The position numbers and the translations under genes are program-made. Positions 1-64,000 of a stretch of DNA of 64,000 nt are shown here, in pieces. Positions within the stretch are counted from its first letter, which is position 1; every line of letters starts with the position of its first letter. The notes beneath the pieces are model-generated. The model was not told the DNA's origin. It searched no databases and saw only the letters and a program-made list of their open reading frames with translations. This DNA is from Phenylobacterium soli (GTDB taxonomy: Bacteria; Pseudomonadota; Alphaproteobacteria; Caulobacterales; Caulobacteraceae), in contig NZ_QFYQ01000001.1 of NCBI RefSeq assembly GCF_003254475.1, positions 1,116,001-1,180,000 on the forward strand, written 5' to 3'.

Positions 1-1
1 G

Positions 2-604
2 CCGGGCCGCGCCCACGCGATCCCCACGGCCGATACCCACTTCGTCAACGGCCATGCGCTGAAGGGGCCCTACCCCGAAGGGCTGGAGACCGCCTACTTC
101 GCCATGGGCTGCTTCTGGGGCGTGGAGCGCAAGTTCTGGCAGGTCCCGGGCGTCTACGTCACCGCCGCCGGCTACCAGAACGGCGTCACCCCCAACGCCA
201 CCTACGAGGAGGTCTGCTCCGGCCGCACCGGCCACGCCGAGGCGGTGAAGGTGGTCTACGACCCGCGCCAGGTCAGCTACCGCGACCTGCTCAAGCTGTT
301 CTGGGAGAACCACGACCCGACCCAGGGCATGCGACAGGGCAACGACATCGGCACCCAGTACCGCTCAGGCATCTATGTGGTGAACGACGCCCAGGCCGCG
401 GAGGCCGAGGCCAGCCGCGAGGCCTACCAGCAGGCGCTCGCCGCGAAGGGCTACGGCAAGGTGACCACCGAGATCGCTCCCGCCGGCCCGTTCTATTACG
501 CCGAGGACTACCACCAGCAGTACCTCGCCAAGAACCCGAACGGCTATTGCGGCATCGGCGGCACGGGCGTGACCTGCCCCATCGGGGTCGGCGTCCGCGC
601 CTGA
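2..604 (+). CDS. msrA: Peptide-methionine (S)-S-oxide reductase MsrA, 5' end cut by window
   Basis: MsrA reduces methionine-S-sulfoxide in proteins and free methionine, using a catalytic cysteine and thioredoxin. The frame is open from base 2, and residues typical of the MsrA N-terminal arm ([22 protein letters not shown]) precede the GCFWG active-site motif at about base 104. The gene therefore continues left of the window, and the ATG at 104 is internal. About 200 residues are visible, ending in a VTCPIGVG tail that holds a candidate resolving cysteine. It is followed 28 bp later by the MmcQ/YjbR gene on the same strand. Confidence 0.95.
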
Positions 605-632
605 CGGCGGCGGGACCGGGAGGCTTGGGGGC

Positions 633-974
633 GTGACGCGCGAGGAAGTGGAGGCGGTCGCCCTGGCCTTGCCGGCGGCCACCAAGGTCGTCCAGTGGGG
701 CGGCTCAGACGTCTACAAGGTCGGCGGCAAGGTGTTCGCCATCTGCGGCCTGCGCGGCGGCCTGTCGTTCAAGGTCAGCGAGATCGGCTTCGTCGTCCTG
801 ACCGACGAGGGCGGCCCAGCCCGCCAGGCGCCCTACCTCGCCAAGGGCCAGTGGGTGATCGTCGACCTCGACGACCTTGAGGCGGAGGACGCCGCCGGCT
901 GGATCGCCACCGCGCACTCGCTGATCGCCGCCAAGCTGACGAAGAAGGCGCGCCTGGAGCTCGGGCTGGGCTAG
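633..974 (+). CDS. MmcQ/YjbR family protein
   Basis: A 113-residue protein starting at GTG, of the MmcQ/YjbR fold (CyaY-like, proposed DNA binding). It shows the usual N-terminal pattern [13 protein letters not shown], followed by a V..GGKVFA strand and a C-terminal region with SLIAAKL. Length is normal for the family. Its biological role is not known. It may share a transcript with msrA. It ends against the convergent DUF599 gene, overlapping it by 4 bases. Confidence 0.8.
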
Positions 975-1687
975 GCGCGCTCCGCCTCGGCCTTCTCCAG
1001 CAGCCGCCGCAGGTCCGCCACGGCGCGGGCGGTCGGCGAGACGCGCTGGCGCCAGACGAGCAGGGCCACCGCGCCGAGCGTCGCCGCCATGAAAGCCCAG
1101 GCGCCGAACAGCCAGGCCGCGGCCGCCAGCGCGAAATAGTAGGCGCGGACGCCGCGGTTGAACGAGCTCAGGGCCGGATTGAGCAGCCGCGCGACCACGT
1201 CGCCATAGGCGTGGTGCTCCTCGTCCTGGACCTGCACCGGCACGGCGCCGATCGCCGCGATGCAGTAGTTGAGCTGGCGGATCGTCCAGATCAGGTCGAG
1301 CAGGCCCCGCGCCAGGCAGGCCAGCACCAGGGCGAGCTGCGCCTCGAACAGCACCCGCGAGGAGGTCTGCACCAGCGCCAGGCTCGAGGCCGAGCGGAAG
1401 GTCCGTTCGCCGCCGAACAGGGCCCCGCCGATCGCCGCCATCAGGATCAGGTTGGAGGAGGTGAAGAAGGAGGTGGAGTTCAGCGCCTGGCCGAGAAGCT
1501 GGCCGTCCATGAACCGGTTCTCCCGGCCCACCATGTTGCGCATCCAGGCGTGGCGGATGACCGTCATGTCGGTGTTGATCAGCCGCCCCCGGCGGCCGAG
1601 CTGGGTGAGGAACGGCTCGTAGAACAGCCAGGCGACCAGGAAGATCGCCAGCGCCAGCAGGTCGAGCGGCTGCAGGGCGAGGCTCAC
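971..1687 (-). CDS. DUF599 family integral membrane protein
   Basis: A 238-residue hydrophobic protein with about four membrane segments (near residues 8-25, 75-95, 115-140 and 185-210). It carries the conserved DUF599 block around residues 30-80 (R..W...M, the stretch LNSTSFFTSSNL and nearby). No function is established for the family. It lies 1 base downstream of the MFS permease gene on the same strand, so the two probably form a two-gene transcript. ATG start. Confidence 0.8.
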   Translation of the reverse strand: MSLALQPLDLLALAIFLVAWLFYEPFLTQLGRRGRLINTDMTVIRHAWMRNMVGRENRFMDGQLLGQALNSTSFFTSSNLILMAAIGGALFGGERTFRSASSLALVQTSSRVLFEAQLALVLACLARGLLDLIWTIRQLNYCIAAIGAVPVQVQDEEHHAYGDVVARLLNPALSSFNRGVRAYYFALAAAAWLFGAWAFMAATLGAVALLVWRQRVSPTARAVADLRRLLEKAEAERA

Positions 1688-1688
1688 C

Positions 1689-3014
1689 TCAGTCCTCCTC
1701 GATGAGGCTGGTGCGGTTGGTGTTGCGCAGCCGCGCCGCCACCACGGCCGCCGCGGCCATGACTAGGGCCACATAGACGTAGAAGGCGCTCTCGTGGCCG
1801 GCCTTCTTCAGCCAGCCCGCCGCATATTCCGCGGTGCCGCCGAACAGGGCGTTGGCGATGGCGTAGGGCAGGGCGACGCCCAGCGCCCGCACGTGGGTCG
1901 GGAAGAGCTCGGCCTTCACCGCCGCGTTCACCGCCGCATAGCCCGAGTGACAGAGGATCAGCAGCAGCACGAGCCCGAAGGCGGCCGCCGCGCTGCCCGC
2001 TCCGGCGATCGCCGTCATCACCGGATAGGTCGCCAGGGCGCCGAGCCCCAGGCCGACGGCCATGGTGGTCTTGCGCCCCACCCGATCAGAGAGCCAGCCG
2101 ACCAGCGGCTGCAGCAGCATGTAGATCACCAGCACCGCCGCCATCACCTGGGTCGAGGCGTCCTTGGACAGGCCGGTGGTGTTGACCAGGAATTTCGGCA
2201 TGTAGGTCGTGTAGGCGTAGAAGCTGAGCGAGCCGGCCGAGGTCAGGACGAAGATCGCGCCGACTTCCCGCGGATGGCTGCGGATCATGGCCAGGGTGTC
2301 GCCGCGCCGCCGCTCCGGCTGGGCCTGGGCGCGCAGGTAGGAGCTGCTCTCGGCGATGCCGGTGCGGATCCAGAACACCACCACTGCCAGCAGCCCGCCC
2401 ACCGCGAAGGGCACGCGCCAGCCCCAGGCCTCCAGCGCCGGCTTGGCCAGCACCGCCTGCAGGATGAGGATCACCACCAGGGCGAAGAGCTGGCCGGCGA
2501 CCAGGGTCACATAGTGGAACGAGGACCAGAAGCCCCGGCGCCTGTGGCCCGCCATCTCGGAGAGGTAGGTGGCGCTCGCGCCATATTCCCCGCCTAGCGA
2601 CAGGCCCTGCACCAGGCGCGCGGCCAGCAGGCCGAGCTGGGCCCAGACGCCGGCCTGGGCATAGGTCGGCAGGATGGCGATGGCGAAGGAGCCGAGGCTC
2701 ATCAGCGCCACCGAGGCGGTCAGGGCCGTGCGGCGTCCGGCGCGGTCGGCGAACACGCCCATCAGCCAGGCGCCCAGCGGGCGGGCGATGAACCCCGCGC
2801 CGAAGATGGCCGCGGTCTGCAGCTGCTGGTCGACCGCATCGCCGTGCGGGAAGAAGTGCCTGGCGAAATAGAGGCTGGCGTAGGAGTAGGCGAACCAGTC
2901 GTACCACTCGACCAGGTTGCCCGCCGATCCGCCGAGGATCGCCTTGATGCGCTGAAGCGGCGACATGGCCGTCACGCCACGCGCCGCTTCATCTGCCGTT
3001 TGGCTGGCCGCCAT
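1689..3014 (-). CDS. MFS transporter, metabolite:H+ symporter (KgtP/ProP-like) subfamily
   Basis: A 441-residue permease with twelve predicted membrane segments. Its N-terminus has the MHS-subfamily signature GNLVEWYDWF, where the family senses organic acids or compatible solutes. The cytoplasmic loop motifs GVFADRAGRRTA (loop 2-3) and GWLSDRVGRKTTM (loop 8-9) are intact. The family imports dicarboxylates, alpha-ketoglutarate, proline/betaine or aromatic acids with protons. The substrate cannot be read from the sequence. It is followed directly by the DUF599 gene. Confidence 0.88.
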   Translation of the reverse strand: MAASQTADEAARGVTAMSPLQRIKAILGGSAGNLVEWYDWFAYSYASLYFARHFFPHGDAVDQQLQTAAIFGAGFIARPLGAWLMGVFADRAGRRTALTASVALMSLGSFAIAILPTYAQAGVWAQLGLLAARLVQGLSLGGEYGASATYLSEMAGHRRRGFWSSFHYVTLVAGQLFALVVILILQAVLAKPALEAWGWRVPFAVGGLLAVVVFWIRTGIAESSSYLRAQAQPERRRGDTLAMIRSHPREVGAIFVLTSAGSLSFYAYTTYMPKFLVNTTGLSKDASTQVMAAVLVIYMLLQPLVGWLSDRVGRKTTMAVGLGLGALATYPVMTAIAGAGSAAAAFGLVLLLILCHSGYAAVNAAVKAELFPTHVRALGVALPYAIANALFGGTAEYAAGWLKKAGHESAFYVYVALVMAAAAVVAARLRNTNRTSLIEED

Positions 3015-3076
3015 GCATCCCCCGCTCTGTTGCGGCGATGCTAGCGGCCCTCGCGCTCAAGCCAAAGAGGCGAGCG

Positions 3077-3235
3077 CTAGATCCGGCCCATCAGGACCAG
3101 GACGATGATGATCACCAGGATCAAGCCGAGGCCGCCGGATGGGTAGTAGCCCCAGCCGCGGCTGTAGCCCCAGTTCGGCAGGGCGCCGATCAGGGCCAGG
3201 ATCAGGATGATGATCAGGATGGTGCCAAGGCCCAA
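3077..3235 (-). CDS. DUF3309 family small membrane protein
   Basis: A 52-codon gene starting at TTG, with a good ribosome binding site (AAGGAGAG) 5 bases before it. The product is two hydrophobic helices (LGLGTILIIILILALIGALP and a C-terminal LILVIIIVLVLMGRI) joined by a glycine/tyrosine loop (WGYSRGWGYYPSGG). This is the typical layout of DUF3309 proteins, which are abundant in Alphaproteobacteria and have no known function. The non-ATG start and short length make it easy to miss. Confidence 0.85.
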   Translation of the reverse strand: MGLGTILIIILILALIGALPNWGYSRGWGYYPSGGLGLILVIIIVLVLMGRI

Positions 3236-3334
3236 CGCTTCTCTCCTTCGTGTCACGTCCCGACTTGGCCGTTCCAGAACGGACGGCCCAAAGCGGAGGT
3301 TCCGGAGAAGAAGCGCTGTGGCCTGCGGCCGGAG

Positions 3335-3739
3335 TCAGTCGGCCGCGTCGGCGGTGTGGAAGCGGGCCTCGGTGTCCTTCACCCCGATGGCGTACATCAG
3401 GCCGATCCAGCCGCCCTTGATGCGCGGCAGGGCCGTCAGGGTGATCGCCGCCAGGGCCGACAGGATGATCGGCAGCGAGTAGAGCGGGTTCGATTCCCAG
3501 ACGATCGGGAAGAACAGCATCGGCGCGACGATCAGGTGGCCGGTGACGAGGATCGTCAGATAGGCCGGGCCGTCGTCGGCTGGGTAGCGCGCCAGGTCGT
3601 GGTCGCAGGCCTCGCAGCGGCTGGAGACCTTCAGGTACTTCCAGAACAGCCGGCCCTTGCCGCACGAGGGGCAGCGGCCCGTCAGGCCCCGCATGACCGA
3701 GGGGCCGATCGGATGAGCGGTTTCACGCATGAGCGCCAT
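3335..3739 (-). CDS. DUF983 family protein with zinc-ribbon-like cysteines
   Basis: A 134-residue protein with an N-terminal cysteine pair set (CPSC at residues 23-26 and CEAC at 42-45), followed by two membrane segments (about 58-80 and 86-105). This is the DUF983 pattern found in Alphaproteobacteria, sometimes near cytochrome oxidase genes. Its function is unknown; a small membrane protein with a metal-binding cytoplasmic head is the most one can say. ATG start. The alternative internal ATG at codon 16 would keep both cysteine pairs. Confidence 0.82.
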   Translation of the reverse strand: MALMRETAHPIGPSVMRGLTGRCPSCGKGRLFWKYLKVSSRCEACDHDLARYPADDGPAYLTILVTGHLIVAPMLFFPIVWESNPLYSLPIILSALAAITLTALPRIKGGWIGLMYAIGVKDTEARFHTADAAD

Positions 3740-3810
3740 ATGCGCCCGCGCCGGCGGCGACGGAAGGGCCCCGGGCGCATAGGTCGCAGAAAAAGCTCTG
3801 CCGTGGCGCT

Positions 3811-4047
3811 TCAGTGGCGCTTCGGATGGTCCTTCTGGCGCTCGAGCGGGGTCGGCGCGCCCGTCGCGTCGGTGTCGTTCGGCGCGTCGCCTTCCTCGGT
3901 GTTGGCGCCGCCCTCGCGCAGGATGTGCGGATCCTCGCCGGAGATCGTCGTGCCGCGCGAGGCGCCGATCGCCGGATCGTCCTGGAGATCGTCGCGCGGC
4001 AGGCTGGTCGGCGTGTGGCCGGAGGGGCTGTGCTTGGAGCTGGTCAT
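3811..4047 (-). CDS. Hypothetical 78-residue hydrophilic protein
   Basis: A short, charged, proline- and aspartate-rich protein without membrane segment or recognised domain, probably disordered. Caulobacteraceae carry comparable small proteins, but no function is known. The ATG at 4045-4047 is chosen because the frame upstream of it is rich in arginine and looks non-coding. It lies just downstream of the entericidin gene on the same strand. Confidence 0.5.
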   Translation of the reverse strand: MTSSKHSPSGHTPTSLPRDDLQDDPAIGASRGTTISGEDPHILREGGANTEEGDAPNDTDATGAPTPLERQKDHPKRH

Positions 4048-4109
4048 GGGGCCTCGCGGTTTTCGGGTTCGTGGTCCGAACCGCCGTCCGCGGGCCCCTG
4101 TTCCAGTCT

Positions 4110-4247
4110 TTAGTGCTTGGCGTCGGAGGCCGTGGAGGTGACCGCCTTGCCGGCGGCTTCCACGTCGCGCCCGAGGCCTTCGACGGTGTTGCAGGCGGAG
4201 ACCAGCAGCGCGGCGGCGGCCGCGGTCAGAACGATCAGCTTGCGCAT
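4110..4247 (-). CDS. Entericidin A/B family small lipoprotein
   Basis: A 45-codon gene. The product begins with a lipoprotein signal (MRKLIVLTAAAAALLVSAC) whose lipobox LVSAC places the acylated cysteine at residue 19. It is followed by the entericidin pattern NTVEGLGRDVEAAGKAV. Entericidins are small, stress-induced outer-envelope lipoproteins of Proteobacteria, and the cellular role is uncertain. A purine-rich stretch (AAAGGGGCG) precedes the ATG. It is too short for most gene callers, but the match to the family is clear. Confidence 0.88.
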   Translation of the reverse strand: MRKLIVLTAAAAALLVSACNTVEGLGRDVEAAGKAVTSTASDAKH

Positions 4248-4308
4248 AGGACGCCCCTTTCAAGTCCAGGTCGGATGGGCGCCGATGTCGTGCGCGCCGC
4301 CCTCACAG

Positions 4309-4773
4309 TCAAGCTTGCGGGCGCATTCGGGCGAGATCGTGGAGCTGGCGCGCCATTCGTTTGACGTGGCTGCCCGGCCAGTAGAGCCGGCCGCACGACG
4401 GGCAGGCGCGGTACGGCCCGCCGAGCGCCCGGGCGTCCGCCGGCATGCGCCCGACCTCATCCTCGTCCGCCTCGCGCAGCGGCGCATTGTCGATGACGCA
4501 GCGGGTGAAGGGGGCGTGCTCCCAGTCGATCGGCAGCCGCGCGGCGAGCGCCGCCGCCTGGTCGGCCGTCTTGTCCTGGCTCAGCAGCACGGCCGAAGGT
4601 CCGGCCCGCTCGGCCAGCCTGCGGTCGCGGGTGACCAGCACCCGGCCCTCGGCCTTGATCTGCTGCAGCATCGGCGTGTCGCGGCCGCCGTCGGCGGCCA
4701 GCAGGGTGTCGTAGCCGGCCGCGCGCAGCAGACGGGCCAGCCTCGCCAGCATCTCGTCGCACATGAAGCGCAT
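4309..4773 (-). CDS. Mut7-C RNase domain protein
   Basis: A 154-residue protein with the Mut7-C layout. A PIN-like N-terminal half has the acidic start RFMCDEML and the later motif VTRDRRLAERA. A C-terminal zinc ribbon begins CPSCGRLYWPGSH. Family members are predicted or shown to be single-strand RNA nucleases. The length is typical of stand-alone bacterial members. ATG start. Confidence 0.83.
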   Translation of the reverse strand: MRFMCDEMLARLARLLRAAGYDTLLAADGGRDTPMLQQIKAEGRVLVTRDRRLAERAGPSAVLLSQDKTADQAAALAARLPIDWEHAPFTRCVIDNAPLREADEDEVGRMPADARALGGPYRACPSCGRLYWPGSHVKRMARQLHDLARMRPQA

Positions 4774-4799
4774 CGCGCGCGAAGCTTAGGGCGCCGGCC

Positions 4800-5003
4800 C
4801 TATTTCAGATCAATGGGCTGGGGCGGCTCGCCGCCGCTCTCCCGCGCTTCCTGGGCGGCCTCGCGCAGTCGCTCGGCCGAGGTGTCGGCCGCCTCGGGCG
4901 TCAGGGCGAGGGCCGCGGCGTCGGGCCCGGTGATGACCACCACGCCCTCCGCAACCGTGACATTGAGGGGTTCGTCGAAGGCGACACGGGGATCGATGGC
5001 CAT
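4800..5003 (-). CDS. Hypothetical 67-residue protein
   Basis: A small acidic protein (MAIDPRVAFDEPLNVTV...) with a short predicted beta-strand region followed by an amphipathic helix around residues 36-55. No family is recognised with certainty. The ATG at 5001-5003 was chosen over an upstream ATG at 5046-5048. The added residues are low-complexity Ala/Gly/Arg, and the longer frame would run into the divergent DUF2784 promoter. The function cannot be inferred. Confidence 0.55.
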   Translation of the reverse strand: MAIDPRVAFDEPLNVTVAEGVVVITGPDAAALALTPEAADTSAERLREAAQEARESGGEPPQPIDLK

Positions 5004-5071
5004 GGGCGCCGAACCCGCGGGCGCGGCGGCGGTTCCGCGACACATCATAGGCTTAGGCCTAAGCTCGCGGC

Positions 5072-5437
5072 ATGACCGCGTTGCTCGGCCGGGCGGTGCT
5101 GGCGCTCCACCTCCTGGTCATCGCCTTCAATGTCTTCGGCCTCGTGGCCACCCCGCTCGGCGCCTGGCGCGGCTGGGTCTGGGTGCGGGTGCGCTGGTGG
5201 CGGGCGCTGCACCTCGTTTCCCTGGCGGCGGTCGCGGTGCAGGCGGTCCTCGGCCGCGCCTGTGTCCTGACCCTGTGGCAGGACGCGCTCACCGGCGGCG
5301 GCCGCGCCGATCCCCTGATCATGCGGACCGTCAACAGCCTGATCTACTGGCCCCTGCCGATCTGGGTGTTCACCGGCCTCTATCTCGCGGTCTTCGCCTA
5401 TGCGCTCTGGCTCTGGCGGGTGGTCCGGCCGCGCTGA
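5072..5437 (+). CDS. DUF2784 family membrane protein
   Basis: A 121-residue protein with about four membrane segments (near residues 5-25, 42-62, 85-100 and 102-118) and the DUF2784 features LHLLVIAFNVFG, a WW-containing loop and the mid-protein C..T.W. No biochemical role is known for the family. ATG start, divergent from the small gene at 4800-5003. Confidence 0.78.
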   Translation: MTALLGRAVLALHLLVIAFNVFGLVATPLGAWRGWVWVRVRWWRALHLVSLAAVAVQAVLGRACVLTLWQDALTGGGRADPLIMRTVNSLIYWPLPIWVFTGLYLAVFAYALWLWRVVRPR

Positions 5438-5505
5438 GGTCGACTGGCTGGAAAGGTGGGAAGTCTGTCATTTCGGCCTCGACGCGGCGGCTCTAGCAGG
5501 GCCCC

Positions 5506-5820
5506 ATGCAGACCTTCAAGGGGGCGGCCTTCACCGCCGAAGCCGCCTGGCGCGGCCCGAACATCGCCGAGATCCCGGACGCGCTCGTCAAGCTGCGCTG
5601 GACCGACCAGCCCTTCGAGTGGCACGCCAACACCGGCGAGGAGGTGTTCGTCGTTCTTGGCGGGATCGTCGACATGCATGTCCGCGGCCCGGACCGGGCG
5701 GAGCGCGTCATCGTCCTCGAGCCCGGCGACATCCTGCACATCCAGAAGGGCGAGGAACACGTCGCCCACCCCCGCGGCGGCGCCCAGATCCTGGTCGTCG
5801 AAGGGCGCGACGAGGCCTAG
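5506..5820 (+). CDS. Cupin domain protein
   Basis: A 104-residue single-domain cupin. The first cupin motif is visible as WHANTGEEVFVVLGG (residues about 37-51, with His and Glu as candidate metal ligands). The second is around GEEHVAHPRGG (about 85-95). Small stand-alone cupins bind a divalent metal and cover many activities, so no substrate is assigned. ATG start. It converges with lepA, with a hairpin between the two. Confidence 0.82.
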   Translation: MQTFKGAAFTAEAAWRGPNIAEIPDALVKLRWTDQPFEWHANTGEEVFVVLGGIVDMHVRGPDRAERVIVLEPGDILHIQKGEEHVAHPRGGAQILVVEGRDEA

Positions 5821-5832
5821 CGCGGCCAGATC

Positions 5833-5848
5833 CTCCCCCTAGGGGGAG
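5833..5848. terminator. 16-bp perfect palindrome between convergent genes
   Basis: CTCCCCCTAGGGGGAG is a perfect palindrome lying between the stop of the cupin gene and the stop of lepA. It has no T-run on either side, so it may be a hairpin that slows transcription from both directions or a dispersed palindromic repeat rather than a classic intrinsic terminator. Confidence 0.5.
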
Positions 5849-5852
5849 TTCG

Positions 5853-7658
<1,806 letters not shown>

Positions 7659-7829
7659 TGCGCGCCCGTCTAGCACATTCCCGCCGCTTCGCGAGGCGCG
7701 CGGCGTCGCGGGCTCGATATGTCTCCGATGAGCCATCCGGGCGAACGTGGTTAATCCGGCGTTAAGCTCAGGTCCGCAATCAGGGGGCGGGGTGCTGATC
7801 GAACGACTTGCTTGGAGGCCTTGCGCCCG

Positions 7830-8516
7830 ATGGACCGCCGTACGCTGATCGTCTCCGGACTCGTGAGCCTGGGGGCTGCGAGCTTCGCACACGCCCAGAC
7901 CGAGACCCGCACCCTGCCGCCGGCCGAGCCGCGCGGCGCCGCGCCGCCTCCTCCTCCGCCGCCGCCCGAAGCCCCGCCGACCCCCAACTCGACGCCCGCC
8001 TATCCGGCCGAGGGCGCGCCCCCGCCGCACGCCAAGACCTATTCCGAGGACGAGATCGTCGGCTCGGTCTCCGATTTCCTGGGCGTCACGGCCGAGAGCG
8101 CCGGCGCGGCCGTCGAGCGGATCTTCGCCAAGCAGGGCCGGCCCACCGCCTACATCGCCGGCACCGAGGGCTCCGGCGCCATCGGCATCGGCGCGCGCTA
8201 CGGCAAGGGCCTGCTCTACATGAAGGACCGCGCGCCCATCGAGGTCTACTGGCAGGGCCCGTCGATCGGCTTCGACACCGGCGGCAACGCCAGCCGCGTC
8301 TTCACCCTCTGCTACCACCTCGACGACCCGAACCTGATCTTCCAGCGCTTCCCGGGGGTCGAGGGCTCGGCCTATTTCATCGGCGGCATCGGGGTGAACT
8401 ACCAGCAGGCGGACGAGATCATCCTGGCGCCCATGCGCGCGGGCATCGGCTTCCGGCTGGGCGCGAACGTCGGCTACCTGGCCTACACCCGCAAGCGCCA
8501 CATCCTGCCGTTCTGA
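7830..8516 (+). CDS. EipA family cell-envelope protein (DUF1134)
   Basis: A 228-residue exported protein. An N-terminal signal peptide with a likely AHA-Q cleavage near residue 23 is followed by a proline-rich linker (about 40-70) and the DUF1134 core ([19 protein letters not shown] and [14 protein letters not shown]). EipA of Brucella is a periplasmic envelope-integrity factor, and orthologs occur throughout Alphaproteobacteria. The ATG at 7830 has GGAGG 11 bases upstream, so it is preferred over the TTG at 7812. It is divergent from lepA. Confidence 0.88.
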
Positions 8517-9986
8517 TCAGCGCCGCCAGCAGGCGAGGGCGCCGATGCTCTCGTCGCCGGTGCGCCGGCAGGTCCATCGCGGATCGACGCTCGCGATCTG
8601 CGGCGGATGGAGCGCCGCCGCCGTGCGGCCCGTGCGGTTGTAGATCCAGATGATCCCGGGCCGCGGGCCGCGCGCCGCCGCCAGGGCGAGGCGGTTCACG
8701 TCGTCGCCCGGCCGCGTCACCACCGGATGCATGCGCACGCTCGCCCCCGCCCGGCGGAAGAACACCCCGCCGAGCCGCGCCAGGGTGTCGGGCGGGATCA
8801 GGGCCGTCACCTCGTGGTCCCAGGCGAAGGCGACGTCGCTCACGCCCTGCCGCGTCAGCTCGGCCGAGGCCGCCTCGAAGCCATAGGGGCTCTGCGATCT
8901 CAGCCCAGCGTCCAGCCGTCCGGGCCAGAGAGCGCTCGCCAGGTAGACGATCACCAGGCCGCCGGTCGCCAGCGCCGGGCGCCGCATCCCCTGCGCCATC
9001 AGCACCAGGCCGAGCAGCAGGCCGGGCGCGGCCGGGATCAGGTAGCGGGCGGTGAGGCTCGGGCGCAGGACGCCCGACGCCAGCGTCAGGGCGAGGGCCA
9101 CGAGCGAACAGCCGGCCGCCAGCCACAGCGCCGTGGGCTGGTCCGCCGCCCGGTTCCGCGCCAGCAGGAAGCCGAGGCCCAGCACGAGCGCGGCGACGAG
9201 CCCGAGCGCCGGCGCGGAGGGGTCGAGGATAAAGCCCGCCATGCCGGCCGCCTGGTCGGCGCCGAGGGCGGCGTGCCAGGCGACGTCGCCCGCCGCATAG
9301 GCCTTCAGCCGCGGGGCGTGCCAGGCGATCCAGGCGAGGGCGGGCGCGAAGGCCAGGGCCGCGGGCCAGGTCTTGAGCGCCGCCCGCCGCCCGCTCGCCA
9401 GGTAGGCCAGCCCCTGCACGGCGACGAGGATCGCGGCGTAGTAGTGGGTGAGGATCGAAAGCGCCGCGAGGCTCGCCCAGGTCCAGGCCCGGCGGCCGCC
9501 CGGCGCGCGCGCCAGGTCGGCGAAGGCGAGGGTCTGGGCCGTCGTCAGGGCCAGCAGCAGCCCATAGCAGCGGCCCGCGAGGAACACGTCCACGCCCCAC
9601 CAGGCGAGGATCAGGATGGACAGCGCCAGCCGGCCCTCGAGCTTCAGCCCCTCGACGCGCCGGACGAGCGGCAGGGCGGCGGCGATCAGCACGGCGGCGA
9701 GGGCGGGGATGCGCAGCGCCAGATCCGAGGATCCGGCCACCGCCGTCCAGGCGTGGGCGAGGGCGTAGAACAGCGGCGCGTTGACGTCGATCCAGGCCTC
9801 GTGGACGACGCTTCGCCAGTCTGGCGCCGTGGCGATCGCCAGGGTCCAGGCTTCGTCGAACCACAGCGGCTGGACGGCGGCGAGCCACAGCCGCTCGGCG
9901 CTCAGCGCGACGGCCGCGGCGAGGCCGACCATCGCCAGGGCGAGGCGCAGGCCGCCACCCCGTCTCCCGGCCTTGATCCAGTTCAT
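8517..9986 (-). CDS. GT39/ArnT-like polytopic membrane glycosyltransferase
   Basis: A 489-residue protein with roughly ten membrane segments. Its first periplasmic loop has the motif LWFDEAWT, the acidic site shared by GT39/ArnT/PMT-type enzymes that take sugar from polyprenyl phosphate. A second loop contains DVNAPLFYALAHAW. This suggests transfer of a sugar in the periplasm, but the acceptor is unknown. The gene stands alone between eipA (convergent, directly abutting) and a divergent sterol-desaturase gene. Confidence 0.7.
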   Translation of the reverse strand: MNWIKAGRRGGGLRLALAMVGLAAAVALSAERLWLAAVQPLWFDEAWTLAIATAPDWRSVVHEAWIDVNAPLFYALAHAWTAVAGSSDLALRIPALAAVLIAAALPLVRRVEGLKLEGRLALSILILAWWGVDVFLAGRCYGLLLALTTAQTLAFADLARAPGGRRAWTWASLAALSILTHYYAAILVAVQGLAYLASGRRAALKTWPAALAFAPALAWIAWHAPRLKAYAAGDVAWHAALGADQAAGMAGFILDPSAPALGLVAALVLGLGFLLARNRAADQPTALWLAAGCSLVALALTLASGVLRPSLTARYLIPAAPGLLLGLVLMAQGMRRPALATGGLVIVYLASALWPGRLDAGLRSQSPYGFEAASAELTRQGVSDVAFAWDHEVTALIPPDTLARLGGVFFRRAGASVRMHPVVTRPGDDVNRLALAAARGPRPGIIWIYNRTGRTAAALHPPQIASVDPRWTCRRTGDESIGALACWRR

Positions 9987-10068
9987 CGCGCCGCTGCGCT
10001 CCGCCTCTAAGCGAGGCCGTCATCCTGCGCGCCGGCCGTTAATCCAAGATTTGCCGCGCTCGCGCAGG

Positions 10069-10941
10069 ATGGCGCGCGTGGAGGGTCCCTTGGCGCCGGT
10101 CATCAAGTTCCTCGTCGACGACGCGCTCGGTCTCTGGCAGGCCCTGGTCGCCCTCGCCATGCTGGCGGTGGTCTTCGCCGCCCTGGCGCGCGTGGTGAAG
10201 CCTGCCACCTGGGTCGAGGACGGCCGCTCCGCCCTGCCGCAGGCGCGCATCACCATGGTGCTGTCCGTGGTCGACCAGCTCACCGTCACACCCGCGGTCT
10301 CGCTCTTCGTCGCCTGGCTCGGGACCTGGCTGCGCGAGCGCGGCCTGGGCTTCGAGGCGCCGGCGCTCTGGGCCACCATCGGGCCGGCGCCGACCCTCTT
10401 CGCCACCGTCTTCGTCGGCGACTTCGTCGGCTACTGGCGCCACCGCGCCCAGCATTCGAAGTGGCTGTGGCCGGCCCACGCCATCCACCACTCCGACACC
10501 CACATGACCTGGTTCACGCTCGAGCGCATGCACCCGGTCGACCGCTTCGGCTCGGCGCTGGACACCGTGATCCTCGCCGCCCTCGGCTTCCCCTTCTGGG
10601 CCCAGGCCGGCAACGTCTTCGTGCGTCACTACTACGGCTACGTGATCCACGCCGACGTGCCCTGGACGCTCGGCAAGGCGGGCCTCTTGTTCAACTCGCC
10701 GGTCATGCACCGCTGGCACCACGCCCGCGACGTGCCGGGCGCCGGCTGGAACTTCGCGACGGTGTTCTCGGTCTTCGACCGCGCGTTCGGCACCTACCAC
10801 CAGCCGGGCCCCTGCGAGGTCCCGCTCGGCGTGCGCGAGGACATGGGCAAGGGCGCGATGGGCCAGTACCTGCACCCGCTGAAGGTCTGGTCGGCTGCGC
10901 TGCGTCCAGGCCGGACGAAGGTCATCCTTCCGGCCGAGTGA
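10069..10941 (+). CDS. Sterol desaturase / fatty acid hydroxylase superfamily protein
   Basis: A 290-residue membrane protein with the three histidine clusters that hold a di-iron centre in this superfamily: HRAQH (residues 125-129), HAIHH (137-141) and HRWHH (214-218). Additional histidines lie near 187-194. Hydrophobic segments lie at about 25-42, 68-90, 105-122 and 165-185. Members hydroxylate or desaturate lipids (sterols, carotenoids, alkylglycerols), and the substrate is not evident. The ATG at 10069 has a nearby GCAGG but no strong ribosome site. Confidence 0.85.
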   Translation: MARVEGPLAPVIKFLVDDALGLWQALVALAMLAVVFAALARVVKPATWVEDGRSALPQARITMVLSVVDQLTVTPAVSLFVAWLGTWLRERGLGFEAPALWATIGPAPTLFATVFVGDFVGYWRHRAQHSKWLWPAHAIHHSDTHMTWFTLERMHPVDRFGSALDTVILAALGFPFWAQAGNVFVRHYYGYVIHADVPWTLGKAGLLFNSPVMHRWHHARDVPGAGWNFATVFSVFDRAFGTYHQPGPCEVPLGVREDMGKGAMGQYLHPLKVWSAALRPGRTKVILPAE

Positions 10942-10960
10942 GCCCTGGTCGACTGGGACG

Positions 10961-11509
10961 TCAGTGCTTCTCGGTCTTGCCCGACAGCCAGTCCATCAGC
11001 GCCAGCAGCACGCCCGAGACCACGAAGGTCACGTGCACCCCGACCAGCCAGGCCAGGGTCCGGTCGTCCGGCCCCTCGCCCTCGGTGAGCTTCATGAAGG
11101 CCTTGAGGAGGGCGATGGCGCTGATCGCCACGATCGAGGCGATGAGCTTCAGCTTCAGGCCCGAGAAATCCACCGCCCCCATCCAGTCGGGCCGGTCCTC
11201 GTCCCCGCCGGTGTCGATCTTCGAGACGAAGTTCTCGTAGCCCGAGAAGATCACGATCAGCAGCAGGTTGGCCGCCAGCGACAGGTCGATCATCGACAGG
11301 GCCATGAGGATCGCGCCCTCCGGCTTCATCGACATCACGCCTGACAGCTCGTGGACCGCCTCGTTGGCGAACACGACGAGCAGGGCGCCGAGCGCCACGA
11401 TCAGCCCGATGTAGAACGGCGCCAGCAGCCAGCGGGAGCGGAAGATCCAGAGCTCCAGCGCACGTTCGGCGGCGGGCTTGCGGGACGGGGTTCGGTCGGG
11501 CTCGGCCAT
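10961..11509 (-). CDS. UPF0114 / YqhA family membrane protein
   Basis: A 182-residue protein with three to four membrane segments (about 28-50, 75-95, 125-145 and 155-172) and the family motifs SRWLLAPFYIGL, IDLSLAANL and GYENFVSK. The function of UPF0114 is unknown. The ATG at 11507-11509 gives the usual family length with a short hydrophilic tail of about 20 residues. It stands on its own between convergent and codirectional neighbours. Confidence 0.87.
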   Translation of the reverse strand: MAEPDRTPSRKPAAERALELWIFRSRWLLAPFYIGLIVALGALLVVFANEAVHELSGVMSMKPEGAILMALSMIDLSLAANLLLIVIFSGYENFVSKIDTGGDEDRPDWMGAVDFSGLKLKLIASIVAISAIALLKAFMKLTEGEGPDDRTLAWLVGVHVTFVVSGVLLALMDWLSGKTEKH

Positions 11510-11559
11510 GAGGCCAAGGTAGTCACCGCGCGCCCGCCCGCAATGGGCTGGACGCAGGT

Positions 11560-12951
11560 TCAGCGCCGGGCGTTCGCCCAGGCCACGGCGTCGCCGACCA
11601 GCCGGTCGGCGGCGCGGATGTCGCCGGCGAAGGTGTCGGCGTCGCCGAGCCTGACCACCACCAGCCGCGCCGAGGGGACCACGACCACGTACTGCCCGCG
11701 CGCCCCGCGGGCCATGAAGCTGCCGGCCGGCATGTGCGGCCGCGTCGCCCGCGCGCCATCGTTGTCGCCGTTGACCCACAGCCCCGCGCCGTAGCCGAAC
11801 CGCTCGCTGCCCGGCGTCAGGCGCGTGGAATAGGCGACCCACCCGGCGGGCAGGATCCGCTCGCCGCCCACCACCCCATCGTCCAGGTAGAGCAGGCCGA
11901 GCCGCGCCCAGTCCCGCGCGCTCGCCAGCATCTGGGTCGCGCCGATCGGCGAGCCCATGGCGTCGGTCTCCAGGGTCACATCCTCCATGCCGAGCCGGTC
12001 GAAAACCTCCCGGCGGGCGAAGGCCTGCACGCCCGCCGGCCCGCCCGTCGCGTTCGTGACGATGCGCGCCAGGATGGCGGTGCTGCCGTCGGAATAGGTC
12101 CAGCTGGTCCCGGGCGCATGCGCGAGGGGCGCGGCCGCGGCGGCCCCGGCCATGTCCGGAACCGCGAACATCGTCTGGGCGGCGGGATCGAAGGCCGTGC
12201 GCCAGTCCGACATCAGCGACTGGCCGAGCTTCAGCCCGCTGGTCATCCGCAGCAACTCGTCGGGCGTGATGGCGTGGCGCGGATCGCGCGGATCGGCCCA
12301 GGCGGCCACGGGCGCCGGCGCCTCCATCGACAGCCGGCCTTGTCGGACCAGCACGCCGAGCAGCGCATTGGTCGCCGTCTTGGTCATCGACCAGCCGTGC
12401 ACCGGAGTGTCGACGCCATAACCCGGGCCGTAGCGCTCGGCGACGATCCGGCCGTCGTGGACGATCACCACCGCATGGGTCCAGCGGTGCGGCGCCGCCG
12501 CCGGCTCGGCGAAGGCGCGGTCGAGCGCGGCCTTCAGCGCCGGGTCGGCAGGCTCAACGGGCGCGGGTCCGGCGATCGGCGCCAGCAGGGCCGGCGCCCG
12601 CTCGCGCGGCAGGGCGACGGCCGGCGGGGTCACGCCCTCATCGATGACGCAGCCCAGCGGCCCGCGGAACACCGCCCGGCTGCGGGCCAGGCCCGCCAGG
12701 CTGGTGGTGACCGCCTGGCCCTGGCGGTCGACATCGCGGCGCAGCAGCCCCGCCAAGGGCGCGACCTGCGGCGCCACCGCCTCGCGATAGAACCGCTCCG
12801 GGTCCTGACCCGAGACGAAGGTGGCCGAGCAGATCTCGTGCGCCGCCATGGCGGTCGGCACGCGCGCGGCGCGGACGGGACTCAGCGTGCCGCAGCCGGC
12901 GAGGGGCAGGGTGGCGAACGCCAGGACAGGAGCGAGCAAGGTGCGAAGCAT
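11560..12951 (-). CDS. Serine hydrolase of the beta-lactamase/class C family, lipoprotein
   Basis: A 463-residue protein with a lipoprotein signal peptide (LPLAGC, acylated Cys at residue 20). The penicillin-binding-fold SxxK motif is SMTK at 188-191, a Y-S-D motif lies near 288, and a late conserved PAGSFMARGARGQ block is present. Such serine hydrolases include esterases, D-aminopeptidases and carboxypeptidases. Nothing points to antibiotic hydrolysis in particular. It is codirectional with, and just downstream of, an AraC-type regulator gene 36 bp away. Confidence 0.82.
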   Translation of the reverse strand: MLRTLLAPVLAFATLPLAGCGTLSPVRAARVPTAMAAHEICSATFVSGQDPERFYREAVAPQVAPLAGLLRRDVDRQGQAVTTSLAGLARSRAVFRGPLGCVIDEGVTPPAVALPRERAPALLAPIAGPAPVEPADPALKAALDRAFAEPAAAPHRWTHAVVIVHDGRIVAERYGPGYGVDTPVHGWSMTKTATNALLGVLVRQGRLSMEAPAPVAAWADPRDPRHAITPDELLRMTSGLKLGQSLMSDWRTAFDPAAQTMFAVPDMAGAAAAAPLAHAPGTSWTYSDGSTAILARIVTNATGGPAGVQAFARREVFDRLGMEDVTLETDAMGSPIGATQMLASARDWARLGLLYLDDGVVGGERILPAGWVAYSTRLTPGSERFGYGAGLWVNGDNDGARATRPHMPAGSFMARGARGQYVVVVPSARLVVVRLGDADTFAGDIRAADRLVGDAVAWANARR

Positions 12952-12987
12952 GGGGGCCTTCCGAAGTTGGGAGGCCGCGATCTGCCC

Positions 12988-14097
12988 TCAGCCGGAGGCG
13001 CGCTTCGCGCCGAGTTTCGAATTCGGCAAGTCGCCGCCCAGCTGCGTGCGACGATAGTCGCTCGGCGTCGCTCCGGTGTCGGCCTTGAAGGCGCGGTTGA
13101 ACGGCCCCAGCGAGTTGAAGCCGGCGTCGAGCGCGATGGTCAGGATCGGGACCTCCGCCTGCCCGGGATCGGCCAGGGCGGTTTTCGCCTCCTCGATCCG
13201 GAAGCGGTTCAGGAAGGCGTTGAAGTTGCGCTCCCCCAGGCTCTGGTTGATCAGCCGCCGCAGGCGGTATTCGGCCACCCCCATGCGGTGCGCCACCTCT
13301 CCGATCGAGAGACGGTCCTGGCGGTAGAGCCGCTCCTCCCGCATCAGCCGCTCGAGCTCGGCGAGCCGCTTCCGCTCAGCCGGGTCGAGATCGCGCGTCG
13401 CCGGGGCGGCCTGGCGGGGCGCGGCGCCCAGCACGCCGCTGGCGTCGGTCCGCAGCAGGCTCCAGGCGGCGATGAGCGCGATGACCGCCAGCGCGGCGAC
13501 GTCCGCCAGCCGCTCGGGCGCGGCCGGCCGGCCGCGCGTCGCCACGGCGGCGATCACGGTGAGGATGGTGTGGGCGAAGGCCGCCGCCACCACCACCAGC
13601 CGCACGCGCCGGCGCGGCTCCACGAGGTCGGACCGCCAGCTCGCCAGCGCCTGGGCGATGGCCGCCAGGGCGAAGCCCGCCGCCTGGACCGCGCGCAGCG
13701 TGCCGAGCGCCGCCGCCACCGGCGCGGGCCCCAGGCTCTCGCTGGCCGTCTGGACGAGGCCCATCAGCACGATCGCCAGCCAGAGGACGGCGTGGGCGGG
13801 CCGCGGCCGGAAGCCGTCGTCGAACAGCGCGCGGGCGAACAGCCAGAAGAGGACGTTGACCCCCACCGCCAGGCCGCCGAGCGGCCAGCCGAGCGGGCCC
13901 GCAAGGTCGAAGCCGGGGGCGGAGCTGACCACATAGGCCAGGGCGCTGAGGATGAACCCGGCGCCGAGCCGGGCGGCGGTCTGCCGGCCGTGGTCGCGGA
14001 GCAGCACGGCGGCCAGCAGCGCCAGCAGCACCGCCGCGCCGCTGCGCAGCGCAAGGTCGATCAGGAAGAGCGGGGACGCCGCCGGGCCCGGGAACAT
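12988..14097 (-). CDS. AraC-family regulator with N-terminal membrane domain
   Basis: A 369-residue protein. Residues about 1-230 hold six or seven hydrophobic segments, and residues about 255-360 form an AraC-type double helix-turn-helix (IGEVAHRMGVAEYRLRRLIN, then FNSLGPFNRAFK). The membrane sensor plus AraC output suggests regulation in response to an envelope or lipid signal. The adjacent serine hydrolase is the obvious candidate target. ATG start. Confidence 0.85.
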   Translation of the reverse strand: MFPGPAASPLFLIDLALRSGAAVLLALLAAVLLRDHGRQTAARLGAGFILSALAYVVSSAPGFDLAGPLGWPLGGLAVGVNVLFWLFARALFDDGFRPRPAHAVLWLAIVLMGLVQTASESLGPAPVAAALGTLRAVQAAGFALAAIAQALASWRSDLVEPRRRVRLVVVAAAFAHTILTVIAAVATRGRPAAPERLADVAALAVIALIAAWSLLRTDASGVLGAAPRQAAPATRDLDPAERKRLAELERLMREERLYRQDRLSIGEVAHRMGVAEYRLRRLINQSLGERNFNAFLNRFRIEEAKTALADPGQAEVPILTIALDAGFNSLGPFNRAFKADTGATPSDYRRTQLGGDLPNSKLGAKRASG

Positions 14098-14130
14098 GTC
14101 CCGAGCATGCCAGCATCCCCTCCCGGACCG

Positions 14131-16500
14131 CTAGGCCCGCAGCTTGGCGCCGATCGCCTTCTCGGCCACTGCGACGATGCGGGCCGACAGGGCCTCGATC
14201 TCGGCGTCGGTCAGGGTCTTCTCGCGCGGCTGGATCGTCACCTCGACGGCGATCGACTTCTTCCCCTCCGGCACGCCCGGCCCCTGGTAGACGTCGAACA
14301 CGCGAGCCGCTTCGATCAGCTGCTTGTCGACGCCCAGGATCGGCCGCGCCAGCTCGCCGGCCGGCGTCGCCGCGTCCACAACGAAGGCGAAGTCGCGGGT
14401 CAGCGGCATGAGCTGGGAGAGCTCCAGCGCCGGCTTGGTCTTGACCGACTTCTTCTTCGGCTCAGGGATGTTCTCCAGCACCAGCTCGAAGGCCAGCATC
14501 GGGCCCTCGGCGTCCAGCGCTTTCAGGATCCGGGGATGCACCTCGCCGAACTCCGCCACCAGGTTCTTGGGGCCGAGCTGCAGCCTGGCCGAACGTCCCG
14601 GATGGAACCACGGCGAGGCCTGGCCCTGAACCACCTGCAGCGCCGGCGCGCCGAGCTCGTCGAGGAGGGCCATGAGGTCGGCCTTCAGGGCGAACAGCGG
14701 ATCGGGCAGGGCCTTCATCCAGCTCTTCGGCGGATGCGGCGCGACAAGGGCGGTGACCGCCGTCACCTGGTCGCCGGGGCCGTCGCCGCGATACAGCGGG
14801 CCGACCTCGAACAGGGCCACGTCCTCGAAGCCGCGCCGGGCGTTTCGCGCCGCCGCCTCGATCAGGTTGGCGATGATCGTCGGCCGCATGCAGGCGAGGT
14901 CGGCGGCGATCGGGTTGGTCAGCACCAGCTCCGCCTGGCCGCCGCCGAACAGCGCCGCCCAGTCGGTGCGCATGAAGCTCCAGGTCAGGGCCTCGTCGTA
15001 GCCGCGCGCCGCCAGCATGCGGCGGGCGTTGCTCATCCGCGTCTGGCGCACGGTCAGCATGCCGCCGGCCGGCCGGGCGATCTCGGGCAGGGGCTCGGAC
15101 GGCAGGGCCGGATAGCCGGCGATGCGCGCCACTTCCTCGACGAGGTCGGCCTTGCCCTCCACGTCGCGCCGCCAGGTGGGCGGCTGCACCATATCGCCCG
15201 AAAGCTCGAAGCCGAGGGCGGTCAGGATGGCGTCGATCCTGGCCGCCGGCAGGTCGAGGCCGGCCAGCTTCTTCACGTAGGCGCGGTCGAAGGCGAAGGC
15301 CTTGGGCGGGGCGGGGACCTCGCCGGCCATCTGGATCTCTGAGGGCTCGCCGCCGCACAGATCGAGGATCAGCTGCGTCGCCAGCTCCAGCCCCGGAACC
15401 ACGAAGCCCGGATCGACGCCGCGGGCGAACCGGTACTGGGCGTCCGAGACCAGCCCCAGCGCGCGGCCGGTCTGGGCCGTGCGGATCGGATCGAACCAGG
15501 CGCACTCGACGAAGACCTCGGTGGTGGCCTCCGTCACCTTGGTGCTCTCGCCGCCCATGACGCCGCCGAGCCCGATGGCCCCCGAGCCGTCGGCGATGAC
15601 GCAGACCTCCGGGCCGGCCGGATAGGTCTTGCCATCCAGCGCCTCGACCGCCTCGCCTTCGCGGCCAAGGCGCGCCTCGATGACGCCGCCCTTCAGCGTC
15701 GCCGCGTCATAGACGTGCAGCGGCCGGCAGCGGTCGTAGGAAAGGTAGTTGGTGACGTCGACGAGGGCGTTGATCGGCCGCAGGCCCACCGAGATCAGCC
15801 GCTGCTGCAGCCACTCCGGCGAAGGCCCGTTCTTCACGCCCCTGATCAGCCGGCCGGCGAACGCCTGGCAGGCCTCGCCGTCGACCTTGATCTCGATCGG
15901 CTCGGCGAACTTGCCGGCCACCGGCGCGACCGAGAGGTCCTTCAGCTTGCCGAGGCCCGCCGCCGCCAGGTCGCGGGCGATGCCGGCCACGCCCAGCCAG
16001 TCGGCCCGGTTCGGCGTCACCTCGAAGTCGACCACGGCTTCCAGGCCGAAAGCCTCGGCGGCGCTGACGCCGACGCCGAGGCTGTCCGGCAGCTCGACGA
16101 TGCCGTCGCTTTCCTCGGCGATCTCCAGTTCTTTGGCCGAGCACAGCATGCCATTCGAGACCACGCCGCGGACCGGGCGCGCCTCCAGGGTGATGCCGGA
16201 GCCGGGCACATAGGCGCCCAGCGGGGCGTAGATGGTCGTCAGGCCGGCCCGCGCGTTCGGCGCGCCGCAGACGATCTCCTTGCGGCCGTCCTTGGTGTCC
16301 ACCTGGCAGACCCGCAGCCGGTCGGCGTTGGGGTGCTGCACGGCCTCGACGATCTTGGCCACCGAGAAGGCGGCCAGCTTGGCCGCCGGGTCTTCCACGT
16401 GCTCGACCTCGAGGCCGGCCATGGTCATGGCGTCCACCACCTGGTCGACGCCGGCGTCGGTCTCCAGGTGGTCCTTGAGCCAGGAGAGGGTGAATTTCAT
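14131..16500 (-). CDS. pheT: Phenylalanine-tRNA ligase beta subunit
   Basis: A 789-residue beta subunit of the (alpha-beta)2 phenylalanyl-tRNA synthetase. It has an N-terminal tRNA-binding OB domain (around residues 40-150, with CGAPNARAG), the B3/B4 editing region, B5 domain motifs and a C-terminal ferredoxin-fold anticodon-binding domain (from about 690, [13 protein letters not shown]). The length is normal. It lies 14 bp downstream of pheS on the same strand, so the two are cotranscribed. Confidence 0.97.
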
Positions 16501-16514
16501 CTCAGCGCTCTCCC

Positions 16515-17627
16515 TTAGCTCAGGCCGGTGGCGGGGTTGGGGGCCTGGAAGGCCGAGAAGCCGTAGTGCTCGATCCAGCGCACATCGCCCGAGAACATGT
16601 CGCGCAGGTCCGGCATGCCGTACTTAAGCGCGCCCAGGCGATCGACGCCGAGGCCGAAGGCGAAGCCCTGCCACTCGTCGGGATCGAGGCCGCAGTTCTT
16701 CAGCACGTTGGGATGCACCATCCCGCCACCGAGGATCTCCAGCCAGTCGGCGCCCTCGCCGATCTTGATCGAGCCGCCGGACCGGTCGCACTGCACGTCC
16801 ATCTCGGCGCTGGGCTCGGTGAACGGGAAGTGGTGCGGCCGGAACCGCGTGACCACGGCCGAGGTCTCGAAGAACCGCCGGCAGAAGGTCTCCAGCGTCC
16901 ACTTCAGGTGACCCATGTGGATGGCGCGGTCGATGACCAGGCCTTCCATCTGGTGGAACATCGGGGTGTGGGTGGCGTCGCTGTCGGAACGATAGACCCG
17001 GCCCGGCACGATCACCCGGATCGGCGGCGCCTGGCCTTGGGCGACCCAGCTCGGCAGCTTGCCGTTCTGGCCCTGCTGCATCACCCGCACCTGCACGGGG
17101 CTGGTGTGCGTGCGCAGCAGCTTGCGCTCGCCGTTCGCGTCCTCGGGCAGCCAGAAGGTGTCGTGCATCTCCCGCGCCGGGTGCTTGGGCGGGAAGTTCA
17201 GGGCCGTGAAGTTGTGGAAGTCGTCCTCGATGTCCGGACCTTCGGCCAGGGCGAAGCCCATCTCGGCGAAGATCGCGATCATCTCGTCCATCACCTGCAT
17301 GGTCGGATGGACCCGGCCGCGGCGCTCGGGGGCCGGCGGCAGCGTCAGGTCCACGAACTCGGAGGCGAGCTTGGCGTCGAGCTCGGCGGCCTCGAGGTCC
17401 GCCTTGCGCTCGGCGATGGCGGCGGCGACGGCGTCGCGCAGGCCGTTGATCGCCGGGCCCTGCTCGCGGCGCTCCTCGGGGCTCATCTTGCCCAGGCCCT
17501 TGAGCAGCTCGGAGATGGAGCCGGACTTGCCGAGCGCCTCGACGCGCAGGGCTTCCAGCGAGGCCAGATCCTGAGCCGCGGCGGCGCGGGCCGTCAGGTC
17601 GGCTTGCAGTTGGGAAAGGTCAGTCAT
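16515..17627 (-). CDS. pheS: Phenylalanine-tRNA ligase alpha subunit
   Basis: A 370-residue catalytic subunit that charges tRNA-Phe. An N-terminal coiled-coil (about 1-90) is followed by the class II catalytic core. Motif 2 shows as [18 protein letters not shown] and motif 3 as [13 protein letters not shown]. The ATG start gives the usual N-terminus. An intrinsic terminator lies between the rplT stop and this gene, so pheS-pheT probably has its own promoter or depends on read-through. Confidence 0.97.
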
Positions 17628-17675
17628 GGGACGGGTGTCCTAGCCTCAGGTCTTCACGGGGTGAAGGGGGCCAGC

Positions 17676-17711
17676 AAAAAGCCCCCCGGCGGTTCGGCCG
17701 GAGGGCTCTTG
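17676..17711 (-). terminator. Intrinsic terminator after rplT, upstream of pheS
   Basis: On the minus strand, AGCCCTCCGGC and GCCGGGGGGCTTTTT form a strong stem around a short CGAAC-type loop, directly followed by five T residues. It ends the rpmI-rplT transcript. Because pheS follows only about 50 bp later on the same strand, it could also act as an attenuator. I see no phenylalanine-rich leader peptide to support that. Confidence 0.8.
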
Positions 17712-17741
17712 AAAGCTTTGGAGATCGGGTGATCCCAGGCC

Positions 17742-18098
17742 TTAAGCCAGCGCGGCGCGAACCTTGTCGGCGATGGCCTTGAAAGCGACCGGATCCTTGC
17801 CCGCGATGTCCGCAAGCACCTTGCGGTCCATCTCGATCCCGGCCTTCTCAAGGCCGAAGATAAATCGGGAATAGGTGAAGCCTTCCAGACGCGCGGCGGC
17901 GTTGATGCGCTGGATCCACAGGGCGCGGAAGTTGCGCTTGCGGACCTTGCGGTCGCGGTAGGCGTACTGGCCGGCCTTGTCCACGGCCGCCTTGGCGGTG
18001 CGGATGGTGTTCTTGCGGCGCCCGTAGAAGCCCTTGGCTTGCTCGAGGACCTTCTTGTGCTTGGCGTGGGCGACAACGCCCCGTTTCACGCGAGCCAT
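17742..18098 (-). CDS. rplT: Ribosomal protein L20
   Basis: A 118-residue large-subunit protein beginning [16 protein letters not shown], with the long basic N-terminal helix ([18 protein letters not shown]) that threads into 23S rRNA and the globular C-terminus starting near [12 protein letters not shown]20 is needed early in 50S assembly and represses its own operon in enterobacteria. It lies 14 bp downstream of rpmI. infC is not adjacent here. Confidence 0.98.
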
Positions 18099-18112
18099 CT
18101 GTCAGATCTCCC

Positions 18113-18313
18113 TTACAGGCCGTACGGCAGGAACTTCTTGATGATGGTCGCGTCCGACGCGCTCATCACCTTGGTCCCGCGGTTCTGACGGATGTACTTG
18201 GCGTTGTGGCTGATCAGGCGGTGACGCTTGCCCGCCACGCCGGCCTTCAGCTTGCCGGACGCCGTGAGTTTGAAGCGCTTCTTGGCGCCCGACTTCGTCT
18301 TCAGTTTCGGCAT
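18113..18313 (-). CDS. rpmI: Ribosomal protein L35
   Basis: A 66-residue basic protein starting [15 protein letters not shown], with the conserved ending [12 protein letters not shown]. The ATG at 18311-18313 matches the universal L35 start; the frame extends upstream without similarity. It is first in the rpmI-rplT unit, behind a promoter and a leader of about 90 bases that can fold. Confidence 0.97.
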
Positions 18314-18358
18314 TTCACGTCGGAGCCGAAGCCCCGTCCTTCTAGGTCGTGTTGATGA

Positions 18359-18388
18359 ACCGCCCTGGCATGCCTTTTGGCCAGGCGG
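18359..18388 (-). promoter_or_regulatory. Hairpin in the rpmI-rplT leader
   Basis: The leader RNA contains CCGCCTGGC and GCCAGGGCGG, which can pair with one bulge around a loop of about 10 bases. It sits between the predicted promoter and rpmI, where L20-binding leaders occur in other bacteria. Control by L20 is an inference from position only. Confidence 0.35.
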
Positions 18389-18403
18389 CTCCGAAGAGCG
18401 GGG

Positions 18404-18432
18404 CACATACGCGAAAGGCCGTCTGAAAGCAA
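18404..18432 (-). promoter_or_regulatory. Predicted promoter of rpmI-rplT
   Basis: On the minus strand, TTGCTT (-35, 18427-18432) and TATGTG (-10, 18404-18409) are separated by 17 bases. The site lies about 90 bp upstream of rpmI, in the gap after the end of nhaA. Its spacing is ideal and its sequence stands out from the GC-rich surroundings. Confidence 0.5.
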
Positions 18433-18454
18433 GTTCGGCGGCCGCGCTTGCGGC

Positions 18455-19636
18455 TCAGCCCTCCGCCTTGCGCCGCGCCTGCGCCCAGGCCAGCACCGCC
18501 GACCCCGCCAGGGTCGAGAGCACGCTGCCCATGATCACCCCGGCCCGCACCTGGCCCTGCTCGGGCCCGGCGCCGGGGAAGGCCAGGGCGCCGATGAACA
18601 GGCTCATGGTGAAGCCGATGCCGGTGAGCAGGGAGACGCCGAACAGCTCGACCCACTTCGCCCCCATCGGCCGGCGGGCGATCTTCAGCCCGGTCAGCAG
18701 GGCGATGGCCCCGAACACGCCGAGCGGCTTGCCGAGGAAGAGGCCGAGCGCCACGCCGAGCGACACCGGGCCGAACAGGTCGTCCAGCGACAGCCGGCCG
18801 AAGTCGAAGCCCGCCGCGCAGAAGGCGAACAGCGGCAGGATCAGATAGGCCACATAGGGGTGCAGGCTCTCCATGAAGTCCTGCAGCACCCCGGGGCGGC
18901 CCGGCTTCCTCGGCTCGACCGGGATGGTCATGGCGGCCGCCACCCCGGCCACCGAGGTCGAGATCCCCGACTTGAAGGTGAAGCCCCAGACGATCAGGAA
19001 GCCGAGGGCGTAGAACAGGTAGGGCGCCTGGCGCCAGCGGCCCATCAGCCCCATCAGGGCCAGGGCTGCGAGGGCCGCGGTCAGGGCCGCCACCCGCACA
19101 TGGGTGGTGAACACCGCGCCGATGATCGCCACGGCCCCGAGGTCGTCGACGATGGCCAGGGTCAAAAGGAAGATGCGCAGCGCCGGCGGCAGCCGCGGCC
19201 CGGCGACCGCCAGGGCGGCGATGGCGAAGGCGATGTCCGTGGCCACCGGCGTCGGCCACCCCTGGGGCGCGCCGCCGGCGCCCGCGTTCAGCGCCAGATA
19301 GATCAGCGCCGGGACCGCCATGCCGCCGAGCGCGGCGAAGATTGGCAGGGCGAGGCGCCGGGGATTGGCCAGCTCGCCCTTCAGCACCTCGTATTTGATC
19401 TCCAGGCCGACGACGAAGAAGAAGATCGCCATCAGCCCTTCCTTGACCCAGTCCAGCACCGGATGGGTCTCGGCGAAGCCGCCGATCTGGATGGTGAAGG
19501 GCGCCTCGAGGAAGCGGAAATAGAGCCCGTCGGCCGGCGAGTTGGCCATGACGATGGCGACCAGCGCCGCCGTGGCCAGGATCGCGCCGGAAGCGCTCTC
19601 GGTCTTCAGGAAATCGAGGGTGATGCGCCGGGCCAT
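18455..19636 (-). CDS. nhaA: Na+/H+ antiporter NhaA
   Basis: A 393-residue inner-membrane antiporter with about twelve membrane segments. It exchanges external protons for internal sodium, supporting pH and salt homeostasis. The family's conserved segments are seen: GLMAIFFFVVGLEIK, the paired aspartates in ATDIAFA and LAIVDDLGAVAII (the ion-binding site), and GIGFTMSLFIGALAF. Length is standard. It appears monocistronic, with rpmI following on the same strand 140 bp later. Confidence 0.96.
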   Translation of the reverse strand: MARRITLDFLKTESASGAILATAALVAIVMANSPADGLYFRFLEAPFTIQIGGFAETHPVLDWVKEGLMAIFFFVVGLEIKYEVLKGELANPRRLALPIFAALGGMAVPALIYLALNAGAGGAPQGWPTPVATDIAFAIAALAVAGPRLPPALRIFLLTLAIVDDLGAVAIIGAVFTTHVRVAALTAALAALALMGLMGRWRQAPYLFYALGFLIVWGFTFKSGISTSVAGVAAAMTIPVEPRKPGRPGVLQDFMESLHPYVAYLILPLFAFCAAGFDFGRLSLDDLFGPVSLGVALGLFLGKPLGVFGAIALLTGLKIARRPMGAKWVELFGVSLLTGIGFTMSLFIGALAFPGAGPEQGQVRAGVIMGSVLSTLAGSAVLAWAQARRKAEG

Positions 19637-19739
19637 GGGCCCCGGTTAGCACGCTATCCGAGCACAATCGACGTCGGCGCTGCGCGGCGGCCCGGCGGCG
19701 GCTATAGGTTGGCCAACCAACAAAGTGCCGGAGGGAACC

Positions 19740-20303
19740 ATGAGACTGTCCAAGCCCCGCATCGCGCCCCTGTCCGACGCCGAGCTCACGCCCGAGCAGG
19801 CCGAGGCGCTGGAAGCCTTCCGGCCCGGCCCGGTGCTCAACATCTTCCGCACCCTGGCCCGCGCGCCCAAGGCCCTGAAGCGGTTCAACGACTGGGGCGG
19901 CTATGTGCTCTCCCGCCGCAACGACCTGCCGGCCCGCGAGCGCGAGATCGTCATCCTGCGCATCGGCTATCTCTGCCGCTCGGGCTACGAGTTCACCCAG
20001 CACACCCGCATCGGCCTGCAGTCAGGCCTCACCGCCGACGAGATCGTTCGCATCAAGCAGGGCGCCGGGGCCGGCTGGAGCCCGGCCGACGCCGTACTCA
20101 TCAAGGCCTGCGACGAGCTGCACGCCGACCAGTTCATCACCGACCCCACCTGGGCCGAGCTGAAGGCCCACTGGTCCGAGAAGCAGTGCATGGACGTGGT
20201 CTTCACCGCCGCCCAGTACACCCAGGTCTCGATGTTCCTGAACACCTTCGGCGTGCAGGTCGAGGACGGCCAGACCGTCGATCCAGAGCTGAAGGTCTCC
20301 TGA
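19740..20303 (+). CDS. Carboxymuconolactone decarboxylase family protein
   Basis: A 187-residue all-helical protein of the AhpD/CMD fold, with the region REREIVILRIGYLCRSGYEFTQH (about residues 58-80). Only one cysteine is present at the CxxC position of AhpD, so peroxidase-type redox chemistry is unlikely. The ATG at 19740 is preceded by GGAGGG. It lies 3 bp upstream of an SDR gene, suggesting a two-gene catabolic unit of unknown substrate. Confidence 0.85.
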   Translation: MRLSKPRIAPLSDAELTPEQAEALEAFRPGPVLNIFRTLARAPKALKRFNDWGGYVLSRRNDLPAREREIVILRIGYLCRSGYEFTQHTRIGLQSGLTADEIVRIKQGAGAGWSPADAVLIKACDELHADQFITDPTWAELKAHWSEKQCMDVVFTAAQYTQVSMFLNTFGVQVEDGQTVDPELKVS

Positions 20304-20306
20304 GCC

Positions 20307-21110
20307 GTGGCCGGCCGTCTCGAAGGCAAGCGGGTCATCGTCACCGGCGCCGGCCAGACGCCGGGCGAGACCCTCGGCAACGGCCGCGCCATCTCCCTGC
20401 TCTTCGCCCGCGAAGGCGCCAGGGTGGTTTGCGCCGACCGCATCCTCGAGCGCGCCGAGGAGACGGTGCGGATGATCGCCGGGGAGGGCGGCGAGGCGGT
20501 CGCCGTCCAGGCCGACGTCAGCAAGGCGGCCGACTGCGCCGCCCTCGTCCAGGCGGCGAAGGACCGCTTCGGCGGCCTCGACGTGCTGGTCAACAACGTC
20601 GGCATCGGCGGCGGCGGCGACGGGCCGGCCCACGCGATCGAGGAGGCCGCATTCGACCGCATCCTGGGGGTCAACCTCAAGGGCATGATGCTGATGACCA
20701 AGGCGGCCCTCTCGGTCCTGCGCGAGCAGGGCGCGGGCGCCATCGTCAACATCTCCTCCCTGGCGGCGATCGCCGGCGGCGCCCAGCTCGCCTACGAGGT
20801 CTCCAAGGCCGGCGTGAACCGGCTGACCACCTCGGTCGCCCAGGCCAACGCCCGCAGGGGCGTGCGCTGCAACGCCATCATGATGGGCTTCATGGACACC
20901 CCCATGGCGGTCGCCGGCATCGCCGCCGCCCGCGGCGAGAGCCAGGCCGAGGTCCGCGCCCGCCGCGACGCCCAGGTGCCGCTCGGCGGCAAGATGGGCA
21001 CGGCCTGGGACACCGCCTACGCCGCCCTGTTCCTGGCTTGCGAGGAGTCGCGCTTCGTCACCGGGGCGATCCTGCCGGTGGACGGCGGCATGGGCGTGCG
21101 CATCGGATAG
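20307..21110 (+). CDS. Short-chain dehydrogenase/reductase (SDR)
   Basis: A 267-residue classical SDR. The cofactor loop is VTGAGQTPGETLGNG near residues 12-26, an NNVGIGGGG segment marks the fold, and the catalytic Ser-Tyr-Lys appear as NISS and YEVSK. The GTG start lies 3 bp after the preceding stop, showing translational coupling to the CMD-family gene. Substrate unknown; oxidation of an alcohol in a degradative pathway is plausible. Confidence 0.87.
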   Translation: MAGRLEGKRVIVTGAGQTPGETLGNGRAISLLFAREGARVVCADRILERAEETVRMIAGEGGEAVAVQADVSKAADCAALVQAAKDRFGGLDVLVNNVGIGGGGDGPAHAIEEAAFDRILGVNLKGMMLMTKAALSVLREQGAGAIVNISSLAAIAGGAQLAYEVSKAGVNRLTTSVAQANARRGVRCNAIMMGFMDTPMAVAGIAAARGESQAEVRARRDAQVPLGGKMGTAWDTAYAALFLACEESRFVTGAILPVDGGMGVRIG

Positions 21111-21164
21111 CGCTCCGGCTGCATCGTTGACGCGCAGGGCGGCGCACCACACCCTCCACGGGCA

Positions 21165-21692
21165 ATGAGCGATGCGGCCTTCGAGAATCGGGTCTCCGGC
21201 ATCTTTTCCCGCCTGGACCAGCGGCTGGGCGGGCGGCTGGCCAGCGAGAAGGCCAAGGCCGAGACCCTCCAGGCGCAGGACATGCGCCGCGTCGCCTTCA
21301 TCCTCACCGAGGCCATCGAGGCGGAGGTGAAGCCGGCGGTGAAGGACGCCCTCCTCAGCTACGACGAGGCGATCAACCGCCCGCTGACGCCCAACGAGCG
21401 CTGGGAGCACGCCTTGCTGAAGAAGATCGAGCAGGCGGTGGACCGCGCCATCCAGCAGGCGCTCGCCCTCGACAAGCTCGACCACCCGTGGAAGCCGCTG
21501 CTGAGCGCCGAGGCGCCGAAGCTGCGCGCCCGTCTGCTGGCCGACGCCGAGGCCCACTTCACCGCCCTCGGCAAGGTCGGCAAGCGCCGCCGCCGGAGCG
21601 ACCTCGGCCTGCCGGAATGGCTGCTCTGGGTCGCGTTCTTCGTCGGTGGGCTGGGCTCGGGCCTGATGCTCGCCCGGCTGCTCGGCGGCTAA
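21165..21692 (+). CDS. Hypothetical protein with C-terminal membrane anchor
   Basis: A 175-residue protein, mostly charged and helical, ending in one hydrophobic segment (about residues 152-173, LLWVAFFVGGLGSGLMLARLL) and thus probably tail-anchored with its bulk in the cytoplasm. It contains a long amphipathic helix with coiled-coil character around 15-90. I recognise no family. It sits between the SDR gene and selO on the same strand. Confidence 0.6.
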   Translation: MSDAAFENRVSGIFSRLDQRLGGRLASEKAKAETLQAQDMRRVAFILTEAIEAEVKPAVKDALLSYDEAINRPLTPNERWEHALLKKIEQAVDRAIQQALALDKLDHPWKPLLSAEAPKLRARLLADAEAHFTALGKVGKRRRRSDLGLPEWLLWVAFFVGGLGSGLMLARLLGG

Positions 21693-21733
21693 GCCCATTG
21701 CAGGCGGCGCGGGAAGCGCCAATGTGAGGGTCC

Positions 21734-23164
21734 ATGCCGCTGACCCCCGCCTACCGCGCCGACCCGAAGTTCCCGGAGCTGGGGGCGGAGTTCTACGATC
21801 CGGTCGCGGCCGCCGACTTCCCCAAGACGATCCTGCGCTATCGCAACGACCGCGCCGCCCAGAGCGTCGGGCTCGATACCCTGACCGATGAGGAGTGGGT
21901 CCGTCATTTCGGCCGCTTCGAGCCCCTGCCGGACAACCTGGCCCCGCCGCTCGCCCAGCGCTACCACGGCCACCAGTTCCGCGTTTACAACCCCGAACTC
22001 GGCGACGGCCGCGGCTTCCTCTACGCCCAGCTGCGCGAGGCCGAGACGAACCGCCTCCTCGACCTCGGCACCAAGGGCTCGGGCGAGACGCCCTGGTCGC
22101 GCCAGGGCGACGGGCGGTTGACCCTGAAGGGCGGTGTCCGCGAGGTGCTGGCCACCGCCATGCTCGAAGCGCTGGGCGTGCCCACCTCGCGCTCCTTCTC
22201 GCTGATCGAGACGGGCGAGGCGCTGATGCGCACCGACGAGCCCTCGCCGACGCGGGCCTCGGTGTTGGTGCGCCTGTCCCACAGCCACATCCGTTTCGGG
22301 ACCTTTCAGCGCCAGGCCTTCTTCGAAAAGACCGCCGCCCTTGAGACGCTCGTGGGCCACGTCATCGACCACTACTACCCGCACCTGGACCGCGCGGCGG
22401 ACAAGGCCAGCGCCCTGCTGGGCGAGGTCGTCCAGCGCATGGCGCGGCTCACCGCCCGCTGGATGGCCGCCGGCTTCGTCCACGGCGTGCTCAACACCGA
22501 CAACATGTCGATCACCGGCGAGAGCTTCGACTACGGCCCTTACCGCTTCCTGCCGCGCAACGACCCCAACTTCACCGCCGCCTATTTCGACAGCGCCGGG
22601 CTCTACGCCTTCGGCCGCCAGCCCGAGGCGGTGTTCTGGAACCTGCAGCAGCTCGCCGGCTGCCTCTCCCTGGTCACCGCCACCGAGCCGCTGGTCGAGG
22701 CGCTGAACGGCTTCGGCCCCGCCTACCGCCGCGAACTGATCGCCGCCATGCTCGATCGCCTGGGTCTCAGGCCCCGCTCGGAGGAGGAGGACGCCGGCTT
22801 CGTCCAGGCCATGTTCCGCGCCATCGCCGCGGGCTCGGAGCCGCTGCGCTGGGAGCCGTTCTTCTTCGACTGGTTCTGCGCCGACGAGGAGCGCGCCCTG
22901 GCCGGACCGCGTGCCGAGCTCTATGCCCAGGAAGGCTTCGAGGACTTCCGGCGTCTCCTGAAGACCTACGAGCCGGACCGTCCCGGGCGCCTGGGCCATC
23001 CCTACTTCGCCCGGCGGGAGCCGGAGGAGCTGCTCTACGACGAGATCGAGGCGATCTGGGCGCCCATCGCCGAGGCTGACGACTGGTCGGTCTTCGAGGC
23101 CAAGCTCGCCGCCATCGACTCCGCCCGCCGCGCCTGGGGCCTGCCGCCCCAGCAGAAGGTCTGA
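21734..23164 (+). CDS. selO: Protein adenylyltransferase SelO (YdiU family)
   Basis: A 476-residue pseudokinase-fold enzyme that transfers AMP to Ser/Thr/Tyr of target proteins. Family motifs are intact: GTKGSGETPWSR (about residues 113-124), KGGVREVL, and the metal/ATP motif HGVLNTDNMSITGESFDYGP (about 249-268). The C-terminus ends in PPQQKV without the Sec/Cys found in some homologs. The length is normal for the bacterial protein. It converges with an EamA transporter gene 4 bp away. Confidence 0.93.
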   Translation: MPLTPAYRADPKFPELGAEFYDPVAAADFPKTILRYRNDRAAQSVGLDTLTDEEWVRHFGRFEPLPDNLAPPLAQRYHGHQFRVYNPELGDGRGFLYAQLREAETNRLLDLGTKGSGETPWSRQGDGRLTLKGGVREVLATAMLEALGVPTSRSFSLIETGEALMRTDEPSPTRASVLVRLSHSHIRFGTFQRQAFFEKTAALETLVGHVIDHYYPHLDRAADKASALLGEVVQRMARLTARWMAAGFVHGVLNTDNMSITGESFDYGPYRFLPRNDPNFTAAYFDSAGLYAFGRQPEAVFWNLQQLAGCLSLVTATEPLVEALNGFGPAYRRELIAAMLDRLGLRPRSEEEDAGFVQAMFRAIAAGSEPLRWEPFFFDWFCADEERALAGPRAELYAQEGFEDFRRLLKTYEPDRPGRLGHPYFARREPEELLYDEIEAIWAPIAEADDWSVFEAKLAAIDSARRAWGLPPQQKV

Positions 23165-23168
23165 GACG

Positions 23169-24071
23169 TCAGGCCTTCGGGCGCGAGGCCCACTGGGCGA
23201 GCACCACGCCGGACAGCGCCACCGCCGCGCCGAGCGCCTGCATGTGGCCGATCGCCTCGCCGAACAGCACATAGCCGAGCCAGGCGGCGACCACCGGCTG
23301 CACCAGCACCACCACGGAGGCGGTCGAGGTAGGCAGGCGGCCCATGGCCCAGGCGATCGAGCCCTGGCCGGCCACATGCATCAGCCCGAGCCCCGCGCAG
23401 GCGGCCCAGCCGGCGGCCCCCAGCGGGATGATCTGCTCGCGGAGCAGCAGGGCGGCGACGAGCAGCAGGGGCGTGCCGACGACGCTCGACCAGAACATCA
23501 GGCTCGACGCGCCCTCGCGTTTGCGGCCCTCGCCGATGGCGATCATGTAGAGGGCGTACCAGATGGCCGTGGTCGCCGAGAGGATGTTGCCGACCGGCGG
23601 GTTGACGCCCGGACCGCCGCCCTTCTCCAGCGCCATCATCCAGGAGCCGCCGAGCGCCACCGCCACCGCCACCAGGAACAGGGTCCGCGGGCGCTGCTTC
23701 AGGAAGATCCAGGCGAAGGCGGTGACCACGACGGGCGTCAGGTTGGACAGCACCGTGGCGTTGGTCACCGAGGTGTACTTGATGCCGTAGTGCCAGAAGC
23801 CGAGGTCGAGGGCGAACATCAGGCCGGCGATCAGGGCCAGCGGCGAGGGCCGGCTGATCGGACCGTTGGACCGCCGGGTCATCATCGCCAGCAGCGGCAG
23901 GGCGAAGGCCAGGCGCCAGAAGCCAGCCGCCGCCGGCCCCGTCTCGGTCAGCCGCACCAGGATCGGCGAGAGGCCGATCACGCAGGCGCCCATCACCAGC
24001 ACCGCCAGCGCCTGCCAGCGCGGGGCGCCCTCGCCCGCCGCTCCGCCCGCCTTGGCCGTCACGTCCGTCAA
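23169..24071 (-). CDS. EamA-type DMT family transporter
   Basis: A 300-residue inner-membrane protein with ten predicted segments arranged as two EamA repeats (about residues 20-150 and 165-295), each with the family's ending pattern of a GxxLIxxG or PVVAAWLG segment. DMT exporters move amino acids or other metabolites, and the substrate is not evident. Its ATG overlaps the stop of gluQ by 4 bases, so the two genes are translationally coupled. Confidence 0.87.
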   Translation of the reverse strand: MTDVTAKAGGAAGEGAPRWQALAVLVMGACVIGLSPILVRLTETGPAAAGFWRLAFALPLLAMMTRRSNGPISRPSPLALIAGLMFALDLGFWHYGIKYTSVTNATVLSNLTPVVVTAFAWIFLKQRPRTLFLVAVAVALGGSWMMALEKGGGPGVNPPVGNILSATTAIWYALYMIAIGEGRKREGASSLMFWSSVVGTPLLLVAALLLREQIIPLGAAGWAACAGLGLMHVAGQGSIAWAMGRLPTSTASVVVLVQPVVAAWLGYVLFGEAIGHMQALGAAVALSGVVLAQWASRPKA

Positions 24072-24931
24072 AACCCGAGCTCCGTCCGAATCTGAGCGGC
24101 CGTCTTACCCTGCTCGCGCAGATCGCGCAGCGTCTCGCTCCTATCGCGTTTGGCGAACCGCTTGCCGTCGGGTCCGGTGAGCAGCCGGTGGTGGCGATAG
24201 ATGGGCGTCGGCAGGCCGAGCAGCGCCTGCAGCAGGCGCTGGACATGCGCCGCCTCGAACAGGTCCTGGCCGCGCACCACATGGGTGATCCCCTGCAGGG
24301 CGTCGTCGAACACCACCGCCAGGTGATAGGCGACGCCGACGTCCTTGCGGGCCAGCACCACGTCGCCGCCGATCTGCGGCCGCGCCGCGATCACCCCGTG
24401 CTCGCCGTTGGGCCCTTCGCCCTCCTCGACGAAGCTGAGCGTGTCGAAGCCGCCGAGCGTGCGTTCGGCGTGGTCGAGCGACAGCCGCCAGGCATAGGGC
24501 TCGCCGGCCTCGATCCGCCGCGCCTCCTCGGCCGGCGGCAGAGGTTCGCCGCGATAGGCCTCCATGGCGCCGTGCGGGGCGCTCTGGATGGTTTCGGCGA
24601 TCTCCTTGCGGGTCTTGAAGCAGCGGTAGAGGAGGCCCCGCTCCGCCAACTCGCGCAAGGCGCCGGCATAGTCCTCCAGGTGGTCGGACTGGCGCCGCAC
24701 GGGCGTCTCCCAGCTCACCCCCAGCCAGGCCAGGTCCTCGACGAGGGCGGCTTCGAACTCCGGCCGGCATCGCGTCCGGTCGATGTCCTCGATGCGCAGC
24801 AGGAAGCGCCCGCCAAGGGGGTCCGGCGCGGCGCGGGCGGCCTCCCAGGCTGTGAGCGCGGAGAAGGCGTGCCCACGGTGCAGGTAGCCGGTGGGCGAGG
24901 GGGCGAAGCGGGTGACGAAGGTGTTTGTCAC
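24068..24931 (-). CDS. gluQ: Glutamyl-Q tRNA(Asp) synthetase
   Basis: A 287-residue paralog of glutamyl-tRNA synthetase without an anticodon-binding domain. It attaches glutamate to queuosine at the wobble position of tRNA-Asp. The class I signature appears as RFAPSPTGYLHRGHA (residues about 8-22), and a KRFAKRD sequence near 258 takes the place of KMSKS. The usual zinc-cysteine set is reduced, as only the C in YRCFK is seen. The gene precedes an EamA transporter gene with a 4-base overlap. Confidence 0.93.
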   Translation of the reverse strand: MTNTFVTRFAPSPTGYLHRGHAFSALTAWEAARAAPDPLGGRFLLRIEDIDRTRCRPEFEAALVEDLAWLGVSWETPVRRQSDHLEDYAGALRELAERGLLYRCFKTRKEIAETIQSAPHGAMEAYRGEPLPPAEEARRIEAGEPYAWRLSLDHAERTLGGFDTLSFVEEGEGPNGEHGVIAARPQIGGDVVLARKDVGVAYHLAVVFDDALQGITHVVRGQDLFEAAHVQRLLQALLGLPTPIYRHHRLLTGPDGKRFAKRDRSETLRDLREQGKTAAQIRTELGF

Positions 24932-24941
24932 CCCCGCTTGA

Positions 24942-25571
24942 TTAGTCCTCGTGGTGCCCCGGGAACAGGCCCATGTGGGAGAACACGGCCCGCAGGAAGA
25001 GCAGCTCGCCGCCGAGTTCCTGCTTCAGCGGATCGAACTGCTTGAAGCCCGTCATCTCCGCCAGGCCATGGGCGGCGCACCAAGCGGCGATGGTGGCGAG
25101 CTCGAGGTCGACCGTCGCGCCGGGATCGGCGCCGGTCTCGACCAGGGTGTCGCGCACCTTGCAGTAGGCGCTGTCCTCGCCCTTCTGCATGGCCTCGGGC
25201 AGCGCTTCCTTGTCGCGAGCGGTGTCGTACATCACCCGATAGAGGGCCGGGTTGGCGCGGGCGAAGCAGACATAGGCCACGCCCAGGGCGTTCATCGCCG
25301 CCCGCGGAGAGCTTTCGGTCTTGGCCTTGGCCATCGCCGCGTCGAGCATGGTCCAGCCTTCGGAGGCGACCGCGTCGAGCAGCTCTGCCTTGTCCTTGAA
25401 GTGGTGGTAGGGCGCCGCCGGACTGACGCCTGCCTCGCGCGCCACGGCGCGGAGCGACAGGGCCGAGGGGCCCTCGGCCTCGAGGATCCGGCGGGCGGCG
25501 TCGACCAGCGCACGGCGCAGGTCGCCGTGGTGGTAGGGGCGGGCTTCAACGGCGGTTTGAGATTCTCTCAT
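24942..25571 (-). CDS. TetR/AcrR family transcriptional regulator
   Basis: A 209-residue repressor-type protein. The N-terminal helix-turn-helix is at residues about 20-62 (ALSLRAVAREAGVSPAAPYHHFKDK). The C-terminal part resembles the TetR_C_33/WHG ligand-binding domain. A near-perfect 23-bp palindrome lies 30-52 bp upstream of the ATG and overlaps the -35 box of the divergent tiny gene at 25707. The protein probably controls both genes. The ligand is unknown. Confidence 0.88.
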   Translation of the reverse strand: MRESQTAVEARPYHHGDLRRALVDAARRILEAEGPSALSLRAVAREAGVSPAAPYHHFKDKAELLDAVASEGWTMLDAAMAKAKTESSPRAAMNALGVAYVCFARANPALYRVMYDTARDKEALPEAMQKGEDSAYCKVRDTLVETGADPGATVDLELATIAAWCAAHGLAEMTGFKQFDPLKQELGGELLFLRAVFSHMGLFPGHHED

Positions 25572-25600
25572 CGCACCTCCACTTTAATCGATATCTGGAC

Positions 25601-25623
25601 GACGTAAAGATCATCTTGACGTC
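25601..25623. promoter_or_regulatory. Predicted TetR operator, 23-bp palindrome
   Basis: Half-sites GACGTAAAGAT and ATCTTGACGTC flank a central C. The two halves match in all but one base pair. The site covers the -35 hexamer of the tiny-gene promoter (TTGACG from 25616) and lies upstream of the divergent TetR gene, as expected for an autorepressor. Confidence 0.65.
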
Positions 25624-25643
25624 GCTTAGATGGGGATTATCTT
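25616..25643 (+). promoter_or_regulatory. Promoter P1 of tiny membrane-protein gene 1
   Basis: TTGACG (25616-25621), 16-base spacer, TATCTT (25638-25643). It has the same spacer length as P2 and P3, and it lacks the ATGCATTTATG element those two carry. Confidence 0.6.
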
Positions 25644-25706
25644 ATCGTTGTTCAAATAACGAACGCGCCCCGCTCCCCCGGGGATCCAATTCAGGGTGTG
25701 TGCCCC

Positions 25707-25820
25707 ATGTCTCTCGCCAAGATCGCTCGCTTCGAAGGCTTCTTCGACCGCCTCGCCCCGGCCCTCCTCCTCGGCCTGGGACTCGCTTCCGCAGCCGCTC
25801 TGGCCGCCGTCGGCGTGTGA
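25707..25820 (+). CDS. Tiny membrane protein 1 (37 residues)
   Basis: MSLAKIARFEGFFDRLAPAL, then a hydrophobic alanine/leucine helix ending AAVGV. An amphipathic N-terminus with FFDR is followed by a single membrane segment (residues about 17-36). It is a direct paralog of the next gene: the first five codons and the upstream leader (GGTGTGTG, then CCC before the ATG) are shared. The ribosome site is weak (AGGGTG about 8 bases upstream). I recognise no named family. Coding is supported by the duplication, in which amino-acid pattern is conserved although third bases differ. Confidence 0.72.
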   Translation: MSLAKIARFEGFFDRLAPALLLGLGLASAAALAAVGV

Positions 25821-25826
25821 GATCTC

Positions 25827-25864
25827 ATGCATTTATGAATGGCTGCGCTGCAGCAATTCATATG
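25827..25864 (+). promoter_or_regulatory. Upstream element of P2 (copy A)
   Basis: ATGCATTTATGAATGGCTGC then GCTGCAGCAAT starts exactly 38 bp before the P2 -35 box. The same element with a few changes stands exactly 38 bp before the P3 -35 box. Its placement upstream of -35 fits an activator binding site. The dyad TGCATTTATGAAT followed by GCTGCGCTGCAGC has two palindromic parts. Confidence 0.55.
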
Positions 25865-25892
25865 TTGACACTGCTTAAATAGAGCCTATGTA
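25865..25892 (+). promoter_or_regulatory. Promoter P2 of tiny membrane-protein gene 2
   Basis: A consensus TTGACA (25865-25870), 16-base spacer and TATGTA (25887-25892). The AT-rich spacer stands out sharply from the GC-rich genome. Confidence 0.65.
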
Positions 25893-25964
25893 AGCGCCGC
25901 AACAAGAACAGTCCCGCTTCCCCTCTGGGGTTTGGCGGGCGTCCAACTCAAAGGTGTGTGTCCC

Positions 25965-26078
25965 ATGTCTCTCGCCAAACTCTCCAGGTTCGAACGCCTC
26001 TTCGACCGCGTCGCTCCGGCGTTCCTTCTCTTCCTCGGCCTGGCCTCGGCCGCGGCTTTCGCCGCGATCGGCGCCTAA
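25965..26078 (+). CDS. Tiny membrane protein 2 (37 residues)
   Basis: A 37-residue paralog of the gene at 25707: MSLAKLSRFERLFDRVAPAF followed by a single hydrophobic helix ending AAIGA. Differences from gene 1 are conservative (I/L, L/V, A/S) and the length is identical, which indicates selection on protein sequence. The leader keeps the CCAA-CTCA and GGTGTGTG-CCC arrangement, with AAAGGTG as a likely ribosome site. It is followed by an intrinsic terminator-like hairpin. Confidence 0.75.
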   Translation: MSLAKLSRFERLFDRVAPAFLLFLGLASAAAFAAIGA

Positions 26079-26105
26079 ACCTCCCCTTAACTAGGCCGGA
26101 CGTAG

Positions 26106-26131
26106 AGGGGCACCCTTCCGGGGCCCTTTTT
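26106..26131 (+). terminator. Terminator after tiny gene 2
   Basis: AGGG pairs with CCCT around an inner CCC/GGG stem with loop TTCC, followed by TTTTT. It lies 28 bases after the stop codon. Confidence 0.55.
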
Positions 26132-26175
26132 CGTCGTTCCCGTCACTTCGACGGCCCCGACGGTGCGGCGCGTAC

Positions 26176-26206
26176 ATGCATTTATGCATAGCTGCACTGC
26201 AACAAT
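26176..26206 (+). promoter_or_regulatory. Upstream element of P3 (copy B)
   Basis: ATGCATTTATGCATAGCTGC then ACTGCAACAAT. It is the second copy of the element at 25827, again beginning 38 bp before the -35 box. Here the left part is a perfect ATGCAT-TT-ATGCAT dyad. Confidence 0.55.
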
Positions 26207-26213
26207 CGCCATC

Positions 26214-26241
26214 TAGGCACTGTTCAGATTTGTGCTATCTA
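26214..26241 (+). promoter_or_regulatory. Promoter P3 of tiny membrane-protein gene 3
   Basis: TAGGCA (26214-26219), 16-base spacer and TATCTA (26236-26241). The -35 is weaker than in P1/P2, consistent with a need for an activator. Confidence 0.55.
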
Positions 26242-26302
26242 AGCGTTGTCCAGATGGACATGGCGCCGGGTCCCCGGCGTCCCAACCGATAAGGAGCTCG
26301 AC

Positions 26303-26401
26303 ATGATCGCCATGAACCGCGCCCTCGACACCCTCGCCTCGTACGCCCTGGTGTTCCTGGGCCTGGCGCTTGCTGGCGCCACCGCCGCCGTCGGCGCATA
26401 A
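26303..26401 (+). CDS. Tiny membrane protein 3 (32 residues)
   Basis: MIAMNRALDTLASYALVFLG followed by LALAGATAAVGA. It is a diverged member of the same group: a short amphipathic start, one membrane helix and the AAVGA ending shared with genes 1 and 2. It has the clearest ribosome site of the three (AAGGAG, 6 bases before the ATG). A 10-bp stem hairpin follows. Confidence 0.72.
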   Translation: MIAMNRALDTLASYALVFLGLALAGATAAVGA

Positions 26402-26424
26402 GGGCCCGATGCGACGCCGCTAGA

Positions 26425-26454
26425 GCCTCGCCCGCGCATCCCACCGGGCGAGGC
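26425..26454 (+). terminator. Strong hairpin after tiny gene 3
   Basis: GCCTCGCCCG and CGGGCGAGGC form a perfect 10-bp stem with a 10-base loop, 23 bases after the stop. There is no T-run, so it may stabilise the 3' end rather than end transcription by itself. Confidence 0.5.
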
Positions 26455-26682
26455 CGTGGCTTCCCGCGACCAAGACTTGAGCTTGGGGAAGCCGGGCCGT
26501 AGAGCCGAGCTCCGGCCACTTCGCTCCCGACATGGAGCTGTCTCAGAATCACGCGTATAGTTCGATCTGCAGCGGGGACCGCCCGAGGCGATCCGCCGCT
26601 GGCGCATTCGCTTGAGAGGGCTTTGTCTTCAGGGTCCAACACGCGTCCATAGGCTTGGAGCCACAGCTCGGGAGCGCCTCTC
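26455..26682. other. Intergenic stretch before the HNH gene
   Basis: Together with the preceding hairpin, this leaves about 280 bases without a gene. I see short GC-rich dyads (for example GCAGCGG...CCGCCGCTG near 26570-26605) but no convincing open frame, tRNA or clear promoter. Confidence 0.3.
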
Positions 26683-27243
26683 ATGGAGGTGCTTAGCCGC
26701 CCGCCGTCCGGCTGGCCCGCTCTGGTGCTGAACGCCGATTTCCGCCCCTTGTCCTACTACCCCCTGTCGCTCTGGCCGTGGCAGGAGGTGATCAAGGCGG
26801 TGTTCCTCGACCGCGTCGACGTGGTCTCGACCTACGACCAGATGGTCCACTCGCCGTCCTTCGAGATGCGGCTGCCGAGCGTGGTCTCGCTCAAGCACTA
26901 CGTGGCCCAGGACCGGCCGCCGGCCTTCACGCGCTTCAACCTGTTCCTGCGCGACAGCTTCACCTGCCAGTACTGCGCCTCGACCGAGGAGCTGACCTTC
27001 GACCACGTCATCCCGCGTTCGCGCGGCGGCCGCACCACGTGGGAGAACATCGTCACCGCCTGCGCCCGCTGCAACCTGATGAAGGGCGGCCGCACGCCGG
27101 CCGAGGCGGTCATGCACCCGCGCCACAAGCCGCGCCGCCCCTCGACCTTCGAGCTGCAGGAGCACGGCCGCCGCTTCCCGCCGCACCACCTGCACGAAAG
27201 CTGGCTCGACTACCTCTACTGGGACATCGAGCTGGAGGCCTAG
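26683..27243 (+). CDS. HNH endonuclease family protein
   Basis: A 186-residue protein with a central HNH/McrA-type zinc site: CQYC near residue 98, then [11 protein letters not shown] with the metal/catalytic His, N in WENIVTAC, and a second cysteine pair CARC. The N-terminus ([23 protein letters not shown]) and this length match a group found throughout Alphaproteobacteria as a chromosomal housekeeping-like gene. DNA cleavage is inferred from the motif only. ATG start; not part of an obvious mobile unit. Confidence 0.87.
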
Positions 27244-27261
27244 GGCGCCTCGGCCTGCGCC

Positions 27262-29370
27262 TCAGCCCACGAACGTGCCGTCGTCGTTGTAGGTCCAGTG
27301 GCCGGTGAGCCGGCCGGCCGCGTCGTAGACGTCGACCAGCATGCTCCAAGGGTGGCTGTTGTCCGCATCCAGGGTGGCCACCTTCACCACGCCATCGTCA
27401 TAGACCGTCGCGCGGGTGGCGAGCCGCCCTGCCGCGTCATAGTCGTCGACCATCCGCGACCAGGGCTGGGCGTGCTGGGTGTCGAAGCTGAACACCTCGC
27501 GCCGCCCGTCGTCGTAGGTCACGGCATACAGGCTGACCGCGCCCGCTGCGTCGACCACCGCCGTGCGGCTCGACCAGGTTTCCGTCGCCGGGGCGTCGAA
27601 CCAGGTCGTCCAGTGAGAGCCGTCGTCCTGGTTGACCGTGTAGCTCGTCACCGCGCCCGCGGCGCTGGTCTGGGTCACCGTGCTCGCCCAGGCGGCGCCG
27701 CCGCCGTCGAAGACCGTCTTTTCCATGGAGCCGTCGGCGGCGATCACCTTGATGGCGTGCGGGGCGAAGCCGGCCGCGAGGTCGCTTGCGCCGACGTGGC
27801 TTACCCCGTCGAGGATCGCCAGCGGCTCGGCCGCCGCGGGGCCCGGCCCGCCGTCGGGATCGAAGCTCAGGGTGTGGCTCGCCGCGTCGAAGATCAGCGC
27901 CCCGTGGGAGCCGTCGGCGATGGCCCCGGCGCCGTCGGTCACCAGGATCAGGTCCTCGCCGGCGGTGAAGTCCAGCACCCGGTCGACGCCCGCGCCCTGG
28001 CCGAGGATGAACTTGTCGTGGCCGAAGCCGCCGGAGAGGGTGTCGGCGCCGCCATAGCCGGTCAGCCAGTCCTCGCCCGCGCCGCCGGCCAGCACTTCCG
28101 GCCCGGCCGTGCCCAGCAGCGAATGCGGCCCGCTCGCCGCCGCGCCGAGAAGCTGCAGCTTCACGCCCGCGCCGCTGAGGTCCGCCGTCCCGCCGCCCGA
28201 GGCCAGGCCGCTGTCGTCGCGCCACAGGGTCGAGAGCCCGTCGCCGTGGGCGGCGATCAGGGCCAGGTCCTGGGCGCCGCTAGTGATGTCCCCGAGGTGG
28301 AAGGCCGCGCCGGCCGGGACCGCCCCGGCGCTGTAGATCCGCGCCAGCACGTCGCTGCCGCCGGCCGCATCCGCCGTCCAGGCCACCACCAGCCGCCCGT
28401 CGCCGAGCTCGGCGACCTGCGGCGCGCCCGCGTCGTTGGTGTCGCCCACCGCCACCGGCGCGGTGCGGCCCGACAGGTTGCCCTGGCCCAGCCCGCTCTC
28501 CGGATACACCGACAGCCAGACCTTGCCGCCGGCGATCCAGCCGAACGCCACGTCTCCGTCGCCCAGCACGGCGACGCCCAGCCCGTGCGAGCCGTCGACG
28601 ATCGGCCCGCCGTCGGCCGGCATGGCCGAGTCGAGGTGGACGCCCGCGCCGATCGGCGCGCCGGCGGCGTCGAACATCAGGATGTGCTGGCCGGACACCG
28701 GGTCCTGCGGCGAGGCCGGCGCGCTGGCCGCCTGCTGCCACCAGGTCAGCATCAGCCGTCCGTCGGCGAGTTGCACCGGCGTCGCCACCGTGTCGTAGGG
28801 GACCAGCGCCTTGGTCCCGCCGGTCACGATCTGGCCGAGGGTCTGCGACTGCCCGTCGCCGTGGACGATGAGGCCCTGGATCGACAGGGTCTTGAAGCTC
28901 ATCGAGTCCGAGGCCTGTACCGTCCAGGCGACGGCGTAGCCGCCGTCGGCCAGGCTCGCCATGTGCAGGCCGAGCGGGTGCTGCTGGCTGTTGATCCCCG
29001 ACGCCAGGTCGAGCTTCTCGTCGTAGCTCTTGAGATCCTGCGCCGCCCCGACGGCATGGCCGGCGGCGTCGAAGGTCTGCAGGTGGACCACCGAACGGTC
29101 GGCCGCGGTGGAGATCCAGCTCGCCGCAAAGCCGCCGCCCTCCAACGCCGTCACCTGGGCGTTCCAGGCCGGGCCCAGGCTGATCTCGCCGCCCAGCGGC
29201 TGCTCGTGGGAATCGAACAGCCGCAGCTTGGCGATCCCGCCGGCGCCGTCGTCGGTGAACAGCGCCACGGTGGTCCCGTCGCGCAGCACGGCCAGGCCGG
29301 CGGGGCTCTGGGTCCCGGTCGTGGCGACGTTGACGAGGACTTCACCGCCCACGGGGGTCAGGTCGGGCAT
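27262..29370 (-). CDS. Secreted RTX-type calcium-binding protein with N-terminal propeller-like repeats
   Basis: A 702-residue protein without a Sec signal. Residues about 1-400 contain repeats of the LADGRLMLTWW / LGDGRLVVAWT type, suggesting a beta-propeller. Residues about 420-465 carry RTX nonapeptides (GGAGEDWLTGYGGADTLSGGFGHD) that bind calcium and usually mark type I secretion. The C-terminal 160 residues form four to five imperfect repeats with the pattern YDAAGRL...YDDG. No type I transporter lies nearby. The protein is probably extracellular or surface-attached. ATG start. Confidence 0.78.
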   Translation of the reverse strand: MPDLTPVGGEVLVNVATTGTQSPAGLAVLRDGTTVALFTDDGAGGIAKLRLFDSHEQPLGGEISLGPAWNAQVTALEGGGFAASWISTAADRSVVHLQTFDAAGHAVGAAQDLKSYDEKLDLASGINSQQHPLGLHMASLADGGYAVAWTVQASDSMSFKTLSIQGLIVHGDGQSQTLGQIVTGGTKALVPYDTVATPVQLADGRLMLTWWQQAASAPASPQDPVSGQHILMFDAAGAPIGAGVHLDSAMPADGGPIVDGSHGLGVAVLGDGDVAFGWIAGGKVWLSVYPESGLGQGNLSGRTAPVAVGDTNDAGAPQVAELGDGRLVVAWTADAAGGSDVLARIYSAGAVPAGAAFHLGDITSGAQDLALIAAHGDGLSTLWRDDSGLASGGGTADLSGAGVKLQLLGAAASGPHSLLGTAGPEVLAGGAGEDWLTGYGGADTLSGGFGHDKFILGQGAGVDRVLDFTAGEDLILVTDGAGAIADGSHGALIFDAASHTLSFDPDGGPGPAAAEPLAILDGVSHVGASDLAAGFAPHAIKVIAADGSMEKTVFDGGGAAWASTVTQTSAAGAVTSYTVNQDDGSHWTTWFDAPATETWSSRTAVVDAAGAVSLYAVTYDDGRREVFSFDTQHAQPWSRMVDDYDAAGRLATRATVYDDGVVKVATLDADNSHPWSMLVDVYDAAGRLTGHWTYNDDGTFVG

Positions 29371-29433
29371 GGCTTACTCCGGTACTGAAGACAGAGAGAG
29401 ATGCGCCCCCGTGCGCGTTTCAGCGGGCGCGCC

Positions 29434-29904
29434 TCAGCCGAAGTCGACGGCGCCCAGGATCATCGAGATCTTGCCTTCGCCCCACATGGGCAGCAGCAGG
29501 CGGGCGTAGCCGCCCAGATCCGCCGTGGGCTCGCTCTCGGCCCTGAAGTAGGTCGGCTGGGCGCTCTCGGTCGTCGCCGCGGCCTGGGAGGCGAGGAAGG
29601 CGAACGGCGAGGCCGGACGGATCTCGTCCAGGAAGCGGCCGGCCAGCTCCTCGGCCGTCAGCGCCTTGCCGAGGCTGGCGAAGCGGAACCGCTCGGGCGG
29701 CGACAGCACGTCGATCAGGAACAGACGGTCCGCGAGGTCGGGAAGGTCGGTGAGCTTGGCGTCGTCCCAGAACGGCATCTCGGCCGCGCCGCGCAGCAGG
29801 CCGCGCCAGTAGGCGTGGACGCGCGCCAGCTCCGGCGACAGGTGGCCGGGCAGGGCATAGGGGTGTTTGAGGGTCTTCGCCGGGGCGGCGGTGATCGACG
29901 ACAT
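29434..29904 (-). CDS. PAS-like domain protein
   Basis: A 156-residue protein that resembles the alphaproteobacterial PAS_5-type family: an N-terminal helix with HAYWRGLLRGAAEMPFWDD, a core with DRLFLIDVLSPPERFRFASLGKAL, and a final strand GEGKISMILGAVDF. There is no output domain, so it may act as a sensory subunit of another protein. The ATG at 29902-29904 is used, not the upstream TTG. It shares its upstream region with the kinase gene at 30043, where an FNR/FixK-like box lies. Confidence 0.65.
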   Translation of the reverse strand: MSSITAAPAKTLKHPYALPGHLSPELARVHAYWRGLLRGAAEMPFWDDAKLTDLPDLADRLFLIDVLSPPERFRFASLGKALTAEELAGRFLDEIRPASPFAFLASQAAATTESAQPTYFRAESEPTADLGGYARLLLPMWGEGKISMILGAVDFG

Positions 29905-29967
29905 GGGCTTCACTCTTTGCAAGGACCGATTGCACCGCCCTTGTGCGCCGCCCCCGCCGGCCCTTCC

Positions 29968-29981
29968 TTGATGCGGGTCAA
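29968..29981. promoter_or_regulatory. FNR/FixK-like box
   Basis: TTGATGCGGGTCAA has the TTGAT-N4-(A/G)TCAA form of FNR/FixK sites, with one deviation from the consensus. It lies 62 bp upstream of the PfkB-family gene and 64 bp upstream of the divergent PAS gene. Oxygen-linked control is an inference. Confidence 0.5.
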
Positions 29982-30042
29982 TTGACTTCCCTCAAGGCGC
30001 GCGCCGGCCGCCCCGCCACCATGGCCGGCGGAGGCCCAGTTC

Positions 30043-30996
30043 ATGACTCTCGTCGCCACCCTGACGCTCAATCCCGGTATCGACGTCTCGACCTCGACCG
30101 AGCGCGTCGAGCCCCTGCGCAAGCTGCGGTGCGGCCCGGGCCGCCGCGATCCCGGCGGCGGCGGGATCAACGTGGCCCGCGTGGCGCGCCGCCTCGGCGC
30201 CGAGGCGATCGCGGTCTATCCGGCCGGCGGCTTCACCGGCCAGCTCCTCCAGCAGCTGGTCGAGCGCGAGGAGGTGGCCTCCATCGTCGTGCCGACCGGC
30301 GGCGAGACCCGCGAGGACTTCACCGTGCTCGAGGCCGCCAGCGGCCAGCAGTACCGCTTCGTCCTGCCCGGCCCGCACCTCCACGGCGTCGAATGGATGG
30401 CCTGCCTTCGCGCCCTGGCCGAGCTGCCGCGCAAGCCGGACATCGTCTGCGCCTCGGGCAGCCTGCCGCCCGGCGCCCCCGACGACTTCTACGCCCGCGT
30501 GGCCGAGATCGTCTGCAGCTGGGGCGCGCGGCTGGCGCTCGACTGCGCCGGCGCCCCGCTCAAGGCCGCCCTCGATGAGCGCGTCTTCCTGATCAAGCCG
30601 AACCTGCGCGAGCTCTCCGAGCTGGTCGGCCGGCCGCTGCCCGACGACGCCGCGCGGCTGGACGCCTGCCGCGAGCTGATCGCCGGCCGCCGGCTGGAGG
30701 CCGTCGCCCTGACCCTCGGCGCGGAGGGCGCCATGCTGGTGACGCGGGACCTTGTGCTGCGTGCGCCGGGCCTGCCCATCGAGCCGATCACCACCGTCGG
30801 CGCCGGCGACAGCTTCCTCGGCGCCATGGTCTGGGCGCTCGCCTCCAACCTGACCCTGGCCGAGGCCTTCCCCTATGCGGTGGCCGCGGGCTCGGCGGCG
30901 CTGATGGCCGACGGCACCGAACTCTGCCGCGCCGAGGACGTGCGCCGCCTGCTGCCGCGCGTCATCGTTCAGGCGCTGGCGCCGTCGCCCGTCTGA
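30043..30996 (+). CDS. 1-phosphofructokinase family hexose kinase (PfkB superfamily)
   Basis: A 317-residue ribokinase-fold kinase. The N-terminus has LTLNPGIDVS, the substrate-binding GGGGINVARVARRLG lies near residues 44-58, and the PfkB signature GAGDSFLGAMVWAL (about 251-264) holds the catalytic Asp. It phosphorylates a sugar phosphate such as fructose-1-P, fructose-6-P or tagatose-6-P; which one is not evident, and no PTS genes are nearby. An FNR/FixK-like box upstream suggests induction under low oxygen. ATG start. Confidence 0.88.
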   Translation: MTLVATLTLNPGIDVSTSTERVEPLRKLRCGPGRRDPGGGGINVARVARRLGAEAIAVYPAGGFTGQLLQQLVEREEVASIVVPTGGETREDFTVLEAASGQQYRFVLPGPHLHGVEWMACLRALAELPRKPDIVCASGSLPPGAPDDFYARVAEIVCSWGARLALDCAGAPLKAALDERVFLIKPNLRELSELVGRPLPDDAARLDACRELIAGRRLEAVALTLGAEGAMLVTRDLVLRAPGLPIEPITTVGAGDSFLGAMVWALASNLTLAEAFPYAVAAGSAALMADGTELCRAEDVRRLLPRVIVQALAPSPV

Positions 30997-31022
30997 ATGC
31001 TCGCCCGAACGTCTGGTCCGTC

Positions 31023-31301
31023 TTAGCGGAAGACGTGGATGCCGCCGGTCGGGCCGGCCGGGGCTTCGGAAAGGCCGCGGATCTCCAGCCGCGCCTGACG
31101 GGCGCCGCACTGGCACCGCAGCCGCGTCTCCAGCGCCCCCAGCGGCTGGCGCCTCAGGCCCTGGCCCAGCCAGTTGGCCGGATCGATCTGGGCCTCTTGC
31201 CCGCAACGGCAGACCGCCCACAGGCTGGAGCGGGCGAGCAGCGCCTGGTGCAGGCGCGCCTGCGCGAAGGGACGGGTCGCGATCCGTTGCGCGTCAGCCA
31301 T
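31023..31301 (-). CDS. Small protein with two CxCG motifs
   Basis: A 92-residue protein with two CxC pairs (C31/C33 and C63/C65, both in the form C-x-C-G), which could form one zinc site. No named family is recognised. The ATG at 31299-31301 is preceded by AAAGGGAG. An upstream in-frame ATG at 31356-31358 is possible. It faces the kinase gene tail to tail. Confidence 0.6.
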   Translation of the reverse strand: MADAQRIATRPFAQARLHQALLARSSLWAVCRCGQEAQIDPANWLGQGLRRQPLGALETRLRCQCGARQARLEIRGLSEAPAGPTGGIHVFR

Positions 31302-31521
31302 GTTCGACTCCCTTTCCGGAACAACCGCCTCCGGAACAAAAGCAGAACTTTCGGACATGTGCGACTCCGCTGCGGATGCATTTCGCCCGCGCCGCAACCA
31401 GGCGGCGACGCGCGGTGCGGACGCCTGTGGACAAGGCGCCCGGCTGCGCAGCCTGCCGCGATTCACCCGCGGCGGAAGATGGACAATTTGAACCGGGGCC
31501 GCGCGCTGGGCGCGGCTGTGC

Positions 31522-32085
31522 TCAGATCTTCTCGCTGATCTTGATCGCGGCGCGGCAGCCGGTGCGGATCACCGCCGACAGCAGGGCATAGCCTGGGGCT
31601 TCGCGCGCGCCCTCGTCCACCGCCAGGTCGCGGTGCGCCAGCTCCTCGTCGCGGAACTTGGTCAGTTCGGCCGCCAGTTCCGGCTCGCGCTCGGCGATCT
31701 CGGCGATCTGGCCGGCGTAGTGCTGCTCGATGACGTTCTCCACCGCCTCGGTGCAGGCGTGCGCCGCCTTCTCGCCGAGCAGGGCCGTGCCGGCGCCCAG
31801 GGCGAAGCCGGCCAGCCGCCAGACCGGCGTCATCGCCGTCGGCCGCACCCCCCGCTCGGTGAGCAGCCGGTCGAACCGCGCCAGGTGCTCGGCCTCCTGG
31901 GCCTCCATCTCGGCGAGCTGGCCGTTGATCCGGTCCCGGCCCGGGGCCGAGCCCAGCACCGCCCGCTGGCCGCGATAGATCTGCACCGCGCCCAGTTCGC
32001 CGGCGTGGTCGACGCGCAGGATCTCGGCCATCCGCTGGGCGAGGGCGCCGCGGCCCGGCCGCGGGGGGATCGGCTTGTCGGTCAC
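31522..32085 (-). CDS. coq7: Demethoxyubiquinone hydroxylase, Coq7 family
   Basis: A 187-residue di-iron protein that hydroxylates demethoxyubiquinone in ubiquinone synthesis. The ferritin-like ligands are visible: E in DHAGELGAVQIY, E-x-x-H in EAEHL, E in VENVIEQHY, and E-x-x-H in EELAHRD. A GTG start at 32083-32085 is chosen because it overlaps the dsbB stop codon by 3 bases (GTGA), which indicates translational coupling. The frame continues upstream without similarity. Confidence 0.9.
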   Translation of the reverse strand: MTDKPIPPRPGRGALAQRMAEILRVDHAGELGAVQIYRGQRAVLGSAPGRDRINGQLAEMEAQEAEHLARFDRLLTERGVRPTAMTPVWRLAGFALGAGTALLGEKAAHACTEAVENVIEQHYAGQIAEIAEREPELAAELTKFRDEELAHRDLAVDEGAREAPGYALLSAVIRTGCRAAIKISEKI

Positions 32086-32594
32086 GGCTTGGACCTTTCG
32101 TTCAGGGCGGCGAGCGCGCTCAGGCCCACAAGCCCCAGCGAGATCAGCGCGTTCCAGCCGGCCATGGACAGGCCGAACAGCGACCAGACCACCTGATCGC
32201 AGGCCGGCGGCTTGATCTTGGCGCCGTTGAGCAGGTCCTGCATCGCCTGGGCGCTGACCCCTGCCGAGCCGGCGCTCGAGCAGGTGGACGGGCCGGGCCA
32301 GAACTTCCACTCCGCCCCGGCGTGGTAGGTCGCGACGGCGAAGCTCACCAGGAAGCCGAGGCCGAGGATCCAGCAGGTAAGCTGGCGGAAACGCGCCCCG
32401 CCGGGCAGGCGGACCAGGAACATGAAGGCGAGCGCGATCGTCCCGACCACCCAGTAGACCTCGCGCTGCCGCAGGCACAGGGTGCACGGCTGGTAGCCGC
32501 CGAAGGTCTGGAAGGCGTGGGCCGTGGCCAGCATCGCCGCCGAGACGACGAGGGCGGCCAGCCGCCAGCGGTTGAGGAGGGGCGTCAGGATCAT
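32082..32594 (-). CDS. dsbB: Disulfide bond formation protein B
   Basis: A 170-residue inner-membrane protein with four membrane segments that passes electrons from DsbA-type oxidases to quinone. The first redox pair is CTLC (about residues 35-38, in YQPCTLCLRQ). The second pair is the Cys in PSTCSS and the one in PPACDQ. The ATG at 32592-32594 gives a standard N-terminus. It is coupled to coq7 downstream, a sensible pairing because DsbB needs quinone. Confidence 0.9.
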   Translation of the reverse strand: MILTPLLNRWRLAALVVSAAMLATAHAFQTFGGYQPCTLCLRQREVYWVVGTIALAFMFLVRLPGGARFRQLTCWILGLGFLVSFAVATYHAGAEWKFWPGPSTCSSAGSAGVSAQAMQDLLNGAKIKPPACDQVVWSLFGLSMAGWNALISLGLVGLSALAALNERSKP

Positions 32595-32623
32595 CGGGGC
32601 CGGATAGAAGCCCAATTCACGGC

Positions 32624-33202
32624 TCAGCCCAAGACCTTGAGCGCGACCACCACGCCGATCAGGGCGGCGACGCCCAGCGCCGCATAGAGCGCCAGCCGCC
32701 GTTCCACCTCGGCGCGGATCGCCGGGCCGAAGTACTTGAGCAGCGTCGCCGTCAGGAAGAACCGCGCCCCGCGGGTGACGATCGAGGCCCAGACGAAGGT
32801 GAAGAGGTCGAAGCGCGCCAGGCCCGCGGTGATGGTCACCAGCTTGTAGGGGATCGGCGTCAGCCCCTTGATGAGGATGATCCACAGGCCGTAGCGGGCG
32901 AACCAGGCCTGGAACTCCTGCTGGCCCTCGGGGTGGCCGAACAGCGCCAGGATCTGGTGGGCCAGGGGGCCCAGGAAGACGCCGATGGCGTAGCCCAGCA
33001 TCCCGCCCAGCACCGAGGCCGCGGTGCAGAGGCCGGCGTAGACGTAGGCCCGCTCGGGCCGCGCCAGCACCATCGGCGCCAGCATCACGTCCGGCGGGAC
33101 GGGAAAGAAGGAGCTCTCGGCGAAGGACACCGCCGCCAGCGCCGGGCCTGCGTGGCGCGAGCCGGCCAGGCCCATGACCCAGTCGTACGTCTTTCGAAGC
33201 AT
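32624..33202 (-). CDS. DedA/YqaA-like (SNARE-associated) membrane protein
   Basis: A 192-residue membrane protein of the VTT/DedA-like group in the short YqaA form: AAVSFAESSFFPVPPDVML (about 22-40), then a glycine-rich GGMLGYAIG segment and the amphipathic WFARYGLWIILIKGLTPIPYKLVTI, which contains the family's conserved glycine/proline. The group includes lipid scramblase-like proteins, but the role of YqaA is unknown. The ATG at 33200-33202 is preferred over a GTG at 33245-33247. Neither has a clear ribosome site. It is followed by dsbB on the same strand. Confidence 0.85.
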   Translation of the reverse strand: MLRKTYDWVMGLAGSRHAGPALAAVSFAESSFFPVPPDVMLAPMVLARPERAYVYAGLCTAASVLGGMLGYAIGVFLGPLAHQILALFGHPEGQQEFQAWFARYGLWIILIKGLTPIPYKLVTITAGLARFDLFTFVWASIVTRGARFFLTATLLKYFGPAIRAEVERRLALYAALGVAALIGVVVALKVLG

Positions 33203-33331
33203 CGGCGATCCGGCAGGGAGGTTCGGGAGTTCAGCTAGCAGGGCCACGGGGCCGGCGAAAGGGCGTTGTCACACGGCTATCGCGAATTAGTTTCAGATGA
33301 TACGACCTCCGCCAAACCGGGAGTCCCGCCC

Positions 33332-34429
33332 ATGACCATCCAGACCAAAACCCCGACCCGCGACCTGTTCGAAAACCCGCTGGGCACCGACGGCTTCGAA
33401 TTCGTCGAGTTCACCTCGCCCGAGCCAGAGCGGCTCAAGGGCCTGTTCGAGCTGATGGGCTTCACCGCCACGGCCAGGCACCGCTCGAAGAACGTGCTCC
33501 GCTTCCAGCAGGGCGACATCAATTTCATCCTGAACATGGAGCCCCAGGGCCAGCCGGCGGAGTTCCGAAAGGTCCACGGCCCCTCGGCCAACGCCATGGC
33601 GTTCCGGGTGAAGGACGCGGCCAAGGCGTTCAAGCTGGCGGTCGAGCGGGGCGCCAAGCCGGTGGTCGGTCCGGTCGGCCCGATGGAGCTGAACATCCCG
33701 GCCATCGAGGGCATCGGCGGCTCGAACCTCTACCTCGTCGACCGCTATGGCGCGCAGGAGATCTACGACGTCGACTTCCTGCCGATCCCGGGGGCCCAGG
33801 AGGCCATGGCCCAGAACGCCAGGGGCCTGACCTACATCGACCACCTGACCCACAACGTGCACCGCGGCAACATGTCGGTCTGGGCGGACTACTACGAGCG
33901 CATCTTCAACTTCCGGGAGATCCGCTACTTCGACATCGAGGGCCAGCAGACCGGCCTGTTCTCCAAGGCCATGACCAGCCCGTGCGGCAAGATCCGCATC
34001 CCGCTGAACGAGAGCCAGGACGAGCACTCCCAGATCGAGGAGTTCCTGCGCGAGTACCACGGCGAGGGCATCCAGCACGTGGCCCTGGGAACCGAGGACA
34101 TCTTCCAGTCGGTGGAATCGATGCGGGAGAAGGGGGTGAAGTTCCAGGACACGCCCGACACCTACTACGAGCAGCTCGACGGCCGCGTGCCCGGCCACGG
34201 CGAGAACGTCCAGCGCCTGCAAGCCGACAAGATCCTGCTCGACGGCGCGCCGACGGAGGGCCAGGGCCTGCTCCTGCAGATCTTCACCGAGAACATGATC
34301 GGGCCGATCTTCTTCGAGCTCATCCAGCGCAAGGGCAACGAGGGCTTCGGCGAGGGCAACTTCAAGGCGCTCTTCGAGTCCATCGAGCTCGACCAGATCC
34401 GCCGCGGCGTGCTGCCGGGCAAGGCCTAG
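33332..34429 (+). CDS. hppD: 4-hydroxyphenylpyruvate dioxygenase
   Basis: A 365-residue Fe(II) enzyme that turns 4-hydroxyphenylpyruvate into homogentisate, the second step of tyrosine breakdown. It has two vicinal-oxygen-chelate domains. The iron ligands are visible as His in DHLTHNVHRG, His in GIQHVALGTEDI and Glu in FFELIQRKGNEGFGEGNF near the end. The ATG at 33332 follows GGGAG at a distance of 7 bases; the frame extends further upstream without similarity. First gene of the homogentisate operon. Confidence 0.97.
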   Translation: MTIQTKTPTRDLFENPLGTDGFEFVEFTSPEPERLKGLFELMGFTATARHRSKNVLRFQQGDINFILNMEPQGQPAEFRKVHGPSANAMAFRVKDAAKAFKLAVERGAKPVVGPVGPMELNIPAIEGIGGSNLYLVDRYGAQEIYDVDFLPIPGAQEAMAQNARGLTYIDHLTHNVHRGNMSVWADYYERIFNFREIRYFDIEGQQTGLFSKAMTSPCGKIRIPLNESQDEHSQIEEFLREYHGEGIQHVALGTEDIFQSVESMREKGVKFQDTPDTYYEQLDGRVPGHGENVQRLQADKILLDGAPTEGQGLLLQIFTENMIGPIFFELIQRKGNEGFGEGNFKALFESIELDQIRRGVLPGKA

Positions 34430-34436
34430 GCCGGCA

Positions 34437-35432
34437 ATGCCGAACTGGGCTCTCGTGGCGCATGGCGGGGCAGGCGTCATCGAGCGCGCACACCTGACGC
34501 CGGAGCAGGACGGCGCCTATCGCGAGGCCATGGGCCGCGTGGTCGAGGCCGGCGGCGCGGTGCTGAAGGCGGGCGGCGCGGCGCTCGACGCGGTCGAGGC
34601 CGGCATCCGGATCCTGGAGGATGACCCGCTGTTCAACGCCGGCCGCGGCGCGGTCTTCACCGCCGAGGGGAAGACCGAACTCGACGCCGCGGTCATGGAC
34701 GGCAAGTCACTGGGCGCCGGGGCCGTCGCGGGGGTGACGCGCACCCGCCATCCGGTGTCGCTGGCCCGGGCGGTGATGGCCAGGAGCCCGCATGTCTTCC
34801 TGATCGGGGCCGGCGCCGACGCCTTCTCCGCCGCCCAGGGCCTGGAGCAGGCCGAGCCCGCCTGGTTCTTCACCGAGCGGCGCTGGCGGGCGCTGCAGAA
34901 GGACCTGACAACCCTGGGCCTGCCCATTCCGCCGCGGCCCGAAGGCGCCTCGGAGGCCGCTGGCCGCGCGGCTCTGGCGCACGATGAGGGCCCCACCGGA
35001 ACGGTCCGCAAGTTCGGCACGGTCGGCCTCGTCGCCCGCGACGCGAACGGGGACGTGGCGGCCGGCACCTCCACCGGCGGCACAACCGCCAAGCGCTGGG
35101 GCCGGGTGGGCGACTCGCCGCTGATCGGCGCCGGGACCTACGCCGACAACCGCAGCTGCGCGGTCTCGGCCACCGGCACCGGCGAGTACTTCATCCGTCT
35201 GGCCGTGGCCCACCGCATCTGCGCCCTCGTCGAGTTCAAGGGCCTGCCGCTGCAGGCCGCCCTCGACCAGGTGATCCAGCATGAGCTGACCGCGCTCGGC
35301 GGCGACGGCGGCGTGATCGCCGTGGACCCGCAAGGCCACATGGCCTGGAGCTTCAACACCTCTGGCATGTACCGCGCCCGCCTCGCCGACGGCGAGCCGC
35401 TGCAGGTGGGCATCTACAAGGACGATCCGTGA
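34437..35432 (+). CDS. Isoaspartyl peptidase / L-asparaginase (Ntn-hydrolase family)
   Basis: A 331-residue plant-type asparaginase. It should self-cleave before Thr195 in the sequence KFGTVGLVARD, and the following STGGTTAKRWGRVGDSPLIGAGTYAD block is the substrate site. The N-terminal HGGAG motif is present. The family hydrolyses beta-aspartyl dipeptides and asparagine. The gene is 7 bp downstream of hppD, and its stop codon overlaps the hmgA start by one base (TGATG), so it is embedded in the tyrosine operon. Confidence 0.9.
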   Translation: MPNWALVAHGGAGVIERAHLTPEQDGAYREAMGRVVEAGGAVLKAGGAALDAVEAGIRILEDDPLFNAGRGAVFTAEGKTELDAAVMDGKSLGAGAVAGVTRTRHPVSLARAVMARSPHVFLIGAGADAFSAAQGLEQAEPAWFFTERRWRALQKDLTTLGLPIPPRPEGASEAAGRAALAHDEGPTGTVRKFGTVGLVARDANGDVAAGTSTGGTTAKRWGRVGDSPLIGAGTYADNRSCAVSATGTGEYFIRLAVAHRICALVEFKGLPLQAALDQVIQHELTALGGDGGVIAVDPQGHMAWSFNTSGMYRARLADGEPLQVGIYKDDP

Positions 35433-36565
35433 TGGCGACTCGTAACTGGATTCCGGTCCGCGGCGCGCAAGGCGCCCACTCCCGCCAGGCCCACGCCGAC
35501 ATGCCCGACGGCACCTACGAGCGGGAGATCTCCAAGGAGGGCTTCTTCGGTCCGGCCGCCTTCCTGCACCACCGCCGCCCGCCCACGGGGTGGGTGAGGT
35601 TCGAGGGGCCGCTGCGTCCGCGCGCCTTCGACCTCGCCCGGCTGAACGCCGCCGAGCCGTCGCCCTGGGCGGCGGGCAAGGTGCTGTTCAATCCGGCCAC
35701 CGAGATCCGTTTCTGGAAGCTTGGCGAGGCCATGCCGGCCCTGGCCCGCAACGCCGACGGCGACCAGCTCCTCTTCATCCACCAGGGCGCCGGCGACCTC
35801 TTCTGCGACTATGGCCGCCTCGCCTACCGGGCCGGCGACTACCTCTACCTGCCGCGCGGCACCATGTGGCGCCTGGCGCCCTCCGAGCCGACCGCCGTGC
35901 TGATGATCCAGGCGACCAACACCCACTTCGGCCTGCCGGACAAGGGCCTGCTCGGCGGCCACGCCCTGTTCGATCCGGCCATGCTCGAGACCCCGGTCAT
36001 GGACGAGGCCTTCCGCGCCCACCAGGACGAGGCCGGCGAGTTCGTGGTCGAGATCAAGAAGCGCGGCGAGGTCTCCCGCGTCACCTATCCCTACAATCCC
36101 CTCGACGCGGTGGGCTGGCACGGCGAGCTCGCGCCGGTGCGCCTGAACGTCACGGACCTGCGGCCGGTGATGAGCCACCGCTATCACCTGCCGCCGAGCG
36201 TCCACACGACCTTCGTCTCGGACCGCTTCGTCGTCTGCACCTTCGCGCCGCGGCCCTTCGAGACCGATCCCGGCGCGCTCAAGGTGCCGTTCTTCCACAA
36301 CAACGACGACTTCGACGAGGTGCTGTTCTATCACGCCGGCGACTTCTTCAGCCGGGACAACATCGACGCCGGCATGATGACGTTCCATCCTTCCGGCTTC
36401 ACCCACGGGCCGCACCCCAAGGCGCTGAAGAACATGCTGACCCAGGCCAAGCCCGCCACCGACGAATACGCCGTGATGATCGACACCCGCGATCCGCTCG
36501 AAGTGGGCGAGGCCGCGGCGGCGGTCGAGAACCCGGCCTACGTCGACAGCTGGAAGGCCTCATGA
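35432..36565 (+). CDS. hmgA: Homogentisate 1,2-dioxygenase (short form)
   Basis: A 377-residue ring-cleaving enzyme that converts homogentisate to maleylacetoacetate. It is shorter than the 430-residue form but keeps the C-terminal cupin with candidate iron ligands: FHNNDDFDEVLFYHAGDFF and FHPSGFTHGPHP. The ATG at 35432 is used in preference to GTG at 35429, because it sits exactly at the stop of the preceding gene. Its own stop overlaps the next start (ATGA). Confidence 0.93.
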   Translation: MATRNWIPVRGAQGAHSRQAHADMPDGTYEREISKEGFFGPAAFLHHRRPPTGWVRFEGPLRPRAFDLARLNAAEPSPWAAGKVLFNPATEIRFWKLGEAMPALARNADGDQLLFIHQGAGDLFCDYGRLAYRAGDYLYLPRGTMWRLAPSEPTAVLMIQATNTHFGLPDKGLLGGHALFDPAMLETPVMDEAFRAHQDEAGEFVVEIKKRGEVSRVTYPYNPLDAVGWHGELAPVRLNVTDLRPVMSHRYHLPPSVHTTFVSDRFVVCTFAPRPFETDPGALKVPFFHNNDDFDEVLFYHAGDFFSRDNIDAGMMTFHPSGFTHGPHPKALKNMLTQAKPATDEYAVMIDTRDPLEVGEAAAAVENPAYVDSWKAS

Positions 36566-36831
36566 GCCTGGCGGCCGACCTCGCCGAAGCCGCGCGCGAC
36601 GAGATGGAGCGCGCCTGCACCCTGGCCTGGCGCCAGCTTCGCGAGCTGACGCCCTGGGGCGACACCTTCGACGGCTTCTCGCCGGGCGGCCGCGAAGTGT
36701 CGTTCGAGCGCAGCTATCTGTGGGAAGACGAGCCGGGCGGCGACATTCGGGTGGAAGTCCACGTCTATGAGCCCGAGAACTACGAGGCGGGGATCCGGCT
36801 GACCCGCGTGATCAAGCGGGAGACCGTCTAG
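36562..36831 (+). CDS. Hypothetical 89-residue protein in the homogentisate operon
   Basis: A small acidic protein with an N-terminal helix (LAADLAEAARDEMERACTLA) and a beta-strand-rich C-terminal half (SFERSYLWEDE, IRVEVHVYEPENYEAGIRLTRVIKRE). I recognise no characterised family. Overlap of its ATG with the hmgA stop (ATGA), and fahA starting 5 bp after its stop, show that it is translated within the operon. That context suggests an accessory role in homogentisate turnover. Confidence 0.75.
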   Translation: MSLAADLAEAARDEMERACTLAWRQLRELTPWGDTFDGFSPGGREVSFERSYLWEDEPGGDIRVEVHVYEPENYEAGIRLTRVIKRETV

Positions 36832-36836
36832 CACCC

Positions 36837-37841
36837 ATGAAGCTCGCATCCCTGAAGGGCGGCCGCGACGGCCGCCTCGTCGTCGTCTCCCGCGATCTCG
36901 CCTGGTTCACCGACGCCAGCCACATCGCCCCGACCCTGCAGGCGGCGCTCGACCGCTGGTACGTCTGCGAGGGCGAGCTGCGCGGCCTCTCCGAGAGCCT
37001 CGAGCACGGCGCTGTGCCGCGCGAGCGCTTCCACGAGCACTCCGCCGCCAGCCCCCTGCCGCGCGCCTTCCAGTGGGCCGACGGCTCGGCCTATGTGAAC
37101 CACGTCCAGCTCGTGCGTCAGGCCCGCGGGGCCGAGATGCCGGAAAGCTTCTGGACCGATCCCCTGATGTACCAGGGCGGCTCCGACGGCTTCCTCGCGC
37201 CGCGCGATCCGATCCCGCTCGCGGACGAGGCCTGGGGCTGCGACCTCGAGGGCGAGGTGGCGGTGGTCACCGGCGACGTGCCGATGGGCGTGGACGCCAA
37301 GGCCGCGCTCGGGCACATCCGCCTCGTCATGCTCTGCAACGACGTCAGCCTGCGCAACCTGATCCCCGGCGAGCTCGCCAAGGGCTTCGGCTTCTTCCAG
37401 GCCAAGCCGGCCTCGGCCTTCTCGCCCGTCGCGGTCACGCCCGACGAGCTGGAAGGCTGGAAGGACGGGCGGCTCTCCGGGAAGCTGGAGGTCGAGCTCA
37501 ACGGCGCCCCGCTCGGCGAGGCGGACGCCGGCGTCCACATGACCTTCGACTTCGGGACCCTGATCGCCCACGCCGCCAAGACCCGCGGCCTGGCGGCCGG
37601 CTCCATCATCGGCTCGGGCACGGTCTCGAACCGCGGGCCGGACGGCGGCCCGGGCAAGCCGATCGCCGAGGGCGGCGTCGGCTATTCCTGCCTCGCCGAA
37701 GTCCGCACGGTGGAGACCATCCTCCACGGCGCGCCCAAGACCCCGTTCCTCAAGGTCGGCGACACCGTGCGCATCGAGATGAGGGACGCCCGGCGCCACA
37801 GCATCTTCGGCGCCATCGAGCAGGAGGTCGCCGCGGCATGA
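36837..37841 (+). CDS. fahA: Fumarylacetoacetate hydrolase family protein (fumarylacetoacetase)
   Basis: A 334-residue FAH-fold hydrolase, expected to split fumarylacetoacetate into fumarate and acetoacetate. Metal ligands and active-site features are seen in WGCDLEGEVAVV, VMLCNDVSLRN and the following GFGFFQAKPASAFSPVAV. It is the short bacterial form, not the 420-residue one. Position after hmgA supports the assignment. No maleylacetoacetate isomerase gene lies in the window. Confidence 0.9.
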   Translation: MKLASLKGGRDGRLVVVSRDLAWFTDASHIAPTLQAALDRWYVCEGELRGLSESLEHGAVPRERFHEHSAASPLPRAFQWADGSAYVNHVQLVRQARGAEMPESFWTDPLMYQGGSDGFLAPRDPIPLADEAWGCDLEGEVAVVTGDVPMGVDAKAALGHIRLVMLCNDVSLRNLIPGELAKGFGFFQAKPASAFSPVAVTPDELEGWKDGRLSGKLEVELNGAPLGEADAGVHMTFDFGTLIAHAAKTRGLAAGSIIGSGTVSNRGPDGGPGKPIAEGGVGYSCLAEVRTVETILHGAPKTPFLKVGDTVRIEMRDARRHSIFGAIEQEVAAA

Positions 37842-38305
37842 AGACGGACGCCGGGCTCAAGCTCGACGCCTATCTGCCGTACCGGCTGTCGGTGGCGTCC
37901 AACGCCGTCTCCGGCCTCATCGCGCGCGCCTACCAGGACCGCTTCGGCCTGACCGTGCCGCAATGGCGGCTGATCTGCGTGCTCGCCGAGGATGGCGCCC
38001 TGACCCAGGGCCAGATCGTCGCCCGCACGGTGATGGACAAGGTCACGGTCAGCCGCGCCGCCCAGGGCCTGCTCCGGCGCCATCTGGTGGCGCGCACCGC
38101 GCACCACGCGGACCAGCGCAGCCACGTCCTGACGCTCTCCAGCCAGGGTGAGCGGCTCTACGCCGAGATCGCGCCCCTGGCGCTGGCTTACGAGCAGGCC
38201 TTGATCGAGGGCCTGAGCGCCGACGACGTCGAGCACCTCAAGCGCCTGCTCCTCAAGCTCCAGGCCCGCGCCACCGAGCTGGTGGACGCCGACCCACCGG
38301 GCTGA
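37838..38305 (+). CDS. MarR family regulator, probable controller of the homogentisate operon
   Basis: A 155-residue winged-helix protein. The DNA-recognition part is at about residues 50-100 (QGQIVARTVMDKVTVSRAAQGLLRR, then HVLTLSSQGERLY). The ATG overlaps the fahA stop (ATGA), with GGAGG 10 bases upstream, so it is the last gene of the operon. By context it likely senses homogentisate or a related acid, as HmgR-type regulators do in other bacteria. Confidence 0.87.
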   Translation: MKTDAGLKLDAYLPYRLSVASNAVSGLIARAYQDRFGLTVPQWRLICVLAEDGALTQGQIVARTVMDKVTVSRAAQGLLRRHLVARTAHHADQRSHVLTLSSQGERLYAEIAPLALAYEQALIEGLSADDVEHLKRLLLKLQARATELVDADPPG

Positions 38306-38335
38306 ACGAGGCCGGGCTGCAGACGGCCGGCCGTG

Positions 38336-38659
38336 CTAGTGGACGGTGGCGCCTTCCAGCACCCGCACGCTCCAGCGGTGCGACCCCTCGCCGAACGGCA
38401 GGTGGAAGCCGTAGGCCGCTCGCCGGCGCTCGTCGCGCCAGTTCTCTTCGAACGACAGGATGAGGGCGTGCTGCAGATCCTCGGGGATCTGACGGACGTC
38501 GTGGCCCATCTGACGGGCCACTTGCTCGATCACCAACGCTCGGTGCGCTTCGCCGCCGAACGCCAGCAGGACCTCGCGGACGCGTTTGGCGAGGGTTTGC
38601 TTGCCCTTGCCCGGCGTTTTGCCGTGCGTCTCGGAGGAATGTTCCAGGTTCTTTCCCAT
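38336..38659 (-). CDS. Hypothetical 107-residue protein
   Basis: A basic N-terminal tail followed by a winged-helix-like region (RVREVLLAFGGEAHRALVIEQVARQMG) and a C-terminal strand segment (SHRWSVRVLE). No named family is recognised; the middle part resembles a small helix-turn-helix but lacks a clear recognition helix. ATG start. It stands between the converging marR gene and feoB. Confidence 0.6.
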   Translation of the reverse strand: MGKNLEHSSETHGKTPGKGKQTLAKRVREVLLAFGGEAHRALVIEQVARQMGHDVRQIPEDLQHALILSFEENWRDERRRAAYGFHLPFGEGSHRWSVRVLEGATVH

Positions 38660-38758
38660 GGCAGGAGCGACTTTGGCCCCGGCAGATTTGACGCCCGGTT
38701 AAGGCTCAGGGCGAACAATTGGTTAATGCGACCCCGGGTTGTGCCGGGCGCCTGGGGC

Positions 38759-40630
38759 TCAGCCGAGGCCGAATCCGCTGGCGACCTGGTAGGTCGTGAA
38801 CGCCGCCAGGTAGGCGAGCGCGGTCATGTAGCCGAAGGCGATCAGCGGCCAGCGCCAGGAGTCGGTCTCGCGCTTGATGACCCCGAGCGTCGAGGCGCAC
38901 TGCGGGGCGAAGATGTACCAGGCCAGGAACGACAGCCCCGTGGCCACCGACCAGTGCTGGGCCAGCGAGGTCGCCAGGGCGCCGGGGGCGGCGTCGCCGC
39001 CGACCGCATAGACCGTGCCCAGCACCGCCACCGCCACCTCGCGCGCGGCGAAGCCGGGGATCAGGGCGACCGTCATCTGCCAGTTGAAGCCGATCGGGGC
39101 GAGCAGCGGCTGGATCACATGGCCGATCATGCCGGCCAGGCTGTAGTTGATCGCCGGTTCCGTCGCGCCGGCCGGGGCGGCCGGGAAGTTGGCCAGGAAC
39201 CAGACCACGATCATCAGCGGTAGGATGATCCGCCCGGCGCGGCTGACGAAGATCTTGGCCCTGATCCACAGGCTGCGGGCCACGTTCATCGGATCGGGCG
39301 TCTTGTAGGTCGGCAGCTCCATGAGGAACGGCTCGACGGCCCCCCGCCAGAACAGCCGCCGCGTGACGAACGAGACCAGCAGGGCCGAGAGGATGCCCGT
39401 CGCGTAGAGCCCGAACATGACGAGGCCCTGCAGCTTCATGAAGCCGAACACCGTCTGGTTCGGGATGAAGGCCGAGATGATCAGGGTGTAGACCGGGATC
39501 CGCGCCGAGCAGGTCATCAGCGGCGCCACCAGGATCGTCGTCAGCCGGTCGCGGCGGTTGTCGATCACCCGCGTCGCCATGATCCCCGGGATCGCGCAGG
39601 CGAAGCTCGACAGCAGCGGGATGAAGGCTCGCCCGTGCAGGCCCGCCCCGCCCATGATCCGGTCCATCAGGAAGGCGGCCCGGGCCATGTAGCCGAAGTC
39701 TTCCAGCAGGATGATGAACAGGAAGAGCACCAGGATCTGCGGCAGGAACACCAGCACGCTGCCCACCCCGGAGATCAGCCCGTCCACCAGGAAGCCGCGC
39801 AGCAGCCCCTCGGGCAGGTGGGCGGCGATGAACGCGCCTAGCGCCTGGAAGCCGGTGTCGATCAGGTCCTTCGGCCCCTCGGCCCAGGTGAACACCGCCT
39901 GGAACATCAGGAACAGCACCACCAGCAGGATGGCGAGGCCGGCGACCGGGTGCAGCAGCACGGAATCGATCTTGCCGGTCAGGGTGTCCGGCCGCTCCGG
40001 CGGGCGGACATGGGCCTTGAGGATCCGCTGGGCCTCGCGGTGCGCCTGGCGGATCTCGCCCGCGTCGGGTTCGCGCCAGGTGCTCTGGCCGCTCAGCTCG
40101 CCCTTGGCGGCCAGGGCGTCCACCTGGGCCACCAGGTCGTCGATGCCGCGCTTGCGCGTCGCCACCGTCGTCACGATCGGGCAGCCCAGCTCGCGCGACA
40201 GGCCCGCGAGGTCGATCCGCAGGCCCTGGCGCTGGGCGATGTCGTACATGTTGAGGGCCAGCACCATCGGCCGGCCCACGGCCTTCAGCTCCAGGATCAG
40301 CCGCAGCACCAGGCGCAGGTTGGTGGCGTCGGCCACCGCGACCAGCACGTCGGGCGCCTGCTCGCCGGCCAGCTTGCCGAGGACCGCGTCGCGGGTCACC
40401 GCCTCGTCCGGGCTGCGGGCGCGCAGCGAATAGGTGCCGGGCAGGTCGAGCACGCTGATCGTGCGGCCGGCCGGCGTGGTCAGCTGGCCTTCCTTCCGCT
40501 CGACGGTGACGCCGGCGTAGTTGGCCACCTTCTGGCGCGCGCCGGTCAGGGCGTTGAACAGCGCCGTCTTGCCGGAGTTGGGGTTGCCGACCAGCGCCAC
40601 GCGCGCCGGACGGGCCAGGACTTCGCTCAT
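38759..40630 (-). CDS. feoB: Ferrous iron transport protein B
   Basis: A 623-residue protein with an N-terminal GTPase domain (G1 GNPNSGKTALFN at about residues 15-26, G3 DLPGTYS, and the G4-like NMYD) followed by the membrane transporter part with two Gate domains (PQILVLFLFIILLEDFGYMARAAFLMD). It is shorter than the 770-residue enterobacterial form. It moves Fe2+ into the cytoplasm. The start overlaps the feoA stop (ATGA). Confidence 0.95.
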   Translation of the reverse strand: MSEVLARPARVALVGNPNSGKTALFNALTGARQKVANYAGVTVERKEGQLTTPAGRTISVLDLPGTYSLRARSPDEAVTRDAVLGKLAGEQAPDVLVAVADATNLRLVLRLILELKAVGRPMVLALNMYDIAQRQGLRIDLAGLSRELGCPIVTTVATRKRGIDDLVAQVDALAAKGELSGQSTWREPDAGEIRQAHREAQRILKAHVRPPERPDTLTGKIDSVLLHPVAGLAILLVVLFLMFQAVFTWAEGPKDLIDTGFQALGAFIAAHLPEGLLRGFLVDGLISGVGSVLVFLPQILVLFLFIILLEDFGYMARAAFLMDRIMGGAGLHGRAFIPLLSSFACAIPGIMATRVIDNRRDRLTTILVAPLMTCSARIPVYTLIISAFIPNQTVFGFMKLQGLVMFGLYATGILSALLVSFVTRRLFWRGAVEPFLMELPTYKTPDPMNVARSLWIRAKIFVSRAGRIILPLMIVVWFLANFPAAPAGATEPAINYSLAGMIGHVIQPLLAPIGFNWQMTVALIPGFAAREVAVAVLGTVYAVGGDAAPGALATSLAQHWSVATGLSFLAWYIFAPQCASTLGVIKRETDSWRWPLIAFGYMTALAYLAAFTTYQVASGFGLG

Positions 40631-40971
40631 CGGTTTTCCAGCAGGACCCAGACGTCCTCGGCGTCGCGCCGGCGCAGGGCGATGCGCATGGAATCGAGCC
40701 GCACGGCGATCGGGTCGCGGCGGATCGCGCCCTCGTGCAGCACCTCGATCTCGGCGCCTTCCACGAAGCCGAACTCCAGCAGCCGCCGCTGCAGCTCCTC
40801 GACCCCGACGCCGTGGTCGGCGGGGCGGGTCTCGGCGCGCACCTCGACGATGACGCCCCGGTCGCCCGGCCGCGCCAGCGACAGGCGCGTCAGCCGGCCG
40901 TCCTCGGCGGCGGCCGCGGCCTCGGTCTTCACCGGTTCGGCCAAGATCTCTGGAGCCAACATGTCGTGCAT
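40627..40971 (-). CDS. feoA: FeoA family protein
   Basis: A 114-residue protein with an extended N-terminus and a FeoA/SH3-like core (LSLARPGDRGVIVEV, then RRLLEFGFVEGAEIEVLHEGA and DPIAVRLDSMRIALRR). FeoA assists FeoB in iron uptake at the inner membrane. The stop overlaps feoB by 4 bases. A Fur-like site lies 24-42 bp upstream of the ATG, so the pair is probably iron-repressed. Confidence 0.9.
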   Translation of the reverse strand: MHDMLAPEILAEPVKTEAAAAAEDGRLTRLSLARPGDRGVIVEVRAETRPADHGVGVEELQRRLLEFGFVEGAEIEVLHEGAIRRDPIAVRLDSMRIALRRRDAEDVWVLLENR

Positions 40972-40994
40972 AGGGCGGGGCGCCTGCTGCTCTT

Positions 40995-41013
40995 GCGAGT
41001 GATTATCATTTAC
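40995..41013 (-). promoter_or_regulatory. Fur box upstream of feoA-feoB
   Basis: Read on the minus strand, GTAAATGATAATCACTCGC matches 14 of 19 positions of the classic Fur consensus, including the whole central GATAATCA. It lies directly upstream of feoA. Confidence 0.7.
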
Positions 41014-41135
41014 GCCGCGTGAGCCCCCGATACAAGGCCCACCCTATACGCAACATCGCCGCACGGGTCCTGGGCACATTGACCAAGCTCAATGCGCGCG
41101 AAGCGTTGCCGATCCGTGGACGTGTCTCCCACGCG

Positions 41136-41163
41136 TTGACCGGCGGCCGGCTCTGGCTAGAGT
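41136..41163 (+). promoter_or_regulatory. Promoter of the interrupted tRNA-Leu gene
   Basis: TTGACC (41136-41141), 16-base spacer and TAGAGT (41158-41163), about 30 bases before the 5' end of the tRNA remnant. Confidence 0.55.
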
Positions 41164-41192
41164 GCGCGCCCGCCCAAACCCGGCGCACCGGG

Positions 41193-41230
41193 GCCCCAGT
41201 GGCGAAATGGTAGACGCGGCAGACTCAAAA
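41193..41230 (+). pseudogene. tRNA-Leu(CAA) 5' fragment; left attachment site of the integrated element
   Basis: GCCCCAGTGGCGAAATGG and the following TAGACGCGGCAGACTCAAAA are the acceptor 5' strand, D arm and left anticodon half of a leucine tRNA with loop CTCAAAA (anticodon CAA). The sequence then changes: no TCTGC completes the anticodon stem, and no variable arm, T arm or CTGGGGC-ACCA follows. An integrase gene starts 95 bases later. This is the expected junction of an element that recombined in the anticodon loop; the 3' half should lie at the element's other end, outside the window. Confidence 0.7.
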
Positions 41231-41280
41231 CCCAGGAACGTCTATTTTCTGCTGTAAAATCAGCTGATTAAGAGGCTTCC

Positions 41281-41296
41281 AGACTTGCACATGTCT
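41281..41296. promoter_or_regulatory. Palindrome upstream of integrase 1
   Basis: AGACTTGCACATGTCT with the flanking TTGCAC. A close relative stands upstream of integrase 2 (57417). Candidate recombinase arm site or operator. Confidence 0.45.
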
Positions 41297-41325
41297 TGCA
41301 CATCTCCTCAGCAGGAGCCGAAGAC

Positions 41326-42561
41326 ATGTCCGCCGAACGCTACACCCTTCTGGACGGCCGAGTTCACGTTTATCGGCGCGAGAACAGCCGCTTCTGGCAA
41401 TGCGCCATCTATCTCCGCGGCCGAAATCACCGAGCGTCCACCCATCAGGATCGCCTCGACGCGGCGCTGACCGTCGCTCGCGAATGGGCGCTCGACCGTA
41501 TCGCGGAGGACCGGCTGGGCTCTCACAGCCTGCGTCTCAACGCCGCGATGGCTGCGCTGCCGCAGCCAGCGCCTTCTTCGGCGACAGCCAAGACCTTCAA
41601 GCAAGCCGCAGAGGCCTTTTTGGCCGAGTACCGCGTGCTCACGGCGGGCGAGCGCAACCCGCGCTATGTTGAGAACAAGGAGCGGCATCTGAAGCTCTAT
41701 CTTCTGCCGTTCTTCGGGAAACGCCCGGTTAGCGAAGTGACGGCGGGGCTCATCCAGCAGTATCGCGTCGCGCGCCTCGGCAACACTGGCGGCAAGCGAC
41801 CCGCCCGGAGCACCTTGCACCAGGAGACGGTCACCCTTCGCCAGGTGCTCAAATCGGCGAACCGGCACGGCTGGATCGCCGCAGTCCCAGACATGTCTGC
41901 GCCCTATAAGACGTCAGGGAAGATCGCCCACAGGGCTTGGTTCTCGCCCGAAGAATACGAGCGCCTGCGCGCCGCGACTGACGAGCGCGCCCGCAGCCCA
42001 AAGCGCGACCGATGGCGCGCCGAGTGCGAACTCTTCCACGACTTCGTGGAGTTCATGGCGAACACGGGCCTCCGTCCTGACGAAGCCCAGCGCCTGGAGT
42101 TTCGGGACGTAGAGATCGTGATGGACGGCCCCACTCGCCAGCGGATCCTGGAGATCGACGTGCGCGGGAAGCGCGGCGTCGGCTTCTGCAAGAGCACGCC
42201 TGACGCCGTAGAGCCCTTCGAGCGCTTGCTGAAGCGGCGGGGCGTCCCCAAGCCCACCGATCTTATTTTCGGGAAGATCCAGCGGCAGCTGATGAACGCC
42301 GTGCTGGACGAACTCGGGCTGAAGACGGACCGCGATGGCAATCCGCGCACCGCCTACAGCCTGCGCCACACTTACATCTGCTTCCGGCTGCTCGAAGGCG
42401 CGGATATCTATCAGGTGGCCAAGAACTGTCGCACCAGCGTCGAGATGATCGAGAAATTCTACGCGTCACACATCAAGACCCGCCTTGATGCAGCGGCCCT
42501 CAATGGCCGCCCTCAATCGCGGAAGGCTCCTTCCGCGTCCAAGGCGCCGGTGAACACCTAG
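41326..42561 (+). CDS. int: Tyrosine-type site-specific integrase 1
   Basis: A 411-residue tyrosine recombinase. A SAM-like core-binding domain spans about residues 85-195, and the catalytic domain about 210-395 shows Arg in NTGLRPDEA, Lys in VRGKRGVG, the box II arginine in YSLRHTYI, and the nucleophile Tyr in MIEKFYASH. The ATG at 41326 has AGGAG 8 bases upstream. Its position beside the broken tRNA-Leu indicates that it integrated the element here. It is closely similar along its length to integrase 2 (57476-58819). Confidence 0.93.
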   Translation: MSAERYTLLDGRVHVYRRENSRFWQCAIYLRGRNHRASTHQDRLDAALTVAREWALDRIAEDRLGSHSLRLNAAMAALPQPAPSSATAKTFKQAAEAFLAEYRVLTAGERNPRYVENKERHLKLYLLPFFGKRPVSEVTAGLIQQYRVARLGNTGGKRPARSTLHQETVTLRQVLKSANRHGWIAAVPDMSAPYKTSGKIAHRAWFSPEEYERLRAATDERARSPKRDRWRAECELFHDFVEFMANTGLRPDEAQRLEFRDVEIVMDGPTRQRILEIDVRGKRGVGFCKSTPDAVEPFERLLKRRGVPKPTDLIFGKIQRQLMNAVLDELGLKTDRDGNPRTAYSLRHTYICFRLLEGADIYQVAKNCRTSVEMIEKFYASHIKTRLDAAALNGRPQSRKAPSASKAPVNT

Positions 42562-42569
42562 GCGCCTTC

Positions 42570-42599
42570 TTGGCGAACGCCCCTCTCCAGGGCTAGATA
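42570..42599 (+). promoter_or_regulatory. Promoter of the complete tRNA-Leu
   Basis: TTGGCG (42570-42575), 18-base spacer and TAGATA (42594-42599), ending 11 bases before the tRNA. Confidence 0.5.
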
Positions 42600-42610
42600 G
42601 CCGCCTCGTC

Positions 42611-42696
42611 GCGGGCGTGGCGGAATTGGTAGACGCACGGCACTCAAAATGCCGCGGCCTTTGGTCATGTCGGTTCGATCCCGACCGCCCGCACCA
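42611..42696 (+). tRNA. tRNA-Leu, anticodon CAA
   Basis: An 86-base cloverleaf with an acceptor stem GCGGGCG/CGCCCGC, discriminator A and encoded CCA. The D arm has the usual GGCGGAATTGGTAGACGC, the anticodon stem is CGGCA/TGCCG with loop CTCAAAA (CAA), there is a long variable arm, and the T arm is GTCGG-TTCGATC-CCGAC. All stems pair. It has the same anticodon as the broken tRNA at 41193 but a different acceptor stem, and it lies just inside the element behind the integrase. Confidence 0.95.
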
Positions 42697-42771
42697 TCTC
42701 CCCGGATGCGCCGATCGCTCGGCCTTGGCCCTGGTGCTTCCGCGTACCGCAGCAGCCGCGCCCAAGCCTGG

Positions 42772-43056
42772 CTACCGAGCCTTCACAGGTCGGGTCCGCC
42801 GGCGGCGAACGTCAGGCGGCGTGGCCTTGGGCAGGTCCTGCGACTTGGCTCGACGCTCCGCCAACCACGCTTCCACCTCCGCCAAATCCCAGACGACGCA
42901 TCGGTGGGTGAGGTTGAACCGCCGCGGGAAATCGCCGCGTTGCTCCAGTTCGTAGATCGTCGTGTCGCTGAGTGGCACGATCTTGCGCAGTTCCGTCCGC
43001 CGGATGACGCGCTTCACAAGTTCGGCTGGCTGGTTGACGATACGAAGATGGGTCAT
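42772..43056 (-). CDS. AlpA-like helix-turn-helix regulator
   Basis: A 94-residue protein with the AlpA/excisionase arrangement: VIRRTELRKIVPLSDTTIYELEQRGDFPRRFNLTHRCVVWDLAEVEAWL (about residues 17-65), where LSDTTIYELEQRGDFP is the winged helix-turn-helix. A basic tail follows. Such proteins control integrase expression or act as excision factors. The ATG at 43054-43056 starts the conserved part, with the frame open upstream. It is transcribed toward the tRNA. Confidence 0.83.
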   Translation of the reverse strand: MTHLRIVNQPAELVKRVIRRTELRKIVPLSDTTIYELEQRGDFPRRFNLTHRCVVWDLAEVEAWLAERRAKSQDLPKATPPDVRRRRTRPVKAR

Positions 43057-43141
43057 CGGACTCGCCGCTACTAAAGCGATGGAGGTCCGAAGTGACGCGA
43101 TTCCGAAGCCTTGGGACACAGCCTTGCGCCATGGAGCCCAC

Positions 43142-43327
43142 ATGAAGAAGGACGCCATCCCTCCTCGGCCGGGCTGGTATCGCGGCGTGAAATTACAGGC
43201 GCCCGTTCGCCCGCCGACGATGCCGCTTGCGAATCTCCGGGCGGCGGTCGAGGCGGCCATCGAGAAGAACAAGCAGTACCTGCGCTCGAGGGACGGCGGC
43301 CAAGGCACTGATAGGCGCCAGTCGTGA
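43142..43327 (+). CDS. Possible small protein (61 residues)
   Basis: An ATG preceded by GGAG opens a short basic frame, MKKDAIPPRPGWYRGVKLQAP, with a helical stretch LANLRAAVEAAIEKNKQYL. It is divergent from the AlpA-like gene. The amino-acid composition is protein-like, but no family is recognised, and it could be chance. Confidence 0.35.
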   Translation: MKKDAIPPRPGWYRGVKLQAPVRPPTMPLANLRAAVEAAIEKNKQYLRSRDGGQGTDRRQS

Positions 43328-43668
43328 GGATCGATCAGCGACGCCGGCGTCGCGTCGCGCTGGGAGGTCACTGTAGTACGACCGAGCGCAGCCCACGTGC
43401 GCGGAGGCCTTCGATGAGCCTCGCGGAGGTCCGGCCCAGACTCCGTGCGGACGTTCGGAATTTCCGCCTTCGGCGGCATGCGGAGTGAGTGAGGAGTTCA
43501 ACCGAGCCTCAAGCCGCATGACCGCCTGCGTTGTATCGAAGCTGTGGGTCGCGCGGCCTTCGATCCTGAGCGTCCTACATGCCTTTCTCGTCAGAACCCT
43601 GGATGCTGTCGCCAACTTGGGGTTGAGGCTAAATGCCGAAACGACAGCAAGGCGACACGAGCCCGATG
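43328..43668. other. Non-coding gap in the element
   Basis: About 340 bases without a convincing gene. A short hairpin CCGCCTTCGGCGG lies near 43466-43478. Open frames present here are short and have atypical composition. The stretch may be decayed sequence at a junction between the integrase module and the defence genes. Confidence 0.4.
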
Positions 43669-45738
43669 CTACTCCGCCCAGCTCGCCGCCAGCGCCGGGA
43701 AGTCCAGCTTCATCTCCCGTTCGTTGCGCCAGGCCGCCCAGAAGTCCGGATTCGCTGCGTCCGGCCGCTCAGCGACTGCCAAGGGACGTACCTCGAATAC
43801 CAGCGGGATCTCGGTGGCAATGCCCAGCAGGATCGCCTGCCGGGTGGGAAGGCTTGGGAGCTCTTTCAGTAAGGCGCCGGTCGAATCTGGCGCCAACCGC
43901 GCCACCAGTTCCTGATCGCGATCGTTCACGATCCGATGCAGGACGAAGGAGTTGCACTGCGCAACCACCGTCGGCGCGAGCTCCGCCGGCCGTTGCGAGG
44001 ACAGCAGAAGGCCCACCCCGAACTTCCGGCCCTCCTTTGCGATCTTCTCGAACACCTGACGGCAGCGGGCGGACGGCCCGTCCTCAGTATCGGCCCCGGC
44101 GCGCTGGACGAAGTTGTGCGCCTCCTCAAGCACCAGAACGGTCGGCATGGTCACGCCGGAAAGCCGACGGTGGCGTTGCGCGGCCTCGAACACCAGCCGT
44201 CCGAGGACCGAGACGATGGTGGTGAGCACGTCGGCCGGGACGAGGGAAAGATCCAGGATGGAGATCCGGCCGCGTCCGTCATTTCCCCCGAATATGTCCG
44301 CTAGCCACTCGGCCAGCGAGCTGGTGTCCTCGTCCGGCGCAATGATCGGCGTGATGCGCGTGTCATTGAGCAGCGTGCGAATGCGCAGATCGAGCCCGCC
44401 CATGTGTTGCTGCATGTTCCCGGGCTGAACGGTCGCAAGGAAGCTGATCGCCTCGGGCAGACGATAGGGGTCGAAGCGGGACGGCATGTCCTCCGAGGGG
44501 CCGCTGACGATGGCCGAGGTGGGCAAGTGCTCTACCAAGTCCGCAAGCGCTATGATCACCTCCTCGATGTCCGCCGCCTGGAAGCGGTCGACGCGCTCTT
44601 CGCCCTGATGGTCGTAGGTGCGCCGCTTCCTCACCCCGGTCACCGTCTCGATGGCGGTTTCGATGGCGGCGAAGAGCGCATCCTCCTCCTGGTCGACCGC
44701 CTCAAGCAACAGCTGCAGCTGAGTCCTGAAACCCTCCAGGTTGTCGTGAATGGCCTTGAAGCGCGGGAAGTTCGACAGCGCCGCAACGCCTTGGGCATGC
44801 TCCGCGCGCAGGTAGTCCAGCAGGGCGCGCAAGTGCCCGGCGATCAGCACACGGCCGGCGGGCTCCTCGGGATCAGCGCCATTGATGGCCGCCGCTCGGA
44901 GCTGACGCAGGGCCTGCATGAGCACTGGCCGCTGAGCTCCAGGGGAGGCCTCCACCACACCCGCCCATTCGTGGCCGTTCCACATCCACGCGGGCACGCG
45001 CAGCGGTCGTTCACCCTCTCGCGGCTCGGCGCTGAACACCTCTACGTCGATGAGGCTGCGGAGGTCCTTGAAGCAATTCCGGTACTCGCCGTTGGGGTCG
45101 AGCACGATGAAGCGAGCGTTGGCTTTTTCGCCTTTGGCCGCGGCCTGGATCGACCAGCGGATCAGGCCGGCCACGGTGCAGGACTTGCCGCTGCCCGTGT
45201 TCCCGAAGACGCCGAGGTGGCGGCCGAACAACTTGTCCGGATCGATCGTGACGGGAGCCTCAAGAGCCAGGCGCGACGCGCCGATCTGGACGCGGCGGTC
45301 TGTCCCGGAGGCCTCGACGACCGCCCGGAGTTGGTCGGCCGTCGGCAACGCGACCGCATCGCCCACGGCGGGGTAGGAGCCAACGCCGCGCTTCAAGGCG
45401 TAGCTCGTAGCGCCACCCGCGAGGCGGCGCGTCTCAAGGGTCCCGATCGGAGTGACGAAAAGCCTGCGCCGTGAAACCGGCAGCGGCACGCGCCCCTCAC
45501 GCTCGGAGGCGCTGCCCGGCGGCGCCGGCTCCATTGTCATCCGCCCGATGACTGCGACGACTGCCCCGGCCTCGTTCGGGACCAGGACGTAGCCGTTCAG
45601 CCGCGGAAATCCCTGCGGCTGGCCTGCGTTGAAGGCGACGTCGTGGGGCGCGTCGGTGTCCAGGAGGACCTTCAGCTCCGCCGGGGACGAGGTCTCCACA
45701 GACCCGATGTGAAGGCCCGCGACCTTGCTGAGGATCAT
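43669..45738 (-). CDS. HerA-like ATPase of a SIR2-HerA defence pair
   Basis: A 689-residue HerA/FtsK-type hexameric ATPase. A barrel-like N-terminus (about 1-150) is followed by Walker A GNTGSGKS (179-186), a Walker B TVLVLEEAHNFV in the later core, and the motif LLSSQRPAEL with the arginine-finger region. The start overlaps the SIR2 gene stop by 4 bases (ATGA). In SIR2-HerA systems (also called Nezha) the ATPase assembles with an NADase and stops phage infection. Here it is inferred from gene pairing and motifs. Confidence 0.87.
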   Translation of the reverse strand: MILSKVAGLHIGSVETSSPAELKVLLDTDAPHDVAFNAGQPQGFPRLNGYVLVPNEAGAVVAVIGRMTMEPAPPGSASEREGRVPLPVSRRRLFVTPIGTLETRRLAGGATSYALKRGVGSYPAVGDAVALPTADQLRAVVEASGTDRRVQIGASRLALEAPVTIDPDKLFGRHLGVFGNTGSGKSCTVAGLIRWSIQAAAKGEKANARFIVLDPNGEYRNCFKDLRSLIDVEVFSAEPREGERPLRVPAWMWNGHEWAGVVEASPGAQRPVLMQALRQLRAAAINGADPEEPAGRVLIAGHLRALLDYLRAEHAQGVAALSNFPRFKAIHDNLEGFRTQLQLLLEAVDQEEDALFAAIETAIETVTGVRKRRTYDHQGEERVDRFQAADIEEVIIALADLVEHLPTSAIVSGPSEDMPSRFDPYRLPEAISFLATVQPGNMQQHMGGLDLRIRTLLNDTRITPIIAPDEDTSSLAEWLADIFGGNDGRGRISILDLSLVPADVLTTIVSVLGRLVFEAAQRHRRLSGVTMPTVLVLEEAHNFVQRAGADTEDGPSARCRQVFEKIAKEGRKFGVGLLLSSQRPAELAPTVVAQCNSFVLHRIVNDRDQELVARLAPDSTGALLKELPSLPTRQAILLGIATEIPLVFEVRPLAVAERPDAANPDFWAAWRNEREMKLDFPALAASWAE

Positions 45739-46994
45739 GGTTCCGCCTTGGCCGCGGGCTCGGGCCGCCGCCGGTTTTCCAAGAGCTCGGTCTCGCGCTT
45801 GCTGATGCTGTCGATCGCGGGCTTGGGCAGGAAATCCGCGGCCAGGGGTTCCAGTGCGGCCAGCTGGGGCCCGATCAGGTACGAGATCTGGGCCGGCCTA
45901 CCGCAAGCCTCCAGGAAGGCCGGAATCCGCCCACCGGCGTCGTCGTATGAGATCGCCACCAGATGGGTGGAGGGAATGGTGAGCATGTCCCGGATGATGC
46001 GGTTCACATGATCATCGCCGAAGCCGTAGCCATAGGTCACCAGGGCGGCGTTCGGCCGGCAGATTGCGGTCGAGAAGTCGCGGAAGAGCTCCGCGTACGG
46101 GTAGAACGCGGTCTCGATGTCCTTCGCGGCGTTGGGGAAGATCATCAGGCCCTGAGCCTCCGCCTCCGTGAGGGTCCGCTGTCCCCCGAAGGGCAAAGCC
46201 TCGCGCACGATGTCGCCGCCCATCTCGCGCCAGTCCACCGATCCATGGAGCTTGGTCAGCCGCACCACGCCCTCCAGCGGCCGGGCGTCACCACGTCCGC
46301 CGGGCGGGGCGTAGTGGATATCCACCTCAAACCGTGAGGCCCTGAACCGCGGCGTTAGTGCGCCCACGAACCGGTCGATCGGCCTAGCGCCCAGCAGGTC
46401 CAGGCCATGCTCGATGACCCGGTCGTAGTTGGTGGTGAAGATGTGGAGGCGGTCTCGCGAAGCCGTGCGGCTGGCGAAGCTCAGCAGGAATTCGGTCAGC
46501 AGGCGCTCCACCTTCCGCGCCGAGCCCGCGTCAAAGATGTCGGCCATCGAGATCTGCCGCTCCATGGCCACGATGCTGTTGGCGAAGGTGGAGAGAGCCC
46601 GATCGAGCCCGCTCTTGAGAGCGGTGGCGCGGGGATCCTTCAGCACCTGAAGTCCGGCATGAAGCGCAAGGGCGCTTCGGAACTGATCCTCGATGTTGGC
46701 GGCGCCACGGTTCATCTTCTTGGCCCCGAGCGCAGCATCGCCGTTGATGGCGGCGTCCAGCGAAGTGTCGATCGACACCGGCGCCATCGAGGCCGGCTTG
46801 CCGCCGGCGGCGAGCGCGAGGCCCGCGCTGAAACCGCTCCCGACCAGCAGGTTCAGATGCTCGCTCTGGCACACGGCGGAGAGCCAGGGTTCGATCCGTC
46901 TGCGATGAGCCTCGACCTCCGTCCTCTCCTCGGAGCCGAGGATCAGGTCGTCGGCCTCGTGGACCTGGTTTTCGACTCGATAGCTGTTGACCAA
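45735..46994 (-). CDS. SIR2-family NADase of a SIR2-HerA defence pair
   Basis: A 419-residue protein with a SIR2-like Rossmann domain: GSGFSAG (52-58), the NAD-site Asn189 in TTNYDRVIEHG and catalytic His250 in LHGSVDW. The late YGYGFGDDHVNRIIRD is the usual SIR2-like second Rossmann motif. Such domains degrade NAD+ on phage infection. It is the first gene of the SIR2-HerA operon. ATG start. It is divergent from ietA across a gap of 560 bp. Confidence 0.87.
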   Translation of the reverse strand: MVNSYRVENQVHEADDLILGSEERTEVEAHRRRIEPWLSAVCQSEHLNLLVGSGFSAGLALAAGGKPASMAPVSIDTSLDAAINGDAALGAKKMNRGAANIEDQFRSALALHAGLQVLKDPRATALKSGLDRALSTFANSIVAMERQISMADIFDAGSARKVERLLTEFLLSFASRTASRDRLHIFTTNYDRVIEHGLDLLGARPIDRFVGALTPRFRASRFEVDIHYAPPGGRGDARPLEGVVRLTKLHGSVDWREMGGDIVREALPFGGQRTLTEAEAQGLMIFPNAAKDIETAFYPYAELFRDFSTAICRPNAALVTYGYGFGDDHVNRIIRDMLTIPSTHLVAISYDDAGGRIPAFLEACGRPAQISYLIGPQLAALEPLAADFLPKPAIDSISKRETELLENRRRPEPAAKAEP

Positions 46995-47554
46995 TGTCCG
47001 GCGCCCTCGCCCATGTCTTCCGCCATCATAGACGAACCTAAGGTAGCGGCGAGAGCTTGCCTATCGCTTCACGAACGGCCGTCGAGGAAGGACGTCAAGT
47101 TTCGGGCCCAGTGCTGACATCCGCTGTTGGCTCAGTGCAGGACAGGTGCGCTCGCCGAAGTCACGCTTGGGGGTCGATCACCGTCGAGCGCCGCCATTCC
47201 TTCGATGTTGGGCGGCGCGAGGACCGCTCGCAGGATGCTGTCCGTCACATCTGAGAGAAAAGGTAATCGCTCCAGCGTGGCAGGCGTCGTCTTCTTGATT
47301 TTGAGGGATTGGAAGTGCGCTGGGTGAACGCGCTCCTAAGTCGGCGATTTCGACTGGACACGAGAACGAAGAGGGAACAAAATCGCTTCCAGCTTGGCGT
47401 CACATCGGCCTTCCCGTGCGACCAGTCGCCAATGGCGCCCGTCTCTGGGTTGCGTTAATGGATGGTTTCAGCGTGAACGCGTCGTTAAGCGGCGCGCCGG
47501 TTAGATGCGACGGTTGGGCGTTGACCCTCTATCGGACGGGGAAGGGGGCTTTCG
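46995..47554. other. Long intergenic region between the two defence modules
   Basis: About 560 bases with stops in all likely frames and no recognised protein. It must hold the promoters of the SIR2-HerA operon (left) and of ietA (right). A TTGACC at about 47521-47526 may be part of the latter. Small open frames seen near 47057-47327 look like chance. I see no tRNA or clear repeat. Confidence 0.4.
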
Positions 47555-48559
47555 ATGTCGGCTAAACAGATCGTCGCTCTGCTAAATTCCCATATCGAGG
47601 GCGACGAGGAGCAATTCCTTTCGCTCGCCCTGCAGGTCGCCGCCGATGAAGCGCGTGCGGGTCGCCACGCCGAAGCCGATCGCCTGAAGAGGCTGGTCCA
47701 GAAGGCGCGAGATCGCAAGCGTGAGGCCGGCGGTGCAGGCGGCCGTTCGCCGATCCCCTTGGCTCGGCCGCGCGGCGAGCTGCAGGAGATTGTCCATAGC
47801 GCCTATCCCAAGATCATCCTCGACAGCATGGTGTTGGCCCTGCCTATCCGCGCGAAGCTCGACCGGTTGGTCCGTGAGCAGCGCGAGCGGACCGTCCTGC
47901 GCGACCACGGCCAGCGTCCCTCCACCCACCTGCTGCTGGTTGGGCCGCCCGGCACAGGGAAGACCATGACCGCCTCGGCCTTGGCCGGAGAGCTCCGCCT
48001 GCCGCTGTTCACGGTGCGGCTCGATTCGGTGTTTAGCCGCTTCTTCGGTGAGACCGCCGGCAAGCTCCGCCTGCTGTTCGATCAGGTCGCTCAGGTGCGC
48101 GGCGTCTATCTCCTGGACGAGTTCGACGCGATCGGCGCCAGCCGGGCGGAGGCAAACGACGTGGGTGAAATCCGCCGGGTGCTGAACTCGGTGCTCTCCT
48201 TCATGGAAGAACCGAACGCCACCGACAGCGTGGTGCTGGCCGCCACCAACCATGTCGAGATCCTCGACAATGCGCTGGCCCGTCGTTTCGACGAGGTCAT
48301 CGCGTACGAAGTTCCAGACGCGGACGGCGCGCGTGCTATCGTGCAACGTCGTCTGGGCAAGCTGAAGTTGCCCGTGCGCGTCTGGACGGCTGCCGCCGAT
48401 CTGGCCGTTGGCCTAAGTCAGGGCGAGCTGACCCGCGCGGCGGACCGAGTAGTGAAGCAGACAATTCTGGATGGCGACAAGGGCGTCTCGCCTGAGCTGC
48501 TTTGCGAGGCGTTGCGGGACCGGCAGGCGGCGCGCGGACGATTCCGCAGGGGGGCTTGA
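47555..48559 (+). CDS. ietA: AAA family ATPase, IetA-like
   Basis: A 334-residue AAA+ protein. The N-terminal helical region (1-75) is followed by Walker A GPPGTGKT (130-137), Walker B LLDEFD (186-191), sensor 1 LAATNHVE and the arginine finger region ALARRFDE. It is followed 61 bp later by a subtilase gene. An AAA ATPase plus subtilase is the IetAS arrangement, first described as a stability module of an Agrobacterium plasmid and later listed among phage-defence systems. Symbol given by homology of arrangement. Confidence 0.82.
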   Translation: MSAKQIVALLNSHIEGDEEQFLSLALQVAADEARAGRHAEADRLKRLVQKARDRKREAGGAGGRSPIPLARPRGELQEIVHSAYPKIILDSMVLALPIRAKLDRLVREQRERTVLRDHGQRPSTHLLLVGPPGTGKTMTASALAGELRLPLFTVRLDSVFSRFFGETAGKLRLLFDQVAQVRGVYLLDEFDAIGASRAEANDVGEIRRVLNSVLSFMEEPNATDSVVLAATNHVEILDNALARRFDEVIAYEVPDADGARAIVQRRLGKLKLPVRVWTAAADLAVGLSQGELTRAADRVVKQTILDGDKGVSPELLCEALRDRQAARGRFRRGA

Positions 48560-48620
48560 GCCTAAGGCGCTCACCACCCAAGATTGACCCCTTTGGGACA
48601 GATTCGCGTAGCGGGAATCC

Positions 48621-51191
48621 ATGGCCGATCGGGGCGACTTCGACGGACGCGACCTTCCGCACATCTCTATCGATTCCTGGCGGGAGCCCACGACCTACAA
48701 GTACCCGTCGCAGGCGCAGGTGCGGAAGCCGCTGCGCGAAGACTACGCCGCCCACGCGGCGAGCCTGCTGGGTCAGTTGGCGGCGGCCCTGCCGGCTATC
48801 CCCGCCGCGCGTGATGACATCCGCCTCGACATCCCGGGCCTGGGCCGCGGCGCCCTGGTCGCCCTTGAGACCATGCCCCCCACGAGCGACCGCGCCCAAG
48901 CCGTCCGCGTGCCTCCGGCGCTTGAATTTCCCGGGCAGGGCGTGGTGCAGCTGCAGACCCGACGCAACCCGGACCGCACGGAAGGTGCCATCCTCTTCGT
49001 TCCGGACGCGTCGCGTGGCTTCCTGAGGGGGCGCATCCAGAGTTATGGTGCCGATGCTGGCAACCAGCGTCGTCCCGACCTCGAAAAGTTCGAGGTCATC
49101 GAACAGATTCGGGCGAGTGCCGCCGAAAGCCTCTTCCCGGAAGCGACAGATTTCGCCGCGCCGCCCCGCTGGTGGGAGCTCTGGGTCCGGCGACCGGACG
49201 CCGTGGCCGACGCCGTCGCCAACCGGGCCCGCGCCCGCGAACTGGACGTCCACCCGCAACGCCTCATCTTTCCGGACACGATCATCGTGCTGGTGCACGC
49301 GAGTGCGGCGCGCGCTCGCGAGCTGATCGCCGAAACCCTTGGGGCCGTGGCCGAAGTCCGGCCCGCGACGGCCACGATCCGGCCCTTCCTGGAGCGCGGC
49401 GATCGCGGAGTGGGGCAAGGCGAGTTCGTCGATGAGCTGCTCGAGCGCATCGTCCCGCCAACCGCGGCGGCTCCGATCGTGGCGGTGCTCGACACCGGAG
49501 TGTCGGCCGGACACCCCCTGATCGAACCGGGGCTGGCCGGCGCCTACGCCTACGACGCCGCCTGGGGCGCCGACGATCATCACCCGCAAGGGGGGCATGG
49601 CACTGGGATGGTGGGCCTGGTCCTCTACGGCGATCTCGAAAGCCCTCTCAGCGATCAGCGGCCAGTAGACCTCACCCACGCCGCGGTCTCGATGAAGCTG
49701 CTGCCGCCGCCGGGCTTCGATCGGCATGCGCCAGCCCACTACGGGCTGGTCACCCAAGGCGCCGTGGCAATGGTGGAGATCGCCCACGGCGCGACCTGCG
49801 GGACCTACTGCCTGGCAGCCACTACAGACGAGTTCTCGCCGGCCGGACCCTCCAGCTGGAGCGGTGCGCTGGACCAGATCGCCGGCGGCGCGTCTCCGGG
49901 TGACGAAGGCGATCCTCCCAAGCGGGCTTCGGAACGGCCGAAGCGGCTGTTGCTGGTCGCGACGGGCAACTCCGTCGAGGGGATGGCCGAGCAGGTCTTG
50001 GCGCCGCAGCCGATCGAAGACCCGGCCCAGAGCTGGAACGCGCTTACCATCGGCGGCTACACCGCCAAGGAGACAGTGGTACCCCAGGACCACCCGCTAC
50101 AGCCTCTGGTGGCGGCCAATTCGCTCAGCCCCTTCAGCCTGCAGTCGGACATGCTTCCGCGCGACCTCACCCCGATTAAGCCGGAGGTGCTATTCGAGGC
50201 GGGCAACATGCTGATGGACAGGTCCGGCTTCTGTGCCTGGAACCCGTCCGTCTCCCTGCTCACCACAGGCGCAGAGGTGCAGACTGAGCCGCTCACTCCG
50301 TTCTGGGCGACCAGCGCGGCCACCGCTATGGCGGGCAACTTCGTGGGCCGACTCGAGGCGGCGCTACCAGGGCTCTGGCCTGAGACCTATCGCGCGCTCA
50401 CCGTTCAATCGGCCGATTGGCCGGCACCCCTGCGTAGCCTGTTTATCGGCCGCGGTGAGCACTGGACGACTAAGCCCGGTCTGGGGGGCAAAGCAGCCAA
50501 GCAGGAATTAGTGCGGCGCGTCGGCTATGGTGTGCCCGACCTGGAGCGGGCTGTCCGCTCAGCCCGCAACGACCTGACCCTCATCGCTCAGGCGGAAATC
50601 CAGCCGTTTGCCGTCAGCCCAACAGCGGGCCCCCCAGTCTACAATGAGATGCACTTCTATAGTCTGCCCTGGCCGCGCGACGCCCTGGAGGCCCTTGAGA
50701 ACGAGATCGTCCTACTGAAGGTGACGCTTTCCTACTTTATGGAGCCCAATCTCACCGGTCGCGCCGCCACGCGTCCAGACACCTACCGCTCGTTCGGTCT
50801 GCGCTTCATGATGAAGCGCCCCGGAGAGAACGGAGCCCAGTTCCGAGCCCGGATCAACGCGGCGCAGGCTGCCGAGGGCGAGAAGCCCGAAGCCGAAGCG
50901 AGCCACTGGCTCCTAGGCCCTAAGGCAATGGCGGCGGGATCCTTGCACTGCGACCTCTGGCGGGGGCGCGCTATCGAGCTGGCGCGACACGACCAGATCG
51001 CCATCGTTCCCAGGAGCGGCTGGTGGAAGACTCACGTTGGTCAGAGGCGCATGGAGGACAAGGCCCGGTATACCCTAGCGATTTCCATTTCAGCGCGGGG
51101 TCATAACGTGGATCTCTACACTGAGGTCGAAGCGCGGGTGGCTGCGCATGCCGCAGCGATATCGGTGGGCGCGGGCACCGGCGCATCGTGA
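48621..51191 (+). CDS. ietS: Subtilisin-like serine protease (S8), IetS-like
   Basis: An 856-residue S8-family protein without a signal peptide, so cytoplasmic. Its triad is Asp291 (VAVLDTGVS), His326 (GGHGTGM) and Ser565 in the variant context ATSAATAMA, where glycine usually precedes TS. The first 280 residues and the last 250 are family-specific and have no assigned domain. In IetAS pairs the protease is thought to be held in check or activated by the AAA ATPase. ATG start. Confidence 0.83.
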   Translation: MADRGDFDGRDLPHISIDSWREPTTYKYPSQAQVRKPLREDYAAHAASLLGQLAAALPAIPAARDDIRLDIPGLGRGALVALETMPPTSDRAQAVRVPPALEFPGQGVVQLQTRRNPDRTEGAILFVPDASRGFLRGRIQSYGADAGNQRRPDLEKFEVIEQIRASAAESLFPEATDFAAPPRWWELWVRRPDAVADAVANRARARELDVHPQRLIFPDTIIVLVHASAARARELIAETLGAVAEVRPATATIRPFLERGDRGVGQGEFVDELLERIVPPTAAAPIVAVLDTGVSAGHPLIEPGLAGAYAYDAAWGADDHHPQGGHGTGMVGLVLYGDLESPLSDQRPVDLTHAAVSMKLLPPPGFDRHAPAHYGLVTQGAVAMVEIAHGATCGTYCLAATTDEFSPAGPSSWSGALDQIAGGASPGDEGDPPKRASERPKRLLLVATGNSVEGMAEQVLAPQPIEDPAQSWNALTIGGYTAKETVVPQDHPLQPLVAANSLSPFSLQSDMLPRDLTPIKPEVLFEAGNMLMDRSGFCAWNPSVSLLTTGAEVQTEPLTPFWATSAATAMAGNFVGRLEAALPGLWPETYRALTVQSADWPAPLRSLFIGRGEHWTTKPGLGGKAAKQELVRRVGYGVPDLERAVRSARNDLTLIAQAEIQPFAVSPTAGPPVYNEMHFYSLPWPRDALEALENEIVLLKVTLSYFMEPNLTGRAATRPDTYRSFGLRFMMKRPGENGAQFRARINAAQAAEGEKPEAEASHWLLGPKAMAAGSLHCDLWRGRAIELARHDQIAIVPRSGWWKTHVGQRRMEDKARYTLAISISARGHNVDLYTEVEARVAAHAAAISVGAGTGAS

Positions 51192-51329
51192 GGCGTCTTA
51201 GGTCCATTCTCCGCACCGGCTCTAAGGTCCGCTGATGGCGCGTATTCGCCGTGGCGCGCTGCGCACGGTGGCGCTGCATGACCCAACGACTAAGCTCTCC
51301 CGTGAGACAAGAGGAGGTGGGAGTACAGC

Positions 51330-52163
51330 ATGTTTCAACCTGTCTCAGAGAGCCTGCCCAACCGCCCCGCCTATATGTTTGTCGACGGCGCCTGCCTGCA
51401 GGAAATGATTCAAGCGGCGTCAGAGCGATATCTTGAGCCGGGTTTCGTGTTCGAGATCGACTACCGCGCCCTGCGCGGCACGCACGCCAAGGTCTACTAC
51501 TACGACGCAATTCCGCGGTCGGGGGCCGACGCCAGCGACGAGCAGATCGAGGCGAAGGCCCAAGAGCTGGGGCTCATCGGTCGCCAGGATGGCTATCACG
51601 TCCGCAGCGGCGAGGCGGTCAGGCGCAAGAAAGCCTGGACGCAGAAGATGGTCGACGTTCAGCTGGCCGTCGACATGATGAGCTTGGCGGCGCGGGGCAT
51701 GTATAGCTCTGCGACCCTCATCACCGGTGATCTCGACTTTAAGCCGCTCGTGGACGCGCTGGTGGACCTGGGGCTCGACATCACGCTGATCTACCCGGCG
51801 GGGCACACCAACAACGACCTGATTGCAGCCGCCGATCGTGCTGTGGAAGCGAACGTCGATTGGTTCTTCGCCTGCGCCACGCAGCGATTCCTGAAGGCTT
51901 ATCCGAGCCCTCAATATCAGTTCAACCATCGCGCCACGGATATGCGACCGGCCGCTCCCGGTGAGCTCGTCCACGCTTGGCAAGCTGATGGTTGGGGCGA
52001 ATGCCGCCTGCTATCGCGCGATGGCCTCTATGAGGTGATCACCAGCGAAATCCCCGAGGACCCGCATCATTTCCTGTGGACGCGGTTCGATCGGATCGCC
52101 CGGGGGAGACTTTGGACGCTGGCCAGGTTCGGCCTAGTCCTCCCCGAGGAGGTCACCGGCTAA
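51330..52163 (+). CDS. NYN-domain (PIN-like) nuclease protein
   Basis: A 277-residue protein whose first 190 residues match the NYN/LabA-like fold: MFVDGACL (Asp19), then the helical KKAWTQKMVDVQLAVDMMSLAARG with acidic residues and ITGDLDFKPLVDAL, which together form the metal-dependent RNase site. The C-terminal 85 residues are unassigned. The ATG is preceded by AGGAGGTGGGAG. It is 139 bp downstream of the subtilase gene on the same strand. A role as an effector in defence is inferred from context only. Confidence 0.8.
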   Translation: MFQPVSESLPNRPAYMFVDGACLQEMIQAASERYLEPGFVFEIDYRALRGTHAKVYYYDAIPRSGADASDEQIEAKAQELGLIGRQDGYHVRSGEAVRRKKAWTQKMVDVQLAVDMMSLAARGMYSSATLITGDLDFKPLVDALVDLGLDITLIYPAGHTNNDLIAAADRAVEANVDWFFACATQRFLKAYPSPQYQFNHRATDMRPAAPGELVHAWQADGWGECRLLSRDGLYEVITSEIPEDPHHFLWTRFDRIARGRLWTLARFGLVLPEEVTG

Positions 52164-52283
52164 CCCCGCAATTGGGGGACACACCGAAAGCCGACCTCGC
52201 CTCAGAGCGAATGTCTACTCTTCCCGCACCAGTTCCAATGTCCGATCACGGCGCTTTGCGGGCCCGGCGTCGCGCCGGGCTCG

Positions 52284-52784
52284 TCAGCCCTGTTGAAACA
52301 TTGCGCGGAGATCCAGAAGGGACCCGACGATGAGGGCGTGGGCCTCGGGGTGGTCCTCTTGCCAGGTCAGGCGCTCCGCCACCGCCAGCCTTGCGATGAT
52401 GGAGGACAGATCCGGCGCGCCAGCCGGCGGCACGCGTTCCATCAGGGCCGCGCGTTGCTCGAACAAGGTATCGAGGCATCCGTCGATGTCGTGCAGCTCG
52501 CGCGCCCAGGGTAGCGCTTGCTGCTGCTCAGGCGTGAGGCTGAACCAGCGATGTTCCCTGGCGAGCCACGTCTCCAGCTGGCCCCAGCGCGTCTGGAGGC
52601 GCGCGATGCGCGCGTCCAAGCTCAGCCAGCGGGCGCACCACCGGACGGTCTCGTCCGATGCGGCCGGCGCCGCCGCGGCGTGCTTTGGGGCAAGCGCGAT
52701 CAGGGACGTCCCGCCCATGACGGCGCGGCGGGACAACTCGGGCAGGCGCAAGCCGTCGCCCTCCGTCTTTCGACGTGAGCTCAT
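52284..52784 (-). CDS. Hypothetical protein with Tat-like N-terminus
   Basis: A 166-residue protein starting MSSRRKTEG and continuing to LSRRAVMGGTSLIALAPKHAAAA, which resembles a twin-arginine signal followed by a cleavage site near residue 40. The rest is helical and rich in Trp, Leu and Arg. No family is recognised. ATG at 52782-52784. It is divergent from the small XRE regulator, and the pair share an AT-rich operator region. Confidence 0.5.
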   Translation of the reverse strand: MSSRRKTEGDGLRLPELSRRAVMGGTSLIALAPKHAAAAPAASDETVRWCARWLSLDARIARLQTRWGQLETWLAREHRWFSLTPEQQQALPWARELHDIDGCLDTLFEQRAALMERVPPAGAPDLSSIIARLAVAERLTWQEDHPEAHALIVGSLLDLRAMFQQG

Positions 52785-52807
52785 GACACTCACCAACTGA
52801 TCAACTA

Positions 52808-52821
52808 TGATAATCTTATCA
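52808..52821. promoter_or_regulatory. Palindromic operator 1 between divergent genes
   Basis: TGATAATCTTATCA is a perfect TGATAA/TTATCA dyad in an AT-rich gap of about 95 bases. Likely bound by the adjacent XRE-type regulator. Confidence 0.5.
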
Positions 52822-52863
52822 TCACCCCATCCACCCTCGTGGTCAACATAAAATTATCAAGAG

Positions 52864-52877
52864 TGATTAGAAAATCA
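52864..52877. promoter_or_regulatory. Palindromic operator 2, next to the XRE start
   Basis: TGATTAGAAAATCA is a TGATT/AATCA dyad lying just upstream of the GTG at 52880. It resembles operator 1, suggesting two sites for one regulator. Confidence 0.45.
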
Positions 52878-52879
52878 TC

Positions 52880-53119
52880 GTGCTGACAGCCACGCAGATC
52901 AAAGCAGCACGTGCGTTGCTGGGCTGGAGCCAACCTGACTTGGCGAGGGGCTCCGGCGTGTCACTCCCAACCATAGTGCGAATGGAAGGTGAGCTCGGAC
53001 CTGGTCGCAGCTCGGCGGCCAATGTCGATGCGGTGCAGCGGGCTCTCGAGGGCGCTGGGGTCCTGTTCCTGGAGGCCGATGAGACCGGTGGGCCTGGCGT
53101 GCGGCTGAAGCCGGCGTAG
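52880..53119 (+). CDS. Small XRE-family helix-turn-helix regulator
   Basis: A 79-residue protein: MLTATQIKAARALLGWSQPDLARGSGVSLPTIVRME (residues 1-36) is an XRE helix-turn-helix, and the rest has the FLEADETGGPGVRL tail common in short element-borne regulators. GTG start. It likely regulates itself and the divergent gene through two TGATNA-type operators. Confidence 0.82.
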   Translation: MLTATQIKAARALLGWSQPDLARGSGVSLPTIVRMEGELGPGRSSAANVDAVQRALEGAGVLFLEADETGGPGVRLKPA

Positions 53120-53650
53120 CCGCGCGCGGGCACGTGGCGCTGAGTCGGGGGAGGGGAAGGCCTTCCCCTGCGGCCGAGCCCGCGGTCTCGCCCGACCCCT
53201 TCGAGCGGGGAGGTCCCCGCAACGCCCCCTAAGATTCGGAGAGCGGCCGGCGGGCGTGCTCGGCCATCCGCTGACGCGGCTCCTGCGGGTCCGCCCCTTT
53301 CGGGCGCCTGCGGCGCCGCCGGCCGCTCGACGGCGCGTCCCGCCGTGCAGCGCCTGACGGCGCGCAGGCTCCTTGCAGCCTTCTCCCTTGCGCCGCGCTG
53401 GCGCGCGGCAGGTCTCCCATAAGACGACGCGCGGACGCGCGTCGGGGCTTGGGGCTCCGCCCCCGGCGCGCTTCGGAGCGGCTTCCGCCCAGCTTCGGGC
53501 TGGGCGAGGACCGGCAGGCCTACAGGGCCTCAAAGCCCTGCAGCCGGTTCCCCGCGAAGCCGCCCCTCCGCTTGCACCCCCGGTCTCGCCGACGGGCAGG
53601 GCCGCAGGCGCGCCTTGCGCCTGCGACCCATGCCCCGAAGGAGCAGGACC
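53120..53650. other. GC-rich leader region before the ParB-like gene
   Basis: About 530 bases with no clear gene. It is packed with short inverted repeats, including the palindrome GGGGAAGGCCTTCCCC (53153-53168) and AGGCGCGCCTTGCGCCT near 53607-53625. It precedes parB and could hold parS-like or replication/maintenance sites, but I cannot identify any specific site. Confidence 0.4.
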
Positions 53651-55633
53651 ATGACCCAGCAGATCGAAGTCATCCATCAGGACGGCGACGTCATCGACGT
53701 GCCGCTCAACAGGCTGAAGAGGTCGCCGCGCAACGCGCGGCGGACCCCGCATGCGCAGGCCGACATCGAGGCCCTGGCCGCCAGCATCGCGGTGAAGGGC
53801 GTCCTCCAGGCACCGGTGGTGGAGCCCGAGACGGACGGGGAGGGGCGGCCGACCGGCGGCTATCTCGTCACCATCGGGGAAGGACGCCGCCTCGCCCTGG
53901 GCCTCTTGGCCCAGCGCAAGCGGATCAAGAAGACCGCGCCGGTGCGCTGCGTGGTGGACCTCAGCCACGACCCGCACGAGATCAGTCTGGACGAGAACGT
54001 CACCCGCGCGGGCATGCACCCGGCCGACCAGTTCGAGGCGTTCCGGCGGCTCGCCGAGGATCGTGGCCTGTCGGCCGAGGAGATCGGCGCCCGCTTCGGC
54101 GTGTCGGCCCAGGTGGTGCGCCAGCGGCTTCGCCTCGGCGCCGTGAATCCGGTCCTGATGGAGCTCTACCGGGCGGGCGAACTGACCCTCGACCAGATGA
54201 TGGCCTTCGCGGTCAGCGAGGACCACGACCGCCAAGCCCAGGTTCTGGACCAGCTGGGCGCGCACCGCCCACCCTACCTGATCCGCCGCGCCATGACCGA
54301 GGCGAAGGTGTCGGCCGGCGACCGGCGCGCCGTGTTCATCGGCGCGGAGGCCTACGGCGAGGCGGGCGGGACCATCCTCCGCGACCTCTTCACCGAGGAC
54401 GGCGGGGGCTGGTTCGAGGACCCGGCGCTCCTGGACCGGCTGGTCGCCGACAAGTTGGACGGGATCGCCGAGGCGGTCCGGCTGAAGGAGGGGTGGAAGT
54501 GGGCGGAGCCCCACATCGACTTCCCGCGCGCGCTCGGCTTGGCCCGCGTCTATCCGCATCCGGTGGCGCGGTCGGAGGAAGAGACGGCGCAGATCGCCGC
54601 GCTGTCGGAGGAGTACGACGCCCTGGTCAGCCAGTGGGACGCCGTCGAGGAGCTTCCGCCCGAGATCGAGGCGCGCTTCAAGGAGATCGACGCGGCCCTC
54701 GACGCCTTCGGCGACGGGACGGCCTACGATCCGCAGGAGATCGCGCGCGGCGGGGTGTTCGTCATCCTCGGCCAGGACGGTGTGGCCCGCATCGAGCGGG
54801 GCCTGATCCGGCCCGAGGACCTGCCTGCGCCCGAGCCTGAGCCCGAGGTCGGTGAGACTGAGGTCCGCGCGGAGGGGGAGGGGGGCGAGCCCGCCCCGGA
54901 GGGCGAGGAGCCGGAGGAGGACTGCGGCGCGCCGCTCTCCGAACGGCTGGTCCTCGATCTTACCGCCCAGCGCACCCTGGCCCTGGGGGACGCCCTGGCG
55001 GCCAACGCCACGGTGGCGCTCTCGGCGGTGGTCCACGCCCTGGCCCTGTCCGCCTTCTACCCGGCCTACGAGCGGCCGACCTGCCTGGAGATCAAGAGCG
55101 TGTCCGCCGACCTCGACGGCCATGCGCCGGGCATCGACGACACCCGCGCCGGACGCAGCGTCGCTGAGCGGCATGCGGCCTGGGCGGGCCGCGTTCCGAA
55201 GGCGGCGGATGACCTCTGGTCGTTCGTGCAGGGGCTGACCGCCACGGACCTGCTCGACCTCCTGGCGCACTGCGCGAGCCTGACGGTCAACGCGGTGCGG
55301 GCGCCCTTCGACCGCAAGCCCGGCGCCTGGGCGCACGCGGACCGGCTGGCGGAGGCCGTGGACCTCGACATGACCGGCTACTGGACGCCCACCGTGGCGA
55401 GCTATTTGGGCCGCGTCACCAAGGGCCGGATCGCCGAGGCGGTGCGCGAGGCGGTGTCGGACGAGGCCGCCGAGCGGATCGGCGGCCTGAAGAAGTCCGA
55501 CATGGCGAGCGAGGCCGAGGCGTTGTTGGCGGGGACGGGCTGGCTACCTCCGCTGCTGCGCAAGCCGGTCCCGGTTCAGCCCGCGCCGGAGCTTCAGCCG
55601 GAAGCGTCGAACCTGACCGAACAGGCCGCGTGA
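53651..55633 (+). CDS. ParB/RepB/Spo0J-like nuclease/partition domain protein
   Basis: A 660-residue element-borne ParB-like protein. The N-terminal ParB domain (residues about 1-120, [21 protein letters not shown] then the [12 protein letters not shown] and [11 protein letters not shown] motifs) is followed by a KorB-type helix-turn-helix ([24 protein letters not shown]). The acidic C-terminal half is unassigned. No ParA lies beside it. The ATG at 53651 follows AAGGAG; the frame is open upstream without similarity. Such proteins are typical of alphaproteobacterial integrative elements and plasmids. Confidence 0.85.
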
Positions 55634-55673
55634 GGCGGCGGGCCGCGTCTGCGGCCTTGTCCCCCTGACCTTG

Positions 55674-55706
55674 AGGGCCGCGGGCGTTGAGCCTGCGGCC
55701 CTTCTT
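55674..55706 (+). terminator. Terminator after the ParB-like gene
   Basis: AGGGCCGC and GCGGCCCT pair around a 13-base loop, followed by TCTTCG. It lies about 40 bases after the stop. Confidence 0.55.
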
Positions 55707-56036
55707 CGTGCGCCGTCGCCGGCGTCCAGGGCTTGGGACGATGGAGCGCCAGGGCCTCCCCTTGAGGATCGCACCGGCCCATGGCCGCCTCTCTGGCCTG
55801 ATCTGGCCGAGGGGTGCGGGCCGCTTGGCGGCCCCGCCGTCCGCCGCAACGCCGGCTTGAGCGACTTCTTTCCCCTCGCGCCTGCGGCGCAATTCCTCGC
55901 GGGCCAAACAAGTCGCCGCCGGCGTCCTCCGCTGCGCTCCGGGCCCTTCGGGCTGCGGCGGCCGTCGCCCCTCGTCCTCACGGATCGCCATCGAGGCCGC
56001 GATGGGCGCGGTCCGACAGACCTCAGGAGACTTCCC
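55707..56036. other. Leader of the DUF736-ardC unit
   Basis: About 330 bases without a convincing gene. It contains several short GC dyads. GGAG stands immediately before the DUF736 start. A promoter for the DUF736-ArdC pair is expected here but no clear hexamers are seen. Confidence 0.35.
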
Positions 56037-56363
56037 ATGGCGACCATCGGCACCTTCAGCATGGACGACGCCGGCAACTACAACGGCGCGATCAAGACCC
56101 TCACCCTCAACGTCAAGCAGGCGGCCTTCCGCAAGGTCGAGAAGGACAACGACAAGGCCCCCGACTTCCGCATCTTCGCCGGCCAGACCGAGTTCGGCGC
56201 CGCCTGGAAGAAGACCTCCCGCGAGAACCGGGACTACCTCTCGGTCAAGCTGGACGATCCGAGTTTCCCGGCCCCGATCTACGCCAGCCTCGTCGACGCC
56301 CCGGATGGCGAACATGGGTCGGGCTACAGCCTGATCTGGTCGCGCAGCCGCCAGGCCGACTGA
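56037..56363 (+). CDS. DUF736 family protein
   Basis: A 108-residue protein starting MATIGTF, with [31 protein letters not shown] and ending in a YSLIWSR strand. This matches the DUF736 family found almost only on alphaproteobacterial plasmids and integrative elements, often next to ArdC and transfer genes. The function is unknown. The ATG follows AGGAG. Confidence 0.9.
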
Positions 56364-56437
56364 CCGCCCGCCCGATGCGCCCCGCCGCAGCCGGCGGGGC
56401 GCGCTCCCCAGACACCCCAAGTTCACAGGAGGGCGCC

Positions 56438-57364
56438 ATGACGCGCCTCAACGAGACCTCGCGCCCGGACTCCAAGCCGGACCTCTACACCCGGGTCACC
56501 AACGCCATCGTCGCCGATCTCGAGCGCGGCGTGCGTCCCTGGACCAGGCCCTGGTCGGCCGAGCACCTGGCCGGCCGCATCACCCGGCCGCTCCGCCACG
56601 GCGGCGAACCCTACAGCGGCATCAACATCGTCCTATTGTGGGCCGAAGCCGTCGCCCACGGGTTCACCGCCCCGATCTGGATGACCTTCCGCCAGGCGCT
56701 GGCGCTCGGGGCGCACGTCCGCAAGGGCGAGCATGGCGCGACGGTGGTCTACGCCAACCGCTTCACCCGCACCGAAACGGGCGATGACGGGCGTGACGTC
56801 GAGCGGGAGATCCCGTTCCTCAAGGCCTACACGGTGTTCAATGTCGAGCAGGTCGAGGGCCTGCCGGCGCACTTCTACGCCGTCGCCGAACCGAAGCTCG
56901 ATGTGTCGGCCCGGATCGCCCACGCCGAGGCCTTCTTTGCCGCCCTGGGCGCCGACATCCGCCACGGCGGAACCCAGGCCTACTACGCCATGGGGCCCGA
57001 CTACGTGCAGCTGCCGCCCTTCGAGTGCTTCTGCGATCCGCAGAGCTACTACGCGACGGCGGCGCACGAGTGCACGCACTGGACCCGTCATCCCACGCGC
57101 CTCGACCGCGACTTCGGGCGCCAGCGCTGGGGCGACGACGGCTACGCCCGCGAGGAGCTGGTCGCGGAACTCGGCGCGGCCTTCCTCTGCGCCGATCTCG
57201 GGCTGGAACTCAGCCCGCGCGAAGACCATGCGGCCTATCTCGACAGCTGGCTGCAGGTGCTGAAGGGCGACAAGCGCTTCATCTTCACCGCTGCGGCGCA
57301 CGCTCAGCGCGCCTGCGAGCACCTGCACGGGCGGCAGCCCGGCGCGCAACGATCGGCCCTCTGA
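56438..57364 (+). CDS. ArdC-like antirestriction protein (ssDNA-binding plus zincin-like domains)
   Basis: A 308-residue protein of the ArdC/DUF1738 family. The N-terminal ssDNA-binding domain lies at residues about 10-135 (YTRVTNAIVADLERGVRPW). The C-terminal zinc-metalloprotease-like domain has HECTH (210-214) and a downstream Glu-rich helix (REELVAELGAAFL). ArdC proteins protect incoming single-stranded DNA from host restriction during conjugation. The ATG follows AGGAGGG. It is downstream of DUF736 in the usual order. Confidence 0.9.
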   Translation: MTRLNETSRPDSKPDLYTRVTNAIVADLERGVRPWTRPWSAEHLAGRITRPLRHGGEPYSGINIVLLWAEAVAHGFTAPIWMTFRQALALGAHVRKGEHGATVVYANRFTRTETGDDGRDVEREIPFLKAYTVFNVEQVEGLPAHFYAVAEPKLDVSARIAHAEAFFAALGADIRHGGTQAYYAMGPDYVQLPPFECFCDPQSYYATAAHECTHWTRHPTRLDRDFGRQRWGDDGYAREELVAELGAAFLCADLGLELSPREDHAAYLDSWLQVLKGDKRFIFTAAAHAQRACEHLHGRQPGAQRSAL

Positions 57365-57416
57365 CCGTCGCGGCGGCGCCGTCGGGCGCCGCCGCTCGCC
57401 CGCAGTTCGAGGTTGC

Positions 57417-57429
57417 AGACTGCACGTCT
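57417..57429. promoter_or_regulatory. Palindrome upstream of integrase 2
   Basis: AGACTGCACGTCT, followed by TGCGC, resembles the site before integrase 1 (41281), where the spacer between AGAC and GTCT is longer. Confidence 0.45.
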
Positions 57430-57475
57430 TGCGCGAATATGGAGCGGCTGAGGGGGCGCGATGCGGAGGCGCGCC

Positions 57476-58819
57476 ATGGCCGACGGTGAGCCACTGACGC
57501 TCATGGACGGCAAGCTCCACGTCTATCGGCGGGAGAACAGCCGCTACTGGCAATGCTCGACGTACCTGGATGGCCGCAACCTTCGCCAGTCCACACGTCA
57601 GGAGAACCTGGCTCTGGCGGCCGAGTTCGCCCGCGACTGGTACATGGACCGCTACACCGAGCACAGGGTCCGCAGCCGCGGCGGCGAGATTGTCGCCGCT
57701 GAGGAAGCCCGTCTGCGCCGGGCGCGGCTGCCGGGTCCAAAGGGGCGTAGCCACACCTTCAAGGAAGCCGCCGAGGGCTTCCTTGCCGAATATCAGGTCT
57801 TGACCTTTGGCGAGCGCAACGCGGTCTATGTCGAAGGAAAGGGGCGGCACGTCCGCCTACGGCTCGAGCCCTTCTTCGGGCGAACGCCGCTCCACCGGAT
57901 GACCGCAGGCCGCATCCAGGCCTATCGGGTCAGCCGTATGACGCCGCCGGAAGACGGCGACGTCAAGGACTGGCGGCCGCCCGCCAGGAGCACCCTCCAT
58001 CAGGAACTGGTCACCCTGCGCCAGATCCTCAAGTGGGCGAACCGCCAGGGCTGGATCCACGCGCTGCCGGACATGAGCGCGCCTTACCGGCAGTCGGGGA
58101 AGGTCTCGCACCGCGCCTGGTTCTCGCCCGAGGAGTACAAGCGGCTCTACGAGGCCACCCGCGAGCGGGCCCGCGCGCCGAAGGCCGAACGCTGGCGCGC
58201 CCAGTGCGAGAAGCTGCACGACTATGTGCTGTTCATGGCCAACACCGGGCTGCGCCCCGACGAGGCGTCGCGGCTGCAGTTCCGCGACGTCTCGACGGTC
58301 ACCGAGCCCGCGACCGGCGAGCGCATCCTGCAGATCGAGGTGCGGGGCAAGCGCGGCGTCGGCTATTGCAAGAGCATGCCGGGCGCGGTCCTGCCGTTCG
58401 AGCGGCTCGCCACGCGCGGCGCGCCGGCCCAGAGCGACCTGATCTTCGGCAAGGTCCAGCGGGAGCTCTTCAACACCGTGCTGGGCGAGCTCGGCCTCAA
58501 GCACGACCGGGAGGGCAACGTACGGACCGCCTACAGCCTGAGGCACACCTACATCTGCCTGCGGCTGATGGAAGGGGCGGACATCTACCAGATCGCCAAG
58601 AACTGCCGCACCAGCGTCGAGATGATCGAGAAGTTCTACGCCGCCCATATCGCCAGCACGATCGACGCGGCGGCCGTCAATGTCAGGAAGGCGCAGACGC
58701 GTCCGTCGCGGGCTTGGCAGCCGTCGGCTACGAAGGCTCCGGCGGCTCCAAAGACCTCGGCGCGGCGGTCGCGCCCGCGTCGATCTTCATCTCCCGCGTC
58801 GGATGCGTCGCCGGGGTGA
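57476..58819 (+). CDS. int: Tyrosine-type site-specific integrase 2
   Basis: A 447-residue paralog of integrase 1, with the same catalytic residues: Arg in NTGLRPDEA, Lys in VRGKRGVG, box II Arg in YSLRHTYICLR and Tyr in MIEKFYAAH. The ATG at 57476 follows GGAGG at 6 bases; an ATG at 57461 is less likely. It has a basic C-terminal extension of about 40 residues that lies antisense to the end of traG (92 bases of overlap). It sits between ardC and traG, not beside a tRNA. Confidence 0.92.
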   Translation: MADGEPLTLMDGKLHVYRRENSRYWQCSTYLDGRNLRQSTRQENLALAAEFARDWYMDRYTEHRVRSRGGEIVAAEEARLRRARLPGPKGRSHTFKEAAEGFLAEYQVLTFGERNAVYVEGKGRHVRLRLEPFFGRTPLHRMTAGRIQAYRVSRMTPPEDGDVKDWRPPARSTLHQELVTLRQILKWANRQGWIHALPDMSAPYRQSGKVSHRAWFSPEEYKRLYEATRERARAPKAERWRAQCEKLHDYVLFMANTGLRPDEASRLQFRDVSTVTEPATGERILQIEVRGKRGVGYCKSMPGAVLPFERLATRGAPAQSDLIFGKVQRELFNTVLGELGLKHDREGNVRTAYSLRHTYICLRLMEGADIYQIAKNCRTSVEMIEKFYAAHIASTIDAAAVNVRKAQTRPSRAWQPSATKAPAAPKTSARRSRPRRSSSPASDASPG

Positions 58820-60380
58820 ACAGGCCGCGGAACTCGGGATCGAGGTAATAACGGACCTTCTGGGCCAGGACGGGCGGCTCGCCGGGCCGGAACAGGATCT
58901 CCAGCAAGGGATGCAGCCGCATCACCTCGTCGGGGGTCAACAGCTCGCGCCGCGCCAGGTGGGTGCTCGTCGATGACCCGTGGGTGCTGAAGAGCTGGTT
59001 GGGCGCGCGCGAGACGCTCGTCCCGCCGGTCTCGTACGCCACGGTCGTCGCCCCGAGGGACTTCGAGATCCAGTCGGCGGTCTCGTAGTCGGCGACGTTG
59101 AAGACCTGCAGCAGGCTCGCGTTGGACAGGAAGGTGCCGGCCCGCTCGCCGTAGGCGCCCCACAGCTGGTGCATGTCCTGCAGGATCGCCCAGAGCTGCA
59201 CGCCGTAGCCGGCCATCAGTCCGAAGGCGCGCTCGATGGGCTCGAGCCGCCCCAGGGTGGCGAACTCGTCGAGCAGGAAGAGCACCGGGCGCGCGTGGCG
59301 GTCCGGGGCTCGCGCGAGTTCGCGCAGCGCCTGGGCGACGAGCAGCCGGAGCCATCGCGCATAGGTGTCGATGCGGTCCGGCGGTAGGACCAGGAACACC
59401 GTGCATCGGGAGGCCTTCAGGTCCGAGAAGCGGAAGTCGCTTCCCGCCATCGCGGCGTTGATGCGGACGCTGTCGAGGAAGTGCGTGTGGCGTTGCGCCG
59501 ACGACAATACGCCGGCGGCTTCGCGGTCGCTCTTGGAGAGGTGCCGATTGGCGGCGCGGCGGACGAGGCCGCCGGCGCCTGCGCTCCTCTGCATCTCCGC
59601 GAGCGTCGCGTCGAACTCGTCCGGGCTGCCGCTCAGCAGGTCACGGACCGCAGCCAGGGTCCGTTCGGCGGGCGGGCGGCTGCAGGCCACGTGCAGCATG
59701 AGGCCGGCGATCAGCGCCTTGGCCTCCTCGTTCCAGTGCGCTTCGCCGAGGTGCGCCGGCGGATCGTAGACCAGCGCCTCGGCGAGCACCGCGGCGTCCT
59801 CGATCAGGTCCGGGTTCTCCGGGTCGAGCAGGTCGAGCGGATTGTAGCGGGCCTGCGGCATGCCGGTGACGCCGAACGGGTCGAGCACATGGACCGGTCC
59901 GAACCGCGTCCGAGCCGCATAGGTCACGACGGTGTTCTCGCCCTTGGGATCGAGGCAGAACACCGAACGATCACCGGCGAGCAGGTTCGGGATGATGGCG
60001 CCCACGCCTTTCCCGGAGCGGGTCGGCGCGATGGTCAGCAGATGACCCGATCCGCCGTGTCGGAGCAGGCGCCCGCCGCGGCGGCGTTCGCGGCCAACGA
60101 TCAGCCCCTCGGCGTCGGCGAGCGTCTGCCGGACATAGGCCGTCGTCGCAAACTGGGCGGAGCCATGGACCGTCTTTGCGCCAGGGGGGTTGCGACGGCT
60201 CCAGTTGCCGAACGCGATCAGGGCGCCCAGCGCGCCGCCGCCGTAGACGGCGATGGGCCGCCAGACGTGACCGGCGCCCACCACCGTATCGATGAACCAG
60301 CCGGCCATCGCGCCGGGGATCTGGCCGATGGCGAACCCCAGCACAAGGTAGACGGCGCAGACGATGTAGCGGCCGATCAT
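58728..60380 (-). CDS. traG: Type IV coupling protein TraG/VirD4
   Basis: A 550-residue coupling ATPase that links the relaxosome to the mating pore. Two membrane segments lie at about 5-25 and 40-62. Walker A is APTRSGKG, with the following DPKGEN motif, and Walker B is LFLLDEFATLG. The family's late motif FSTHGSSTSTHLARRELLTPDEVMRL is present. The ATG at 60378-60380 overlaps the TraD stop (ATGA). It is shorter than some TraG proteins (about 650). Confidence 0.9.
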   Translation of the reverse strand: MIGRYIVCAVYLVLGFAIGQIPGAMAGWFIDTVVGAGHVWRPIAVYGGGALGALIAFGNWSRRNPPGAKTVHGSAQFATTAYVRQTLADAEGLIVGRERRRGGRLLRHGGSGHLLTIAPTRSGKGVGAIIPNLLAGDRSVFCLDPKGENTVVTYAARTRFGPVHVLDPFGVTGMPQARYNPLDLLDPENPDLIEDAAVLAEALVYDPPAHLGEAHWNEEAKALIAGLMLHVACSRPPAERTLAAVRDLLSGSPDEFDATLAEMQRSAGAGGLVRRAANRHLSKSDREAAGVLSSAQRHTHFLDSVRINAAMAGSDFRFSDLKASRCTVFLVLPPDRIDTYARWLRLLVAQALRELARAPDRHARPVLFLLDEFATLGRLEPIERAFGLMAGYGVQLWAILQDMHQLWGAYGERAGTFLSNASLLQVFNVADYETADWISKSLGATTVAYETGGTSVSRAPNQLFSTHGSSTSTHLARRELLTPDEVMRLHPLLEILFRPGEPPVLAQKVRYYLDPEFRGLFTPATHPTREMKIDAGATAAPRSLEPPEPS

Positions 60381-60625
60381 GGCGCGGCCGACGGCGGGCC
60401 CTGGACCGCCGCCTTCTGCGCCTGCTCTTGGTCGAAGGCGCGTCGGCCGCGCCGCCGCCACAGCGCCAATGTCGTCTCCCGCTCGTCCGACGAAAGACGG
60501 TCCACGAGCGAGAGCAGCGCGCCGTAGAGCGTCGCGCGATCGTCGCCGACGCGCTCGGCAAGACCGGACTTCTGCACCAGCCCGCCCAGCTCGATGAGGC
60601 GGTGCGTCCGCTCGCGTCGTTCCAC
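60377..60625 (-). CDS. traD: Conjugal transfer protein TraD-like
   Basis: An 82-residue protein starting VERRERTHRLIELGGLVQKSGL, matching the short TraD family of Ti/Rhizobium-type transfer regions. The RLIELGGLVQKSGL core is the family hallmark. The GTG at 60623-60625 follows GGAG at 11 bases. The frame is open upstream to 60805, but that part is Arg/Ala-rich and overlaps traC. The stop overlaps the TraG start (ATGA). Part of the relaxosome accessory set. Confidence 0.78.
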   Translation of the reverse strand: MERRERTHRLIELGGLVQKSGLAERVGDDRATLYGALLSLVDRLSSDERETTLALWRRRGRRAFDQEQAQKAAVQGPPSAAP

Positions 60626-60689
60626 GACCCAACTCCGCGTGTCCGTCCGCGCCCGCCGGGCCTCCGCCCGTCGGACGGCGGTGGAGTTG

Positions 60690-60974
60690 CTACGAAGCGC
60701 GCGGAGCGTGCTCTGGAGTTCGGTTGCGCGGCGCGCCGCTGCGCCGTGCGTGCTGAAAGAAGGCGGCGCCCTTGCGGCGCCACGCCTCCTTCGCGTCCGC
60801 ATCATGTTCTTCGAGGGCGCTCAGCAGCGCACCGGCCAAGGTGTCGGCGTCCAGGTTGTCGGCCCCGGTCGCCACGACGAGCTCGCCGAGCTGCGTGATC
60901 TTGCGGGCCTTGAGCCCCTTGGCCTTGTCGGCGAGCGCCCGAAGTTCGGCGTCGATGTTGCGGGGTTTGCGCAT
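60690..60974 (-). CDS. traC: Conjugal transfer protein TraC-like
   Basis: A 94-residue small basic protein, MRKPRNIDAELRALADKAKGLKARKITQLGELVVATGADNLD. Its middle part resembles the TraC/TraD-type ITQLGELVVATG core, so it and the next gene are probably distant paralogs. It lies directly left of the oriT-like region and divergent from traA, the place of traC in Ti-type plasmids. The ATG at 60972-60974 follows GGAAGGA. It probably binds oriT with the relaxase. Confidence 0.75.
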   Translation of the reverse strand: MRKPRNIDAELRALADKAKGLKARKITQLGELVVATGADNLDADTLAGALLSALEEHDADAKEAWRRKGAAFFQHARRSGAPRNRTPEHAPRAS

Positions 60975-61083
60975 GGCGGCGGTCGTCCTTCCCACGGAAG
61001 CGCCCCCGCGGAGAATGCTACCAGACGTTGAGCTTGCTCGCCAAGTGCGCGATAGTCCGCGCCCCGTGAGTCACGAACGGCCG

Positions 61084-61130
61084 CAGGTCTGAGTGCGCGC
61101 TTATACGTCGTGACCGACGTCGGCTGCGGA
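61084..61130. other. oriT (origin of transfer) candidate
   Basis: Located between divergent traC and traA. The core GTGCGCGCTTATACGTC, followed by the inverted repeat ACGTCG-TGAC-CGACGT (61105-61120), is of the Ti/RSF1010-like Q type: conserved (G)GCGC..TTATACGTCG around the predicted nick. Position, orientation and motif agree. Confidence 0.72.
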
Positions 61131-61140
61131 GTGGCGCCTC

Positions 61141-63624
61141 ATGGCGATCTATCACTTCTCCGCGAAGGTGATCAGCCGCGCCAACGGCTCGAGCGCGTTG
61201 GCGGCGGCCGCCTATCGGTCGGCCTCGCGCCTCAACGATGAACGGCTCGGCCGGCATCACGACTTCACCAACAAGGCCGGCGTCGTTCATTCGGAAGTGC
61301 TGCTGCCGGAGGGCGCGCCGGCACGATGGCGGGATCGCGAGACGCTGTGGAACGAGGTCGAGGCCGGTGAGCGCCGCAGGGACGCGCAGCTCGCCCGCGA
61401 GGTGGAATTCGCCATCCCGCGGGAGATAAACCAGGCCGAGGGGATTCAGCTGGCCCGCGATTTCGTGCAGCGCGCGTTCGTCGACCGCGGCATGGTCGCC
61501 GACCTCAACGTGCACTGGGACGTCGCGGCCGACGGAACGCCGAAGCCCCATGCCCACGTGATGCTCACGATGCGCGAGGCGAGCCCCGAGGGGTTCGGCC
61601 AGAAGGCGCGCGCGTGGAACCGGACAGAGCTGCTCGTGAGCTGGCGCGAAGCCTGGGCGGACCATGTGAACGCGCGGCTGGCTGCGCTCGACATCGATGC
61701 CGCCGTCGATCACCGCAGCCTCAAGGACCAGGGGATCGATCTCGAGCCGCAGAACAAGGTGGGCGCCGCAGCCTCGGGTCGCGCCGAACGCGGCGAGCTT
61801 GCGGAGCGTCTCGCGGAGCACCGCGAGATCGCGCGCCGGAACGGCGAAGTGCTCGCGGCGACTCCGTCGGTCGGCCTCGATGCGATCAGCCGCCAGCAGA
61901 GCACCTTCACCGACCACGACCTGATGCGCTTTGCGCACCGGCACACCGACGACGCCGAGCAGTTCCAGCGGGCGCTATCGGCGATGCGGACCTCGCCCGA
62001 GCGGGTCGCGCTGGGCAAGGACGGCGCCGGGCGTGAACGGTTCACGACGCGGGACATGCTCGCCGTCGAGCAGCGGCTGGAAGACGCGGCCGAGCGGCTG
62101 GCCGGCCGCAGCGGCCATGGCGTCGACGGCGCGGGTCCGTACGGGCGGGCCGCGGCGCTCGGGTCCGAGCAGGCGGCGGCGCTGGCCCACGTCACCTCGG
62201 GCCATGACCTCGCGCTGGTCGTGGGCTACGCCGGATCCGGCAAGAGCGCGATGCTGGGCGCGGCGCGCGACGCCTGGGAGGCGCAGGGGCTGACCGTCTG
62301 TGGCGCGGCGCTTTCGGGCATCGCGGGCGAGAGCCTCGAAGGTGGTTCCGGCATCCGCTCGCGCACGCTCGCCAGCCTGGAGCACAGCTGGGCGAACGAC
62401 CGCGACCGGCTTGGCCCGAACGACGTCTTGGTGGTCGATGAGGCGGGGATGGTCGGGTCGCGCCAGATGGAACGTGTCCTCGGCGCCGCGGAGCGCGCCG
62501 GCGCCAAGGTGGTGCTGGTCGGTGATGTCGAGCAGCTCCAGGCCATCGAAGCCGGCGCCGCTTTCCGCGCCCTGGCCGAACGCCACGGGGCGGCCGAGAT
62601 CACCGAGGTCCGCCGGCAGACCGCGGACTGGCAGCGGCAGGCGACGCGGGAGTTCGCCACCGGCCGCACGTCCCAGGCGCTCGAGCGCTACGCCGAGCAA
62701 GGCGCGGTCGTCGAACATGCGACGCGGGCCGAGGCGCGGGCGGGCGTCGTGGCGGGCTGGGACCAGGCCCGCGCCGCGCATCCCGATGCGCGCCAGATCA
62801 TACTCGCGCACACCCGGGCCGACGTCGCCGAGCTGAATGGACTGGCGCGACAACGCCTGAGGGCCAGTGGTCACCTTGGAGAAGACCACCTCATCGAAAC
62901 GGAGCGCGGCGAACGCGCCTTCGCGGTGGGGGACCGCGTCATGTTCCTGCGCAACGAGCGGTCGCTCGGCGTCAAGAATGGCTCATTGGGCGTCGTCGAG
63001 CAGATCGAAGGCGGCAGCCTGGCGGTCCGGCTCGACGGCCCCGACGCGCGGGTGATCGCCTTCTCGACCTGGGCGTACGCGCACATCGACCACGGCTATG
63101 CGGCCACGATCCACAAGAGCCAGGGGGTGACGGTGGACCGCGCTCACTTGCTGGCGACCGGCGGCCTCGACCGCCATGCGACCTATGTCGCCATGACCCG
63201 CCATCGCACGGAGGCGATCCTGCACTATGCGCGGGAGGACTTCCGCAGCCGCGGCGAGCTGACCTCGACGCTGAGCAGGGAGCGGCCCAAGGACACGACC
63301 CTCGACTATCTGGACCGCTACGCCGCTCGACGGGGGCTGGAGCCGGAAGGGCCCGCCACGCGGCGCGCCGATCGCTTCGTGGCGGCTTGGAACGAAGCCA
63401 AACGGCAGGCCGCGAGGGCCGGCGATGATGTGGCCGCCCAACGGGCTGCGGACCGCTTCTTCGGCGCCTTGGCTGTCCAACTACACCGGGATCCGGAACT
63501 CCGGCAGGCGCTGGCCTCGCGACGGAGCGAGCTCGGACTGGAGCGCGGCCGCCCCCAACGCCGTCTGGGCGACGATCTGTTGAGGGCCGTCGGACGCGAC
63601 CGCGGTCTGGATCGCGAACGGTGA
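61141..63624 (+). CDS. traA: Conjugative relaxase TraA (MobA/MobL relaxase plus TraI-like helicase)
   Basis: An 827-residue two-domain transfer protein. The N-terminal MobA/MobL relaxase (about residues 1-230) starts MAIYHFSAKVISR and has metal-binding histidines H137 and H139 in PKPHAHV. The RecD/TraI-type helicase follows, with Walker A GYAGSGKS (362-369), a DEAGM Walker B and the late motif YAATIHKSQGVT. It nicks oriT and unwinds the transferred strand. It is shorter than the 1100-residue Ti form and lacks its long C-terminus. Confidence 0.93.
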   Translation: MAIYHFSAKVISRANGSSALAAAAYRSASRLNDERLGRHHDFTNKAGVVHSEVLLPEGAPARWRDRETLWNEVEAGERRRDAQLAREVEFAIPREINQAEGIQLARDFVQRAFVDRGMVADLNVHWDVAADGTPKPHAHVMLTMREASPEGFGQKARAWNRTELLVSWREAWADHVNARLAALDIDAAVDHRSLKDQGIDLEPQNKVGAAASGRAERGELAERLAEHREIARRNGEVLAATPSVGLDAISRQQSTFTDHDLMRFAHRHTDDAEQFQRALSAMRTSPERVALGKDGAGRERFTTRDMLAVEQRLEDAAERLAGRSGHGVDGAGPYGRAAALGSEQAAALAHVTSGHDLALVVGYAGSGKSAMLGAARDAWEAQGLTVCGAALSGIAGESLEGGSGIRSRTLASLEHSWANDRDRLGPNDVLVVDEAGMVGSRQMERVLGAAERAGAKVVLVGDVEQLQAIEAGAAFRALAERHGAAEITEVRRQTADWQRQATREFATGRTSQALERYAEQGAVVEHATRAEARAGVVAGWDQARAAHPDARQIILAHTRADVAELNGLARQRLRASGHLGEDHLIETERGERAFAVGDRVMFLRNERSLGVKNGSLGVVEQIEGGSLAVRLDGPDARVIAFSTWAYAHIDHGYAATIHKSQGVTVDRAHLLATGGLDRHATYVAMTRHRTEAILHYAREDFRSRGELTSTLSRERPKDTTLDYLDRYAARRGLEPEGPATRRADRFVAAWNEAKRQAARAGDDVAAQRAADRFFGALAVQLHRDPELRQALASRRSELGLERGRPQRRLGDDLLRAVGRDRGLDRER

Positions 63625-63730
63625 CGCCTGGCAAGCGCATGAACGGCGGCTGACTGAGCGCGTCAGGCGAACCTCAGCCGCGGTGTGGAACGTTCTCCCG
63701 GCGCGTGACACGCAGCCTTTGGAGATCCAC

Positions 63731-64000
63731 ATGAAGACGATCCTGACTGCGCTCCTGGCGGCCGTGGCGCTGGGCGCGATCGCTGCGCCCGCCCTGGCCC
63801 ACGAACCGGAAGAGCGCGACTATGCCCAGTACTTCGGCGGCTATCCGTCGTTCGAGGCGCTCTATCAGCACGAATACGCCGGCATCCAGCACGGCCTGCG
63901 CGACGGATCCTATTCACGCCGGGAGGCCGGCTACTTCTTCCGCCAGCTCGACGATATCCGCCGGCGCGAGGCCTACTACCGCTCGCGCGACGGCTATCTC
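63731..64000 (+). CDS. Exported small protein, 3' end beyond window
   Basis: An ATG with GGAG upstream opens a frame through the window edge. MKTILTALLAAVALGAIAAPALA is a clear signal peptide with cleavage before HE. The visible mature part is rich in Tyr, Arg and Glu (YFGGYPSFEALYQHEYAGI, then RREAYYRSRDGYL). I recognise no family. It follows traA and may be an envelope protein of the element. Confidence 0.65.
   Translation, partial: MKTILTALLAAVALGAIAAPALAHEPEERDYAQYFGGYPSFEALYQHEYAGIQHGLRDGSYSRREAGYFFRQLDDIRRREAYYRSRDGYL

Follow-up and report, generated by a model that had tools for sequence, protein, structure and literature searches.

In the 64,000-nucleotide stretch of the Phenylobacterium soli genome analysed here (the window), three tandem genes for tiny single-helix membrane proteins and a divergent TetR-family gene appear to constitute a one-regulator module. 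TetR likely represses its own gene and the adjacent small genes through palindromes overlapping their promoters; we give this reading a probability of roughly two in three. Repression by TetR as such we infer with high confidence, and conservation lends strong support to the regulatory part. An unnamed protein family found in Caulobacter, a model genus, is thereby defined together with its likely regulator and operator, so that a single knockout and a single reporter would put an orphan small membrane protein to a direct test.

Genes A (25707-25820, 37 aa), B (25965-26078, 37 aa) and C (26303-26401, 32 aa), all on the plus strand, lie where an earlier note on this DNA had placed three tandem open reading frames of 37, 37 and 32 codons, and their conservation marks them as real genes. 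The note had called the first two duplicates. Indeed, A with its leader and B with its leader form a 121-nt direct repeat of 78% identity, and the divergence between them is mostly synonymous (dN 0.18, dS 0.86, dN/dS ~0.2), in line with the conservative change it described. The C-terminal ends it listed (AAVGV, AAIGA and AAVGA) match the letters of A, B and C. The 16-base spacers were likewise found in all three hexamer pairs, TTGACG/TATCTT (A), TTGACA/TATGTA (B) and TAGGCA/TATCTA (C), supporting its proposal of a separate promoter for each gene. A generic sigma-70 scan reports promoter A alone of the three, and the -35 box of C is poor. The description of the promoters as duplicated holds in part: those of B and C form a 71-nt repeat of 72% identity, whereas promoter A is of a different class. 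A terminator-like hairpin with a T run follows gene B on the plus strand (26104-26131); it is predicted by folding, and a scan did not report it. The locus has two neighbours conserved in synteny, a class I Glu/Gln tRNA-synthetase-like gene (24068-24931, minus strand; PF00749; GluQ-type by eye) and an HNH endonuclease gene (26683-27243, plus strand; PF01844).

The -35 and -10 boxes sit inside 19-bp palindromes with the consensus ATCTGAACGCCGTTCAGAT (24 bits), which extend to the divergent TetR gene (24942-25571, minus strand; Pfam matches to TetR_N and TetR_C_33), a likely repressor. Sites were scored with a matrix of 114 distinct sites from relatives and their reverse complements, with the window left out. 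Promoter A has three operator-like sites, spaced 20 and 26 bp: O1 on the tetR side (25593-25611, 22.9 bits), O2 containing the -35 box at 25616-25621 (25613-25631, 25.5 bits) and O3 overlapping the -10 box at 25638-25643 (25639-25657, 15.7 bits). Promoter C has O2 (26211-26229, 25.7 bits) over its weak -35 box (26214-26219) and O3 (26237-26255, 25.6 bits) overlapping its -10 box (26236-26241), in the same 26-bp register as A. Promoter B keeps a weaker O2 (25862-25880, 18.0 bits) containing its -35 box (25865-25870); at its -10 box, read from the letters at 25887-25892, O3 is decayed or lost, and B may therefore be less repressed. The operator-like repeats at the locus exceed chance: all six sites of at least 13 bits in the window fall at 25593-26255 (scores 15.7-25.7), the best score in the rest of it is 7.0, and five shuffles peak at 6.5. 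The candidate palindromic operators thus overlap the boxes of the promoters they would control. The promoters had been noticed earlier, but the shared TetR-type operators, the invariant divergent TetR and a second palindrome of B and C (see below) were absent from that description, whose interval (25601-26454) splits the first operator and excludes the TetR gene.

Orthologs of the A type have the same operator layout by eye, with O2 lost in some. Of the 35 further family genes located downstream of A, a count that takes in B and C of the window, 33 have one or more sites of at least 12 bits and 23 have two or more. In the PDB the nearest match to the TetR protein is 3on2, annotated as a 'probable transcriptional regulator'. 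Control by LexA was considered as another possibility. A LexA-type site is GTTC-N7-GTTC, and SidA, the SOS-induced small division inhibitor of Caulobacter, is also a small inner-membrane protein from the same bacterial family; unlike SidA, the small-protein locus here has no such site, within one mismatch, between 22816 and 31302, and LexA/SOS control was rejected.

The association between regulator and small protein is close to invariant. Of 149 Caulobacteraceae genomes, 86 have TetR (E up to 1e-30) and 81 have the small protein; in all 81 the small protein divergently adjoins TetR, and it was never found without it. The gap between the matched stretches is 131-424 bp (median 176). On inspection, operator sites together with a small hydrophobic ORF were seen in each of the five genomes with TetR only (G107, G034, G174, G070, G097). 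When up to 3 mismatches are allowed, 69 of the 149 Caulobacteraceae genomes and 7 of 385 from the class contain the double operator, and a reversed control pattern gave no hit in either set among the matches listed. Of the 30 family loci among the matches listed, 29 have a small hydrophobic ORF next to the operator; the thirtieth genome (G172) has one by profile. Across named genomes, an exact double-operator pattern was found in 104 stretches, 80 of which were examined; because the two genome sets overlap, these counts are not independent of those for the family genomes. Within the 80, the small protein comes directly next in 76, mostly from Phenylobacterium and Caulobacter, and a TetR motif stands on the opposite side in 78. 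Of the four exceptions, L211 has no TetR and is probably a chance match, L241 is at a contig end, L277 has an RPE65 gene and is the same record as G285, and L266 has a DoxX-like gene (by eye), its TetR side lying outside the stretch examined. So strict a one-to-one pairing (81 of 81) would also be expected if the small protein were TetR's own feedback partner at the membrane, sequestering the regulator or sensing for it. We consider this very unlikely: up to 400 nt from the operator, none of the six RPE65-type loci described below has a small hydrophobic ORF resembling the family (L118 has an unrelated 24-aa ORF), and dispersed copies of the small gene lie far from tetR.

We then characterised the small proteins themselves. 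A search with B alone (E up to 1) gave matches in 55 of the 60 genomes of the genus and in 81 of the 149 of Caulobacteraceae, the weakest of which may be due to chance; a profile of a 60-row alignment (E up to 0.001) likewise finds the protein in 81 of the 149. In the searched genomes outside Caulobacteraceae no family member was found. The consensus is MSLxxxxAFERxFDRxAxxxLLxLGLxxAGAxxxVGx, with M1 and D14 invariant, E10, R15 and A31 nearly so, and a conserved helix rich in Ala and Gly. Gene C is a more distant member, matching the profile at E 2.8e-8 (with C itself among the 60 rows) and at E 1e-6 when C is excluded; its type, shorter and by eye MNRxLDxxxSxAxxxLxLTLAGATAxxGA, is found downstream of A in many genus members. 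AlphaFold, run on B with the family alignment, predicts one helix (residues 3-36, mean pLDDT 93), which supports the single hydrophobic helix of the earlier note, and the best 19-residue membrane stretch by hydropathy is the C-terminal end in A, B and C. With fewer than 50 aa, one hydrophobic helix and a conserved frame, they are small single-helix membrane proteins, their insertion into the membrane being predicted.

Conservation in relatives had been proposed as a check on the three genes, and the reading frame is kept across Caulobacteraceae. As for frameshifts or stops, which would count against coding, the frame is kept in most genomes, but in 4 of 81 (G060, G104, G120, G078) the matched stretch has a stop; G120 and G104 encode a 35-aa version terminating two codons early. 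For 19 MSLA-type 37-aa orthologs, a set from which orthologs of other length or not starting with MSLA were excluded, median pN/pS is 0.71 over 169 pairs (2 of 171 dropped), with 14% not below 1 and synonymous sites near saturation. A 34-aa set of nine sequences gave a median of 0.49 over 35 pairs.

As in the earlier note, no named family was recognised. Models from Pfam, NCBIfam and PADLOC gave no match to A, B or C (up to E 10, 10 and 1, respectively), and there was no Rfam match above gathering score; a known protein, defence or RNA family was rejected on these grounds. Searches of open-access literature showed no paper on this small-protein family or TetR switch among the matches listed. 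The profile searches bear on a reading of the small proteins as membrane peptides akin to type I toxins, which TetR would keep silent and whose release would slow growth. Their size, single helix and tandem copies are like those of Ldr/TisB-type toxins, and arrays of three recur in four other loci (L007, L012, L015, L018). Nevertheless, the missing Rfam and PADLOC matches speak against such toxins, and the SD-like sequence and conserved leader suggest that translation is intended. A scan for an antisense promoter-like site finds none, but the same scan misses promoters B and C. Altogether, we regard a toxin as unlikely.

Promoters of the B and C type carry a further palindrome, ATGC-N6-GCAT, located at 25827-25840 for B (one mismatch) and at 26176-26189 for C (ATGCATTTATGCAT). 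Allowing up to 1 mismatch, it is found 121-147 nt before the start in 27 of 34 B/C-type promoters (the window's two included, L054 dropped), and it is present in 17 of 20 dispersed promoters (L086, L094, L098, L108 and L112 dropped) and in 1 of 76 A promoters, compared with 3-4% in shuffles. This distribution suggests a second regulator for B and C.

The leader of A has a different element, a candidate 5'-leader hairpin with a CUCCCC loop (25668-25683, plus strand). Covariation was analysed on 33 leaders, namely 32 distinct A-ortholog leaders of up to 51 nt (from 76, with identical and longer ones removed) and the window's own. The loop is mostly CUCCCC among them; such a C-rich loop is reminiscent of the anti-SD loops in alphaproteobacterial sRNAs. 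Paired cells make up 88.1% of the hairpin, compared with 74.6% after shuffling and at most 62.1% when the hairpin is slid, and double changes number 20 against 4.0 in shuffles; none of 500 shuffles reaches either measure. Two of the five hairpin measures are weaker, being reached by 31 and 25 of 500 shuffles. RNAalifold retains just three pairs, the lowest-energy fold of the window's leader taken singly is another pairing, and in Caulobacter the hairpin is absent from many leaders.

The same kind of switch was found with other outputs. In six class genomes outside Caulobacteraceae (G204, G285, G315, G419, G436, G504) the double operator is flanked by a homologous TetR and, opposite it, by an RPE65 (carotenoid oxygenase) gene, with PF03055 confirmed in all six. 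The TetR proteins share 41-47% identity with the window's over 164-179 aligned residues. RPE65 is the first gene after the operator in five of the six; in G436 it is second, after a 166-aa membrane protein. The surroundings in G285 resemble those of the window's locus, with gluQ next to TetR and, in G285 at ~3.5 kb past the operator, an HNH gene. In G202 and G196, where the sites are weaker, the neighbour of TetR is RPE65 as well. Among 29 loci of TetR relatives examined, 14 have a site of at least 13 bits: seven face RPE65, one belongs to Caulobacteraceae, and the remaining six have different genes opposite, which by eye include membrane proteins; the alternative output is therefore not always RPE65.

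Homologous TetR genes and similar operators thus occur beside RPE65 in several alphaproteobacterial families (L117-L119, L121-L123, L180, L203), and several of these RPE65 proteins have twin-arginine-like N-termini by eye. Three small-genome genus members (G034, G048, G107) have a second double operator, which in each stands ahead of a gene for a DUF418-type membrane protein (L185, operator at 2001-2045 and gene at 2087-3352; also L186 and L187); PF04235 was tested in one of the three. RPE65 was also considered as a present-day target in the genome from which the window comes, and rejected: neither of its two RPE65 genes has a site of at least 5 bits within 1.5 kb, so a carotenoid-type ligand is only a guess.

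Family members can also be dispersed within a genome. G192 has four, in loci with different neighbours (L089-L092) that match one another at 75-88%; in G159, L093 and L095 match at 84%, and in G050, L085 and L087 match at 80%. The L089/L090 match covers 295 bp and the L093/L095 match 297 bp, from the palindrome through the gene to terminator-like sequences. L090 and L095, from different genomes, are 95% identical over 420 bp and are probably the same locus in two genomes. Several of the family matches in G050 are at contig ends. No terminal inverted repeats or target-site duplications were seen by eye at the dispersed copies. Upstream regions in L085-L109 carry ATGC-N6-GCAT. A second locus recurs in L097, L104, L105 and L109, where an asd-like gene and a RarD/EamA-like gene (both by eye) are followed by a small family protein.

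Tentatively, and with somewhat less than even confidence, we suggest from these comparisons that a TetR switch conserved in alphaproteobacteria kept its chromosomal neighbourhood while its output was exchanged, a new family of single-helix membrane peptides taking the place of carotenoid-oxygenase-type enzymes. These peptides would have become obligatory effectors of the switch in Caulobacteraceae and, in some genomes, spread as self-contained units of ~295 bp that comprise promoter, operator, gene and terminator. Such dispersed units illustrate how an entire transcription unit of tiny size can multiply in a genome. The shared operator offers a handle on the inducer, since elsewhere a switch of this kind faces an RPE65 enzyme.

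The proposed mechanism is as follows. TetR would bind the palindromes overlapping the promoters and hold tetR and the small genes off until a ligand, probably hydrophobic, releases it. A simple strong promoter would then drive gene A, whose leader hairpin may help to stabilise the mRNA or to promote its translation, and genes B and C would need an additional factor acting at ATGC-N6-GCAT. The peptides are predicted to insert with the N-terminus in, which would place the FERxxDR segment on the cytoplasmic side of the membrane; for C the topology is uncertain, its N-terminal charge being 0. Through the Ala/Gly-rich helix they could pack against membrane partners or one another and so tune the membrane during the inducing stress. 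Such a putative membrane-modulating role is the most likely one for the small proteins.

Packing against a partner could take a narrower form, in which the small protein would serve a single transporter or membrane enzyme, encoded elsewhere, as an accessory subunit like AcrZ. The precedent of AcrZ (PMC7267776), the conserved Ala/Gly-rich helix and the DUF418 gene under the same double operator (Pfam tested in one of three) would suit it. Yet in the loci read no transporter is a regular neighbour apart from an EamA gene, which lies on the side of tetR. In addition, one genome has nine matches, which would be unusual for a stoichiometric subunit, although some of them are at contig ends and may represent a single copy seen twice. 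We consider such a subunit rather unlikely.

Among known systems, the closest effector models are YohP-like membrane tuning (PMC12719787) and AcrZ-like partner binding (PMC7267776). YohP, DinQ and AcrZ of E. coli are likewise described as short inner-membrane proteins with a single helix, several of them inducible; the likeness is one of description, and the Phenylobacterium/Caulobacter family differs in having an adjacent TetR with tandem operators. Divergent autoregulatory TetR/AcrR pairs share the divergent gene and the palindromes across both promoters, whereas the output here is a single-helix peptide rather than a pump or enzyme, and O1, O2 and O3 are spaced 20 and 26 bp. TetR-RPE65 loci of other alphaproteobacteria have a homologous TetR and the same kind of operator pair 26 bp apart, but their output is the RPE65 enzyme, in contrast to the small proteins of Caulobacteraceae. 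Ribosome profiling of C. crescentus added 94 new CDSs, the majority of less than 50 aa, with roles described as largely unexplored (PMC4117421).

Finally, possible further sites were sought in the window's own genome. The operator pattern with at most 1 mismatch gave nine matches, six in the locus and three elsewhere, the latter scoring 9.8 bits, 10.1 bits and under 5. Four looser sites were inspected, three of which look intergenic: one of 14.4 bits, one of 12.9 bits near a GCS2 gene and one of 19.9 bits (L082 2699-2717; C1:343698-343716), located 200 bases before a penicillin-binding-protein gene (Transgly and Transpeptidase). The last, as strong as the site of promoter B, may be an extra TetR target.
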